From Candidatus Omnitrophota bacterium (GTDB lineage Bacteria; Omnitrophota; Gorgyraeia; Zapsychrales; Fredricksoniimonadaceae), in assembly GCA_015232565.1 (NCBI GenBank), contig JADFZK010000024.1, positions 1-41,541 on the forward strand: 41,541 nt of DNA, given 5' to 3'. Shown here one piece after another: positions 1 through 41,541 of the stretch. The notes under the pieces are model-generated. The model had not been told where the DNA came from, did not search any database, and saw nothing but the letters and a program-made list of their open reading frames with translations. The translations under genes and the position numbers were made by a program. Every line of letters begins with the position of its first letter. Position 1 is the first letter of the stretch.

Positions 1-30
1 AAGAAATTAATAAGCCATTGCTTCCCGATT

Positions 31-504
31 TTATAAAGAAACCGTACCTGCTGTTCTATAGCAATCCGCTATTCTTTGGTTCAGTTGAAACATGGCGGAA
101 CAACCCAGCAAAAGCAATCCTTCTATCAATACAGTAAACACATAGCCTGGTATCATGCCCAGGTAGGTGCCGAACCTCATGTCTCCGTAGGCAAATATAT
201 TCTGGCCAGAAAAAGCAAAGGCGGCGATCATAATGCCAACCACCGAAGTCACAAAATTGATCATGAACGATAATACAAAGGCCAAAGGCAGCTTTATTGT
301 TAATAACCTTTTAACAAAATGGGCTTCCACCAGAACAATCAACAACCCGACAATTATTGAACACCACCATCCTGCCCCGATAAAAGCAAAACTAACTGCA
401 AATTGATTAGCTATCGCCGGCAAGACCAGATCTGCTGAAACATTAGTCGAGTTAACTACCCCCAGCAGAAAGATCGCCCCCAGTAAACCCATTGCCTTTT
501 TCAT
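31..504 (-). CDS. Hypothetical four-helix membrane protein downstream of tatC
   Basis: I do not recognise this 157-residue protein. It starts with a signal-like hydrophobic stretch (about residues 5-24). Three or four further hydrophobic segments follow at roughly 35-60, 70-98 and 115-137, and the C-terminal tail is short and polar, so it is an inner-membrane protein. No catalytic motif is visible. Its ATG overlaps the tatC stop by 4 nt (ATGA), which implies translational coupling as the third gene of the tat operon. It could assist export or simply be co-expressed; the sequence does not say which. Confidence 0.7.
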   Translation of the reverse strand: MKKAMGLLGAIFLLGVVNSTNVSADLVLPAIANQFAVSFAFIGAGWWCSIIVGLLIVLVEAHFVKRLLTIKLPLAFVLSFMINFVTSVVGIMIAAFAFSGQNIFAYGDMRFGTYLGMIPGYVFTVLIEGLLLLGCSAMFQLNQRIADCYRTAGTVSL

Positions 505-1253
505 CCTGTCCCCCTGTTTTTGTTTTTCCTCCGTCCGACCAGCCAGGACAAGAAGATCCCGATTTCATAAAGCGCTATCATCGGCGCAGAAAAAAGCGCC
601 AGATTAAAAAAATCCTGCGTCGGCGAGATAATGGCCGCTACGACCACAAGGACCAGAATGGCATACTTGCGGCTCACGGCCAGCTTGTGCGAATCCAGGA
701 GCCCGGCTTCGGTCAGAATGGCAAGAACCACCGGTATTTGAAAAACACATCCCCCGGCCAAAAGCACAATGCTGGCAAAAGAAATATAGGCGGATATTGT
801 TATCTCCGGACGGGCTATTCCAACGCCAAACCCCAGCAGAAAATTAATTGCCGCCGGCAACAGTACAGCATACGCGAACGCCCCGCCGCCATAAAAACAC
901 ACCAGCGCCAGGCAAAGCCAGCCCAGTATAACCTTCCGTGTTGAGCGTGCGAGAGCTGGCGCCAGGAAAGCCCACAATTCATAAAGCACCACCGGGAAAA
1001 CCGCCGTCAAAGCCGCCAGCAGGACAACCTTGAAATACGCCGCAAAAGCCTCGGTGGGATCAATGAAGATAAAATCTTTGATAAAACCGCGGGCCGGCGC
1101 TTCCAGGAGCGCCATCAGCGCATACCCCTGTGAGAACAGGAACACGACCATGATCAAAAAGCACCCCAGCACGATCATGATCCGGCGGCGCAATTCATCC
1201 AGATGACCAATGAAATCCAGCCGCTGTGATTCCGGCGGATAAAGCTCGTTCAT
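501..1253 (-). CDS. tatC: Sec-independent protein translocase TatC
   Basis: TatC is the multispanning inner-membrane receptor of the twin-arginine translocase. It recognises folded precursors with RR signal peptides. The 250-residue length is normal for the family. The N-terminal region carries the typical FIGHLDELRRRI segment (around residues 14-25), followed by about six hydrophobic helices, with family-like FQIP and SPTQD stretches near residues 172 and 210. The start ATG overlaps the tatA stop by 4 nt and the stop overlaps the next gene by 4 nt, so this is a compact tatA-tatC-membrane protein operon. No tatB is present; a minimal TatAC system with bifunctional TatA is the likely arrangement. 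Confidence 0.95.
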   Translation of the reverse strand: MNELYPPESQRLDFIGHLDELRRRIMIVLGCFLIMVVFLFSQGYALMALLEAPARGFIKDFIFIDPTEAFAAYFKVVLLAALTAVFPVVLYELWAFLAPALARSTRKVILGWLCLALVCFYGGGAFAYAVLLPAAINFLLGFGVGIARPEITISAYISFASIVLLAGGCVFQIPVVLAILTEAGLLDSHKLAVSRKYAILVLVVVAAIISPTQDFFNLALFSAPMIALYEIGIFLSWLVGRRKNKNRGTG

Positions 1254-1432
1254 TTCGGCTCTTTATCTTTCTCATCCGCCGGATGGACTGCCGTTGACTC
1301 CTGCATGCCCTTCTTAAACTCATTAACAGCCTTACCCATCGACTGCGCGATCTTGGGCAACCGTTCTGCCCCAAACAATAAAAGCGCAATGACCAAAATA
1401 ACCAAAAGCTCCGGAAACCCCAATCCAAACAT
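1250..1432 (-). CDS. tatA: Twin-arginine translocase pore subunit TatA
   Basis: TatA oligomers form the protein-conducting part of the Tat system. The 60-residue protein has the classic layout: a short N-terminal transmembrane helix beginning FGLGFPELLVILVIALLLFG, a hinge, an amphipathic helix (residues about 24-44, with KIAQSMGKAVNEFKKG) and a charged tail. It is at the short end for the family. A strong AAGGAGG lies 5 nt before the ATG. It is the first gene of the tat operon and overlaps tatC by 4 nt. The upstream region carries two copies of a GACACATTATAT repeat, each of which contains TATAAT when read on the gene's strand. Confidence 0.93.
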   Translation of the reverse strand: MFGLGFPELLVILVIALLLFGAERLPKIAQSMGKAVNEFKKGMQESTAVHPADEKDKEPK

Positions 1433-1446
1433 ACCGCCTCCTTTGT

Positions 1447-1540
1447 AAAAAACCAGGACACATTATATTTCTCTTTTAGTATCTGCTAAACCACTATCTT
1501 TCAACAGGAAAACCTGGAAAAACCGAGACACATTATATTA
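1447..1540. repeat. Pair of direct repeats with GACACATTATAT core
   Basis: Two near-identical units of about 23 bp lie 70 bp apart, at 1447-1470 and 1518-1540. Each is an A-run, then AACC, then a purine-rich G(G/A)GACACATTATATT. The same word reappears inside the hairpin at 8812-8850. Read on the minus strand each unit offers a TATAAT, so one could serve as the -10 of tatA, but I see no good -35. It could equally be a degenerate dispersed (REP-like) repeat. Confidence 0.5.
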
Positions 1541-1620
1541 ACAAATCACACTGCATTCACAATATTAAAACGCTACACCTTGTACACCTTGTTGACCATG
1601 ACCATGCCGACTCAACAACC

Positions 1621-3228
1621 TTACGAGCCAACGGGCGGGGTCAAAGCCGTTACTGCACCAACCGGCAGGGTGAAATAGAAGGTTGCGCCTTGCTCGGGAT
1701 TGTTCCGGGCCTCCAAACGTCCGCCATGCCCCTCCACGATGGAACGGCTGATAGACAACCCCATACCCAGGCCATCGGCCTTGCTGGTAAAGAAATGTAC
1801 AAAGAGCTGGTCCATGTTTTCCGCCGGGATCCCGCACCCTGAATCCGTCACCTCCACCATGATCATCGCGTTATCTTTGCGCAATGTCCTGATCAACAGT
1901 TCACTGGAATCCCGGCGCTCATCCATCGCCTCTAAACTGTTGCTGATAAGATTCAAGAGCACCTGTTGCAATTGTATGCGATCGCCATGGATAAAGGGCA
2001 GATCGCCCGCCAACTCGAATTTAATGACTTTATTCCTTACCGTGATGTGGGTCATAATAAGAGTGATCGTATCTGTTATAAGAACATTGATATCGAGCAG
2101 TTCGACCGCTGGTTTGTTCTTTTTTAGCAAGGCCCGTAACCGGCGAATAACCTCGGCTGCCCGCTGGTCATCATTGGCAATATATTGCAAGATCTCACTT
2201 ACTTGCGGTTCCCGATCGGCAAGCATACGCCGGGCACCTTGAGCGTACGAAAGGATCGCGGTCAAAGGCTGACTGATCTCATGGGCTAAAGACGCCACAA
2301 ATTCCGCCAGCTTTCCCACCCTTGTAATATGCAAAAGCACCTCACGCTGTTCCTCGATCTTTAGATCTTTCTGTTTCATCAATGTAGTATCCGTTTGCGT
2401 ACCCACATAATGAGTGATGTCACCGCTTATATCCCGTACCGGAGCCAGGCGGAGTGAACTCCAGAAGTTTTCTCCATTCTTGCGTAAATTCTGCATCTCA
2501 CCTTGAAAAGACTTTCCGCGCCCGATCACCTCTTTCATTTCAAAAACACTACACAGGGCGGCATCGTCGCGATGCAACGCAAAGAAGTCTTTGCCGATCA
2601 CCTCGTGCGCCGCATAGCCGGTCTGACTGTAAAACGACGGATTGGCATAAATAACCCGGAAATCAGGCTTTTTGACATCGATAATGAAAATACCTTCCAC
2701 GGTAGATTCCATCGCTTTGGTACGAATATGGATCTGCTCGCGCGCCAGCTTTTCCCGGTCGGCCAAAAGCTTCTCCAGTTCCTTCCTTTGACGGTAAAGC
2801 TCAATGAAGATATTGACCTTGCTCTTGACCGTGTGGGTGTTAAGCGGCTTGAGAAGAAAATCCACCGCACCCCTTTCATACCCCTTAAACAGAAAGCTCT
2901 GGTCCTGGGCGGTCGCGGTCACAAAAATGAGCGGGATATTCTTGGTCTTTCTAGTCCCGCGCATAAGCTCGGCGAGTTCAAAACCACTCATACCGGGCAT
3001 TTGCACATCAATGAGCGCCAGGGCGAACTCATGGGCGATCATAAGCTCCAACGCTTCACTCCCGGACCTGGCTTTAAAAATATTGACATCATCCCGCCGG
3101 AGCAGCCCTTCCAGGGCCAGCAGATTATCCTTCAGATCATCGACTATCAGGATCTTGACCGGGTCGGTACCTGATAAATTAGTGTTTCCCTCACGATTTG
3201 TTTCCTTCGCCTGCTGTGTCATCATCAT
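1621..3228 (-). CDS. Response-regulator/PAS/histidine kinase hybrid
   Basis: This 535-residue cytoplasmic signalling protein has a reversed hybrid layout. A receiver domain (about 24-140, phospho-acceptor Asp74 in ALIDVQMPG) is followed by a short coiled coil (about 140-170) and a PAS domain (about 170-285). A HisKA dimerisation helix follows with phospho-His316 in SLAHEISQPL, then an HATPase domain with N, G1 (DSGCGIP) and G2 (GLGMGLSIS) boxes. The kinase is of the type with HEISQPLTAI, common in soluble redox or light sensors. No transmembrane segment is present. Translation starts at a run of three ATG codons overlapping the cheR stop, so it is the last gene of a three-gene operon. It probably receives phosphate from, or cross-talks with, the large kinase at 4057. 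Confidence 0.9.
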   Translation of the reverse strand: MMMTQQAKETNREGNTNLSGTDPVKILIVDDLKDNLLALEGLLRRDDVNIFKARSGSEALELMIAHEFALALIDVQMPGMSGFELAELMRGTRKTKNIPLIFVTATAQDQSFLFKGYERGAVDFLLKPLNTHTVKSKVNIFIELYRQRKELEKLLADREKLAREQIHIRTKAMESTVEGIFIIDVKKPDFRVIYANPSFYSQTGYAAHEVIGKDFFALHRDDAALCSVFEMKEVIGRGKSFQGEMQNLRKNGENFWSSLRLAPVRDISGDITHYVGTQTDTTLMKQKDLKIEEQREVLLHITRVGKLAEFVASLAHEISQPLTAILSYAQGARRMLADREPQVSEILQYIANDDQRAAEVIRRLRALLKKNKPAVELLDINVLITDTITLIMTHITVRNKVIKFELAGDLPFIHGDRIQLQQVLLNLISNSLEAMDERRDSSELLIRTLRKDNAMIMVEVTDSGCGIPAENMDQLFVHFFTSKADGLGMGLSISRSIVEGHGGRLEARNNPEQGATFYFTLPVGAVTALTPPVGS

Positions 3229-4055
3229 CCCTTCTTTTGAAAGATCCGATCCTTTTTTACAAAAAGGTCAAAGTGCTTTGCCTGTTTTGAGAACTGAATA
3301 GTCTCCTGGGCGCCAAGCCCTAAAAAACCCTTCCGGCACAACGATGCATTAAAAAGCCCGAACACCTGGTCCTGCAACCCGCGATCAAAATATATAAGGA
3401 CATTGCGGCATGATATCAACTGTGTTTCCGCAAACACCTCGTCGGTCACCAGGCTATGGTCGGTAAAAGTGATATTTTTCTTCAACGTGCCAACAAACTT
3501 CACCGAATTTACAGCCGCGGTGTAGTAATCCGCCAAAGGACGCTTCCCGCCGGACTCTTGATAATTCCGGGTAAATTTCTGGAGCACTTCGCCGCTCAAG
3601 ACACCCTTCTCGGCCCTTTCCAGGCTTCTCGGATTGATATCGGTTGCGTACAGGGTCGTGCGCTCGAGCAGATCTTCCTCCTGCAACAGGATCGCCAGCG
3701 AATAGGCCTCTTCTCCAGTGCTGCATCCGGCTACCCAGATCTTGAGCGAAGGGTATGTTTTAAGATGCGGGAATACTTTCTCTCGCAGCGCACGAAAGTA
3801 GGAAGGATCACGGAACATTTCGCTCACCGGGATCGTGAGGGATTGCAGCAGATCGTAGAAACAATCCGTGTCTTGCAGGACTTTTTCCTGCAGCTCGCTG
3901 AGCGTGTTCCACCCCATACGATCCAGCGCGTGGACCACCGTACGCTTCATCGATGCGGGAGCATAGCGCCGGAAATCGTAATTATATTTAAGATAAATAG
4001 CCTCAAGCAAAAGCTTTAGTTCATCATCAAATTGCGGGGTAAGCGTCCTGTCCAT
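3225..4055 (-). CDS. CheR-type protein-glutamate methyltransferase
   Basis: CheR uses S-adenosylmethionine to methylate glutamates of chemoreceptors or other sensory proteins. The N-terminal helical CheR domain is followed by the motif SEMFRDPSYF and the SAM-binding stretch VAGCSTGEEAYSLAI, then ATDINPRSL and the late family motif CRNVLIYFD. I place the start at the ATG at 4055 (MDRTLTPQ), because the longer frame to 4127 runs far into the upstream kinase gene. This gives 276 residues and a 1-nt gap to the kinase stop. No cheB, receptor or other che gene is nearby, so it probably methylates a non-chemotaxis partner such as the neighbouring kinases. Confidence 0.9.
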   Translation of the reverse strand: MDRTLTPQFDDELKLLLEAIYLKYNYDFRRYAPASMKRTVVHALDRMGWNTLSELQEKVLQDTDCFYDLLQSLTIPVSEMFRDPSYFRALREKVFPHLKTYPSLKIWVAGCSTGEEAYSLAILLQEEDLLERTTLYATDINPRSLERAEKGVLSGEVLQKFTRNYQESGGKRPLADYYTAAVNSVKFVGTLKKNITFTDHSLVTDEVFAETQLISCRNVLIYFDRGLQDQVFGLFNASLCRKGFLGLGAQETIQFSKQAKHFDLFVKKDRIFQKKG

Positions 4056-4056
4056 C

Positions 4057-7000
4057 TTAATTGGGCATCCAGACCCGGATGACCGAAAAGAGCTGGCGCA
4101 GATCGATAGGTTTGGCCAGATAATCATTCATGCCCGCTTCCATACAAAGCACCTGATCGTTCTTAGTGGCTTTAGCCGTCACGGCGATAACAGGCAGCCT
4201 GGCGAACCGTTTTTGTTTTCTGATCTCGCGGGTTGCCTGAAAGCCGTTCATTTCGGGCATCATAATGTCCATCAGGACGAGATCCAGGAGCGGATTCTCC
4301 TCGAGCCTGGCCAACGCTTCCTGGCCGGTCCGGGCAACCACAATGCCGGCGCCCTTTTGTTCCAGGGCTGCGGTCAGCGCAAATATATTCCGCACGTCAT
4401 CATCGACCAGAAGGATCTTCCGGCCGGCAAAGATCTCTTCACTGTTGCGCAGATCTTTAAGCATCTGCCGTCTTTCAGGCGAGAGAGTGGATTCAGCGCT
4501 GTGCAGAAACAGGCTGACCTCATAAAGCAGCCTTTCGGGTGACTTGGCGCCCTTAATGATGATCGAGCGGGAATATTTCCTAAGTTGATCTTCTTCATCC
4601 CGTGATAATGAACGCCCGGTATAAACAATAACCGGCGGATACGAAGCCAGATCGGCTTGCTCAGTCATTCTCTTCAGAAGCTCCTCCCCTGGCATATCCG
4701 GGAGTTTAAGATCGATCACCATACAGTCATAAACCGTCTTTTGGAGGGCGGCGAGGGCCTCGCCCGCCAATGCCACACCGGTAACCTCAATATCGGAACT
4801 GGCAATAAGCTTAATGATGCTTTCTCTTTGCAGCTGGTTGTCCTCGACGATCAGGACCCGCTTGACTGTCCGGGAGAACCGGGCTTCGAACCCGGCCAAA
4901 GCACTTTTAAGAGCTTCCCGTCTGACGGGCTTGAGAATGTACCCGATAGCGCCCATCGCCAACGCTTTCTCCATGTAATCATGCACCGACGCAATATGGA
5001 CCGGAATATGCCGGGTCGCGGGCTCTTCTTTAAGCTGATCAAGGACCGTGAGCCCCGAATGATCGGGAAGCATCATATCAAGCACAATGGCGTCCGGAAT
5101 AAGGCTTTGAGCCAGCAGAAGCCCCTCTTCGGCGTCCTGCGCGACCACGCACTTGTAATTGAGCTCATGCGCCAGCTCATAAAGGATCCGGGCAAACTGC
5201 AGATCATCTTCGATCACCAAAAGCGTGCGCCCGGGCGAGCGCAGAGCGCCCCGATCATCCGGGAAAGGCGCGGACCTGGCTCGCTCAACTAGCGAGTTCG
5301 CAATAGCCGTAGCTCCTGCCACCACTAATGACGAACTATAAACCTTGGGCAAGGCCGACTCTATGCGCGAATCGTCATAAGCCTCGGGCAGAAGCAGCGC
5401 GAACCGACTGCCTTCACCGGGTACGCTCTCCACAGATATGGTTCCGCCCAGAAGCCTGGCCAGATCGCGCGAAATTGAAAGCCCAAGGCCGGTACCCCCG
5501 TATTTTCGATTGGTCGTACCGTCGGCCTGACGAAATGCCTCAAAGATCACTTCTTGCTGTTCTTTAGGAACCCCGATACCGGTATCGATCACCGAAAGCG
5601 AAATTCTGCCGCAGGTACTCCGCGACATATGCAGTGTAACCTGGCCCTTCTCCGTAAACTTGAATGCATTGGAAAGCAGGTTCTTGAGGATCTGCTCCAG
5701 CCTTTGACGATCCGTGAGCATCGTCTCCGGCACACCAGGATCGATCCTAACCTCAAACTTGAGCTTCTTTTCTTGCGCCAGGGGCTCGAAAGTCTTCTCC
5801 AGGCTGTTCAACACCCTTGGCAGAAACACGCTCTCCGGCCTGATCTCAAGTTTTCCGGCCTCCACTTTGGAAAGATCCAGAATGTCATTGATAAGGTTAA
5901 GGAGGTCATTACCAGCTGAAGAGATCGAATGGGCATACTGGACCTGCTCCGGAGTCAGGTTCCCTCCGGCATTGTCAGCCAGAAGCTTCGCCAGGATCAG
6001 CGAACTGTTTAAGGGCGTCCGCAATTCATGGGACATATTTGCCAGAAATTCGGATTTATATTGGCTGGCTCTTTGCACTTCATCGGATCTTTCTTCCAGA
6101 AGCGTTTGCGCCTTGTTAAGGGCAACATTGTTCTCGTTTAGAATGTCCCGTTGCTGTTCCAGCTGTTCATTCGTTTGTTCCAGCTCCGCTTGCTGGCTTT
6201 TAAGTTCCGTCTGCGACTCCTGAAGAGCGCGCGCCTGGCTCTCCAGCTCGTCGTTGGTGGCTTTTAACTCCCCTTGCTGGGTTTGCAATTCCTCGGTCAG
6301 GCCCTGGGATTTCTCCAGCAGCTCTTCCTGCTTTTTCCGGCTGATAGAGGTGTTAATGGCAATACCGATATTCTCGGATACGTGTTCCAGAAAAGTCTTT
6401 TGATGCTCGGAGAATGTAGCAAAAGAAGCCAGTTCGATCACCCCATTAACCTCACCCTCATAAAAAACCGGCGCCAGAAGCAGAGACCGCGGCGCAGAAT
6501 CGCCCAGGTCCGAACTGATCTTGCCAAAGTAATGCGCAGGCACTTTTTCCAAAAGAATAGGGCGCTTCTCGAGGGCGGCCTGGCCGACCAAACCTTCGCC
6601 CAGTGCGATCGTCTTCTCTTTATCATCAAGTCTGGCATAGGCATAACCGCTCACGCGCTTGAGGGTTTTCTCCTCGGTAACGTAATAGAAAGCACCCATC
6701 TGGGCATTCAAGAAAGGGGCCAAATGACTTAGAACGCTTTGACCAAGGCGCGAAACATCCTGTTCGCCCCGCATCTTGTCCGAAAGGGTGATCTGGCCCT
6801 CACGAAGAAATTCCAGCTCACGCGCCTTTTCCCGCAGAGCGGCTTCGGCATGTTTTCTTTCCGTAATATCCCGTTCGGTAGTGGCGATCCCGGTGAGTTT
6901 ACCTTTATCATCCGTCAGCTTGGTATTGATCAGCCAGACATCAATTATCCGCCCGTCTTTATGTTTGCGTTTGGTCTCCAGATTCGGCAATAATTCTCCG

Positions 7001-7713
7001 CGCTTTAAAGATGCCAGGAAGCCTCGCGCTTCTTCCTGGTATTCTGTGGGCACGGTATCCACGATATTCTTGGTAAGGGCTTCCACCTCCGAGTAACCGT
7101 ACATGGTCTCCGCACCCCGATTCCAGGCCAGAATGTTGCCTTCCAGGTCCTGAAAAGTGATCGCATCATTGGAATCCTGGATAACCGTCGCCATCCGGCG
7201 CAGTTTCTCCAGGGCCCCCGTGCGCTCGGTAATGTCACGACCCGTAGTTGCCACTCCGGTAAGCTTGCCCTGGTCATCCACAAGCTTGGTATTCGTAAGC
7301 CACACGTCAATGATGCGCCCGTCCTTGGTTTTGCGCTTGGTTTCCAGGGAAGACACGAGCTCGCCGGAATTTAGTGCAGCAATAAAATTCATGGCCTCGG
7401 ATTGATGCGATTGTGGAACAGTATCCACAATGTTCATCTGCAGAGCTTCCGCTTCAGAATAGCCGTAGATGATCTCCGCACCACGATTCCAGGCCAGGAT
7501 CCGGCCTTCCAGATCCTGGATAGTGATGGCGTCGTTGGAATCCTGAATAACGGTCGCCATCCGACGCAGACGCTCTTCATTGCTCCCAATTTGCACATCG
7601 GTCAATGAAGGCGCGATCACCCGCTTTAGTCGAGGAACAACTGGCTTGTTCGTTGCAGAATGCTTTTTCAATTGGGGCTCTTTCTCTGGTGTTTCCTTGG
7701 CAATAATTTGCAT
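4057..7713 (-). CDS. Large multi-sensor hybrid histidine kinase
   Basis: This 1218-residue soluble kinase has, in order: two near-identical PAS domains (about 49-165 and 172-290), a GAF domain (about 310-455), and a long Gln/Glu-rich coiled coil (about 458-550). HisKA follows with phospho-His562 in MSHELRTPLN, then HATPase (about 650-780, DTGIGVP and GTGLGLS boxes). Three receivers follow with acceptors Asp879, Asp1001 and Asp1149. The third receiver (DLVLMDIMMPEMNG) is the most canonical; the second is more diverged and lacks the usual conserved region after its acceptor. No transmembrane helix is seen, so the signal is cytoplasmic. It is the first gene of the operon with cheR and the REC-PAS kinase. 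A weak GGTGAG precedes the ATG. Confidence 0.93.
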   Translation of the reverse strand: MQIIAKETPEKEPQLKKHSATNKPVVPRLKRVIAPSLTDVQIGSNEERLRRMATVIQDSNDAITIQDLEGRILAWNRGAEIIYGYSEAEALQMNIVDTVPQSHQSEAMNFIAALNSGELVSSLETKRKTKDGRIIDVWLTNTKLVDDQGKLTGVATTGRDITERTGALEKLRRMATVIQDSNDAITFQDLEGNILAWNRGAETMYGYSEVEALTKNIVDTVPTEYQEEARGFLASLKRGELLPNLETKRKHKDGRIIDVWLINTKLTDDKGKLTGIATTERDITERKHAEAALREKARELEFLREGQITLSDKMRGEQDVSRLGQSVLSHLAPFLNAQMGAFYYVTEEKTLKRVSGYAYARLDDKEKTIALGEGLVGQAALEKRPILLEKVPAHYFGKISSDLGDSAPRSLLLAPVFYEGEVNGVIELASFATFSEHQKTFLEHVSENIGIAINTSISRKKQEELLEKSQGLTEELQTQQGELKATNDELESQARALQESQTELKSQQAELEQTNEQLEQQRDILNENNVALNKAQTLLEERSDEVQRASQYKSEFLANMSHELRTPLNSSLILAKLLADNAGGNLTPEQVQYAHSISSAGNDLLNLINDILDLSKVEAGKLEIRPESVFLPRVLNSLEKTFEPLAQEKKLKFEVRIDPGVPETMLTDRQRLEQILKNLLSNAFKFTEKGQVTLHMSRSTCGRISLSVIDTGIGVPKEQQEVIFEAFRQADGTTNRKYGGTGLGLSISRDLARLLGGTISVESVPGEGSRFALLLPEAYDDSRIESALPKVYSSSLVVAGATAIANSLVERARSAPFPDDRGALRSPGRTLLVIEDDLQFARILYELAHELNYKCVVAQDAEEGLLLAQSLIPDAIVLDMMLPDHSGLTVLDQLKEEPATRHIPVHIASVHDYMEKALAMGAIGYILKPVRREALKSALAGFEARFSRTVKRVLIVEDNQLQRESIIKLIASSDIEVTGVALAGEALAALQKTVYDCMVIDLKLPDMPGEELLKRMTEQADLASYPPVIVYTGRSLSRDEEDQLRKYSRSIIIKGAKSPERLLYEVSLFLHSAESTLSPERRQMLKDLRNSEEIFAGRKILLVDDDVRNIFALTAALEQKGAGIVVARTGQEALARLEENPLLDLVLMDIMMPEMNGFQATREIRKQKRFARLPVIAVTAKATKNDQVLCMEAGMNDYLAKPIDLRQLFSVIRVWMPN

Positions 7714-7832
7714 TAAGAATGCTCACCGGTTACGAAATTAAAGAATATGTACCCATTTGACTATGACTTAGCAGTGGGAGCTGTCTATTGTACCCAGGTA
7801 TAACACCATCACGGCGGTCCAGAAAAGCCCTG

Positions 7833-7875
7833 GCAAAATAAAGCCCCTCGCAACTCATTGAGTCACAAGGGGCTT
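7833..7875 (-). terminator. Probable rho-independent terminator after the csbD-like gene
   Basis: Perfect 8-bp arms AAGCCCCT (7841-7848) and AGGGGCTT (7868-7875) enclose a 19-nt loop. On the minus strand the stem is followed by TATTTTG, a modest U-tract. It lies just past the CsbD-like gene and separates this small operon from the kinase operon that starts at 7713. Confidence 0.6.
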
Positions 7876-7928
7876 GCCTGCGAACCGATACAGGTCATTC
7901 CGCGGGAACTTCCGCCGCCGAGTTCAAC

Positions 7929-8090
7929 TTATATCTGTTCCTTGATCTTATTTACAACTTTATCGATCCTGGTTTTAACAACGCCACGAAACTCGTCGGC
8001 CTCACCTTCGGCTTTCAACCGTTTATTGTTGGTAAGGTCCCCGACAGCCTGTTTAATGCGCCCCTTCACTTTATCAACTTGACCGTCCAT
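7929..8090 (-). CDS. CsbD-like small stress protein
   Basis: This is a 53-residue soluble, highly charged protein. The N-terminal pattern MDGQVDKVKGRIKQAVGDLT, then N-K-LKAEGEADEFRG, is the CsbD family signature (KGxxKExxGxLTxxxxLxxEGxxDxxxG). Family members are small general-stress proteins of unknown biochemistry. AAGGAGAG stands about 4 nt before the ATG at 8090, and the stop is TAA at 7929. It is the last gene of a three-gene operon after the DUF2934-like and DUF3309-like proteins and is followed by a terminator. An osmotic or envelope stress role is inference from the family. Confidence 0.85.
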   Translation of the reverse strand: MDGQVDKVKGRIKQAVGDLTNNKRLKAEGEADEFRGVVKTRIDKVVNKIKEQI

Positions 8091-8109
8091 GTTCTCTCCT
8101 TGTAATTTA

Positions 8110-8349
8110 CTATTGAACTGCGCGCTTTACGGCATCCCCAACATCATGCCCAGCCGCTCGAATATCAGATCCTACTGAGCTCCGGAAAAGCGGCCGCCCG
8201 CCGGCAATCGCCCAAACCAGAAAGATCACCAACAATAACGACAAAAAACCTGTAGGACCATACCCCCAGGACCTGCTGTGCGGCCATGCCGGACAAGCCC
8301 CCATAACCATAACAAGTACGACCAATAGTATGATTGTTTCGATAGACAT
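8110..8349 (-). CDS. DUF3309-like small membrane protein
   Basis: This 79-residue protein has one hydrophobic helix at about residues 4-20 and a second at about 34-49. The motif CPAWPHSRSWGYGPTG joins them, and this Trp/Tyr/Gly-rich linker is what marks DUF3309-type small membrane proteins (usually about 50 residues). The C-terminal 30-residue polar extension is additional. AAAGGA precedes the ATG. Its neighbours are a DUF2934-like gene upstream and a CsbD-like gene downstream, a combination suggestive of a stress-induced operon. Function unknown. Confidence 0.75.
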   Translation of the reverse strand: MSIETIILLVVLVMVMGACPAWPHSRSWGYGPTGFLSLLLVIFLVWAIAGGRPLFRSSVGSDIRAAGHDVGDAVKRAVQ

Positions 8350-8374
8350 AAAATTGTTCCTTTCTTCTTCATTA

Positions 8375-8551
8375 TTAATGATTGTGTTTTAACGCTTGTT
8401 CGGCTTCCAGCCAGTTATCCAGAGCACCCCCGCCTTTCTCCTGGTAGATCTGATAAGCCAAAAGTTGTACAGAACCAGCATCCGCCGCGCTATTTGCTAA
8501 ATGTGCGTGATGATGGTGATGCCTGTGATGCTGATGTTGTGGTGTTGACAT
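8375..8551 (-). CDS. DUF2934-like protein with histidine-rich N-terminus
   Basis: This is a 58-residue protein. Residues 5-17 hold nine histidines, a possible metal-binding tail. The remainder fits the DUF2934 pattern: an A-Y-I-Y core (LLAYQIYQEKGG) followed by ALDNWLEAEQAL. The family is small, soluble and uncharacterised and often sits beside stress genes. CAGGAGAG precedes the ATG at 8551, and a promoter candidate lies at 8629-8657. It is the first gene of the DUF2934, DUF3309-like, CsbD-like operon. The poly-His stretch is not part of the usual domain. Confidence 0.75.
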   Translation of the reverse strand: MSTPQHQHHRHHHHHAHLANSAADAGSVQLLAYQIYQEKGGGALDNWLEAEQALKHNH

Positions 8552-8628
8552 TTTTCTCTCCTGTATGAAATTCGGTTTCTATTCGAGGGGCGCACGATCA
8601 CCCCGACCATGTGCCCCATCTATGTTGT

Positions 8629-8657
8629 ATTTTAGGGTCCGACACAGAACGAATCAA
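8629..8657 (-). promoter_or_regulatory. Promoter candidate for the DUF2934/DUF3309/csbD operon
   Basis: On the minus strand TTGATT (8652-8657) and TAAAAT (8629-8634) are separated by 17 bp. The leader of about 70 nt to the ATG at 8551 contains a GC-rich imperfect hairpin (GGGGCAC pairing with GTGCGCCCC) between about 8587 and 8618. Confidence 0.5.
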
Positions 8658-8811
8658 TTGTACTGCGGTATAACAGGCCGATCATCATTAGCCCACAGGC
8701 GTTCCAGGGATATTCAACAAAAGATTCCCGGGAGAAGCCTGCTCCTCGATAATGAAGTGCCGATATGTATTTTTGTGGAAAAGCAAAACAGGAAGGCTGG
8801 CAAGCGCTTAG

Positions 8812-8850
8812 AAAAAAACAGGACACATATAATTTTAATTGTATGTGTCC
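8812..8850 (-). terminator. Terminator hairpin after the symporter gene
   Basis: Perfect 9-bp arms GGACACATA (8821-8829) and TATGTGTCC (8842-8850) pair further through AATT/AATT in the loop. On the minus strand the stem is followed by TG and seven Ts, a good rho-independent terminator 27 nt past the symporter stop. The arm sequence matches the repeat found at 1447-1540. Confidence 0.75.
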
Positions 8851-8877
8851 CGGTTATTTCCCGGTTATTCTTCACAG

Positions 8878-10434
8878 TTACTCTTTGGCAAGATTCAGCA
8901 CATTTACACCCTCTAGCGGCTGCGGGGCAATAGCCGCGAGCTGCCCCCTGGTGGATGCTTCTGCGGTAACCGATCCAATAACCAGCCCCGCCAGCGAAGC
9001 CCCGATCCCTACGATAATATATCCCAAATACGTATCGGCCAGCCACTGCGGCTGAAAAGTATGATTCCAGACTTTATACTCAAAGTAATAGAACGCAACA
9101 GTACCAACAAGCCCGGCAATAGACGACCAAAGCGCCCCGCGCCGGTTGACACGCGTAATGAACATGGCAAACGCGGGAATAGCAATGGCTGCCGTTAGCA
9201 CGCCGGAACTAAGGGTGTAAATGTCCATCAGCGAATTATTATTAAGGCCGTAAATAAGACCAAAGATCACCGCAACGCCCGAGAAGCCCCGCGACCACCT
9301 GGTAATCGTTGCCGCCGAAGCGTTACGAAGAAAGGTTGGACGGGCCAGATCATGCGTCATCGGAAGCGCGACGATATTGGCAAAATTATCGATCGTCGAC
9401 ATCTGGGCCGCAAGAATACCTACCAGCATCAGCACCTGTGCCCATGCCGGAAAACTATTAAGAATAAGTGCGGAAATGATCCCTGTAGCATCAGCGCCGA
9501 TCGCAGCTGTACTGGCCGGATCGCCAATCGGGAAAATAATGATCGCCGCAAGCGCCGTTAGCACCGGCATTATAATAACGAACAAGGTAATCAGCACCAG
9601 CCCCCACCAAGCTCCTTTCCGGGCTTCTTTAAGACTGCTTGCCCCCTGTATCCTGAGCAAAAGATCCTGTTCAATAAGCCAGCCGGGAAGATAAGCGACC
9701 AAAAGAATGATCGGCATGGCAATCCCGCAGGAAAACAGGTTGAACATGGTCCCTGGGCCATAATTCCTGGTAGGCATGGCCGCCAGGGCCGAAAGAATAT
9801 GGCCATTAGTTAATGTTCCCGCCTGATGAAGACCAACGACCGCCAGCGCCGTTACAAATAACGCCGCCAGAAAGAACTGGATCAGGTCCGTTATGATCGA
9901 AGCCCTGAAACCACCGAAGAATGAATAGATCATTACAGGAAGTGCCACCACGACCATCCCCATTGCCGGAGATATCTTCAGGAAAGGCGCCACCAGTATC
10001 CCGGCCATGTATGTTTCCGCCCCGGTCCAGGAAACAAATACGAAAATTGATGCCAGGGCGATCACCGGCCTTAAACCCGGTCCAAATCTTTGTGAAAGCG
10101 CTTCAGGAAGAGAAACTGTCCGGAACTTGCGGACATGAGGAACCATGAGGATCACAATGAAACAGAGAATGAACCACGGCAAAAAGAGGGTCCAGAGCCC
10201 CGCTATGCCCATCGCATAGACCATGGACATTCCATACCCCAACCAGCCCAGCATAAGCCACCCCGCCGCGAGTGATGCCGCCAGACGCCAACCTGAATAC
10301 TTTCGTGAAGCGATCCAGAAATCCTGTAAAACATCCCCGGCTTTCTCCTTTTGATGGCGCAGACGGATCGCCACTCCCATAGCGACCATGATCAGGCCAA
10401 ACAAGATCGACGCCATCCAAAATTGCTGAAGCAT
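8878..10434 (-). CDS. Sodium:solute symporter (SSS family)
   Basis: This is a polytopic inner-membrane protein of about 518 residues with 12-13 hydrophobic helices. It matches the sodium:solute symporter family (PutP/PanF/SGLT fold). Supporting features are the early YSGWRLAASLAAGWLMLGWLG segment, SWTGAETYMAGIL, FFGGFRASIITDLIQFFL, and the mid-protein LLLRIQGASSLKEARKGAW. I choose the ATG at 10434 because GAGGGGGAAG lies just ahead of it; the ATG at 10449 is within that signal. The substrate cannot be told from sequence. It is monocistronic, with a promoter at 10581-10608 and a terminator at 8812-8850. Confidence 0.9.
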   Translation of the reverse strand: MLQQFWMASILFGLIMVAMGVAIRLRHQKEKAGDVLQDFWIASRKYSGWRLAASLAAGWLMLGWLGYGMSMVYAMGIAGLWTLFLPWFILCFIVILMVPHVRKFRTVSLPEALSQRFGPGLRPVIALASIFVFVSWTGAETYMAGILVAPFLKISPAMGMVVVALPVMIYSFFGGFRASIITDLIQFFLAALFVTALAVVGLHQAGTLTNGHILSALAAMPTRNYGPGTMFNLFSCGIAMPIILLVAYLPGWLIEQDLLLRIQGASSLKEARKGAWWGLVLITLFVIIMPVLTALAAIIIFPIGDPASTAAIGADATGIISALILNSFPAWAQVLMLVGILAAQMSTIDNFANIVALPMTHDLARPTFLRNASAATITRWSRGFSGVAVIFGLIYGLNNNSLMDIYTLSSGVLTAAIAIPAFAMFITRVNRRGALWSSIAGLVGTVAFYYFEYKVWNHTFQPQWLADTYLGYIIVGIGASLAGLVIGSVTAEASTRGQLAAIAPQPLEGVNVLNLAKE

Positions 10435-10580
10435 ATTCTTCCCCCTCATTAATGTAGATATACATACAGCCTGTAGTACAAAAAGTTAAAAGTTCACATA
10501 TGTACCCCCCTGTTGAACAGCCCGAAATAGGGATGTATCGTTTATTAACAATCTACCACTTATAGACAATCTGATTGGGG

Positions 10581-10608
10581 ATTATACAATACGACTTGGC
10601 GAGTACAA
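10581..10608 (-). promoter_or_regulatory. Promoter candidate for the symporter gene
   Basis: On the minus strand TTGTAC (10603-10608) and a perfect TATAAT (10581-10586) are separated by 16 bp. The transcript would have a leader of about 140 nt before the ATG at 10434. I see no strong operator in it. Confidence 0.5.
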
Positions 10609-10664
10609 AACATTATTACTTCAGGCCTGTTTAATGAGCAAACCAATCCGACAACGACGGCGTC

Positions 10665-11642
10665 TTATCGGGATCCATTCGCCATAAGCTGGTCACAAAC
10701 CTCCAGTGCCAACTTCATGCGTTGCTCGTGAGAGCCTGACAAAACCACAAACGGCTTCTTTCGAAGCTCCAATTCCCTCCGAAACCGCTCATGCATTGCT
10801 TTTCGGATCTTCTCGCCATCCCTGAGCCCGTCCTGAACGAACGGAATATCAACATCCGCCAGTAAATACCGTTCGTATTGACGTCCCGCCGAAACAGCCT
10901 CTACTTCCTTCGCTATGTTCCCGACGTAACGCTCATGCCAGAGGCTGGTCGCAAATGAATCCGTATCACAGAACAGGATCTTCCGGCAAGACCGGGCGAA
11001 AGCATCCTCCATCGCATTCTGCTGCCGGGCGATATGAACGAACTCATCCGTCCGCCAAGCATCTGTCTCCAGAGACTTCCAGCGCCCCTCAGAATACAAA
11101 CGGCCGTACTCGGGCACCCAGGTCGTTTGATAATGATCACCCAATGCCTTGGCCATTGTCGTCTTACCAGTGGATTCAGCCCCGACAATACAAACGCGCT
11201 TGGCAAAGTGTGCGCGCACGCACGGGCTCATATGCTCCCAGCAACTCAGCGGGTCTTTTCTGATCGATGTCGCACAGATCGGAACTGTCTTGCGATCGAG
11301 ATCAACCAGGACATGCCGAGCCCCGAGGAACTTGGCGTAATTGTCGCCATATTTCTCCGAGGTGAAAACCACGTCCGGCCGATAGCCCAGGGTCTTTATC
11401 GTGAACTCTGCCCATCCCTGGGAATCCGTATCTCCCAGCAGATCCTCAACCACAACCACTGTCGCCTGCGGGAATATCTCTCTAAGCCACTGAGCGCGGA
11501 GCTCACCAGGGATGCTCTGTCCTTCCTTATCACAAATGATCACCGTTACCTGATCCGCTTGGGACAGCCCTTGCTGGATCAGGTATTCGTGCCCCTTGTG
11601 CGGCGGATAGAACTTCCCGATGATAACCCCTCGCTTGCTCAT
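10665..11642 (-). CDS. nadR: Bifunctional NMN adenylyltransferase / nicotinamide riboside kinase (NadR-like)
   Basis: This enzyme converts imported nicotinamide riboside to NMN and then NAD. Residues 1-145 form the nucleotidyltransferase domain, with GKFYPPHKGHE (HxGH motif at 15-18) and the late ATSIR signature (about 124-128). Residues 147-325 form the P-loop kinase domain with Walker A GAESTGKTT (154-162). The N-terminal helix-turn-helix of enterobacterial NadR is absent, so this form is purely enzymatic. I place the start at the ATG at 11642, which overlaps the pnuC stop (ATGA). The longer frame to 11798 lies inside pnuC. It is the last gene of the NAD salvage operon and is functionally paired with PnuC. 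Confidence 0.93.
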   Translation of the reverse strand: MSKRGVIIGKFYPPHKGHEYLIQQGLSQADQVTVIICDKEGQSIPGELRAQWLREIFPQATVVVVEDLLGDTDSQGWAEFTIKTLGYRPDVVFTSEKYGDNYAKFLGARHVLVDLDRKTVPICATSIRKDPLSCWEHMSPCVRAHFAKRVCIVGAESTGKTTMAKALGDHYQTTWVPEYGRLYSEGRWKSLETDAWRTDEFVHIARQQNAMEDAFARSCRKILFCDTDSFATSLWHERYVGNIAKEVEAVSAGRQYERYLLADVDIPFVQDGLRDGEKIRKAMHERFRRELELRKKPFVVLSGSHEQRMKLALEVCDQLMANGSR

Positions 11643-12286
11643 ATGGTCTTGGCCTCTTTCATCAACTTGGTCCAATTCATCAATCCCCTGACCGCCAAAC
11701 ATAAGAATATAAGATACAGCAGCGCGATGAAATATACGCCCTTGGCGCAATACAACCCGATACTGAACACGTCGACAATGATCCACAGATACCAGCAATC
11801 AATCTTCTTGTGCGCCATCAATAGATTCGCCGCAAAGCTCATCACAGCAACCAGCGCATCAAAGAATGGAAACGATGCCGGCTTCGGGAAATAAACTGGC
11901 AACCATTGATGAATATGCGTCATCGCATATCCCATTCCGGCAGTTCCGGCCGCAATAATTGACAAATATATGCCCTTGCCCTTCTGGCTTGTCCCTGCGA
12001 TCTCTAAGCGCTTCCCAGTATCCCCGGACTTCTTCAGATAGATCCAAGCCCACCAACCATAGAAACCCGTGATCAGGAAGTAAACCTGAAGGACAAGATC
12101 AGAGTAAAGATGGATCTGATAAAAGATGATCGCAAAGACGATAACCCCGATATTACCGACGGGCCATGTCCATATGTTGTTGCGCACAACCAGAATGACC
12201 GACCAAAGGTTCAAGAGCGTACCGAAGAACTCCAGGTAACTCATCTGATAGCCCAGGACGGTAAAGAATATATCGTTAAGTGTCAT
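11639..12286 (-). CDS. pnuC: Nicotinamide riboside transporter PnuC
   Basis: PnuC is an inner-membrane facilitator that brings in nicotinamide riboside; NadR then traps it by phosphorylation. The 215-residue protein has about seven hydrophobic helices. It shows the family's early NxWSVxLVVRNNIWTWPVGNIGV segment, YFLITGFYGWWAW in the middle, and late MAHKKIDCWYLWIIVDVFSIGLYCAKG. AAGGGA precedes the ATG. It overlaps nadR by 4 nt. Because a thiamine-type PnuT is similar, the NadR partner is what fixes the nicotinamide riboside assignment. Confidence 0.95.
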   Translation of the reverse strand: MTLNDIFFTVLGYQMSYLEFFGTLLNLWSVILVVRNNIWTWPVGNIGVIVFAIIFYQIHLYSDLVLQVYFLITGFYGWWAWIYLKKSGDTGKRLEIAGTSQKGKGIYLSIIAAGTAGMGYAMTHIHQWLPVYFPKPASFPFFDALVAVMSFAANLLMAHKKIDCWYLWIIVDVFSIGLYCAKGVYFIALLYLIFLCLAVRGLMNWTKLMKEAKTI

Positions 12287-12316
12287 GCCGAGTCCCTTTG
12301 GCTACAACCCTTCTGA

Positions 12317-12715
12317 TTATCCCCTTGCATATACATAAGCCTTTCTTGCCCAGAACTCACTGTCAACCTTTGGCCAGTCGCTCTCATGATAAAAACGTTC
12401 AAAACTGACCCAGTCCCCGTCCAATTCCTGAACATCAGTGGCACCAGTTTGCATCGCCCTGGTCTTAAACACAGGATCTAATCTGAAGCAAAGCGCGCTC
12501 ATGCCGAAAGCGACCCCGAATATCACATTATTCGTTGAAACAAGAATATACCGGTAAGCTTGAGCATCCGGACAGTAGATCTGCACATCACCCAAAGGTT
12601 TAACAGAATTCAGCAGCACCTCGGCAATATCAGAATGCGCCGATAAACTCTCAATATATTTCAGCACCCTTGTGTTCGCGGGATTCTTTCGCAATAACTC
12701 GATACTAATGTCCAT
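12317..12715 (-). CDS. Hypothetical protein in NAD salvage operon
   Basis: I do not recognise this 132-residue soluble protein. A helical N-terminal third (residues 1-40) is followed by strand-rich sequence with YRYILVSTNNVIFGVAFGMSALCFRL and an aromatic C-terminus (WVSFERFYHESDWPKVDSEFWARKAYVYARG). I prefer the ATG at 12715 because GGAG lies 7 nt upstream; a GTG lies 6 nt further out. No signal peptide or membrane helix is present. It sits 30 nt upstream of pnuC and 56 nt downstream of another unknown gene, in the same transcription unit. Confidence 0.7.
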   Translation of the reverse strand: MDISIELLRKNPANTRVLKYIESLSAHSDIAEVLLNSVKPLGDVQIYCPDAQAYRYILVSTNNVIFGVAFGMSALCFRLDPVFKTRAMQTGATDVQELDGDWVSFERFYHESDWPKVDSEFWARKAYVYARG

Positions 12716-12771
12716 GGGCACGCTCCTTTCGATTCATTAAATTCGGCGAAAAAAAGAAGACATTTCGACAC

Positions 12772-13152
12772 CTAGCCAGAACGACTCATAAGTTTGAAGC
12801 CATTAAACTCGTTCATGATAAATACCGCACACGCCTCGATAGAATCTCGGTATTTTTCTACCTTTGTATATCCCGTGTTTGATCCGTAATGACCAACAAC
12901 GAAATAGCCAAGCATTTCATCATTAGTGAAATACCATCCACTGTCACAGCGTTTATCCTCTGAATAAAGGAGCCAACCGTCCACTAATTCTGGAGCGACT
13001 TTTAAGAACCCCTTAATATCGTCCAAGGAAATACTCTCTCTATGCAATAGCCATCCCGATGCCCTTACCCAGTCATTGATCGACATATCACCGACTGTCT
13101 TCCAGTTCACAGCAAGCCTGCACATATTCGCGATAACATCATCTTTATTCAT
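12772..13152 (-). CDS. Hypothetical protein in NAD salvage operon
   Basis: I do not recognise this 126-residue acidic, soluble protein. The first 65 residues look helical (NWKTVGDMSINDWVRASGWLLHRESISLDDIKGFL). The second half contains aromatic-rich GWYFTNDEMLGYFVVGHYGSNTGYTKVEKY and a terminal helix ending MNEFNGFKLMSRSG. I take the ATG at 13152; a GTG at 13164 is possible, and neither has a strong ribosome binding site. Its size, acidity and lack of motifs are compatible with an immunity-type or regulatory protein, but this is not demonstrated. It lies 25 nt downstream of pncA. Confidence 0.65.
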   Translation of the reverse strand: MNKDDVIANMCRLAVNWKTVGDMSINDWVRASGWLLHRESISLDDIKGFLKVAPELVDGWLLYSEDKRCDSGWYFTNDEMLGYFVVGHYGSNTGYTKVEKYRDSIEACAVFIMNEFNGFKLMSRSG

Positions 13153-13177
13153 CTCGCACCACACTTTCTAATGATGC

Positions 13178-13786
13178 TTAATTCCGATCTGCGCCTTCAG
13201 TTACTACACCCTTCAATTTCATCTCATTTACCGCCCTTGCCACATCGCCTGCTTGCAACTCCACCCCTTTGCAAGCATCGGTAATCAAAAATGTCTTAAA
13301 TCCCAACCCAACAGCATCCAAGGCCGTGAACTTGACGCAATAATCTGTTGCCAGACCGACGACATAAACCTCGGTCACTTTCTGCTGCTTCAGATAATCT
13401 CCGAGCCCGGTCGCGTTCTTATGGCCATTGTCAAAGAATCCGCTGTAGCTATCAACGCCTTTATCCATACCCTTCTGGAAGACCCTGGCGATCCGCTTCA
13501 CATCCAAGCCCTTCACAAACTCCGCGCCCTGAGTACCCTGCACACAATGATCAGGCCAAAGGATCTGATCAAGTCCATTAATAACGATCATCTCGCCCGA
13601 CTTCTTTCCGTGATTGCTGGCAAAGCTTCCGTGATCCTTAGGATGCCAATCCTGCGTAGCCACGACCATGTCAAACTTCTTCATGAGATCATTGATCGCC
13701 GGAACAATGGTGTTGCCGTCTTTGACCGGCAAAGCACCTCCGGGGCAGAAGTCATTCTGCATATCAACAATAATAAGCGCTTTCAT
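13178..13786 (-). CDS. pncA: Nicotinamidase PncA
   Basis: PncA is a cytoplasmic cysteine hydrolase that deamidates nicotinamide to nicotinate, feeding the Preiss-Handler route. The 202-residue protein carries the isochorismatase-fold triad: Asp8 in IVDMQNDFCPGGALPV, Lys105 in VFQKGMDKGVDSYSGFFDN, and nucleophile Cys150 in GLATDYCVKFTALDA. The metal-binding region is TQDWHPKDHGSFA. GGAGGG precedes the ATG at 13786. It stands between two unknown small genes in the NAD salvage operon, downstream of the nicotinate phosphoribosyltransferase gene that would use its product. Confidence 0.96.
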   Translation of the reverse strand: MKALIIVDMQNDFCPGGALPVKDGNTIVPAINDLMKKFDMVVATQDWHPKDHGSFASNHGKKSGEMIVINGLDQILWPDHCVQGTQGAEFVKGLDVKRIARVFQKGMDKGVDSYSGFFDNGHKNATGLGDYLKQQKVTEVYVVGLATDYCVKFTALDAVGLGFKTFLITDACKGVELQAGDVARAVNEMKLKGVVTEGADRN

Positions 13787-13822
13787 ATATCATCCCTCCG
13801 ACTAACAACAAATCCATGCGCT

Positions 13823-14191
13823 TCAGGCATGAACCTGAATGCCTTCTAAAACTTTAACCACAAGATCTGGATCTAATTGTCCATGATAATTGATATAAAA
13901 CTTTAGCACGCCGTTTTCAGAATAAAGCTCATTACGCTTATTCTCTGCCGCCGGCCAGAAAAATCTTGGCGCCACCCATTGCTGTGCAATAACAGCTAAC
14001 GGTACATTTGAAAAGACACTCCAAGTGGCCTTTCCCCCGGAAATCTTTGGTAGATAGTTTTCTCTAATAACAAATGAAATTATCTCCCGGATCGAAAGCG
14101 TCTCTGGCACTTCATATTCCTTAATATGTGAATCTACATCGTCACCGGCGCAGACACTGTTTCGATTAAAATAGATTTTGATGTTGTTCAT
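13823..14191 (-). CDS. Hypothetical protein in NAD salvage operon
   Basis: I do not recognise this 122-residue soluble protein. It begins with MNNIKIYFNRNSVCAGDDVDSHIKEYEVPE, reminiscent of a beta-grasp-like start. It continues with PLAVIAQQWVAPRFFWPA and ends in a strand-helix segment (LKFYINYHGQLDPDLVVKVLEGIQVHA). GGGAAAG lies close to the ATG. It lies 27 nt after the nicotinate phosphoribosyltransferase reading frame and 36 nt before pncA, so it is co-transcribed with NAD salvage genes. Its base composition is visibly more AT-rich than the flanking enzymes, which may mean later insertion into the operon. Confidence 0.65.
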   Translation of the reverse strand: MNNIKIYFNRNSVCAGDDVDSHIKEYEVPETLSIREIISFVIRENYLPKISGGKATWSVFSNVPLAVIAQQWVAPRFFWPAAENKRNELYSENGVLKFYINYHGQLDPDLVVKVLEGIQVHA

Positions 14192-14218
14192 TGTCTTTCC
14201 CTCAGCTTACAGCGTTCC

Positions 14219-15250
14219 TTAAAGCACAGATTCACGCGCCTGCAAGATCAACTCGGTCCTTAACGAATACAGCGACTTCTCGATCCCCACCGGATACTGG
14301 TGCGGATTAACAAACCGTTTCACACCCGAATGAAAACCCTGCAAGCTTTTCTGAGCGCGTTCTTTGATCTCCGCAATCTTGGGCAGTTCATAAACCTTAT
14401 TGCCGTTACGAAAGACCGGCTTGAGCAGATCTTCAAACTCCGTGTCAGCCGCGATCCGTTTCTGTCTGGTCATATCCAAAGGATCGACCATGACACATCC
14501 GGCTTTAAGATCCGCCTGCTCGTCATAGATGACATCCGCAATATGCTCACCATTCCTTTTATAACGACGAACCTGCTGGATCCCCGGATTCGACACCTTG
14601 AGCGCCTGCTCGGAAACCTTAACCTTATATTTCCAATCAGCACCACGATCGCGAATAGCTGCCAACTTATATACACCACCCAACGCCGGCTGATCATAAG
14701 CCGTGATCAACTTTGTACCGACGCCCCAGACATTGATACGAGCACCCTGTTCCTTAAGACTTTGAATAATGTTCTCATCGAGATCATTAGTCGCCACTAT
14801 CTGCGCCTTAGGGAACCCGGCGTTGTCCAGAAGCTTTCTGGCCTCGATACTCAAATACGCCAGATCTCCGGAATCCAGCCGAATTCCGATCATTTCATGC
14901 CCTTGGGTCCGTAGCCACTGACCGACTTCAATTGCTCTCTTGACCCCCTCAAGCGTGTCATAAGTATCGACGAGGAAAATACAGTTATTCGGCAGCGCTT
15001 TGGCGTAAGCCTTGAACGCTTCTAATTCCTCATCAAACGACATGATCCAGCTATGCGCATGCGTTCCCTTAACCGGGATGCCAAAGACTTTTCCAGCCAG
15101 TACATTCGATGTGGCCGAGCAACCACCCAGGAATGCCGCCCGGGTCGCTGCCAAGGCGCCATCAAACCCCTGAGCCCGCCGCAAACCAAACTCCAGAACC
15201 GGCTCCCCTTGCGCCGCCAGACATATCCGCGCCGCCTTGGTCGCAATCAG
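14219..15250 (-). CDS. pncB: Nicotinate phosphoribosyltransferase, C-terminal part (frameshifted)
   Basis: This frame continues nicotinate phosphoribosyltransferase from about the middle of the protein. It opens with [20 protein letters not shown] (from about 15250), then [34 protein letters not shown] and the phosphoribosyl-binding [11 protein letters not shown] follow, ending near [15 protein letters not shown]. It is in a different frame from the N-terminal piece at 15247-15690, and the two overlap by 4 nt. The only start codon near the junction is a TTG at 15184, inside conserved sequence, so independent translation is unlikely. Together the two parts make a normal length of about 490 residues. 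A one-base deletion or a sequencing error in the AATTCCCAAG stretch is the simplest cause. Confidence 0.85.
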
Positions 15251-15690
15251 ACTTGGGAATTGATAATGTTCAGGAGCGCACTCTCCAGTATCTGCGCCTG
15301 GATCAACGGCCCCTTGATCCGGATCAAGGGCTCATGCGGGAATACGATCGTCCCCTCGGGAATCGCATCCACATCGCACTCAAACGTCATAGTCTGAAGA
15401 TACTCGAGAAAGCCTTCTTCAAAAAGCCGCTTATTATCATTACCTTTTAACGTTCTCAGGTATTCAACATCAGACGTCGAAAGCTTGAAGTTCTCCATGA
15501 AGTCGATCGCATACTCCAGGCCGCAAGCGATCGTAAAGCCACCTTTGAATGGGTGCTGTCTGAAGAACAGATTAAAGACCGCCTCTTTCTCCGCCATGCC
15601 AGACTGCCAATAGCCATAGGCCATGGTCAATTCATACAGGTCGGTCAACAAAAACAGCGAATCGTCATTCATCATTCTGCGATAATTCAT
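15247..15690 (-). CDS. pncB: Nicotinate phosphoribosyltransferase, N-terminal part (frameshifted)
   Basis: This is the first 147 residues of nicotinate phosphoribosyltransferase, which joins nicotinate to PRPP to give nicotinate mononucleotide. The typical start ([20 protein letters not shown]), [22 protein letters not shown] and [28 protein letters not shown] are all present. The frame then ends at TGA just where the family continues with a [13 protein letters not shown]-like segment. That continuation exists in another frame (see 14219-15250). AGAGG precedes the ATG at 15690. It is the second gene after nrtR. If the shift is real, the Preiss-Handler branch fails here and NAD salvage would rest on PnuC-NadR. 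Confidence 0.88.
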
Positions 15691-15772
15691 AAGAACCTCT
15701 TTATCTCCGATAAATATGCAGCTTCTGACTGCTTCGACAGCCTGTCAGGCTGACGAGCGGGAAGAAGTTTCC

Positions 15773-16447
15773 TCATAACTCGAAGTTAAACCCTTTTTCC
15801 TTTAACTGCCTGTACTTTGTCTCATCGAACTTGTATAGGCGCGCCGCGCGATGCGCCACATCAACTTCGACTTCATTCAATTCCTTCAACAACTCCATAC
15901 TCAGGATCTTCTTCCGGAAATTTCTCTTGTCGATCGGCATATCCAGGACCTTCTCATACAACCGCTGTAACTGCGTTAACGTGAACTTCTCCGGTAAAAG
16001 CTCAAATCCGATCGGCTCATAACGAACCTTGGCTTTCAGACGCTTTAAGGCCACATCAAAGATCTGTAGATGATCAAATGGCAGCTTGGGTAGATCGTCG
16101 ATCGAAAACCAGGCTGCATTCTTAACATCCGTAGCTGCCTGGATCGTATGCTCACCAAGATTCACTAAAGCATAATAGGCAACCGTTACAACCCTTCCCC
16201 GCGGATCGCGGGCTACGTCACCAAACGTATACAGCTGTTCCAGAAAAACGTCTTTTAATCCCGTTTCCTCCTGGAGCTCCCGAAATGCCGTTTGCTCCAG
16301 AGACTCTCCCGGCCGGACAAAGCCGCCAGGAAGGGCCCATTGCCCCTTGAAGGGTTCCAGGTCCCTCTCAATGAGAAGAACCTTAAGTTCCTGCTCATCG
16401 AGTCCGAAGACCACGCAATCGACTGTTACCAACAATTTGTTATTCAT
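15773..16447 (-). CDS. nrtR: NrtR-type Nudix transcriptional regulator of NAD metabolism
   Basis: NrtR proteins fuse an ADP-ribose-sensing Nudix domain to a C-terminal winged helix and repress NAD biosynthesis genes; ADP-ribose binding releases DNA. Residues 1-145 are the Nudix domain, with an apparently complete Nudix box ([10 protein letters not shown] to REL-EETGL, residues 41-64), so hydrolase activity is not excluded. Residues about 150-224 are the winged helix, with [28 protein letters not shown]. At 224 residues it has the standard length. It is the first gene of the NAD salvage operon. The half-site array over its own promoter (16459-16505) points to autoregulation. Confidence 0.92.
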
Positions 16448-16458
16448 ATCGCCCTCTC

Positions 16459-16498
16459 AGTGTTCTTCTAACACTAAGTATAGTGTACGAATGACACT
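16459..16498. promoter_or_regulatory. NrtR operator array (alternating AGTGT/ACACT)
   Basis: Four half-sites alternate in orientation: AGTGT at 16459, ACACT at 16471, AGTGT at 16482 and ACACT at 16494, spaced 11-12 bp start to start. This is about one helical turn. The first pair extends to AGTGTT-N5-AACACT. The array covers the -10, the spacer and the start region of the nrtR promoter. Assignment to NrtR is inference from position, since it is the only regulator in the operon. Confidence 0.7.
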
Positions 16499-16505
16499 TT
16501 GTCAA
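16477..16505 (-). promoter_or_regulatory. Promoter of the NAD salvage operon
   Basis: On the minus strand a perfect TTGACA (16500-16505) and TATACT (16477-16482) are separated by 17 bp. The operator half-sites at 16482 and 16494 fall within the spacer, and that at 16471 just after the -10. A bound dimer would therefore block RNA polymerase. Confidence 0.75.
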
Positions 16506-16645
16506 ATACAAAACGGAGGTTTAGAGGATCGAGAGATTAAATTCTTTTCGTAGGAGCCAAACGTGCCCTGGCCCTGTGTAGCCGAATGCGAAGCAGGGTG
16601 TCGGTCCAGCAAATAAGGAAAACCGACTGGTACAGCCCTTGAAAT

Positions 16646-16924
16646 TCAAATCACTTCGACAAGAGCATCTTGCGACAGCATATGCTTGTTATTCTCCCTA
16701 AAATCTTTCAAATACTCCGACTGCCTGTGGACGTCAAGCGCAGACTGGTCCTTGTATTCCTCATAGAACAAAAAGTCACCGGGACGGGAAACATCCTGGA
16801 ATAACCTGTAAAAAAGGCACCCGCTCTCTTTACCAGTCTTTGCGACCATAGTGGCCGCCAGTTCCTTAAATGCGTCGATGAACTCGTTCTTAACATAAAT
16901 CCGGGCAATGACTTTCGTTTTCAT
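16646..16924 (-). CDS. Antibiotic-biosynthesis-monooxygenase-fold (YgiN-like) small protein
   Basis: This 92-residue protein has the ABM ferredoxin-like fold. It opens with KTKVIARIYVKNEFIDAFKELAATMVAKTGKESGCLFYRLFQD, followed by FLFYEEYKDQSALDVHRQSEYLKDF with the conserved His. Relatives act as quinol monooxygenases or uncharacterised dimeric oxidoreductases. The ATG at 16924 has AAGGGG 6 nt before it; an upstream TTG at 16948 is less likely. It lies 150 nt beyond arsC in the same direction, so it could be an extra last gene of the arsenic operon or stand alone. The link to arsenic is only positional. Confidence 0.82.
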   Translation of the reverse strand: MKTKVIARIYVKNEFIDAFKELAATMVAKTGKESGCLFYRLFQDVSRPGDFLFYEEYKDQSALDVHRQSEYLKDFRENNKHMLSQDALVEVI

Positions 16925-17074
16925 CTTGACCCCTTCCAATTTAAACAAACCACCTCAAATAGCTTATAAATAAGACCGGCTGAAGCCCGCTGAGAATATT
17001 CCCCTGCCATCATCGTATTAGGAACACGGTCTTGGGATGCCCGACAACGTGTTAATGGTGACATAATTATACGA

Positions 17075-17512
17075 TTAGGAAGATTCAAATCTCCCACTTA
17101 ACCAAACTTCGATCTTCTGCCTGATCTCTTCTCTTACGGCCCTAGTCTTTACGATCTTCTCTTCCCAGGTGCCTTCAAACTTTGACGGGTCCGTGAATCC
17201 CCAATGCAACCTCTTGGCAACACCGGGGAATATCGGGCAACGCTCCGCGCTGGTTTCGTCGCAGACAGTGATCACATAACTATAGAGCTTGCTCTGCTTG
17301 AGGAGATCCATAACGGCCTGCGTCTTCTTGCCGGTGATGTCGATGCCGATCTCCTTCAGTACTTCAATGACAACAGGGTTCAGCTTCCCGGGCTCGATCC
17401 CGGCGCTTTCAACCTCAAACCTGTCACCCGCCAGCTTCCGGAGAAGCTCCTCGGCCATCTGGCTGCGAGCCGAGTTATGAATACAAACGAACAAGACTTT
17501 CTGCTTTGACAT
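17075..17512 (-). CDS. arsC: Thioredoxin-coupled arsenate reductase ArsC
   Basis: ArsC reduces arsenate to arsenite using a cysteine relay regenerated by thioredoxin, and is of the low-molecular-weight phosphatase fold. The 145-residue protein has the P-loop CX5R (Cys10-IHNSA-Arg16), the relay cysteines Cys84 ([10 protein letters not shown]) and Cys92 (RCPIFPG), and the general-acid loop [11 protein letters not shown] start at the ATG at 17512, with AGGAGA about 5 nt upstream; the longer frame begins inside the ACR3 gene. It follows ACR3 by 11 nt and supplies that pump's substrate. Confidence 0.94.
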
Positions 17513-17523
17513 AATGATTCTCC

Positions 17524-18585
17524 TTATGAACAGCACCGTTTAACAAATAGAGTATTCTTCTCAAGTGACTTGGCCACATTAACCAGAGCGATCATCACAG
17601 GCACTTCTATCAGAGGGCCGATGACCGCCGCGAAGGCCACGCCCGAGTTGATCCCGAAGACAGCGATCGCAACCACAATGGCCAGCTCAAAGTTATTGCT
17701 CGCCGCTGTGAACGAAAGCGTGACAGTCTTGCTATGGTCTGCACCGGCCTTGCGGCTCATAAAGAACGACACAAAAAACATCACGATGAAATACACCAGA
17801 AGCGGAATCGCAATCCGTACGACATCCAGCGGGATCTTCACGATATATTCACCCTTGAGCGAGAACATAACGAATATGGTGAACAGCAGCGCAACCAAGG
17901 TGATCGGGCTGATACGAGGAATAAAAACCTTCTCGTACCACTCCTTCCCCTTCAACCGGAGCAGGACGAACCTTGAAATCATCCCTGCCAGGAACGGAAT
18001 GCCGAGGTAAATAAACACGCTCTTGGCGATCTGCATGATCGTGATATTAACCACGGCCCCTTTGAGCCCAAACCATCCGGGCAGGATCGTGATGAACACC
18101 CACGCGTACACAGAGAAGAATAAAACCTGAAAGACGGCATTGAACGCCACAAGACCGGCGCAGTATTCCGTGTCCCCATCGGCAAGGTCGTTCCAGACGA
18201 TCACCATCGCGATGCACCGGGCCAGCCCGATCAGGATCAGGCCCACCATATACTCCGGATACCCGCGCAAGAAGACGATCGCCAAAGCGAACATCAATAT
18301 CGGCCCGATAATCCAATTCTGAACAAGCGACAGGAGGAGGATCTTATAATCCTTGAACACATCGTGCAGCTCTTCGTATTTGACCTTCGCCAGCGGCGGG
18401 TACATCATCAGGATCAATCCGATTGCAATCGGAATGTTCGTTGTACCTGAATTGAACTGGTTCCAGAACCCGACAGTTCCGGGAACAAAGAACCCGACGC
18501 CAACGCCGGCCGCCATCGCAATGAATATCCATAGCGTTAAATAACGATCAAGGAACGACAATTCTTTCTTTGAGTTTTCCGCCAT
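17524..18585 (-). CDS. acr3: ACR3-family arsenite efflux permease
   Basis: ACR3 exports arsenite using the proton motive force. The 353-residue protein has about ten hydrophobic helices and the family's key cysteine, Cys124, in [49 protein letters not shown] near the N-terminus and [20 protein letters not shown] near the C-terminus are also characteristic. It is often annotated as ArsB, but it belongs to the bile/arsenite/riboflavin transporter superfamily, not the E. coli ArsB family. No ArsA ATPase gene is nearby. It lies between the ArsG-like gene and arsC. Confidence 0.94.
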
Positions 18586-18595
18586 GCCCGTCTCC

Positions 18596-19285
18596 TTAAC
18601 TTACATTGATGAAGTGCATCCAAATATAGTAAAACCCGACCAGAATAAAGATCGCACCGGTAATTCGCCGGGTATAAAGTTCCAACCGCGCCAGCTTGTG
18701 AAACCACTGGTTGAGTGATTTCACACCCAGCGCTATCGCAATGGCAAAGAACAAGACCGGCAAACCAGTTCCTAAACCATAAAAGAGCGGAAGCATGGCG
18801 CCGCCTTTAGTCTTCAACGCTAACGGAATAAGACTACCGAAGAATAATGCCGCCGATACCGGGCAAAATGACAACGCAAACAATGACCCCAATCCCAATG
18901 CTCCCCAAGAGCCCGAATCAGCCATCCGGTTCTGACGCTCACAAGAAAGATTCACGCCCGGCAAACTGAACTTGAAGATGTCCAACAACAACACGCCCAC
19001 CACAACCAATGCAGGGCCAAAGAGTTTGTTCATATTCCCCTGCAAGAAGTGAGCCACAGACGGAACGCTCAAGAGCGACTGGATAATGAGAACTCCCAGA
19101 ATGGCATACGCCAACATCCGCCCAAGCGTATACGCGAAACCCGCCCAAAGCACGGCATTCACATGAAGGACCTTCTTGGACAGAAAGGAAATCGCGGCGA
19201 TATTCGTCGCCAAGGGGCACGGGCTTATTGATGTCAGTACGCCTAACCACAAGGCTGTTCCGACTGCGAGAAAGAACTCGATCAT
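18596..19285 (-). CDS. arsG: ArsG-family CcdA-like permease
   Basis: This is a 229-residue membrane protein of the CcdA/DsbD fold with about six helices. Two cysteine motifs, [10 protein letters not shown] (Cys23) and [13 protein letters not shown] (Cys141), match the paired transmembrane cysteines used for electron transfer. In arsenic islands the family carrying these and partnered with ArsF is annotated as ArsG, a putative efflux or redox permease for aromatic arsenicals. The start is the ATG at 19285, sharing bases with the arsF stop (TGATG); a GTG at 19288 is an alternative. Direct proof of transport is lacking for this clade, so the substrate is inference. Confidence 0.82.
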
Positions 19286-19794
19286 CACAGCTCCCCCAAG
19301 AACGGCTTGATCTCATCACGAACATACGCGTGGTACTGATTCTGATCCCGAAGAAGATCCCAAACTTTCTCAAGGTTCTTGTACCTCACCTGCTTCCCAT
19401 TCTTAACCAATGAAAGAACCACAGACTTGGTGTACAGCTGATAGTCCGTCACGAAGTGATCATTCCCGGCCTGGTCAAGATTGACAACCTTGAACACCAT
19501 CCTGCCGTCCTTTAACTCATTAGCAAAATTCTGCTCAAGTGCCTCTTTGGCGTATTGCTCAAGCTTGTAACAGGAGGGACACCGTGCATTACCGTGAAAA
19601 TAGTAAACCACTACCTGTGAAGGCAAAGACATCGCTGGCTGCGCGCTCTCCGCCGCCTCTGCGACATTAACACCAGCCAGTGAATCCGTGGTCTTCTTCA
19701 TGCCCGTTAACTGGCAAACACCAGAACTCCGGGGAAAGAAGCCGACAAAAGCCAAACCCACAATAAACAGAAGAGCAACTCCATACTTTCTCAT
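19285..19794 (-). CDS. arsF: ArsF-family thioredoxin-like lipoprotein or membrane-anchored protein
   Basis: This 169-residue protein has an N-terminal hydrophobic anchor or signal (residues 1-21) and then a thioredoxin-like domain with CPSC at Cys72-Cys75 in YYFHGNARCPSCYKLEQYA. The C-terminal half (NLDQAGNDHFVTDYQLYTKSVVL) is typical of ArsF-annotated proteins. It is probably extracytoplasmic and would exchange electrons with the CcdA-like ArsG encoded immediately downstream (stop and start share bases). It lies 2 nt after the DGC protein. The precise reaction in arsenic metabolism is not established. Confidence 0.82.
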   Translation of the reverse strand: MRKYGVALLFIVGLAFVGFFPRSSGVCQLTGMKKTTDSLAGVNVAEAAESAQPAMSLPSQVVVYYFHGNARCPSCYKLEQYAKEALEQNFANELKDGRMVFKVVNLDQAGNDHFVTDYQLYTKSVVLSLVKNGKQVRYKNLEKVWDLLRDQNQYHAYVRDEIKPFLGEL

Positions 19795-19796
19795 CC

Positions 19797-20153
19797 CTAT
19801 ACCCCCAGTTTTGCAACAACTTCGTTAATAGTCCCCTCTGTACACGGTGTCTTACCTTTTTCATAACCCATATCTTTCAAGTTAATGAATCGGGCTGGTA
19901 ACCCAACCTTTTCCAAAGTCTTTTTGCCGCAATCAACCGGGCAACCATCAATCACGATCAACTCTTTCGCCGATCTGCTGGACTCAATCATCCCGGAAAG
20001 ACCTGCCCCAAGTCCCGCCAGACAATACATCTTGCCCTTGCCGTCCTTTGCCATCCTGCGCGCCACGCGGTCCGACAACTCACCGACATCTGATCCCCCG
20101 GAACAAGCAAATATCAGCGTCGGTTTCTCTCCACACATACACGAATCTGCCAT
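19797..20153 (-). CDS. DGC-domain putative zinc-binding protein
   Basis: This 118-residue cytoplasmic protein of the DGC family has cysteines at conserved places: IFACSGGSDVGELSDRVAR (Cys17), MYCLAGLGAG (Cys44) and the family-naming VIDGCPVDCGKK (Cys71, Cys75). An N-terminal SCMCGEK adds two more. Family members are described as putative metal-binding proteins and often occur in arsenic and selenium gene clusters. It sits between the small thiol-redox protein and ArsF. Arsenite binding through the cysteine set is plausible but is inference. Confidence 0.85.
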   Translation of the reverse strand: MADSCMCGEKPTLIFACSGGSDVGELSDRVARRMAKDGKGKMYCLAGLGAGLSGMIESSRSAKELIVIDGCPVDCGKKTLEKVGLPARFINLKDMGYEKGKTPCTEGTINEVVAKLGV

Positions 20154-20180
20154 ATGAGCCCCTTTCGTAATAACGCGCTC

Positions 20181-20411
20181 CTACACGATAAGTTTCTTAA
20201 TTTGCTCAACTGTTAAAACCTTACCAGCGGCTTTTACTTCCCCATCGATAACGATTGCCGGAGTCGTCATGATCCCATAACCCACAATCTGGTTCATATC
20301 TTCCACCTTGACCACTTCCGCCTGAACGCCTGTTTCCTTGACCGCCTTCTCGGCATTTGCCATCAACTGCTTACACTTGGCGCACCCCATACCCAAAATT
20401 TCTATCTTCAT
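20181..20411 (-). CDS. Small thioredoxin-like redox-active disulfide protein
   Basis: This 76-residue protein has the glutaredoxin/thioredoxin mini-fold of the TM0996/MTH895 type: MKIEILGMGCAKCKQLMANA with a CxxC at Cys10-Cys13, cis-Pro in IMTTPAIVIDG, and a terminal VEQIKKLIV helix. It is a cytoplasmic thiol-disulfide carrier. Overlap with arsM (4 nt) puts it in the arsenic operon. ArsM and ArsC both need thiol reductant, so it may serve one of them in place of general thioredoxin. That assignment is inference. Confidence 0.88.
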   Translation of the reverse strand: MKIEILGMGCAKCKQLMANAEKAVKETGVQAEVVKVEDMNQIVGYGIMTTPAIVIDGEVKAAGKVLTVEQIKKLIV

Positions 20412-21190
20412 TTCTCTGCTCCTTTAGGTTTAACGGCGCTGACCTTAATACTGATGACCGCGCCTGCCATGCCCTGTTCCTGCACTGGATATTCGTCCTG
20501 ACTTACTACTGCAACACCCTTAAACCCCGCCTGCTCAATAGCATTCAAATACTTGTCTTTCATGATCGCGCCTGCAAGGCAGCCGACATAAGCCTCGACA
20601 GCCTTCTTCACCTTGACCGGAAGCTCTTTTGCCAATACCAGATCGGAAACCATGATCCTTCCGCCCGGCTTTAGGACCCTGAACGCTTCTTTGAACACCG
20701 ACTTCTTATTGGGGGCAAGATTGATCACGCAGTTTGAAATGATCGCATCGATCACCCCATCCTCAACGGGGAGCTTCTCGATCTCACCCAGCCTGAACTC
20801 CACATTCTTATAATTACCCTTAACCGCGTTCGCTTTTGCCCTCTTAACCATCGCCGGGGTCATATCGACACCAATCACCCGACCCGCTGCACCAACACGC
20901 GGCGAGACAAGGAACGCATCAAAACCCGCCCCGCTGCCAAGATCAAGAACGACCTCGCCCTTCTTGATCGATGCGATCGCCACCGGATTGCCACAACCAA
21001 GCCCCAAGTTCGCCCCGTCAGGAATACTATTCATTTCCTTGTTGGTGTACCCAACGCTTTTGCTTATTGCCGATGGCGAATCAGTCCCGCTGCAACAGCC
21101 AGACGAAGAACAACAGGAAACCCCCTGCCTCGCGACCCTGGAGTATCCCTTCTTCACGATAGCCTTAATCTGCTTTGCATTACGCGCCAT
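20408..21190 (-). CDS. arsM: Arsenite S-adenosylmethionine methyltransferase ArsM
   Basis: ArsM methylates arsenite to mono- to trimethylated species. The 260-residue protein has the SAM-binding VVLDLGSGAGFDAFL motif and the three catalytic cysteines: Cys66 (GLGCGNP), Cys153 (ISNCVINL) and Cys204 (YVGCLAGAI). An N-terminal Cys-rich patch (VSCCSSSGCCSG, 24-35) may pre-bind As(III). I start at the ATG at 21190, with GAGGTGAAG just upstream; a GTG at 21199 overlaps that signal. It is followed by the thiol-redox protein with a 4-nt overlap and preceded by the ArsP-like permease. Confidence 0.95.
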   Translation of the reverse strand: MARNAKQIKAIVKKGYSRVARQGVSCCSSSGCCSGTDSPSAISKSVGYTNKEMNSIPDGANLGLGCGNPVAIASIKKGEVVLDLGSGAGFDAFLVSPRVGAAGRVIGVDMTPAMVKRAKANAVKGNYKNVEFRLGEIEKLPVEDGVIDAIISNCVINLAPNKKSVFKEAFRVLKPGGRIMVSDLVLAKELPVKVKKAVEAYVGCLAGAIMKDKYLNAIEQAGFKGVAVVSQDEYPVQEQGMAGAVISIKVSAVKPKGAEK

Positions 21191-21202
21191 AATCTTCACC
21201 TC

Positions 21203-22153
21203 TTAACGCAGAATGAAATTGAATAAATACCCGGTACAAATGATGCCTACGCCGACAACCGAGGCGAAGATAACCAGAAGCTTCAGTTTCATCACCCGTC
21301 GCAGGATCAGGAACTCCGGCAAGGAAAGCCCGGTAACAGCCATCATGAACGCCAACGCCGTACCAAGAGCCACGCCCTTCTCGGTCAAGGCGCTGACCAA
21401 CGGAATAACACCGGCCGCATTCGAATAGAGTGGAATCCCAACAACGGTTGCCAGCGGCACCGCAAACCAATTATCGCGCCCGGCGAACTTCGCCAGAAAA
21501 TCGGCAGGAACATACCCGTGAATCCACGCGCCAAGACCAATGCCGATCACCACATAGATCCAAATCTTCTTGAGAATGTCCAAGGTATAATCCTTGGCAA
21601 AATCAATCCGGTCTTTGACTGTCATCTCGGCACCGAGAACCGCGCTCCCTGGTTTCTTGTGATCAAACTTCTCCACCAGGTCCTCAACCTTCAGATGCCC
21701 GATCACGATACCGGAGGCAATGGCCACAACAAGACCACTTCCGATATACAAAAGTGCAACCTTCCACCCGAACATGCCCCAAAGCATGATCAGTGCTACC
21801 TCATTGATCATGGGTGAAGCCACCAGGAACGAGAAAGTCACCCCAAGCGGCACTCCCGCCTCGACAAACCCAAGAAACAATGGCACGGCACTGCAAGAAC
21901 AGAACGGCGTCACAATGCCAAGCAGCGACGCCAAGACATTGCCCGCGTATGTTCTCTTCTGGCTGAGAATTGCCCTCGTCTTCTCCGGTGAAAAGAATGT
22001 CCTGATGATGGAAACGATAAAGATGATGACGATCAGCAGAAGAAAGATCTTTATCGTATCGTACAGAAAGAAGTCCACCGCTTCGGACAGAATGGCCCCG
22101 TGCGGCATCTTGAAGATTTCATAAACTAACCAATCAATCACAGGCTTGATCAT
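21203..22153 (-). CDS. arsP: ArsP-like permease (UPF0718/DUF318)
   Basis: This 316-residue polytopic membrane protein has about 8-9 hydrophobic helices. The family hallmark is FCSCSAVPLFLGFVEAGVPLGVTFSFLVASPMIN (Cys85, Cys87), with a second repeat-like half ending YSNAAGVIPLVSALTEKGVALGTALAFMMAVTGLSLPE. Characterised ArsP proteins export trivalent organoarsenicals, and ArsM next door makes such compounds, so the pairing supports the call. Other family members have unrelated or unknown substrates. It overlaps the regulator gene by 4 nt and is the first structural gene of the operon. Confidence 0.87.
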   Translation of the reverse strand: MIKPVIDWLVYEIFKMPHGAILSEAVDFFLYDTIKIFLLLIVIIFIVSIIRTFFSPEKTRAILSQKRTYAGNVLASLLGIVTPFCSCSAVPLFLGFVEAGVPLGVTFSFLVASPMINEVALIMLWGMFGWKVALLYIGSGLVVAIASGIVIGHLKVEDLVEKFDHKKPGSAVLGAEMTVKDRIDFAKDYTLDILKKIWIYVVIGIGLGAWIHGYVPADFLAKFAGRDNWFAVPLATVVGIPLYSNAAGVIPLVSALTEKGVALGTALAFMMAVTGLSLPEFLILRRVMKLKLLVIFASVVGVGIICTGYLFNFILR

Positions 22154-22467
22154 TTTTCACGCCCCTTCATCTGCTCACCGGCCACCGTACAACAACCACC
22201 TTCGATCCTGATGGCCTTGATGTTAACCAGCCCATCCGCAACCTTCTTGTGAGCCCTGGCAAGTATCCGTGTGAATGTTGAACGGGATACCTTCATAAGT
22301 TTCGCCGCAGGAGCGTGAGCCATTTCCTCAAGGTCAGCCAGACGGATAGCTTCGAACTCATCAATGGTCAACACAACACCTTCCAGTTCCCCCGGCTTCT
22401 TGCACTTCGGACGAAAACATCTTTCGCCCGGCAAACATTTAACCCATCTGGTCTTCTGTGGTCTCAT
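22150..22467 (-). CDS. DUF134/UPF0251 DNA-binding regulator of the arsenic operon
   Basis: This 105-residue protein of the DUF134 (UPF0251) family has a sigma-70-region-4-like helix-turn-helix: LTIDEFEAIRLADLEEMAHAPAAKLMKVSRSTFTRILARAHKKVADGL. Cysteines at 11, 17 and 22 and a CysCys pair at 92-93 could form a metalloid or metal site. The ATG at 22467 has GGAGGG 5 nt upstream, whereas the longer frame from 22488 begins inside the operator. It heads the arsenic operon, overlaps arsP by 4 nt, and no ArsR is present. A 10-bp-arm inverted repeat covers its promoter, so self-repression relieved by arsenic is the natural hypothesis. Confidence 0.88.
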   Translation of the reverse strand: MRPQKTRWVKCLPGERCFRPKCKKPGELEGVVLTIDEFEAIRLADLEEMAHAPAAKLMKVSRSTFTRILARAHKKVADGLVNIKAIRIEGGCCTVAGEQMKGREK

Positions 22468-22478
22468 TACACCCTCCA

Positions 22479-22502
22479 TATTATGCACTATGGTGCATAA
22501 TA
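22479..22502. promoter_or_regulatory. Perfect inverted repeat, operator of the arsenic operon
   Basis: Arms TATTATGCAC (22479-22488) and GTGCATAATA (22493-22502) are perfectly complementary over 10 bp around a 4-nt centre TATG. The site overlaps the -10 hexamer of the promoter at 22499-22526 and ends 11 bp before the regulator's ATG. The DUF134 protein is the obvious candidate ligand, though binding is inferred from position. Confidence 0.75.
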
Positions 22503-22526
22503 TAGCACAGATAATACCGATGTCAA
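22499..22526 (-). promoter_or_regulatory. Promoter of the DUF134/arsenic operon
   Basis: On the minus strand a perfect TTGACA (22521-22526) and TATATT (22499-22504) are separated by 16 bp. The -10 is partly inside the inverted repeat at 22479-22502, so a bound repressor would exclude RNA polymerase. Confidence 0.72.
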
Positions 22527-22568
22527 GTCAGCGACGGTGACACCTTGAACCGCCAGCCACTGCCTTTA

Positions 22569-23129
22569 CTATCTTTCCCGCTCGGGAACAAGACCCACTT
22601 CCAGGTCTGCGTCGTACATCATCTTTCTGAATTGATACAACTGTTCGCGCTCATCACCAGAACGCACGATATCCAGCAGGCGACCGAGCGTGAAGAACTC
22701 TACGATCTCCGGCTCGTCCTTGTGGTTGCGAAGGTAACCCTTGATGGCGTCCGGTAGGTCCAGTATTCGCAGCAACTTGGCGATCTTCGACCAGTCCTCT
22801 CCCGTAAGTTGGCCCAGGCCCCTGACGGTGTTGATGGCGTAGTTCTCCCGCATCCGGACATAGTAGTCGGCTTTATCCAGCGGGAACTGCTCCAGCCGCG
22901 CAAGGTAGGCCACATGCCGTTCCCATTCCCGTTTCTTGATCGACTCCAGGTGCGCCAGGTCCTGGGGACGGACACCGAAATGGAACCGCTGCTCATCGCC
23001 AATCGTCACGGTGTAGTAGTCGTACTCGTACCAGAAAGTGCGGGGTCTGACGCGGGAAAGCTTGCGGGCACGCCGGATGTACCGGCGCATTTCCGCAGCC
23101 GGAATGCGGGGCGCCGGGCTCGCGGGCAA
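22569..23129 (-). CDS. Unrecognised protein with possible ParB/KorB-like helix-turn-helix
   Basis: This protein has 186 residues from a TTG at 23129, or 173 from the ATG at 23090 (MRRYIRRARK), which I find more natural. The N-terminal part is basic and aromatic (TFWYEYDYYTVTIGDEQRF). The C-terminal part, GLGQLTGEDWSKIAKLLRILDLPDAIKGYLRN, resembles the helix-turn-helix and following segment of ParB/KorB-like proteins, but the match is by eye. The gene is visibly GC-richer than its neighbours, which suggests transfer. A terminator-like hairpin stands directly before it and a promoter candidate before that. It is not part of the arsenic operon, whose promoter lies downstream of it. Confidence 0.7.
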   Translation of the reverse strand: MPASPAPRIPAAEMRRYIRRARKLSRVRPRTFWYEYDYYTVTIGDEQRFHFGVRPQDLAHLESIKKREWERHVAYLARLEQFPLDKADYYVRMRENYAINTVRGLGQLTGEDWSKIAKLLRILDLPDAIKGYLRNHKDEPEIVEFFTLGRLLDIVRSGDEREQLYQFRKMMYDADLEVGLVPERER

Positions 23130-23183
23130 AGAAAAACCCCCAGACGCTTGTGGTTCGGCTTGTCGCCGGTTCGTCTGGGGGTT
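23130..23183 (-). terminator. Terminator-like hairpin in the leader of the 22569 gene (possible attenuator)
   Basis: Perfect 12-bp arms AACCCCCAGACG (23135-23146) and CGTCTGGGGGTT (23172-23183) enclose 25 nt. On the minus strand the stem runs directly into TTTTTCTTT, the layout of a strong intrinsic terminator. It lies between a promoter candidate (23213-23241) and the coding start, so it would act as an attenuator, or as the end of an upstream transcript. Confidence 0.7.
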
Positions 23184-23212
23184 ACATATGGGGTCCCGGG
23201 GTGGGGCGGTGA

Positions 23213-23241
23213 GTAATAACCTCTCTGATTTTTTGCAACAA
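23213..23241 (-). promoter_or_regulatory. Weak promoter candidate upstream of the hairpin
   Basis: On the minus strand TTGTTG (23236-23241) and TATTAC (23213-23218) are separated by 17 bp. It would transcribe the 23130-23183 hairpin and then the gene at 22569. The match is moderate. Confidence 0.3.
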
Positions 23242-23416
23242 TCCTATAGAAAGCAAGACGCGCAATATCAGCAAGAATTCACTAAACAGAGAGTCATTTC
23301 TCGCTAATTGTTGTCCAAAATGTCCTGTTTTTGAGGGGTCGAAAATATGCAACTTATTGGGAGAGAAATGCTTAACTAATGTCCGTGTTTGGAAGGTGGA
23401 CAAAGCCAGAATCAAA
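23242..23416. other. Non-coding stretch with no convincing gene
   Basis: I see no supported gene here. An open frame of 86 codons on the minus strand (from a TTG at 23442) crosses this stretch. It begins inside a terminator, has no ribosome binding site and no recognisable motif, and may be a decayed fragment. Confidence 0.5.
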
Positions 23417-23466
23417 CAAGAAAAAGGCCCAACCACTCGCAATTTCGAACTGGTCAGGCCTTTAAA
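23417..23466 (-). terminator. Terminator of the sulfur/persulfide operon
   Basis: On the minus strand AAAGGCC, a 2-nt mismatch, then ACCA pairs with TGGT, a 2-nt mismatch, and GGCCTTT. The stem is followed by TTTTTCTTG. It lies about 60 nt past the last YeeE/YedE gene and is a good intrinsic terminator for the operon that starts at 28026. Confidence 0.72.
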
Positions 23467-23524
23467 ACGTCTCTTTAATAATCTTATTTCTGCTTAAGAA
23501 CAGTCTCCAGATCTTCCTGAGTGA

Positions 23525-24052
23525 TTATAATTTCTTTTTCTCAAAGAAAACAAACAGCCCGATGTAAACCGCTGTCAACGCAACGATCAGAACCCAATGA
23601 TTCAGACTTGTCACATCTGCCAACGACACCTTGCCCCAATCCAGCCATGCCAGAACAGTCTGCTTGAAGAAAGGATAGAGCTCTGCAAAGATCGCCGCTC
23701 CCGTGATCATGCCCAGTACTGCCCAGATCGCGTGCCAGCGGCCTTCACCTATCGCCCCAATGGAAGTTCCGGGACAAAAACCCATCACAGCCCAGCCAAG
23801 ACCAAATAAAGCACCGCCGATGACAACAGCGCCAACATTCATCGTCTTGTGCTTGAGCTCAATGAAACCAATGTCATTGAGAAAATAGATGCCGATCATC
23901 CCGACGATGATCGCGGACAGCATAAACTTGAGGATCGTCATGTCTTTCAACAGCATTGCTCCCACCTGCTTGTCAAAGCGCAAAACGCGTCCCTTCTGAA
24001 GCAGGAACCCGAAAGCAATTCCGGTCAATAGTCCAAGTGTCTGTTCGTTCAT
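23525..24052 (-). CDS. YeeE/YedE-family sulfur transporter half (second)
   Basis: This 175-residue membrane protein has about five hydrophobic helices. The family motif GALFGLGWAVMGFCPGTSIGAIGEGR (about 80-105) carries the conserved cysteine used to pass thiosulfate or related sulfur species through the pore. Full-length YeeE has two such halves; here two adjacent genes each encode one half. It overlaps the other half by 4 nt and is the last gene of the operon, followed by a terminator. The pairing with CoA-disulfide reductase-rhodanese suggests import or export of a reduced sulfur species. Confidence 0.87.
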   Translation of the reverse strand: MNEQTLGLLTGIAFGFLLQKGRVLRFDKQVGAMLLKDMTILKFMLSAIIVGMIGIYFLNDIGFIELKHKTMNVGAVVIGGALFGLGWAVMGFCPGTSIGAIGEGRWHAIWAVLGMITGAAIFAELYPFFKQTVLAWLDWGKVSLADVTSLNHWVLIVALTAVYIGLFVFFEKKKL

Positions 24053-24591
24053 GATGCCCTCCTGCGGTAAACAAGATTAGCCACAAGAACCCCAGTCCCG
24101 AAAAAGAACGCCAACGCCGCAAAACCGCTCAGAGACAGCTGCATAAGCCCGCTCAAACCATGTCCGCTCGGACAGCCATCAGCTAAACGGGCGCCGATCA
24201 TGGCAACCACACCTCCCGCGAAAGCCCAAAAAGCCCTTAACGGAACGCTTGCCCCAAAACGCTCGGCCCACGTTGGCGGGACAGCCTCAAGCTTGAAACT
24301 CTTGTCCGACATAGACGACAAAAAAGCGCCTATTAAAATCCCCAGAACCAGCATGAACTGCCAATCGATCTTGACTTTCTCTTTTTTGAAATACTCATTT
24401 TGATCCACATGCGAGACCGCAACTGAACTTTCCAGAAAACCCGCAGCACGAACAAATGTCGTCGATGCGCCGAGAAAGTTCGTCTTCCCCATGATGTTGG
24501 TTGTAAGAATCACGGATACAACCGCGAGCACTCCGACCAACGCACCCGCGAGATACGGGTTCCATCCGCCATCTGATGTTTTAATGTTCAT
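24049..24591 (-). CDS. YeeE/YedE-family sulfur transporter half (first)
   Basis: This 180-residue membrane protein is the partner half of the gene that follows. It has four or five helices and the conserved pore motif GARLADGCPSGHGLSGLMQLSLSGF near residues 138-162, with Cys in DGCPSGHG. An extra loop (about 55-75, charged, with KKEKVKIDW) separates the first two helices. It starts 16 nt after the peroxiredoxin stop. Two-gene YeeE-like systems occur with sulfur-oxidising or persulfide genes; the exact substrate is not evident. Confidence 0.87.
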   Translation of the reverse strand: MNIKTSDGGWNPYLAGALVGVLAVVSVILTTNIMGKTNFLGASTTFVRAAGFLESSVAVSHVDQNEYFKKEKVKIDWQFMLVLGILIGAFLSSMSDKSFKLEAVPPTWAERFGASVPLRAFWAFAGGVVAMIGARLADGCPSGHGLSGLMQLSLSGFAALAFFFGTGVLVANLVYRRRAS

Positions 24592-24607
24592 TACTCACCT
24601 CCCTGTG

Positions 24608-25327
24608 TTATTTCTTCTTGAGGACAATTTTCATGATAGTGTCCTTATCAAGCTTCTTGGTACAAAAAAACCAGTCATAGCACTTCATCTCTTCCTTGCC
24701 ATCCATCCTGTCCTTGGCAACACCACAGGAACCGGCTGGCGGCACGATCACATCGTCGCCCGGTCGCCAATCAGCAGGCATAGCCACAGAAAATGCATCC
24801 GCTGCCTGAAGCGCAATAATGACCCGATACAACTCGTCAAAATTGCGGCCAAGACTGAGCGGATAATATATGACCGCACGAATAACGCCTTTGGGATCAA
24901 TAAAGAAAACGGCTCTTACCGCTTTGGTCGAGCTCTCGCTCGGCTGGATCATCCCGTATTTCCTGGCCACTTCCATGGTGATGTCCTCAATGAGCGGGAA
25001 ATTCACCTCCACATTCTTCATCCCCTTGTACTCGATCTTTTCCTTGATTGTGCGAAGCCACGCAATATGACTGTAAAGCCCGTCAACTGAAAGACCAACC
25101 AACTTGCAATTGGCATCAGCAAACTGCTGTTCCATGCTGGCAAATGTCATGAACTCGGATGTGCAGACCGGCGTAAAATCCGCCGGATGACTGAACAGGA
25201 TCACCCAACTGCCTGCGTACTGTTCCGGGAAATTGATCTCACCCTGTGTCGTAATTGCCTTGAACGAAGGCGCCTTGTCGCCGATCCTCGGCATCGCTAC
25301 TGCATTATTTTGCTGAACTGTTTCCAT
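24608..25327 (-). CDS. Peroxiredoxin (Prx6/AhpC-TSA type)
   Basis: This 239-residue cytoplasmic thiol peroxidase has the peroxidatic Cys55 in HPADFTPVCTSEF and the Prx6-type C-terminal domain (YYPLSLGRNFDELYRVIIALQAADAFSVAMPADWRPGDDVIVPP). Additional cysteines (GSCGVAKDRM, MKCYDWFFCTKK) may resolve the sulfenate. The start at 25327 adds an 11-residue leader before MPRIGDKAP, and an internal ATG there is possible. It follows the reductase-rhodanese gene after 111 nt, which contain a short open frame with a ribosome binding site. Peroxide or hydropersulfide detoxification fits the operon. Confidence 0.92.
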   Translation of the reverse strand: METVQQNNAVAMPRIGDKAPSFKAITTQGEINFPEQYAGSWVILFSHPADFTPVCTSEFMTFASMEQQFADANCKLVGLSVDGLYSHIAWLRTIKEKIEYKGMKNVEVNFPLIEDITMEVARKYGMIQPSESSTKAVRAVFFIDPKGVIRAVIYYPLSLGRNFDELYRVIIALQAADAFSVAMPADWRPGDDVIVPPAGSCGVAKDRMDGKEEMKCYDWFFCTKKLDKDTIMKIVLKKK

Positions 25328-25343
25328 ACAAGACCTCTCTTAT

Positions 25344-25388
25344 TTACATGTTATTGTTTCTTTGCTCTAACCACCACAAACGATCCAT
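25344..25388 (-). CDS. Possible 14-residue leader peptide before the peroxiredoxin gene
   Basis: Between the reductase and peroxiredoxin genes an ATG at 25388 opens a 14-codon frame, MDRLWWLEQRNNNM, ending in TAA at 25344. AGGAGG stands 9 nt before the ATG, stronger than most signals in this window. Tandem Trp codons and the position ahead of a gene suggest a leader peptide, but it may equally be a decayed or meaningless frame. Confidence 0.3.
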   Translation of the reverse strand: MDRLWWLEQRNNNM

Positions 25389-25438
25389 CACCTTGCCCCT
25401 CCTTTAAAGGCTCAGCGTTGTCCGTTCACAAAATATTC

Positions 25439-27097
25439 TTAAGATATCCACATCGCCAAGCCGCCATCCATGACCTTGACTTTGGTAAACCCTTCCCCTT
25501 TGAGGATCATCGCCGCCTCGTAACCGCGCAGTGAAATCTTGCAGAAGGCAACAATCTCTTTGTCCTTGGGCAGCTCTGTCCAGCGCTTACGCAAGGCTCC
25601 CAGCGGAATATTGACCGATCCAGGAAACGGGAACGCCTGTACTTCCCCCGGAGACCGAACATCCAGAAGCACCACGTCAGCCTTACGCTCGATCATAGCC
25701 TTGACCTCTACCGGGGTCACCCCTTCAAAAACACCATCCATCTTGTTCCGCGCAATATCACAAGCCGTAATAATGTTATCCATCGCCGGAGAATACGGCG
25801 GAGCATACGCCAAATCCAAATGAGCCACATCATCGACCGTCATCTTGGCTGTTATCGCAGTCACTGCAACATCCACCCGTTTATCTCCTTCACCCGGACC
25901 CACAACCTGAAGCCCAAGAAGACGACGGGATTTCTTATCCGCGATCAACTTCATCATGATCGTCTTGGCTGCCGGATAATAATGTGCCTTATCAGGCGCT
26001 GGACTTAAAACAGTAACCACATCAAAGCCCGCCTTACGAGCCCGCTCCTCGCCAAGACCTGTTCTCGCCACAGTGTAATCGAAAACCTTAACAACAGCCG
26101 TCCCCAGGACTCCGTTGAAAACATCTTTTCCACCGCAAACATTAACAGCGGCCACACGCCCCTCTTTATTGGCCGTTGATCCCAAAGGAATAAAACAAGG
26201 CTCACCGGTGATCAAATCGCAACCCTCGGTGCAATCTCCAGCGGCATAAATATCCGGATCGCTGGTCTGCATAGTGCTCGACACCTTGATCCCGCCGGTC
26301 TTGCCCAACTCCAATCCAGCATCCTTTGCCAATCCTGTATTCGGCCTGACACCCACCGCCACAATGACCATGTCGCAGGCGATATCACCCTTATCAGTGC
26401 GAACAGACGCCACTTGCCCATTCCCCTGAAATGACTGAACTAATGTCGAACAACGCACCTTGACGCCTTTGGACTCCAGATATTTCATCACATGAATGAC
26501 CAGATCAGCATCCATCATAGGCAAAATATGAGGCAACCTCTCAACGATAGTAATTCTCGCTCCATGACGCGCAAGCGCCTCCGTCATTTCAAGCCCGATC
26601 AAACCTCCGCCAATGATCACAACATCTTTGGCCTTGTTCTGTGCCAGCGCCGCACGGATCGCTTCCGCGTCTTCAACTTTATGGACAGAAAATACATTAT
26701 TCAGGTCAATGCCGGAAAGCGGCGGCCTGATCAACGATGACCCCGTCGCAAACACCAGTTTGTCATACGGCAGTACCTTCTCCTCAGCCGTTCGAAGATC
26801 TCGAACAGTAACCATCTTGGCAGCCCTGTCGACGCTAATCGCTTCCGTTCGGTTTAAAACCTTCAAATTCTTCACATTCTGAAAGAAGACAGGATCACGC
26901 ACAACACCAACGGGCGTACACATTAACTCTTTTTGTTCTTTGACTTCCCCTGCAATGTAATACGGCAGCCCGCATCCGGCATATGACAGGAATTCGCCCT
27001 TCTCAATGAGGGTCACATCTGCATGTGGACACAAACGGTTGATCTTTGCTCCAACTTTAGGGCCTGCGGCCACGCCACCGATGATCACTACCTTCAT
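25439..27097 (-). CDS. CoA-disulfide reductase-rhodanese fusion (persulfide reductase type)
   Basis: This 552-residue flavoprotein has an N-terminal FAD/NAD(P)H pyridine nucleotide-disulfide oxidoreductase module (dinucleotide motif IIGGVAAG, residues 5-12). The single redox Cys42 in SYAGCGLPYY is typical of the CoA-disulfide reductase group. A second nucleotide site (VVIIGGGLIGLEMTEAL) and a dimerisation domain follow. Residues about 455-552 are a rhodanese domain with Cys519 (AFCKISLRGYEA). Characterised members reduce CoA persulfide or polysulfide with NAD(P)H. It overlaps the preceding C_GCAxxG gene by 4 nt. In this operon it would turn over persulfide. Confidence 0.93.
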   Translation of the reverse strand: MKVVIIGGVAAGPKVGAKINRLCPHADVTLIEKGEFLSYAGCGLPYYIAGEVKEQKELMCTPVGVVRDPVFFQNVKNLKVLNRTEAISVDRAAKMVTVRDLRTAEEKVLPYDKLVFATGSSLIRPPLSGIDLNNVFSVHKVEDAEAIRAALAQNKAKDVVIIGGGLIGLEMTEALARHGARITIVERLPHILPMMDADLVIHVMKYLESKGVKVRCSTLVQSFQGNGQVASVRTDKGDIACDMVIVAVGVRPNTGLAKDAGLELGKTGGIKVSSTMQTSDPDIYAAGDCTEGCDLITGEPCFIPLGSTANKEGRVAAVNVCGGKDVFNGVLGTAVVKVFDYTVARTGLGEERARKAGFDVVTVLSPAPDKAHYYPAAKTIMMKLIADKKSRRLLGLQVVGPGEGDKRVDVAVTAITAKMTVDDVAHLDLAYAPPYSPAMDNIITACDIARNKMDGVFEGVTPVEVKAMIERKADVVLLDVRSPGEVQAFPFPGSVNIPLGALRKRWTELPKDKEIVAFCKISLRGYEAAMILKGEGFTKVKVMDGGLAMWIS

Positions 27098-27459
27098 AGG
27101 GCTCCTTTTTCATTCGATTTATCTGAAAGCAAGTTCGCTGCCTGTTCAACGCAATCCGCGCACATGAGTTGCCCTCGTGAACGAATCTCCCGACAGATAA
27201 TCCCACCAGCTTCTTTCTTGAAGAATGCCTCAATTTCCTGTTTCTTATGAAGTCCCTTTTCCTCAACCACACGCAAGGCCGCATAAACAGCCCCGCAACA
27301 ACCTAAAGGCGCACGGCCTCCGGTTGCGCCTGACATCGACTTAATAAAAGCATCATTAAGACCATAGCGTTCACGGAGCGACTCTGCCACCGACTGCGCA
27401 CAGCCCAAACGGCCAACACCCTGTCCTAAAAAATACTTCCTTGCTATTTTCCCAGCCAT
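27094..27459 (-). CDS. C_GCAxxG_C_C-family putative redox protein
   Basis: This 121-residue protein carries the family's ordered cysteines: LGCAQSVAESL (the GCAxx part), GGRAPLGCCGAVYAAL, then ICREIRS and MCADCVEQAANLL near the C-terminus. Members are thought to be redox-active and probably cofactor-binding, but no reaction is known. The ATG at 27459 shares bases with the stop of the preceding gene; an ATG at 27462 is equally possible. It overlaps the reductase-rhodanese gene by 4 nt. A role in thiol or persulfide redox is inference from its operon. Confidence 0.85.
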   Translation of the reverse strand: MAGKIARKYFLGQGVGRLGCAQSVAESLRERYGLNDAFIKSMSGATGGRAPLGCCGAVYAALRVVEEKGLHKKQEIEAFFKKEAGGIICREIRSRGQLMCADCVEQAANLLSDKSNEKGAL

Positions 27460-27707
27460 CATTTTTCCTTCTTTTCGTTATTCTTTAATACCTTTCGCAA
27501 AGCACCCGCACCATGCGTCAACCCTGCAATAGCGCCACCTACCAGCGCCGCTGTTCCCAAGCCCACCGGACAACTCTGTCCACCACAACAAGGGCAACGG
27601 CCTGCCATCATATAAACGCCACTCGTCATGATCCACGTCTGATAAAAACTCGCCGGGATAACAAATTTCTTTCCCGCAGAAAGGCTCGCAGTGTTTTTAT
27701 TATTCAT
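27459..27707 (-). CDS. Hypothetical small cysteine-rich membrane protein
   Basis: I do not recognise this 82-residue protein. It has a cysteine-dense segment CPCCGGQSCPVG at about residues 38-49, then a Gly/Ala-rich hydrophobic helix (LGTAALVGGAIAGLTHGAGAL) and a basic tail. Four cysteines within nine residues suggest metal or sulfur binding at the membrane surface. The start at 27707 overlaps the DUF134 gene by 8 nt and the stop overlaps the C_GCAxxG gene. It is a tightly coupled member of the second DUF134 operon. Confidence 0.75.
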   Translation of the reverse strand: MNNKNTASLSAGKKFVIPASFYQTWIMTSGVYMMAGRCPCCGGQSCPVGLGTAALVGGAIAGLTHGAGALRKVLKNNEKKEK

Positions 27708-28026
27708 TTCTTGCCCCCGCCTTTTCCGCCTGAGCTTTTCTCATCAATTTAGGACAATTGATCCGGATCGCCCGCCCCCGAATAAGGGCTTCCGCTATCT
27801 TCTGATGGGCACGATTGATAATGTTACTGAAAGTCGGACGGGAAACCCCCATCCTCCTTGCGGCCTCAGCCTGATACTCTCCATCAAGATCAGCCAGCCT
27901 GACCGCCTCGATCTCATCAACCTCCAAAACAACTTCCGCTGGCCCGGGCTCAGGAAATTCCTCTGGCCTGAAATAACCGGCTTTCAGCTTGAGACACACG
28001 GTGCGTTTCTTGCACGGCCTTGCCAT
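27700..28026 (-). CDS. DUF134/UPF0251 DNA-binding regulator of the sulfur operon
   Basis: This 108-residue paralogue of the regulator at 22150 shares the pattern EVDEIEAVRLADLDGEYQAEAARRMGVSRPTFSNIINRAHQKIAEAL. It has only three cysteines (5, 11 and 91), lacking the CysCys pair of its arsenic-operon counterpart, so its effector may differ. AAAGG precedes the ATG. It is the first gene of the operon containing the reductase-rhodanese, peroxiredoxin and YeeE/YedE genes. A perfect palindrome covers its promoter. Self-repression relieved by a sulfur or metal signal is inferred. Confidence 0.88.
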   Translation of the reverse strand: MARPCKKRTVCLKLKAGYFRPEEFPEPGPAEVVLEVDEIEAVRLADLDGEYQAEAARRMGVSRPTFSNIINRAHQKIAEALIRGRAIRINCPKLMRKAQAEKAGARNE

Positions 28027-28042
28027 AACAACCTTTCATTTG

Positions 28043-28064
28043 ATTATTGACATATGTCAATAAT
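28043..28064. promoter_or_regulatory. Perfect 22-bp palindrome, operator of the sulfur operon
   Basis: Two 11-bp arms, ATTATTGACAT and ATGTCAATAAT, abut with no spacer. It overlaps the -10 at 28060-28065 and lies 17 bp before the regulator ATG. Its outer part (ATTATTG) resembles the arm of the arsenic-operon operator (ATTATGC). Confidence 0.78.
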
Positions 28065-28087
28065 ATCGACAAAAAGAAATTTGTCAA
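28060..28087 (-). promoter_or_regulatory. Promoter of the second DUF134 operon
   Basis: On the minus strand a perfect TTGACA (28082-28087) and TATTAT (28060-28065) are separated by 16 bp. The -35 lies within the 3' end of the methyltransferase gene. The -10 is overlapped by the palindrome. Confidence 0.72.
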
Positions 28088-28695
28088 GCGGCGTATGCGA
28101 TCAGGGTTTCCTGAAATCGTGTGCGCTCATGCTGAACGCCGAGTCCCTTGTCGACAAGATGCTTTTTGACCTCAACCAAAGCCACTCCCAACCTTGGATG
28201 ATGCTCACCTTCTATCTCGCAATGAATTCTTTCGACCAACGAAAAGCCTTCCTCAGAGAAGTCGCTGATCACGATCTTTCCTTCAATCGCAAGCACGCGG
28301 ATCATTTCATCAACAACCTTGAAAGGCGAGGCCAGATGATGAAAAACTTTGACCGAAAAGATCACCTCAAATGAGCGGTCCGGAAACGGCAAACTGTCTC
28401 CGTTCGCAACTTGCAACTCAACCAAAGCAGAAAGGTTTCTTTGCTCAAGATTCCATCTGGCAATAGCGATATCGTCAGCACACGGGTCAACACCTACTAT
28501 ACTAAGTCCCCTCTCGGCAAGACCCATCGCAAAATATCCCTGCCCGGAACCAACTTCAAGAATGCGCCCTTCCAGCGGCAACGACTTCTCAATAACAAAC
28601 CAGCTCTCTCCCTGCGGATCGCAGCCATGCTTCTTGTAAGCAATCTGCCGTGCTAAATGACGTGTGCGGGCTTTCTCAAAGTCTGAAGGATTCAT
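28084..28695 (-). CDS. Class I SAM-dependent methyltransferase
   Basis: This 203-residue cytoplasmic methyltransferase has motif I ILEVGSGQGYFAMGLA (about 45-60), the acidic motif IVGVDPCADDIAIA, and motif IV-like FEVIFSVKVFHHL followed by GKIVISDFSEEGF. The substrate is not apparent. It overlaps biotin synthase by 4 nt; a BioC-like role is conceivable but no BioC-specific feature is seen. It is the last gene of the Fur-controlled operon, with no obvious terminator before the next promoter at 28060-28087. Confidence 0.88.
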   Translation of the reverse strand: MNPSDFEKARTRHLARQIAYKKHGCDPQGESWFVIEKSLPLEGRILEVGSGQGYFAMGLAERGLSIVGVDPCADDIAIARWNLEQRNLSALVELQVANGDSLPFPDRSFEVIFSVKVFHHLASPFKVVDEMIRVLAIEGKIVISDFSEEGFSLVERIHCEIEGEHHPRLGVALVEVKKHLVDKGLGVQHERTRFQETLIAYAA

Positions 28696-29648
28696 CGCGG
28701 CTCCTGTACTATCGAAAACCCAAACTGCTGCGCTATCTCCAAAACATCATCGCGCTCATCACCGGAAACATTAAGGTAGCCGTTCATAAATATTCCGTCG
28801 ACAATCTGCAATACGAGAGGCTGAACGGTTCGAAGATACAATTCCCTTCCCGCCGCCAGACAAAGTTCGGCCCGCGGATTGATCAAACGAAACAGGCACA
28901 GCACACGCAAACAATAATCAACAGATAATCGCGGCCTTTCCCCAAGCGTCGAGCCTTCAAGCGGGATGTAAAAGTTTACCGGCACACAGGTCACGCCCAG
29001 CTCCTTTAAGCGCATTGCTGTTGAAACAATATCTTCGGACGACTCACCCATACCGACGATCAGTCCAGAGCACACAGGCAACCCAACAGCGTTGCAAGCT
29101 TCAACCGTCCTGATCCTGTCCGCATAAGAATGGGTCGTACATATCTGCGGATAAAAATTCTCCGATGTGTTCAGGTTATGGTGCAGACGGTCGACGCCCG
29201 CTTCTTTTAATGCTATTGATTGCTCTCTGTCAACAAACCCGGCCGACACACAAACCTTAAGCGCCGTCTCTTCTTTAATCTTACGCACAACAGCAGAAAC
29301 TTTCTTAAGCCTTTCCTGAAACAAAGCCCGTCCTGAAAAAACAATCCCGTAACAACCTGCCCCTTGTCGGGAAGCCCTTACTGCTTCACGAACAATCGCA
29401 TCTTCACTTTTCGCCCCTTCATTTACCAGACTTGCCCGGGAATCCCGCGACTGCACGCAATACCGGCAATCCTCGGAACAATGCCCGTTATGCGCGTTAT
29501 TGATCATGTGAACACTTAATTGCTTGCCAAAATGCGCCGTCCTTTGGCAATAAGCTGCCCCCACAAGCTCTCGCGTGTCCAGATCACGCCCCTCAAGAAT
29601 TCGCAAGCACTCCTGAAAAGACAAGTCTGCCAAAGAATCAATGGGCAT
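28692..29648 (-). CDS. bioB: Biotin synthase (radical SAM)
   Basis: BioB inserts sulfur into dethiobiotin using a radical-SAM 4Fe-4S cluster and a sacrificial 2Fe-2S cluster. The 318-residue protein has the radical-SAM motif CSEDCRYC, the substrate-site LHHNLNTSENFYP, and family-like CTTHSYADRIRTVE. Candidate 2Fe-2S ligands are the Cys in GAGCYGIVFSGR, the Cys in LKVCVSAGF, the Cys in LPVCSGLIVGMGE and the Arg in LAAGRELYL. No other bio genes are present here. It overlaps its neighbours on both sides, inside an operon otherwise devoted to metal and Fe-S-type chemistry, which makes either biotin supply or a related sulfur insertion possible. Confidence 0.88.
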   Translation of the reverse strand: MPIDSLADLSFQECLRILEGRDLDTRELVGAAYCQRTAHFGKQLSVHMINNAHNGHCSEDCRYCVQSRDSRASLVNEGAKSEDAIVREAVRASRQGAGCYGIVFSGRALFQERLKKVSAVVRKIKEETALKVCVSAGFVDREQSIALKEAGVDRLHHNLNTSENFYPQICTTHSYADRIRTVEACNAVGLPVCSGLIVGMGESSEDIVSTAMRLKELGVTCVPVNFYIPLEGSTLGERPRLSVDYCLRVLCLFRLINPRAELCLAAGRELYLRTVQPLVLQIVDGIFMNGYLNVSGDERDDVLEIAQQFGFSIVQEPR

Positions 29649-30981
29649 CAGCTTTCATCCTTTTCCTGCCGCACCAGATAATAAAAGCCGCCAACAACAA
29701 GACTCCGATAATCAGCCCAATGGAAACGGCAATGCTATTCAAGAGTGCCGGGCGACAAACAAGCAAGCCGCCTAAGCCCAACATCATAAGACCTGAAACC
29801 AGCTTCAGAACACGCCCTTCCTCCTCAGTCAACTTACGCGACCCCAGTGTTGAAGAGAAAACCAGAACGATCACCAGAAGAGGGATCACATAGATCACAT
29901 TATAAAATACAAGATACAAATAATATTGCGCGGCTGGAAGCTGCTGAAGCGTGAGCGCCCTCGTAAAAACCATAGGAAATCCGGCGGTACACAGCAATTC
30001 ATACATATTGGCCATGACTGCAAGAACGACCGTGCCCACAATAAGTCCGCCGATCGAACCCGAGCTGATCAGTCCGCGCATCTTCGTGATCAAAGACGCC
30101 TGCGCTTTCTTTGAGATAGTCAAAGATACGCCCTGCTTGAAATAAAAATAATCTTTAATATTAATCGCCGCCATGACGACTGCGATAAGCCCGGCGATGG
30201 CCGTGATCACCGCGACCCTGCCTGTAACCATAAAAAGATTCAGCCATGCGGCCATAAAAAGAAAATAGATAAAGCCTGAGAAGAAAACGAACACGCCTCC
30301 TACAATCAACATCTTCATGCGTGACTGGGCGTGAACCATAAGACTCAACAGCATAAGCAACACAAAGAACGCACAGGGATTAAAACCGTCAAGTCCAGCC
30401 AAAACTACCGTCAAAATCGGCAATGAGATCTTGGCTGTATCAACAACGCCAAGAAGCGGCAACGTCTCCTTGGTTGATTCTTCCTGTTGCGGCTTGCGGG
30501 GCAGTTCCGTCTTTTGCGGTGCGACTGAACTCATCGCCAACGTCATCAAAGGCTTCGTTGTTTCGCCAACAGATTGTGCCTGACTCATCAAATCCGCCGG
30601 GTCAAGACAGGAAAATTGCCTACACTGTTCGACAGTCTCTTCAATCTCCTTGGCCTTCGCGTCGTTATAACCTATCCATGATTTGATGTCGATAAATGTC
30701 GCCGGAACACTGCCGCTGGTCAATCCATAAGCAGCCGACATCTTTCGATAAATCTCTTTGTTGCCAACATCGTGCCAGACTTCGTAATCTTTAATGATAA
30801 GACTGGGATATTTTGTCTTTAAACCCTCCAGAAACGGTTTCTCATGCTCGCAATGCGGGCAACCTTGTCCCCAGAAGAAATACACCACCACCTTGCGTCC
30901 CGCTTCATCAGCCCGTAATGCCCCGGCTGCATAAGACAACGCAAACAAAACAAGAAAGACAAAAAGGATCTTCCTGATCAT
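29638..30981 (-). CDS. Thioredoxin-CcdA/DsbD-like fusion membrane protein
   Basis: This is a 447-residue protein. A signal peptide or anchor (1-23) is followed by an extracytoplasmic thioredoxin domain with CPHC at Cys41-Cys44 (FFWGQGCPHCEHEKPF), a low-complexity linker (about 140-180), and a CcdA-like membrane domain of about six helices. The membrane domain has paired cysteines in GFNPCAFFVLL and YELLCTAGFPM. Such proteins carry electrons from the cytoplasm to the periplasmic side. It abuts the metallo-hydrolase gene and overlaps bioB by 11 nt. The domain order is thioredoxin first, unlike canonical DsbD. Substrate unknown. Confidence 0.87.
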   Translation of the reverse strand: MIRKILFVFLVLFALSYAAGALRADEAGRKVVVYFFWGQGCPHCEHEKPFLEGLKTKYPSLIIKDYEVWHDVGNKEIYRKMSAAYGLTSGSVPATFIDIKSWIGYNDAKAKEIEETVEQCRQFSCLDPADLMSQAQSVGETTKPLMTLAMSSVAPQKTELPRKPQQEESTKETLPLLGVVDTAKISLPILTVVLAGLDGFNPCAFFVLLMLLSLMVHAQSRMKMLIVGGVFVFFSGFIYFLFMAAWLNLFMVTGRVAVITAIAGLIAVVMAAINIKDYFYFKQGVSLTISKKAQASLITKMRGLISSGSIGGLIVGTVVLAVMANMYELLCTAGFPMVFTRALTLQQLPAAQYYLYLVFYNVIYVIPLLVIVLVFSSTLGSRKLTEEEGRVLKLVSGLMMLGLGGLLVCRPALLNSIAVSIGLIIGVLLLAAFIIWCGRKRMKADAH

Positions 30982-31692
30982 TTAGATCTCCATCGAATCG
31001 CCTTCACGCATGTGGGAATAATTATTCACGTAAAAACGTTTAAACTCTTTCACTGCCGCAGAACCTGTGCAATGAAGCGGCACAACATGAGATACGCCAA
31101 ACTTGAGCAATCCCTGAACAACTTCCTTGATACGATCAAGCTCCATATCCTTGAGATGAAATCCGCCGATAACAATGTTGATATTCTGGTGAAAATAATC
31201 TCTGGCCGCACGCAAAATGTCCGGCAATTTTGGATGTGCACAGCCCGTGACAACCCCAAGACGCTTCCCGTCCTTAATGACCAGCGCCTGCTCATATAAA
31301 ACTCCGCGCACAGATCCACCCGCCAGCTCTCCTGTCGTGTAAACACCTTCGCGGATCATCATCGGTTCAGGAGTCTCAATCAGTTTCACCCCGAACGAAC
31401 GAATCCTGTCTTTGAGTTCTTTGTTAAAACGCGGGCCCACATAAACCGTCAGGTCTTTGTATTTATCGATCACATACCAAAGCCCGGCTATGTGATCCCA
31501 ATCATCATGCGAGATCACAACATGGCGAACCCTGGACAAATCGATTTTGTATTTCTTAACATTATGCAAAAAGACCCTGGCATCTCCGAACGTATCAAAA
31601 AGGACATCATCTCCGATCAGAAACGAGATCCCCCAGCGCTTGATCATGCGCTGCCATTTTGCCGAGCCGTCTGCGATCAATCGAACTTTCAT
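30982..31692 (-). CDS. Metallo-beta-lactamase-fold hydrolase
   Basis: This 236-residue cytoplasmic protein has the MBL metal motif as SHDDWDHIAG (His62, Asp64, Asp66, His67). The second position, often His, is Asp. Later metal ligands appear in TGCAHPKLP, GGFHL and VPLHCTGSAA. The overall pattern matches the group annotated as dihydropterin ribofuranosyl-aminobenzene phosphate synthase-like proteins, whose true activity is mostly unproven. Relatives are often found beside NifX-like and MinD-like genes. It lies 10 nt after the ZIP transporter gene. Confidence 0.88.
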   Translation of the reverse strand: MKVRLIADGSAKWQRMIKRWGISFLIGDDVLFDTFGDARVFLHNVKKYKIDLSRVRHVVISHDDWDHIAGLWYVIDKYKDLTVYVGPRFNKELKDRIRSFGVKLIETPEPMMIREGVYTTGELAGGSVRGVLYEQALVIKDGKRLGVVTGCAHPKLPDILRAARDYFHQNINIVIGGFHLKDMELDRIKEVVQGLLKFGVSHVVPLHCTGSAAVKEFKRFYVNNYSHMREGDSMEI

Positions 31693-31702
31693 ATCTCTCC
31701 TT

Positions 31703-32443
31703 TTAATGCATCATCACAGCTAGTATCAACATAAATACAGCGCTTCCCAGAAACCAAAACAACGATGAAGTTGCTTCTTTTGAATCCGGATGTTTATGCA
31801 GTTGCGGGACGAGGTCACATGCTGCAATGTAAATGAAGCCACCAGCTGCCAGCGGCAATAGAATCTTGGAAAAGTCAGATACAGAAGAAGAGCAAAAATA
31901 TCCAATAATTGTTCCCAGGATCGCCGTAGTAGCCGAAAGGAAGTTAAACCACAACGCTTTCTTCTTGCTGAAACCGCCATAAACCAGAACCGCAAAATCC
32001 CCCAGCTCCTGAGGAATTTCATGAAAAATAATGGCTATTGTCGCAGCCCAACCAACTACAGGGCTCACAAAGAAAGACGCGCCGATGATCAACCCATCGA
32101 TAAGGTTATGGATGCCGTCACCTATAAGGTTCAGGTAAGTAAACGGATGGACGTCGCAATTCTCCTTGTGGCAGTGCCTCCAATACAAGTACTTCTCTAC
32201 CAGGAAAAAGAACATGAATCCAACGAACACATAAAAGAAAACCTCTAACGAAGTGGACGACTGGGCTAAGGCCTCAGGCAACAGATGAAACAACGCGCCA
32301 CCGATTAATCCACCAGCACCAAAGCCGACCATACGAATTAACACTCTCTTCAGCAGCGCGTCATTAAGAACAAATGTCAGTACGCCAACCAGAGAAAGCA
32401 CACTCACAAGAACACTGGCTAATATTGCGTAAAAGAAATTCAT
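31703..32443 (-). CDS. ZIP-family divalent metal transporter
   Basis: This 246-residue inner-membrane transporter has about eight helices. The metal-binding helices carry the family motifs: LIGDGIHNLIDGLIIGASF (HNxxDG) and IIFHEIPQELGDFAVLVYGG (HExPxE). A His/Cys loop (YWRHCHKENCDVHP) lies just ahead of the first. I start at the ATG at 32443, because GGGAGGG just upstream is its ribosome binding site; the longer frame reaches 32530 inside the DUF89 gene. It probably imports zinc or iron, matching control by a Fur-family protein. Confidence 0.92.
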   Translation of the reverse strand: MNFFYAILASVLVSVLSLVGVLTFVLNDALLKRVLIRMVGFGAGGLIGGALFHLLPEALAQSSTSLEVFFYVFVGFMFFFLVEKYLYWRHCHKENCDVHPFTYLNLIGDGIHNLIDGLIIGASFFVSPVVGWAATIAIIFHEIPQELGDFAVLVYGGFSKKKALWFNFLSATTAILGTIIGYFCSSSVSDFSKILLPLAAGGFIYIAACDLVPQLHKHPDSKEATSSLFWFLGSAVFMLILAVMMH

Positions 32444-32466
32444 GAGCCCTCCCATTAAAGAATTGA

Positions 32467-33327
32467 TCAAATCTGTTTCAGAACAATATCGCCCATCTGT
32501 GCCCCGGAATGATGAGCAATCACAGGACATTTAACTTTAAACAGGAAAAAGATCTTCCTTGGAGCTTCAGTCAGGGCCTCATAGTTCCCCTGCCCCTTGC
32601 TGATCACCATGTCCGCTTCTTTAAAGATCTTCAAAAACTCTTCCGAACAATACTCAAGGACTGTACCCGGAGAATCGACTCCGCTGGAAATAACGCGAGC
32701 GATCTTGTCTACGCCGCAAAAAACAGCATCCTCCATTATCGCATCATTCAGGATAGGCTTATCCCGGACGGCAACGATCACTTTTCGCCCCGCGCTGATC
32801 TCCTCAATCAAGACACGGTCAAAAACAATTTCCCCGGCGTTGTCAGCCAAATAAAGGATCGTCTTTGCCTCAGCCAGTTCTTTCCTGAAAAGATCATACT
32901 CAAACACACTTTTTTGCTTAACCGTAAAACTTCCAGTCAGAATGGCCTGAATCTCATGTTCAATATTGAGATTGTTCTTCGCCGCATAATCAATAACATT
33001 CCCTGCAATAGCAAGCTCAACCGCTGTCAGCAGCCTATCCTCGGAACGAGCTACCTTCTCCTTAAGCATCGGGTAAAGTTCCATAGCCCGACAGTTGCTT
33101 TGATCCTTAACCTTCTCATAAGGATCACAATTGGGAAATCTTCGCTTAATAACTTCCTGCATCTCTCTCACCATTCTTGGAGGAGTTAAGCCAAGAGAAA
33201 AACCCGGCACCAGTTTTGTGGCTTCATTCATCAATTCCCGATGAACAATCTCATCTCCGGTCAACAACCGCCCTTGTTCAAGTGTCAGTCTCAAGAAGCA
33301 CGGGATACAATCCAGATATGTTCTCAT
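32467..33327 (-). CDS. DUF89/ARMT1-like damage-control phosphatase
   Basis: This 286-residue protein of the DUF89 family comprises metal-dependent phosphatases thought to remove damaged or harmful phospho-metabolites. The N-terminal CIPC (Cys7-Cys10) marks the prokaryotic subfamily. The metal/phosphate site is the typical LADNAGEIVFD (about 156-166), supported by SKGQGNYEAL near the C-terminus. It overlaps the Mrp gene by 4 nt and precedes the ZIP transporter by 23 nt. Why it is in a metal-cofactor operon is not obvious. Confidence 0.9.
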   Translation of the reverse strand: MRTYLDCIPCFLRLTLEQGRLLTGDEIVHRELMNEATKLVPGFSLGLTPPRMVREMQEVIKRRFPNCDPYEKVKDQSNCRAMELYPMLKEKVARSEDRLLTAVELAIAGNVIDYAAKNNLNIEHEIQAILTGSFTVKQKSVFEYDLFRKELAEAKTILYLADNAGEIVFDRVLIEEISAGRKVIVAVRDKPILNDAIMEDAVFCGVDKIARVISSGVDSPGTVLEYCSEEFLKIFKEADMVISKGQGNYEALTEAPRKIFFLFKVKCPVIAHHSGAQMGDIVLKQI

Positions 33328-34145
33328 TTACAAAGATCCTCGATCTTCTGCACGATCTTTCCAAATGCCAAGACAGCCTCAGACTCTTTCTTCAATGACA
33401 TAAACGGCTTGCCGCTATCCCCCAGAGCGACCAGTTCAGGATCAAGAGGGATATTCCCCAAAAATGCCTCGCCCATATCCTCGGCTGCTTTTTCACCACC
33501 GCCCTGTTTATAAAGATCAATCCGGGTGCGACAATGCGGGCATATCAGCCCGCTCATATTTTCAATAACCCCAAGAACCGGAATATTCAATTCACGGGCA
33601 AACATAATGCTTTTACGCGCATCAAGAACCGCCACATCCTGCGGCGTAGTTACGATCACCGCTTTGCTGATCTTCGGCAAAAGCTGACAAACGCTCAAAG
33701 GCTCATCGCCAGTTCCCGGAGGAGAATCTATAACAAGATAATCCAGGACACCCCAATCCACATCCCCTAAAAACTGACGGATCACTGCCGCCTTCATCGG
33801 GCCGCGCCAAATAAACGGCGTGTCAGTCGCCTTACCCAAAAGTGCAAGACTAACCACTTTAAGATTCGGCGTTACCATGACCGGGATCATATCTGTTCCA
33901 AACTGTTCCATCGTCTGATCTTCAATACCAAGCATCTTGGCCACATTGGGGCCGTGGATGTCAGTATCAAGCAGCCCAACCTGTTTTCCTGATGACGCCA
34001 ACGCATACGCAAGGTTAACGGCAACAGACGTCTTTCCCACACCGCCTTTGCCGCTCATGACAACGATCACCTGCTTGACCGAGGCCATTCTCTCTTGAAC
34101 TTTTCTTTCTTGCTCATCAACCTGATTTTCGCTCTGACACCCCAT
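33324..34145 (-). CDS. Mrp/NBP35-family Fe-S carrier ATPase
   Basis: This 273-residue P-loop ATPase of the Mrp/NBP35 family acts as a scaffold or carrier for iron-sulfur clusters. A short charged leader precedes the deviant Walker A GKGGVGKTS (32-40). Asp-containing DTDIHGPN, the SPPGTGDE switch and the cluster-binding CPHC (Cys202-Cys205, in NMSGLICPHC) follow. AAGGA lies 6 nt before the ATG at 34145, supporting this start although it overlaps the small Cys protein gene by 29 nt. It forms part of the ORP-like core. Confidence 0.93.
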   Translation of the reverse strand: MGCQSENQVDEQERKVQERMASVKQVIVVMSGKGGVGKTSVAVNLAYALASSGKQVGLLDTDIHGPNVAKMLGIEDQTMEQFGTDMIPVMVTPNLKVVSLALLGKATDTPFIWRGPMKAAVIRQFLGDVDWGVLDYLVIDSPPGTGDEPLSVCQLLPKISKAVIVTTPQDVAVLDARKSIMFARELNIPVLGVIENMSGLICPHCRTRIDLYKQGGGEKAAEDMGEAFLGNIPLDPELVALGDSGKPFMSLKKESEAVLAFGKIVQKIEDLCK

Positions 34146-34320
34146 AATGATCCTTTCTTGAAGATTCAGATTTCAATTCCCTGTAAGCCCTACAAAAAGG
34201 ACAAGCCTTTTCCAATTTGCCCATCATCAAACTAAAGCGGGATTTGGGATACCTCCTCGCAACAATACAAAACGGGCATATCTGACAAACAAAAGCAAGA
34301 GCCCTTAAGAGCATCTTCAT
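34117..34320 (-). CDS. Small double-CPFC protein between MinD and Mrp genes
   Basis: This is a 67-residue basic protein. I start at the ATG at 34320, which overlaps the stop of the preceding MinD-like gene by 4 nt; the frame to 34347 is longer but inside that gene. Two CxxC pairs, CPFC in ICPFCIVARRYPKSRF and CPFC in ACPFCRAYREL, lie about 30 residues apart and could bind zinc or an Fe-S cluster. The N-terminus is hydrophobic (LLRALAFVCQI). I know no family for it. Position between three P-loop ATPase genes implies a role with them. Confidence 0.75.
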   Translation of the reverse strand: MKMLLRALAFVCQICPFCIVARRYPKSRFSLMMGKLEKACPFCRAYRELKSESSRKDHYGVSERKSG

Positions 34321-35177
34321 AGCATCGCTCCTCTCAAATTCTCCCAAATCTTCACGATCTCGCTCTTAAGACTTGGACTATCTCCCTCCATGATTGTGCG
34401 TCCCTGAATAACCGCGTCGACCACCGCACGATCAAACGGCAGTCGCCCAGCAACAGCCACGCCGTTATCTGTACAATATTTCTCAATCTGTTCGGTCACG
34501 ACCGGATTGATATCCCACTTGTTCACAACAAGCTGAACAGGAATCTTGAAGTGTTTTCCTAAATCGATCACTCGCTTTGCATCATGCAAGCCTGAGCAAG
34601 TCGGCTCAGTTACCAGCAATACGGCATTAACACCTGACAAAGACGCCATAACCGGGCAACCAATCCCCGGCGGGCCGTCAATGATCACCCAATCCCGTAA
34701 TTCTTTCTTGGCTATTTCCTTCGCTGCTTGCCGTATCTGGGCCACAAGCTTCCCTGAATTCTCCTCACCGGCACCAAGCTTTGCATGAACCATTGTTCCA
34801 AACCGCGTTTCCGATACAAACCATTCACCGCACAAATTATCTTCCATCGTAATAGCATGAGAAGGACAAACCCGAGCGCAAAGGCCACACCCCTCACACG
34901 ACCCCGCATCAATCAATAAATTCTTTGTTACAGCCCCGAACCTGCAAACCTCAAGACACCGTCCACAGCGCACACACGCACGCTGATCTAAATGCGCCTT
35001 CTGACCGCTTTTGAACTCATGCCGCTCCATAATCGTGGGAGTCAAAAGAAGATGCAGATCTGCCGCATCGACGTCACAGTCAACCATAACCTTGTTGTCA
35101 ACAAGCGCTGCCAGAGCTCCGGTCATGACCGTCTTACCCGTGCCGCCTTTTCCACTAAGAACAACGATCTGCTTCAT
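34317..35177 (-). CDS. MinD-family ATPase with ferredoxin domain (second)
   Basis: This 286-residue protein has a deviant Walker A SGKGGTGKT (8-16), then an inserted 2x[4Fe-4S] ferredoxin domain: Cys68, 71, 74, 78 (CVRCGRCLEVC) and Cys94, 97, 100, 104 (CEGCGLCARVC). The second half of the MinD fold follows, with IIDGPPGIGCP and TEPTCSGLHD. Paired proteins of this architecture occur in the Desulfovibrio ORP operon and other clusters with NifX-like proteins. They probably couple ATP hydrolysis to electron or metal delivery. AGGTGAAG precedes the ATG. It overlaps its sister gene by 23 nt. Confidence 0.93.
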   Translation of the reverse strand: MKQIVVLSGKGGTGKTVMTGALAALVDNKVMVDCDVDAADLHLLLTPTIMERHEFKSGQKAHLDQRACVRCGRCLEVCRFGAVTKNLLIDAGSCEGCGLCARVCPSHAITMEDNLCGEWFVSETRFGTMVHAKLGAGEENSGKLVAQIRQAAKEIAKKELRDWVIIDGPPGIGCPVMASLSGVNAVLLVTEPTCSGLHDAKRVIDLGKHFKIPVQLVVNKWDINPVVTEQIEKYCTDNGVAVAGRLPFDRAVVDAVIQGRTIMEGDSPSLKSEIVKIWENLRGAML

Positions 35178-36021
35178 TCTTCACCTGACAAATATTTTTA
35201 TACAATCCGTTAAATACGTCCGTCATGCCCGGAACTTTATCAATGAGCGTTTCTCCTTCGGAATAACGCACCGCAATCGCACGATCAAAAGGAATCTTTG
35301 CCAAGACCGCAATGCACTCTGTACGACAATAATCCTCAGCAGCATCGTTCCCAAGCCCAGCCCGATTGATAACAACTCCAAATGGGATCTTTAGCTGACG
35401 TACAAGGTCAACAGCCAATGTTAAATCGTGCAATCCGAACGGGGTCGGCTCGGTTACCAGCACACAAAAATCCACACCTTTAATAGCTGCCACCACGGGA
35501 CATGAAGTGCCGGGCGGGGCATCAATGATCGTAACCGCATTCGGATCAATCAATCCCTTAACCCGTCGAATAATCAAAGGCGAGAGCACCTCGCCTACAT
35601 TCATTTTTCCATGAATAAATCGGATATCGCCGCGAAAGCCTTTCTCAATAACCCCGATGTTTCTCTGATCTTCACGGATCGCACCAACCGGACAAAGCAA
35701 ACTGCAGGCACCGCACGCATGACACAAATGCGGAAAAATCAACGGTTGAGGTTTTTTACCAGGACTCGGAATAACAGCAATGGCATGATAGGCACACACC
35801 TCAGCGCATTTGCCGCACCCTGTGCATTTTTGCTTGTCAAACTCCGGAACAGGAACAGTCACAGGTATTTCTGCCTGAATACACGGCTTCAGGAACAAAT
35901 GGGCATTCGGTTCCTCAACATCACAATCAAGGAAATCAACAGCACCCAACACCAGGGCCAGATTAACCGCCACCGTGGTTTTGCCTGTGCCGCCTTTGCC
36001 GCTTGCAACCGCAATGATCAT
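35155..36021 (-). CDS. MinD-family ATPase with ferredoxin domain (first)
   Basis: This 288-residue protein has the deviant Walker A GKGGTGKTT (8-16) and a ferredoxin insert with Cys66, 69, 72, 76 (CTGCGKCAEVC) and Cys100, 103, 106, 110 (CHACGACSLLC). The MinD half follows, with IIDAPPGTSCP and TEPTPFGLHDL. It is homologous to the next gene but clearly diverged, so the two probably form a heterodimer, as proposed for the paired ORP-cluster ATPases. It overlaps the NifX-like gene by 4 nt and its sister by 23 nt, implying coupled, near-equimolar synthesis. Confidence 0.93.
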   Translation of the reverse strand: MIIAVASGKGGTGKTTVAVNLALVLGAVDFLDCDVEEPNAHLFLKPCIQAEIPVTVPVPEFDKQKCTGCGKCAEVCAYHAIAVIPSPGKKPQPLIFPHLCHACGACSLLCPVGAIREDQRNIGVIEKGFRGDIRFIHGKMNVGEVLSPLIIRRVKGLIDPNAVTIIDAPPGTSCPVVAAIKGVDFCVLVTEPTPFGLHDLTLAVDLVRQLKIPFGVVINRAGLGNDAAEDYCRTECIAVLAKIPFDRAIAVRYSEGETLIDKVPGMTDVFNGLYKNICQVKNEADRCS

Positions 36022-36386
36022 TTCCCCATCCCCGACTTCGAAGCGCTGTCCGGCGCAACAGCCCGAGCAAGTTTCCCCGCCTCATAAGCGTCGACGGCAT
36101 CTTTGACCGTTCCAGCCGTCCCTGTAAAAATCGTAACGCCTGCTGCGCTCAATGTCTTAAAAGCATTTGGTCCGACATGACCAGTAAGAACAACAGCCGC
36201 ACCCTTTGACGCAACCATCTGCGCTGACTGAATCCCTGCTCCACCCGAAGACTCAATATTTGGATTAGCAACAGCTTCAACCTCTCTGGTATGAAGATTG
36301 AAAAATACAAAAAACTGACACCTTCCGAACCGAGGATCAACTTCTGAATCCTCTTTCGGTCCTAAAGCCGTAACGCATACTTTCAT
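36018..36386 (-). CDS. NifX/NifB-type dinitrogenase Fe-Mo cofactor domain protein (second)
   Basis: This 122-residue protein has the RNase H-like fold of the dinitrogenase iron-molybdenum cofactor-binding family. It has MKVCVTALGPKEDSEVDPRFGRCQFFVFF at the start, GAGIQSAQMVASKGAAVVLTGHVGPNAF in the middle and FTGTAGTVKDAVDAYEAGKL near the end. No nif genes are present, so it belongs to the ORP-like (orange protein) relatives that bind metal-sulfide clusters. It follows the first NifX-like gene by 21 nt and overlaps the first MinD-like gene by 4 nt. Confidence 0.93.
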   Translation of the reverse strand: MKVCVTALGPKEDSEVDPRFGRCQFFVFFNLHTREVEAVANPNIESSGGAGIQSAQMVASKGAAVVLTGHVGPNAFKTLSAAGVTIFTGTAGTVKDAVDAYEAGKLARAVAPDSASKSGMGK

Positions 36387-36407
36387 CTCAGCCTCTTTTC
36401 TTAATCA

Positions 36408-36791
36408 TTAATGTTGGCAAGAATGCCCCTCGTCGCCATGCCCCTTGCAGGGCTCGATTCCGCCCAAAGAATTCTTGAGAAGAGCCGCTATAGCATCCTT
36501 GACTGTCCCCTCAAATCCAAAGATCTTGACGCCTTTCATAGCAAACTTCTGCTGAGCACCCATACCCATTCCGCCTGCGATAACATGTGTAATATCATGT
36601 TGAACAATGGCATCAACAGCCTTGCACCCGCCGCCGCCATGCTGTTCCGGATTCGGAACAATCTTTGATCCGGCGATTGTCTTTCCATCCGCGCCAATAT
36701 CCACAATCAAAAAATTCGGACAATGCCCAAAATGTGCTGAAACCAAACCATCCAACCCTCTTTCATCTTCTAAAACGACTCCGATTTTCAT
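36408..36791 (-). CDS. NifX/NifB-type dinitrogenase Fe-Mo cofactor domain protein (first)
   Basis: This 127-residue protein of the same family has a Cys/His-rich end. The core has SAHFGHCPNFLIVDI (Cys24), EQHGGGGCKAVDAI (Cys56) and FEGTVKDAIAALL. The last 13 residues (CKGHGDEGHSCQH) would make an additional metal site. I start at the ATG at 36791, because the frame to 36911 runs into the DUF5320 gene. It lies 28 nt after that gene. A metal-sulfide cofactor carrier role is inferred from ORP and NifX relatives. Confidence 0.92.
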   Translation of the reverse strand: MKIGVVLEDERGLDGLVSAHFGHCPNFLIVDIGADGKTIAGSKIVPNPEQHGGGGCKAVDAIVQHDITHVIAGGMGMGAQQKFAMKGVKIFGFEGTVKDAIAALLKNSLGGIEPCKGHGDEGHSCQH

Positions 36792-36819
36792 ATTGCCTGC
36801 TTTCCTTTGTTTATTCCTA

Positions 36820-37092
36820 TTAAACTTGCTGACCTTTTGCCTTGAGTGCTTCAAAATCTGCCTGCAAACAATTAAACTTCGCCTGCAACTCGGTAAGTTG
36901 CGAAAACCCATTCTGCCCCGAGGCTCTTAAAGCCCTGAAACAATTCCCGTGGCCACGACCCATACCAAGACCGCGTATCCCTCGACCAAGTCTTGTCCCA
37001 GCACCTTCGCTCATCTGAACAGCACAAGTTCCTCGAGCACTACCCGATATTGATCCCTGCCCAAAAGGACCTGTTCCATCAAATCCTGGCAT
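36820..37092 (-). CDS. DUF5320 family protein
   Basis: This 90-residue protein has the DUF5320 opening MPGFDGTGPFGQGSISGSARGTC, a Gly/Arg-rich middle (RLGRGIRGLGMGRGHGNCF) and a C-terminal coiled coil (LTELQAKFNCLQADFEALKAK). The family is uncharacterised but recurs beside NifX-like and MinD-ferredoxin genes. The ATG at 37092 has GGAGG 6 nt before it; the frame to 37125 would start inside the operator. It is the first structural gene after the Fur-family regulator, with a 7-1-7 palindrome in the 57-nt gap between them. Confidence 0.88.
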   Translation of the reverse strand: MPGFDGTGPFGQGSISGSARGTCAVQMSEGAGTRLGRGIRGLGMGRGHGNCFRALRASGQNGFSQLTELQAKFNCLQADFEALKAKGQQV

Positions 37093-37109
37093 AATAGCCT
37101 CCTTATTTC

Positions 37110-37124
37110 TGGAAATGATTTCCA
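37110..37124. promoter_or_regulatory. Fur-type 7-1-7 operator between the regulator and DUF5320
   Basis: TGGAAAT (37110-37116), one G, then ATTTCCA (37118-37124) form a perfect 7-1-7 inverted repeat, the geometry used by Fur, Zur and PerR. It lies 17 bp upstream of the DUF5320 ATG. A degenerate copy overlaps the regulator's own promoter at 37637-37651. Confidence 0.75.
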
Positions 37125-37149
37125 TTAAACAGTTAAGAAAATTTAGGCC

Positions 37150-37620
37150 TTATTTAGCCAAACACTCAGTACATGTCCCATAAAACTGAATCAAATGATT
37201 GTCGATCCTGAAACGGTACTTGTCAGATAACCCCTTCTCTGTCCGGCGCAAGAGCTCAACCTCGTCATCAATGAAATCCGTATAATCAATCACCCGCTTG
37301 CATCCGGTACAGACCAGATGATGGTGATGATGTGCGCCCTTTGGACCTTCGGTCAGCTCATAACGGGCTTTACCGTCGCCAAAATCGAACTTGAACACCA
37401 ACCCCAGATTGACCAGCATATCCAGCGTTCGATAGATCGTCGTCAGCCCAACATTGGGATATTTATCATGAATACGGGCGTACACATCCTCGGCGCTCAA
37501 ATGATCGTGGGTTGAGGACAAGGCTTCAATAATAGCTTCGCGTCCAGCGGTAATACGATACCCGCAGTCCTTGACCTTTCCATGCCACCATTGTGGCCCA
37601 CATCCTTTTCGACACGGCAT
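37150..37620 (-). CDS. Fur-family metal-dependent repressor
   Basis: This 156-residue Fur/Zur/PerR-type regulator has a winged-helix DNA-binding half with GYRITAGREAIIEAL and VGLTTIYRTLDMLV. A linker with GAHHHHHLVC (metal-sensing region) and a structural zinc site (CTGC at 104-107, CTEC at 150-153) follow. The Cys-containing N-terminal extension MPCRKGCGPQWWHGKVKDCG is unusual, and together with the five consecutive His may form a further metal site. Which metal it senses cannot be read from sequence. A promoter with an operator-like site lies directly upstream. Confidence 0.93.
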   Translation of the reverse strand: MPCRKGCGPQWWHGKVKDCGYRITAGREAIIEALSSTHDHLSAEDVYARIHDKYPNVGLTTIYRTLDMLVNLGLVFKFDFGDGKARYELTEGPKGAHHHHHLVCTGCKRVIDYTDFIDDEVELLRRTEKGLSDKYRFRIDNHLIQFYGTCTECLAK

Positions 37621-37636
37621 ACAGCAATCTCCTTAG

Positions 37637-37651
37637 TGGGAACTATTTCCA
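37637..37651. promoter_or_regulatory. Imperfect Fur-type operator at the regulator's promoter
   Basis: TGGGAAC, one T, then ATTTCCA matches the perfect site at 37110-37124 at 13 of 15 positions. It lies immediately downstream of the -10 at 37652-37657, over the expected transcription start, fitting autoregulation. Confidence 0.6.
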
Positions 37652-37679
37652 ATAATAGATCATTTGGTGAAATTGTCAA
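37652..37679 (-). promoter_or_regulatory. Promoter of the Fur-family gene and downstream operon
   Basis: On the minus strand a perfect TTGACA (37674-37679) and TATTAT (37652-37657) are separated by 16 bp. The same hexamers and spacing occur at the second DUF134 promoter (28060-28087). Confidence 0.72.
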
Positions 37680-37824
37680 TAAAAAAGTCCCCGAGAAACA
37701 TCCCTAAGGCTTTCTTAAAATGCACTCCGAAGATTCTATTCAGACAATTTGTCAGAAATACGAACAGCTTAAAAACACATCAGCGAGCTTTCTTCTCGCT
37801 ATAATCAGCTCTCCCGGTCTTTTG
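37680..37824. other. Non-coding stretch between the phage remnant and the Fur gene
   Basis: I see no supported gene. A 55-codon plus-strand frame starting at an ATG at 37720 crosses the terminator at 37825-37873 and lacks a good ribosome binding site and any motif, so I do not call it. Confidence 0.5.
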
Positions 37825-37873
37825 AGAAAAAAGCCGGTCTCACGAAGGCTTAACGCCCCCCCAAGACCGGCTT
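37825..37873 (-). terminator. Terminator after the terminase large-subunit gene
   Basis: Perfect 10-bp arms AAGCCGGTCT (37831-37840) and AGACCGGCTT (37864-37873) enclose 23 nt. On the minus strand the stem runs into TTTTTTCTC. It closes the phage-derived transcription unit before the Fur promoter. Confidence 0.78.
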
Positions 37874-37952
37874 TACATCACCTCTGATTTCTAAAAACCC
37901 ACTCCTTACCAATGAATTATCAACTTCTGCGAAGATATCAAGCAAAAGGGGC

Positions 37953-39698
37953 CTAAAACATCTTGGCATTAATCCACTCTTTTCCTTCATTGTAAAACTC
38001 CGGAGGAACAAACTTATCCTGCACCACGTTATGCGCCTGCGGATAATTAATCGTTCCTCCGCCGGGAATGCCCTCTAACTCAGGATAAGAACACGAATTC
38101 AATTGAAACCCCTGTGGATAGTTGGTTCCAGCAGACATATCCCAAGCAATCCTGACTGCCATCTCTAACGCATCCAAACCGTCATCGTGCGGTCCTTTTG
38201 GAAAAAACCTCATTTCTTCAAGCAATATCAAATGCTTGCGCGAAAGCAACAATGTCCTCGATTTGATAAGCACTTGTAACGTCTGAATTCGTGCGATCTT
38301 ATCAACCTTATTGTGTTGAACAGGAATAACATGCATCGGCCTCCCAACCTCCAAAGAGCGCTTTTCAAGCTCACTTGCCATAAACGCCTGAGCCTGATTA
38401 GTTTCAAACGCGAATCTTTCATACCTGCGAATTCTGTGATACTCCAGAATATTCGCCAAGATTTCATCCGGCTTTCGTCTGGTTATATCGGCATCAATTA
38501 CATATAGCCGGCCATCAACATGATCCTTAACGATTGTAACAATCGCTGACCTGTCGCCTCGAATACCGCCCATACTCGGATCGCACGCGCCAACAATACT
38601 GACATGCCCTCTACTGCGTAAAGTCTGCAACAGATCTTCAACAGAATCATACTGATCATCCCACTGCTGGCTTTCTGCCAAATTAAAATACGCGTCCCGT
38701 TCATTCACAGGATCATTTTGCATTTCACTATTAAAAGACAAATCTCCTTCCTTCTCCTTTAAAACCATAAGATCGTAATAACTTTTACTCTCAGGCCACA
38801 GCACCTGCGCGCCTTTAAGCATTTCTTTCTGATTAGCCTCAAAGAACGACTGTGCTGCAACTTCTCCCATATCCTCGCAATAACTCTCCAGTCGACGAAA
38901 AATGCGCATCCACTGCTCCCACAACTTAATATTTTCTGCCCAGGAAATGACAGATCTATAAATCTTCTGCTGCCACCCGGGATATTGATCTTGGTCAGTA
39001 AATTTTGCTAAAAGGGATGCATAGTGGTGAATTGTGCCAACATAAACAATGTTTGTTTCACTGGTTCCAGCCTTGAAAACAGCCTTGGTTACCCAATCTT
39101 CCAACTTGTAGAAACTTTCCGGCGTCTGAACTCCTTCATTAGTCTCGATATCGTCGAGAACAATCAATGACGGACGATCTTCCCTATTACGAAACCCACG
39201 AATCGATTGGCCGCTCCCTCGCGCCATAATCTGTATCCCTGTAGAAGTAATAATTTCTTCCTGCGCGAACCGCGAACGCTTGGGCTTTTCGACCACCTGA
39301 AAAACTTCAGGGAAGTCACGGCGAAGGTCTTCGTTAGTCTGAAACTCATCCTTGATGTTTCTCAAGAAACTAACCGCCTGATCTCTTGTGCTCGACACAA
39401 TGACAACAAACTTCTCTAATCGATAACAAATGCAATAAACAACGAACTCCAGCGTGACGATCGTACTTTTTGCACTCTCTCGAGGGGCCGCGATTGCGAC
39501 TCGAGCCCCTCGTTTTCTTGTTGCCTGCATAAGCGTCTCGGCGATCTCATAATGAAACGGCGCATCTGCACACCGATGATACCCTTTAAAGTATTGTTTT
39601 CTAAACTTCGAAAAATCCCGACAAAGGAATTTCCTCTTCTCCATCAACAAGCACTCTAACGCAGACACTTTCTTGCTAAAATCCCTGGAATTACTCAT
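37953..39698 (-). CDS. Phage terminase large subunit
   Basis: This 581-residue packaging motor and nuclease has an N-terminal ATPase domain: the Walker A-like APRESAKST (71-79), Walker B LIVLDDIE (Asp182-Asp183) and a coupling-type segment YVGTIHH. The C-terminal RuvC-like nuclease has CDPSMGG near residue 370, a middle acidic motif in FETNQAQAF and the terminal HDDGLDALEMAV. All catalytic acids appear present. Its start overlaps the small-subunit-like gene by 8 nt. Normally a portal gene follows; here a terminator follows instead, so packaging functions are isolated from a phage genome. Confidence 0.92.
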   Translation of the reverse strand: MSNSRDFSKKVSALECLLMEKRKFLCRDFSKFRKQYFKGYHRCADAPFHYEIAETLMQATRKRGARVAIAAPRESAKSTIVTLEFVVYCICYRLEKFVVIVSSTRDQAVSFLRNIKDEFQTNEDLRRDFPEVFQVVEKPKRSRFAQEEIITSTGIQIMARGSGQSIRGFRNREDRPSLIVLDDIETNEGVQTPESFYKLEDWVTKAVFKAGTSETNIVYVGTIHHYASLLAKFTDQDQYPGWQQKIYRSVISWAENIKLWEQWMRIFRRLESYCEDMGEVAAQSFFEANQKEMLKGAQVLWPESKSYYDLMVLKEKEGDLSFNSEMQNDPVNERDAYFNLAESQQWDDQYDSVEDLLQTLRSRGHVSIVGACDPSMGGIRGDRSAIVTIVKDHVDGRLYVIDADITRRKPDEILANILEYHRIRRYERFAFETNQAQAFMASELEKRSLEVGRPMHVIPVQHNKVDKIARIQTLQVLIKSRTLLLSRKHLILLEEMRFFPKGPHDDGLDALEMAVRIAWDMSAGTNYPQGFQLNSCSYPELEGIPGGGTINYPQAHNVVQDKFVPPEFYNEGKEWINAKMF

Positions 39699-40326
39699 GG
39701 CTTTCCTCCTGTAAGTTAGGCTCTGTTTGAGTTTTCATTTCAACGATGAATTTCTTCATTCCCTCAATATCTGCTTTCACTGCTTGAGCAACAGGATCAT
39801 TCCCGTCAGCCATCTGGCCCAACTCAGCGATCTGACGATTCAGCTCCTCTAATTGATCTGCCGGATCTCCAGCGTGATGGAAAATATCTCCCACAACAGT
39901 AACTGGTCTCGAGGGTAAGTACCCGACCGACTGCAGCCGGACAATCGTTTCAGAAGTGGTTTTAAATGCCAGATACTCCGATTGCGACCGTTCGGAGACG
40001 GAGGCGTCGGTCTTACGAGCAAGCCGCATAAGGTGATCTCTATGAACTCGCGAATAGGTCACAAACTCAGCGATCATCTTCTCGGCCAGCTCAATACTGG
40101 GCTTTAGCCTGTTCGTGTCGCGAATTTCTCTGAGATCGGCCCTTATCGTATGTTCAGTTCGCTTAAATAGTTGAGCCAACTGTAAGACGGAATGTCCCTC
40201 TAGAATAAGAATCTCGATATACCCCTGTCTTTGGGCAACGGATACTGTTGAAGGATCCACCTTTCCATCTTTCAGTTTTTGCAAGAAGTCATAGGCCGGC
40301 TGTTCATTCTTTTCAGGATTAGACAT
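39691..40326 (-). CDS. Putative terminase small subunit (helix-turn-helix protein)
   Basis: This 211-residue protein starts at the ATG at 40326 (MSNPEKNEQPAYDFL); the frame to 40407 lies inside the methyltransferase gene. Residues about 25-80 have a helix-turn-helix, QRQGYIEILILEGHSVLQLAQLFKRTEHTIRADLREI, as in DNA-recognition small terminases. The rest is helical, ending in a coiled-coil-like region (DQLEELNRQIAELGQ). Call is based mainly on its place directly before the large subunit (8-nt overlap) and on the helix-turn-helix. The sequence itself is not diagnostic. Confidence 0.72.
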   Translation of the reverse strand: MSNPEKNEQPAYDFLQKLKDGKVDPSTVSVAQRQGYIEILILEGHSVLQLAQLFKRTEHTIRADLREIRDTNRLKPSIELAEKMIAEFVTYSRVHRDHLMRLARKTDASVSERSQSEYLAFKTTSETIVRLQSVGYLPSRPVTVVGDIFHHAGDPADQLEELNRQIAELGQMADGNDPVAQAVKADIEGMKKFIVEMKTQTEPNLQEESHE

Positions 40327-41488
40327 TGTGGACTTCCTTCCAGTACTTGCGCACCAGCTCAGGATCGGCGTTTTCATGCCCAACGAAAGACAAATACCGT
40401 TGAACAATTACATCACAATATTTAGGCTCAATTTCGAAACCAAAACACCTGCGCCCAAGACCTTCTGCTGCGGTTATGACGGATCCGGACCCTAAACAAG
40501 AGTCAAATATAATATCTCCGCGCTTGGAACTATTTTTGATTGCTCGCTGTGCAAGCTCGACGGGCTTCTGAGTAGGATGCAAGAGCTTTGAAGACGAATC
40601 TCTTTTAACCTCCCATAGACTACTCTCCGCAGATCCATACCAAGGATGTGCAGCCCCAAGCTTCCATCCATACATCAGGAATTCTGTGGCCTGCTGGTAA
40701 TCCGCATACGATGGAGAAAAACTTGGCTTGGCCCAAGTCAGTACTGTCGCTGGATGAAACCCCAACTCTTTAAAAAGCTGATGCATGCTCCAAAATTGCT
40801 TAAACCCGTTCCAAACGTATACAGGCGAACCGTCATTAAGCACACTTTTAGCAGCTGTAAGAATCTGCCGCATCCACTTAACATATTCCTCGTCAGAAAG
40901 ATCATCATTCTTGATTTTGTCCCATTTCTTATGAGAAGAAGTCGGACGGCTAGATGAGTCATACCCCACAGAATACGGCCAATCTGACCAATACATGAAT
41001 GCCCGCTCATGCTCAAACAAGCGCTCTACATTCTCCATCAGTGACGCATCCCCACACATAATCCGATGAGAATTTAACGTAATAATGTCACCAGGCTTTG
41101 TTACCGGATCCCCTATCGAATCTGCCGCTGCTTCTGAATCAAAGTCATCCTCTTTCCCGCCTTCGCCATACCGATCAAAGATCTGAGATATTTCCGGCAA
41201 CTCAAAACCGGTATCTTCAATATTTATATCCGGCATATGTGAGAGCTCTTCCAAAAGTTGTGATAGATGATCAAACTTCCATTCCCCCGCCAGCTTGTTT
41301 AGCTGAATATTTAATAGCTTTTCTTTTTCTAATGTCAGCTCCACCCAAACAACAAGGATTTCTTTGTATCCCAACTCCCTAAGAGCCCGCAGGCGCATAT
41401 TCCCGCCTACTACATGCATGGTTCGGCGATTGACAATCAGCGGAGAATAAACCTGAAACTCTCGAATGGAGTTTTTTAGCTTCTCCAT
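40319..41488 (-). CDS. ParB-domain DNA methyltransferase, N-terminally truncated
   Basis: This 389-residue fusion has a partial ParB-like nuclease domain (PLIVNRRTMHVVGGNMRLRALRELGYKEI, residues 16-44) followed by an amino-group DNA methyltransferase of the N6-adenine/N4-cytosine type with HPTQKPVEL (304-312). The catalytic motif normally DPPY reads DWPY (169-172), and the SAM motif normally DPFxGSG reads DSCLGSG (329-335), so activity is uncertain. Such genes accompany phage terminases. The usual first 20 or so residues of the ParB domain are missing. The ATG at 41488 is an internal Met directly abutting an IS21-like end, so the true gene started outside this window. Confidence 0.85.
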   Translation of the reverse strand: MEKLKNSIREFQVYSPLIVNRRTMHVVGGNMRLRALRELGYKEILVVWVELTLEKEKLLNIQLNKLAGEWKFDHLSQLLEELSHMPDINIEDTGFELPEISQIFDRYGEGGKEDDFDSEAAADSIGDPVTKPGDIITLNSHRIMCGDASLMENVERLFEHERAFMYWSDWPYSVGYDSSSRPTSSHKKWDKIKNDDLSDEEYVKWMRQILTAAKSVLNDGSPVYVWNGFKQFWSMHQLFKELGFHPATVLTWAKPSFSPSYADYQQATEFLMYGWKLGAAHPWYGSAESSLWEVKRDSSSKLLHPTQKPVELAQRAIKNSSKRGDIIFDSCLGSGSVITAAEGLGRRCFGFEIEPKYCDVIVQRYLSFVGHENADPELVRKYWKEVHNV

Positions 41489-41541
41489 TGCGTATTCCGG
41501 TCAACTTCGCTCACCCATTCCGATGAACCTCGCTCACCCAT
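41489..41541. mobile_element. Probable IS21-family terminal repeats at the window edge
   Basis: From TGCG at 41489, two tandem 23-bp units follow: 41494-41516 and 41517-41539. Both begin ATTCCG and end CGCTCACCC and differ at 3-4 positions; a third unit seems to start at 41540. Multiple GGGTGAGCG-type repeats near the terminus are characteristic of IS21-family elements. The istA/istB genes would be outside the window. Confidence 0.55.

Follow-up and report, generated by a model that had tools for sequence, protein, structure and literature searches.

What controls an arsenic resistance operon that has no gene for ArsR? Most ars operons are under the control of ArsR/SmtB proteins, and the ArsR types R773, AfArsR, CgArsR and ArArsR are distinguished (PMC11868830). 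The window considered here, that is, the whole analysed stretch of 41,541 nucleotides, comes from Omnitrophota, a large group of uncultivated bacteria, where ars operons are headed by genes of the DUF134 (UPF0251) family. On its minus strand, a run of nine overlapping or narrowly spaced genes extends from the DUF134 gene to arsC (17075). Pfam and NCBIfam profiles yield the order DUF134-ArsP-ArsM-ArsE-like-DGC-ArsF-ArsG-ACR3-ArsC (Table 1). The sequence-only reading had proposed a 105-residue DUF134 protein as the first product of this operon, with an ArsP-like permease, ArsM, ArsF, ArsG, ACR3 and ArsC downstream; the profiles bear this out and add the ArsE-like and DGC genes. The PF02001 match covers residues 2-91, the gathering cut-off being 27 bits. 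The gene overlaps make a single operon transcript likely, and the DUF134 gene lies inside the operon that its product would control. The ACR3 of the window is the only one found in the genome.

Table 1. Features of the ars operon and of the region upstream of its first gene (positions in the window)
Feature	Position	Strand	Evidence or remark
-35 element TTGACA	22521..22526	-	read from sequence
-10 element TATATT	22499..22504	-	read from sequence; overlaps operator
Operator, perfect palindrome ATATTATGCAC-CATA-GTGCATAATAT	22478..22503	.	11-bp arms, 4-nt loop
Shine-Dalgarno GGAGG	22473..22477	-	read from sequence
ars-type DUF134 regulator (predicted), 105 aa	22150..22467	-	ATG 22467, stop 22150; PF02001 73.4 bits
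Region with codons for Cys11, Cys17, Cys22	22402..22437	-	conserved in ars-linked DUF134s
Recognition-helix codons 61-67 (SRSTFTR; helix predicted)	22267..22287	-	covariation with the operator: Ser63 with base 6, Arg67 with base 5
Codons for Cys92-Cys93 pair	22189..22194	-	conserved in ars-linked DUF134s
ArsP-type permease	21203..22153	-	PF03773 (ArsP_1) 273 bits; start overlaps DUF134 stop codon
ArsM arsenite methyltransferase	20408..21199	-	NF008823 338 bits, cut-off 263
ArsE-like thioredoxin	20181..20411	-	TIGR00412
DGC-domain protein	19797..20153	-	PF08859
ArsF-family protein	19285..19794	-	NF040494
ArsG-family permease	18596..19288	-	NF040495 276 bits, cut-off 200
ACR3 arsenite efflux transporter	17524..18585	-	TIGR00832 461 bits
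Thioredoxin-type arsenate reductase ArsC	17075..17536	-	TIGR02691 118 bits, below cut-off 174; LMWPc

No ArsR was found in the window, in agreement with the initial claim that the operon has none. The single ArsR/SmtB protein found in the genome is encoded on a different contig, where its gene follows that of a SulP transporter, unlinked to the ars operon, and control of the promoter by this distant ArsR was rejected on these grounds. With an assembly of 80 contigs at 94% completeness, an overlooked ArsR is possible but unlikely. The DUF134 protein is not itself a member of ArsR/SmtB, since neither the HTH_5 (PF01022) nor the HTH_20 (PF12840) winged-helix domain matched it.

We then considered whether the linkage is conserved in relatives. 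DUF134 proteins or their relatives were found in 212 of the 384 genomes of the class. One hundred neighbourhoods of the best matches were searched with the ars proteins of the window, and 93 of them were informative (at least 1.5 kb downstream). In 91 of these 93, an ars gene lies on the same strand within 1 kb downstream of the DUF134 ortholog, the first being arsP (67 loci), ACR3 (15), arsM (5), arsF (3) or arsC (1). Thus a chance neighbourhood was rejected. The ars-type DUF134 gene of locus L088 is an exception, being located away from ars genes. In locus L135, a variant of the ars type ending GGAC instead of GGCC lies beside a cation-diffusion transporter gene, and a switch of metal is possible; its further neighbours, with functions judged by eye, are an FmdE-like protein and a TSUP-like permease. 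In locus L137, arsP is preceded by two DUF134 genes in tandem, and both C-terminal cysteines are lost from one of them.

ArsR was found near an ars-type DUF134 gene at two surveyed loci only (L087 and L171). The reverse survey, started from ACR3, covered 81 genomes of the order with 27 ACR3 genes above the cut-off. DUF134 accompanies 15 of these genes, ArsR 5, and neither regulator 7. At two loci (L288 and L289) ArsR heads the same gene order, ArsP-ArsM-ArsE-ArsF-ArsG-ACR3. Judged by gene order, one regulator seems to have been exchanged for the other as the first gene of the operon.

The DUF134 gene is preceded by a promoter, TTGACA-N16-TATATT, found where it had been proposed, and by a palindrome overlapping the -10 element. 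The palindrome had been described as a perfect inverted repeat with 10-bp arms at 22479-22502; it is indeed perfect and does overlap the -10 element, but the arms are 11 bp long and the repeat extends by one base on each side. Its conserved 20-bp core is at 22481-22500, and it is followed immediately by the Shine-Dalgarno box and the start codon of the DUF134 gene. With up to three mismatches allowed, the palindrome is unique in the window (0 expected). No second exact site of this type occurs in the genome, and the five places with three mismatches correspond to the background level of the reversed pattern.

The same signal recurs before most of 135 distinct DUF134 genes of the ars type, as anticipated by the suggestion that a related palindrome be sought there. 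The pattern TTATGMAC-N4-GTKCATAA occurs with at most two mismatches in 126 of the 135 upstream regions (consensus TTATGMACNNNNGTKCATAA) and exactly in 101, versus 8 of 13,500 shuffled upstream sequences, and thus an artefact was rejected. A logo anchored at the operator contains a conserved -35 element TTGACA and an extended -10 element (TGnTAAAAT) just upstream, in most relatives about 4 bp farther upstream than in the window. The operator overlaps the -10 box or follows it immediately, and the start codon mostly follows 12-16 nt downstream.

A pattern of this kind could belong to another regulator, DUF134 being a bystander. Exact sites in 1.28 Mb of neighbourhoods argue against this: 66 of 67 directly precede a DUF134 gene, and the remaining one is 450 bp before one. 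The exact pattern was found in 84 of the 384 genomes of the class, with no occurrence of the reversed control among the matches listed. An unbiased scan for the exact pattern, which covered 84,980 species, yielded at least 118 operator loci in many phyla, and among the 118 listed a DUF134 gene was found at 99. The remaining 19 are what speaks for the bystander, although several of them are cut by contig ends or appear to belong to longer inverted repeats. Such repeats enclose the perfect 20-bp palindrome in Kaiserbacteria and Paceibacterota (L149, L185, L192 and others), and no DUF134 gene was found there.

Moreover, a separate palindrome goes with each of three DUF134 types. The other types of Omnitrophota, which include the proteins encoded next to NifX-like genes, have operators of the TTATTGGC or TTATTGAC type with the same 20-bp architecture before the gene, and the NifX-neighbour proteins of this phylum with these operators have Asn67. 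The genome of the window contains four DUF134 genes and four family-type palindromes, one before each gene. The second DUF134 gene of the window (27700-28026, minus strand) has its own perfect palindrome, TTATTGACATATGTCAATAA, at 28044-28063; it is flanked by the region of a C_GCAxxG_C_C protein gene and by a methyltransferase gene. The other two genes have palindromes just upstream, at G000:C58:96-115 (L004) and G000:C23:8644-8663 (L002). Beyond the second DUF134 gene of the window, positions 29638-30981 encode a membrane protein of 447 aa that begins in a thioredoxin-like manner and gave no match in Pfam or NCBIfam.

The differences between operators track differences between proteins. An operator was recognised for 180 DUF134 genes, and among these residue 67 covaries with operator base 5: arginine is found with G in 159 of 159 cases and asparagine with T in 19 of 19, two rows having a gap. 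The second DUF134 protein of the window fits this code (Asn67/T5). Residue 63 covaries with base 6, proline being found with A in 103 cases and serine with C in 43. The base-6 rule holds for 145 of 151 sequences with serine or proline at this position, and of the six exceptions five are found with asymmetric operators, in which one half-site is odd. In the whole protein, no columns rank above residues 67 and 63 for bases 5 and 6, respectively. On the tree, residue 63 must have changed 11 times; on well-supported branches there are two independent pairs, and thus the contrast test for residue 63 and base 6 lacks formal significance. Since the operator bases follow residues of the DUF134 helix, and the three types have palindromes of their own, the bystander reading is hardly credible.

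Both residues lie within helix 62-81, the recognition helix predicted from an AlphaFold2 model (mean pLDDT 82). A sequence search of PDB with the DUF134 protein gave no match. In a Foldseek search, its HTH matched sigma factor region 4 over approximately 47 residues (probability 1.0, E 0.07); SigR (5fgm) and SigmaE (2h27) are thus the closest solved HTH folds. Unlike a sigma factor, the DUF134 protein has no sigma region 2 and has additional cysteine-bearing ends. Given the retention of the operator in 126 of the 135 relatives and the residue-to-base covariation, the protein almost certainly binds its operator directly and autogenously, as far as comparison of sequences can tell.

The sign of the regulation is a separate matter. 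DUF134 might bind the palindrome but activate transcription, or it might autoregulate only itself, the ars genes being read passively. Binding sites alone give no sign of regulation, and the HTH does resemble region 4 of sigma factors. However, the operator at or after the -10 box covers the expected start of transcription, mostly 12-16 nt before the start codon, a position suited to repression, and the probable single transcript is at odds with regulation of the DUF134 gene alone. Activation or purely self-directed control is therefore very unlikely, and the DUF134 protein very probably acts as a repressor.

A regulator of arsenic resistance needs a sensor, and the five cysteines proposed for this role, Cys11, Cys17, Cys22 and the Cys92-Cys93 pair, are all present in the protein. 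We compared 133 ars-linked DUF134 proteins with 41 others. Cys11, Cys17, Cys22, Cys92 and Cys93 are conserved in 92%, 95%, 83%, 95% and 98% of the ars-linked proteins, whose columns are conserved at 77% on average, versus 39%, 10%, 5%, 5% and 7% of the others; 113 of the 133 retain Cys11, 17, 92 and 93 together. In a tree constructed without the cysteine columns, all 132 ars-linked sequences fall into one clade of 139 (SH-aLRT 94). The clade-specific conservation supports the proposed role of the cysteines. However, cysteines and ars linkage are inherited together in this clade, which comes close to a single evolutionary event, and the independent-pairs test for their association was not significant, there being too few well-supported pairs. 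The ends of the protein, including the C-terminal residues, are of low confidence in the AlphaFold2 model.

Known ArsR proteins use three cysteines whose positions vary; in one type, MAs(III) is bound by two cysteines (PMC11868830). By analogy with this use of cysteines, the conserved residues most likely form a thiolate site for trivalent arsenic, though they could instead hold Zn or an Fe-S cluster. Indeed, DUF134 might directly autoregulate the ars operon in response to another effector, such as redox state, an Fe-S or Zn ion, or thiol depletion, arsenic induction being indirect. The neighbours of other DUF134 genes, plasmid examples among them, point in this direction: they mainly encode Nitro_FeMo-Co (NifX-like) proteins and methyltransferases, and some encode Fe-S proteins, so that the ancestral signal may have been of the Fe-S or metal kind. 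On the other hand, Cys17 and Cys92-Cys93 are nearly restricted to the ars-linked clade, the NifX-neighbour proteins mostly lacking them and having no ars genes nearby, and the operon alternates with versions headed by ArsR. We consider a non-arsenic effector unlikely, if a serious alternative, and take trivalent arsenic as the effector with good confidence.

Taken together, the DUF134 protein is probably the operon's own one-component regulator, a repressor released by arsenic and ArsR-like in function. Firstly, a homodimer would bind the dimer-sized palindrome by its sigma-region-4-like HTH, with G5 of each half-site read by Arg67 and base 6 by residue 63. Secondly, the bound dimer, covering the expected transcription start, would block RNA polymerase. 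Finally, As(III), and possibly MAs(III) or Sb(III) as well, would be bound by thiols of Cys11, Cys17, Cys22 and Cys92-Cys93, which flank the HTH in the sequence; this may weaken the hold on DNA and thus switch on the genes for efflux, methylation and reduction together with the regulator itself.

The likeness to ArsR consists in a small protein encoded by the first gene of an ars operon, an operator at its own promoter, and cysteine sets that are differently placed. However, the fold family is different: ArsR has a winged helix, whereas DUF134 has a sigma-region-4-like HTH and, beyond it, candidate cysteines at either end of the protein. It is reasonably likely that the DUF134 proteins are, as a whole family, DNA-binding autoregulators with a readable helix-to-operator code, and that one of their clades is an independently evolved kind of trivalent-arsenic sensor, which has no kinship with ArsR and governs arsenic resistance in much of this class of Omnitrophota. 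If so, a second, unrelated family has converged on the role of ArsR with its own cysteine sensor, which would give designers of arsenic biosensors another protein to begin from and would assign DUF134 its first function. The residue-to-base code makes the binding specificity addressable by single substitutions. We found no published function of DUF134 and no role in arsenic regulation in a search of 5.39 million papers that covered subscription journals thinly, so that earlier work may be missed; the operator strings did not occur in any of these papers, and the two that mention DUF134, judged by title, are on unrelated topics.

The family ranges over bacteria, archaea and plasmids of Enterobacteriaceae. 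No match was found in the phage records searched. On the Citrobacter plasmid pKPC-933d (L295) the DUF134 gene is followed by a NifX-like gene. DUF134 occurs on 186 further plasmid records and is recurrent on enterobacterial plasmids, which offer a tractable host for studies of the family.
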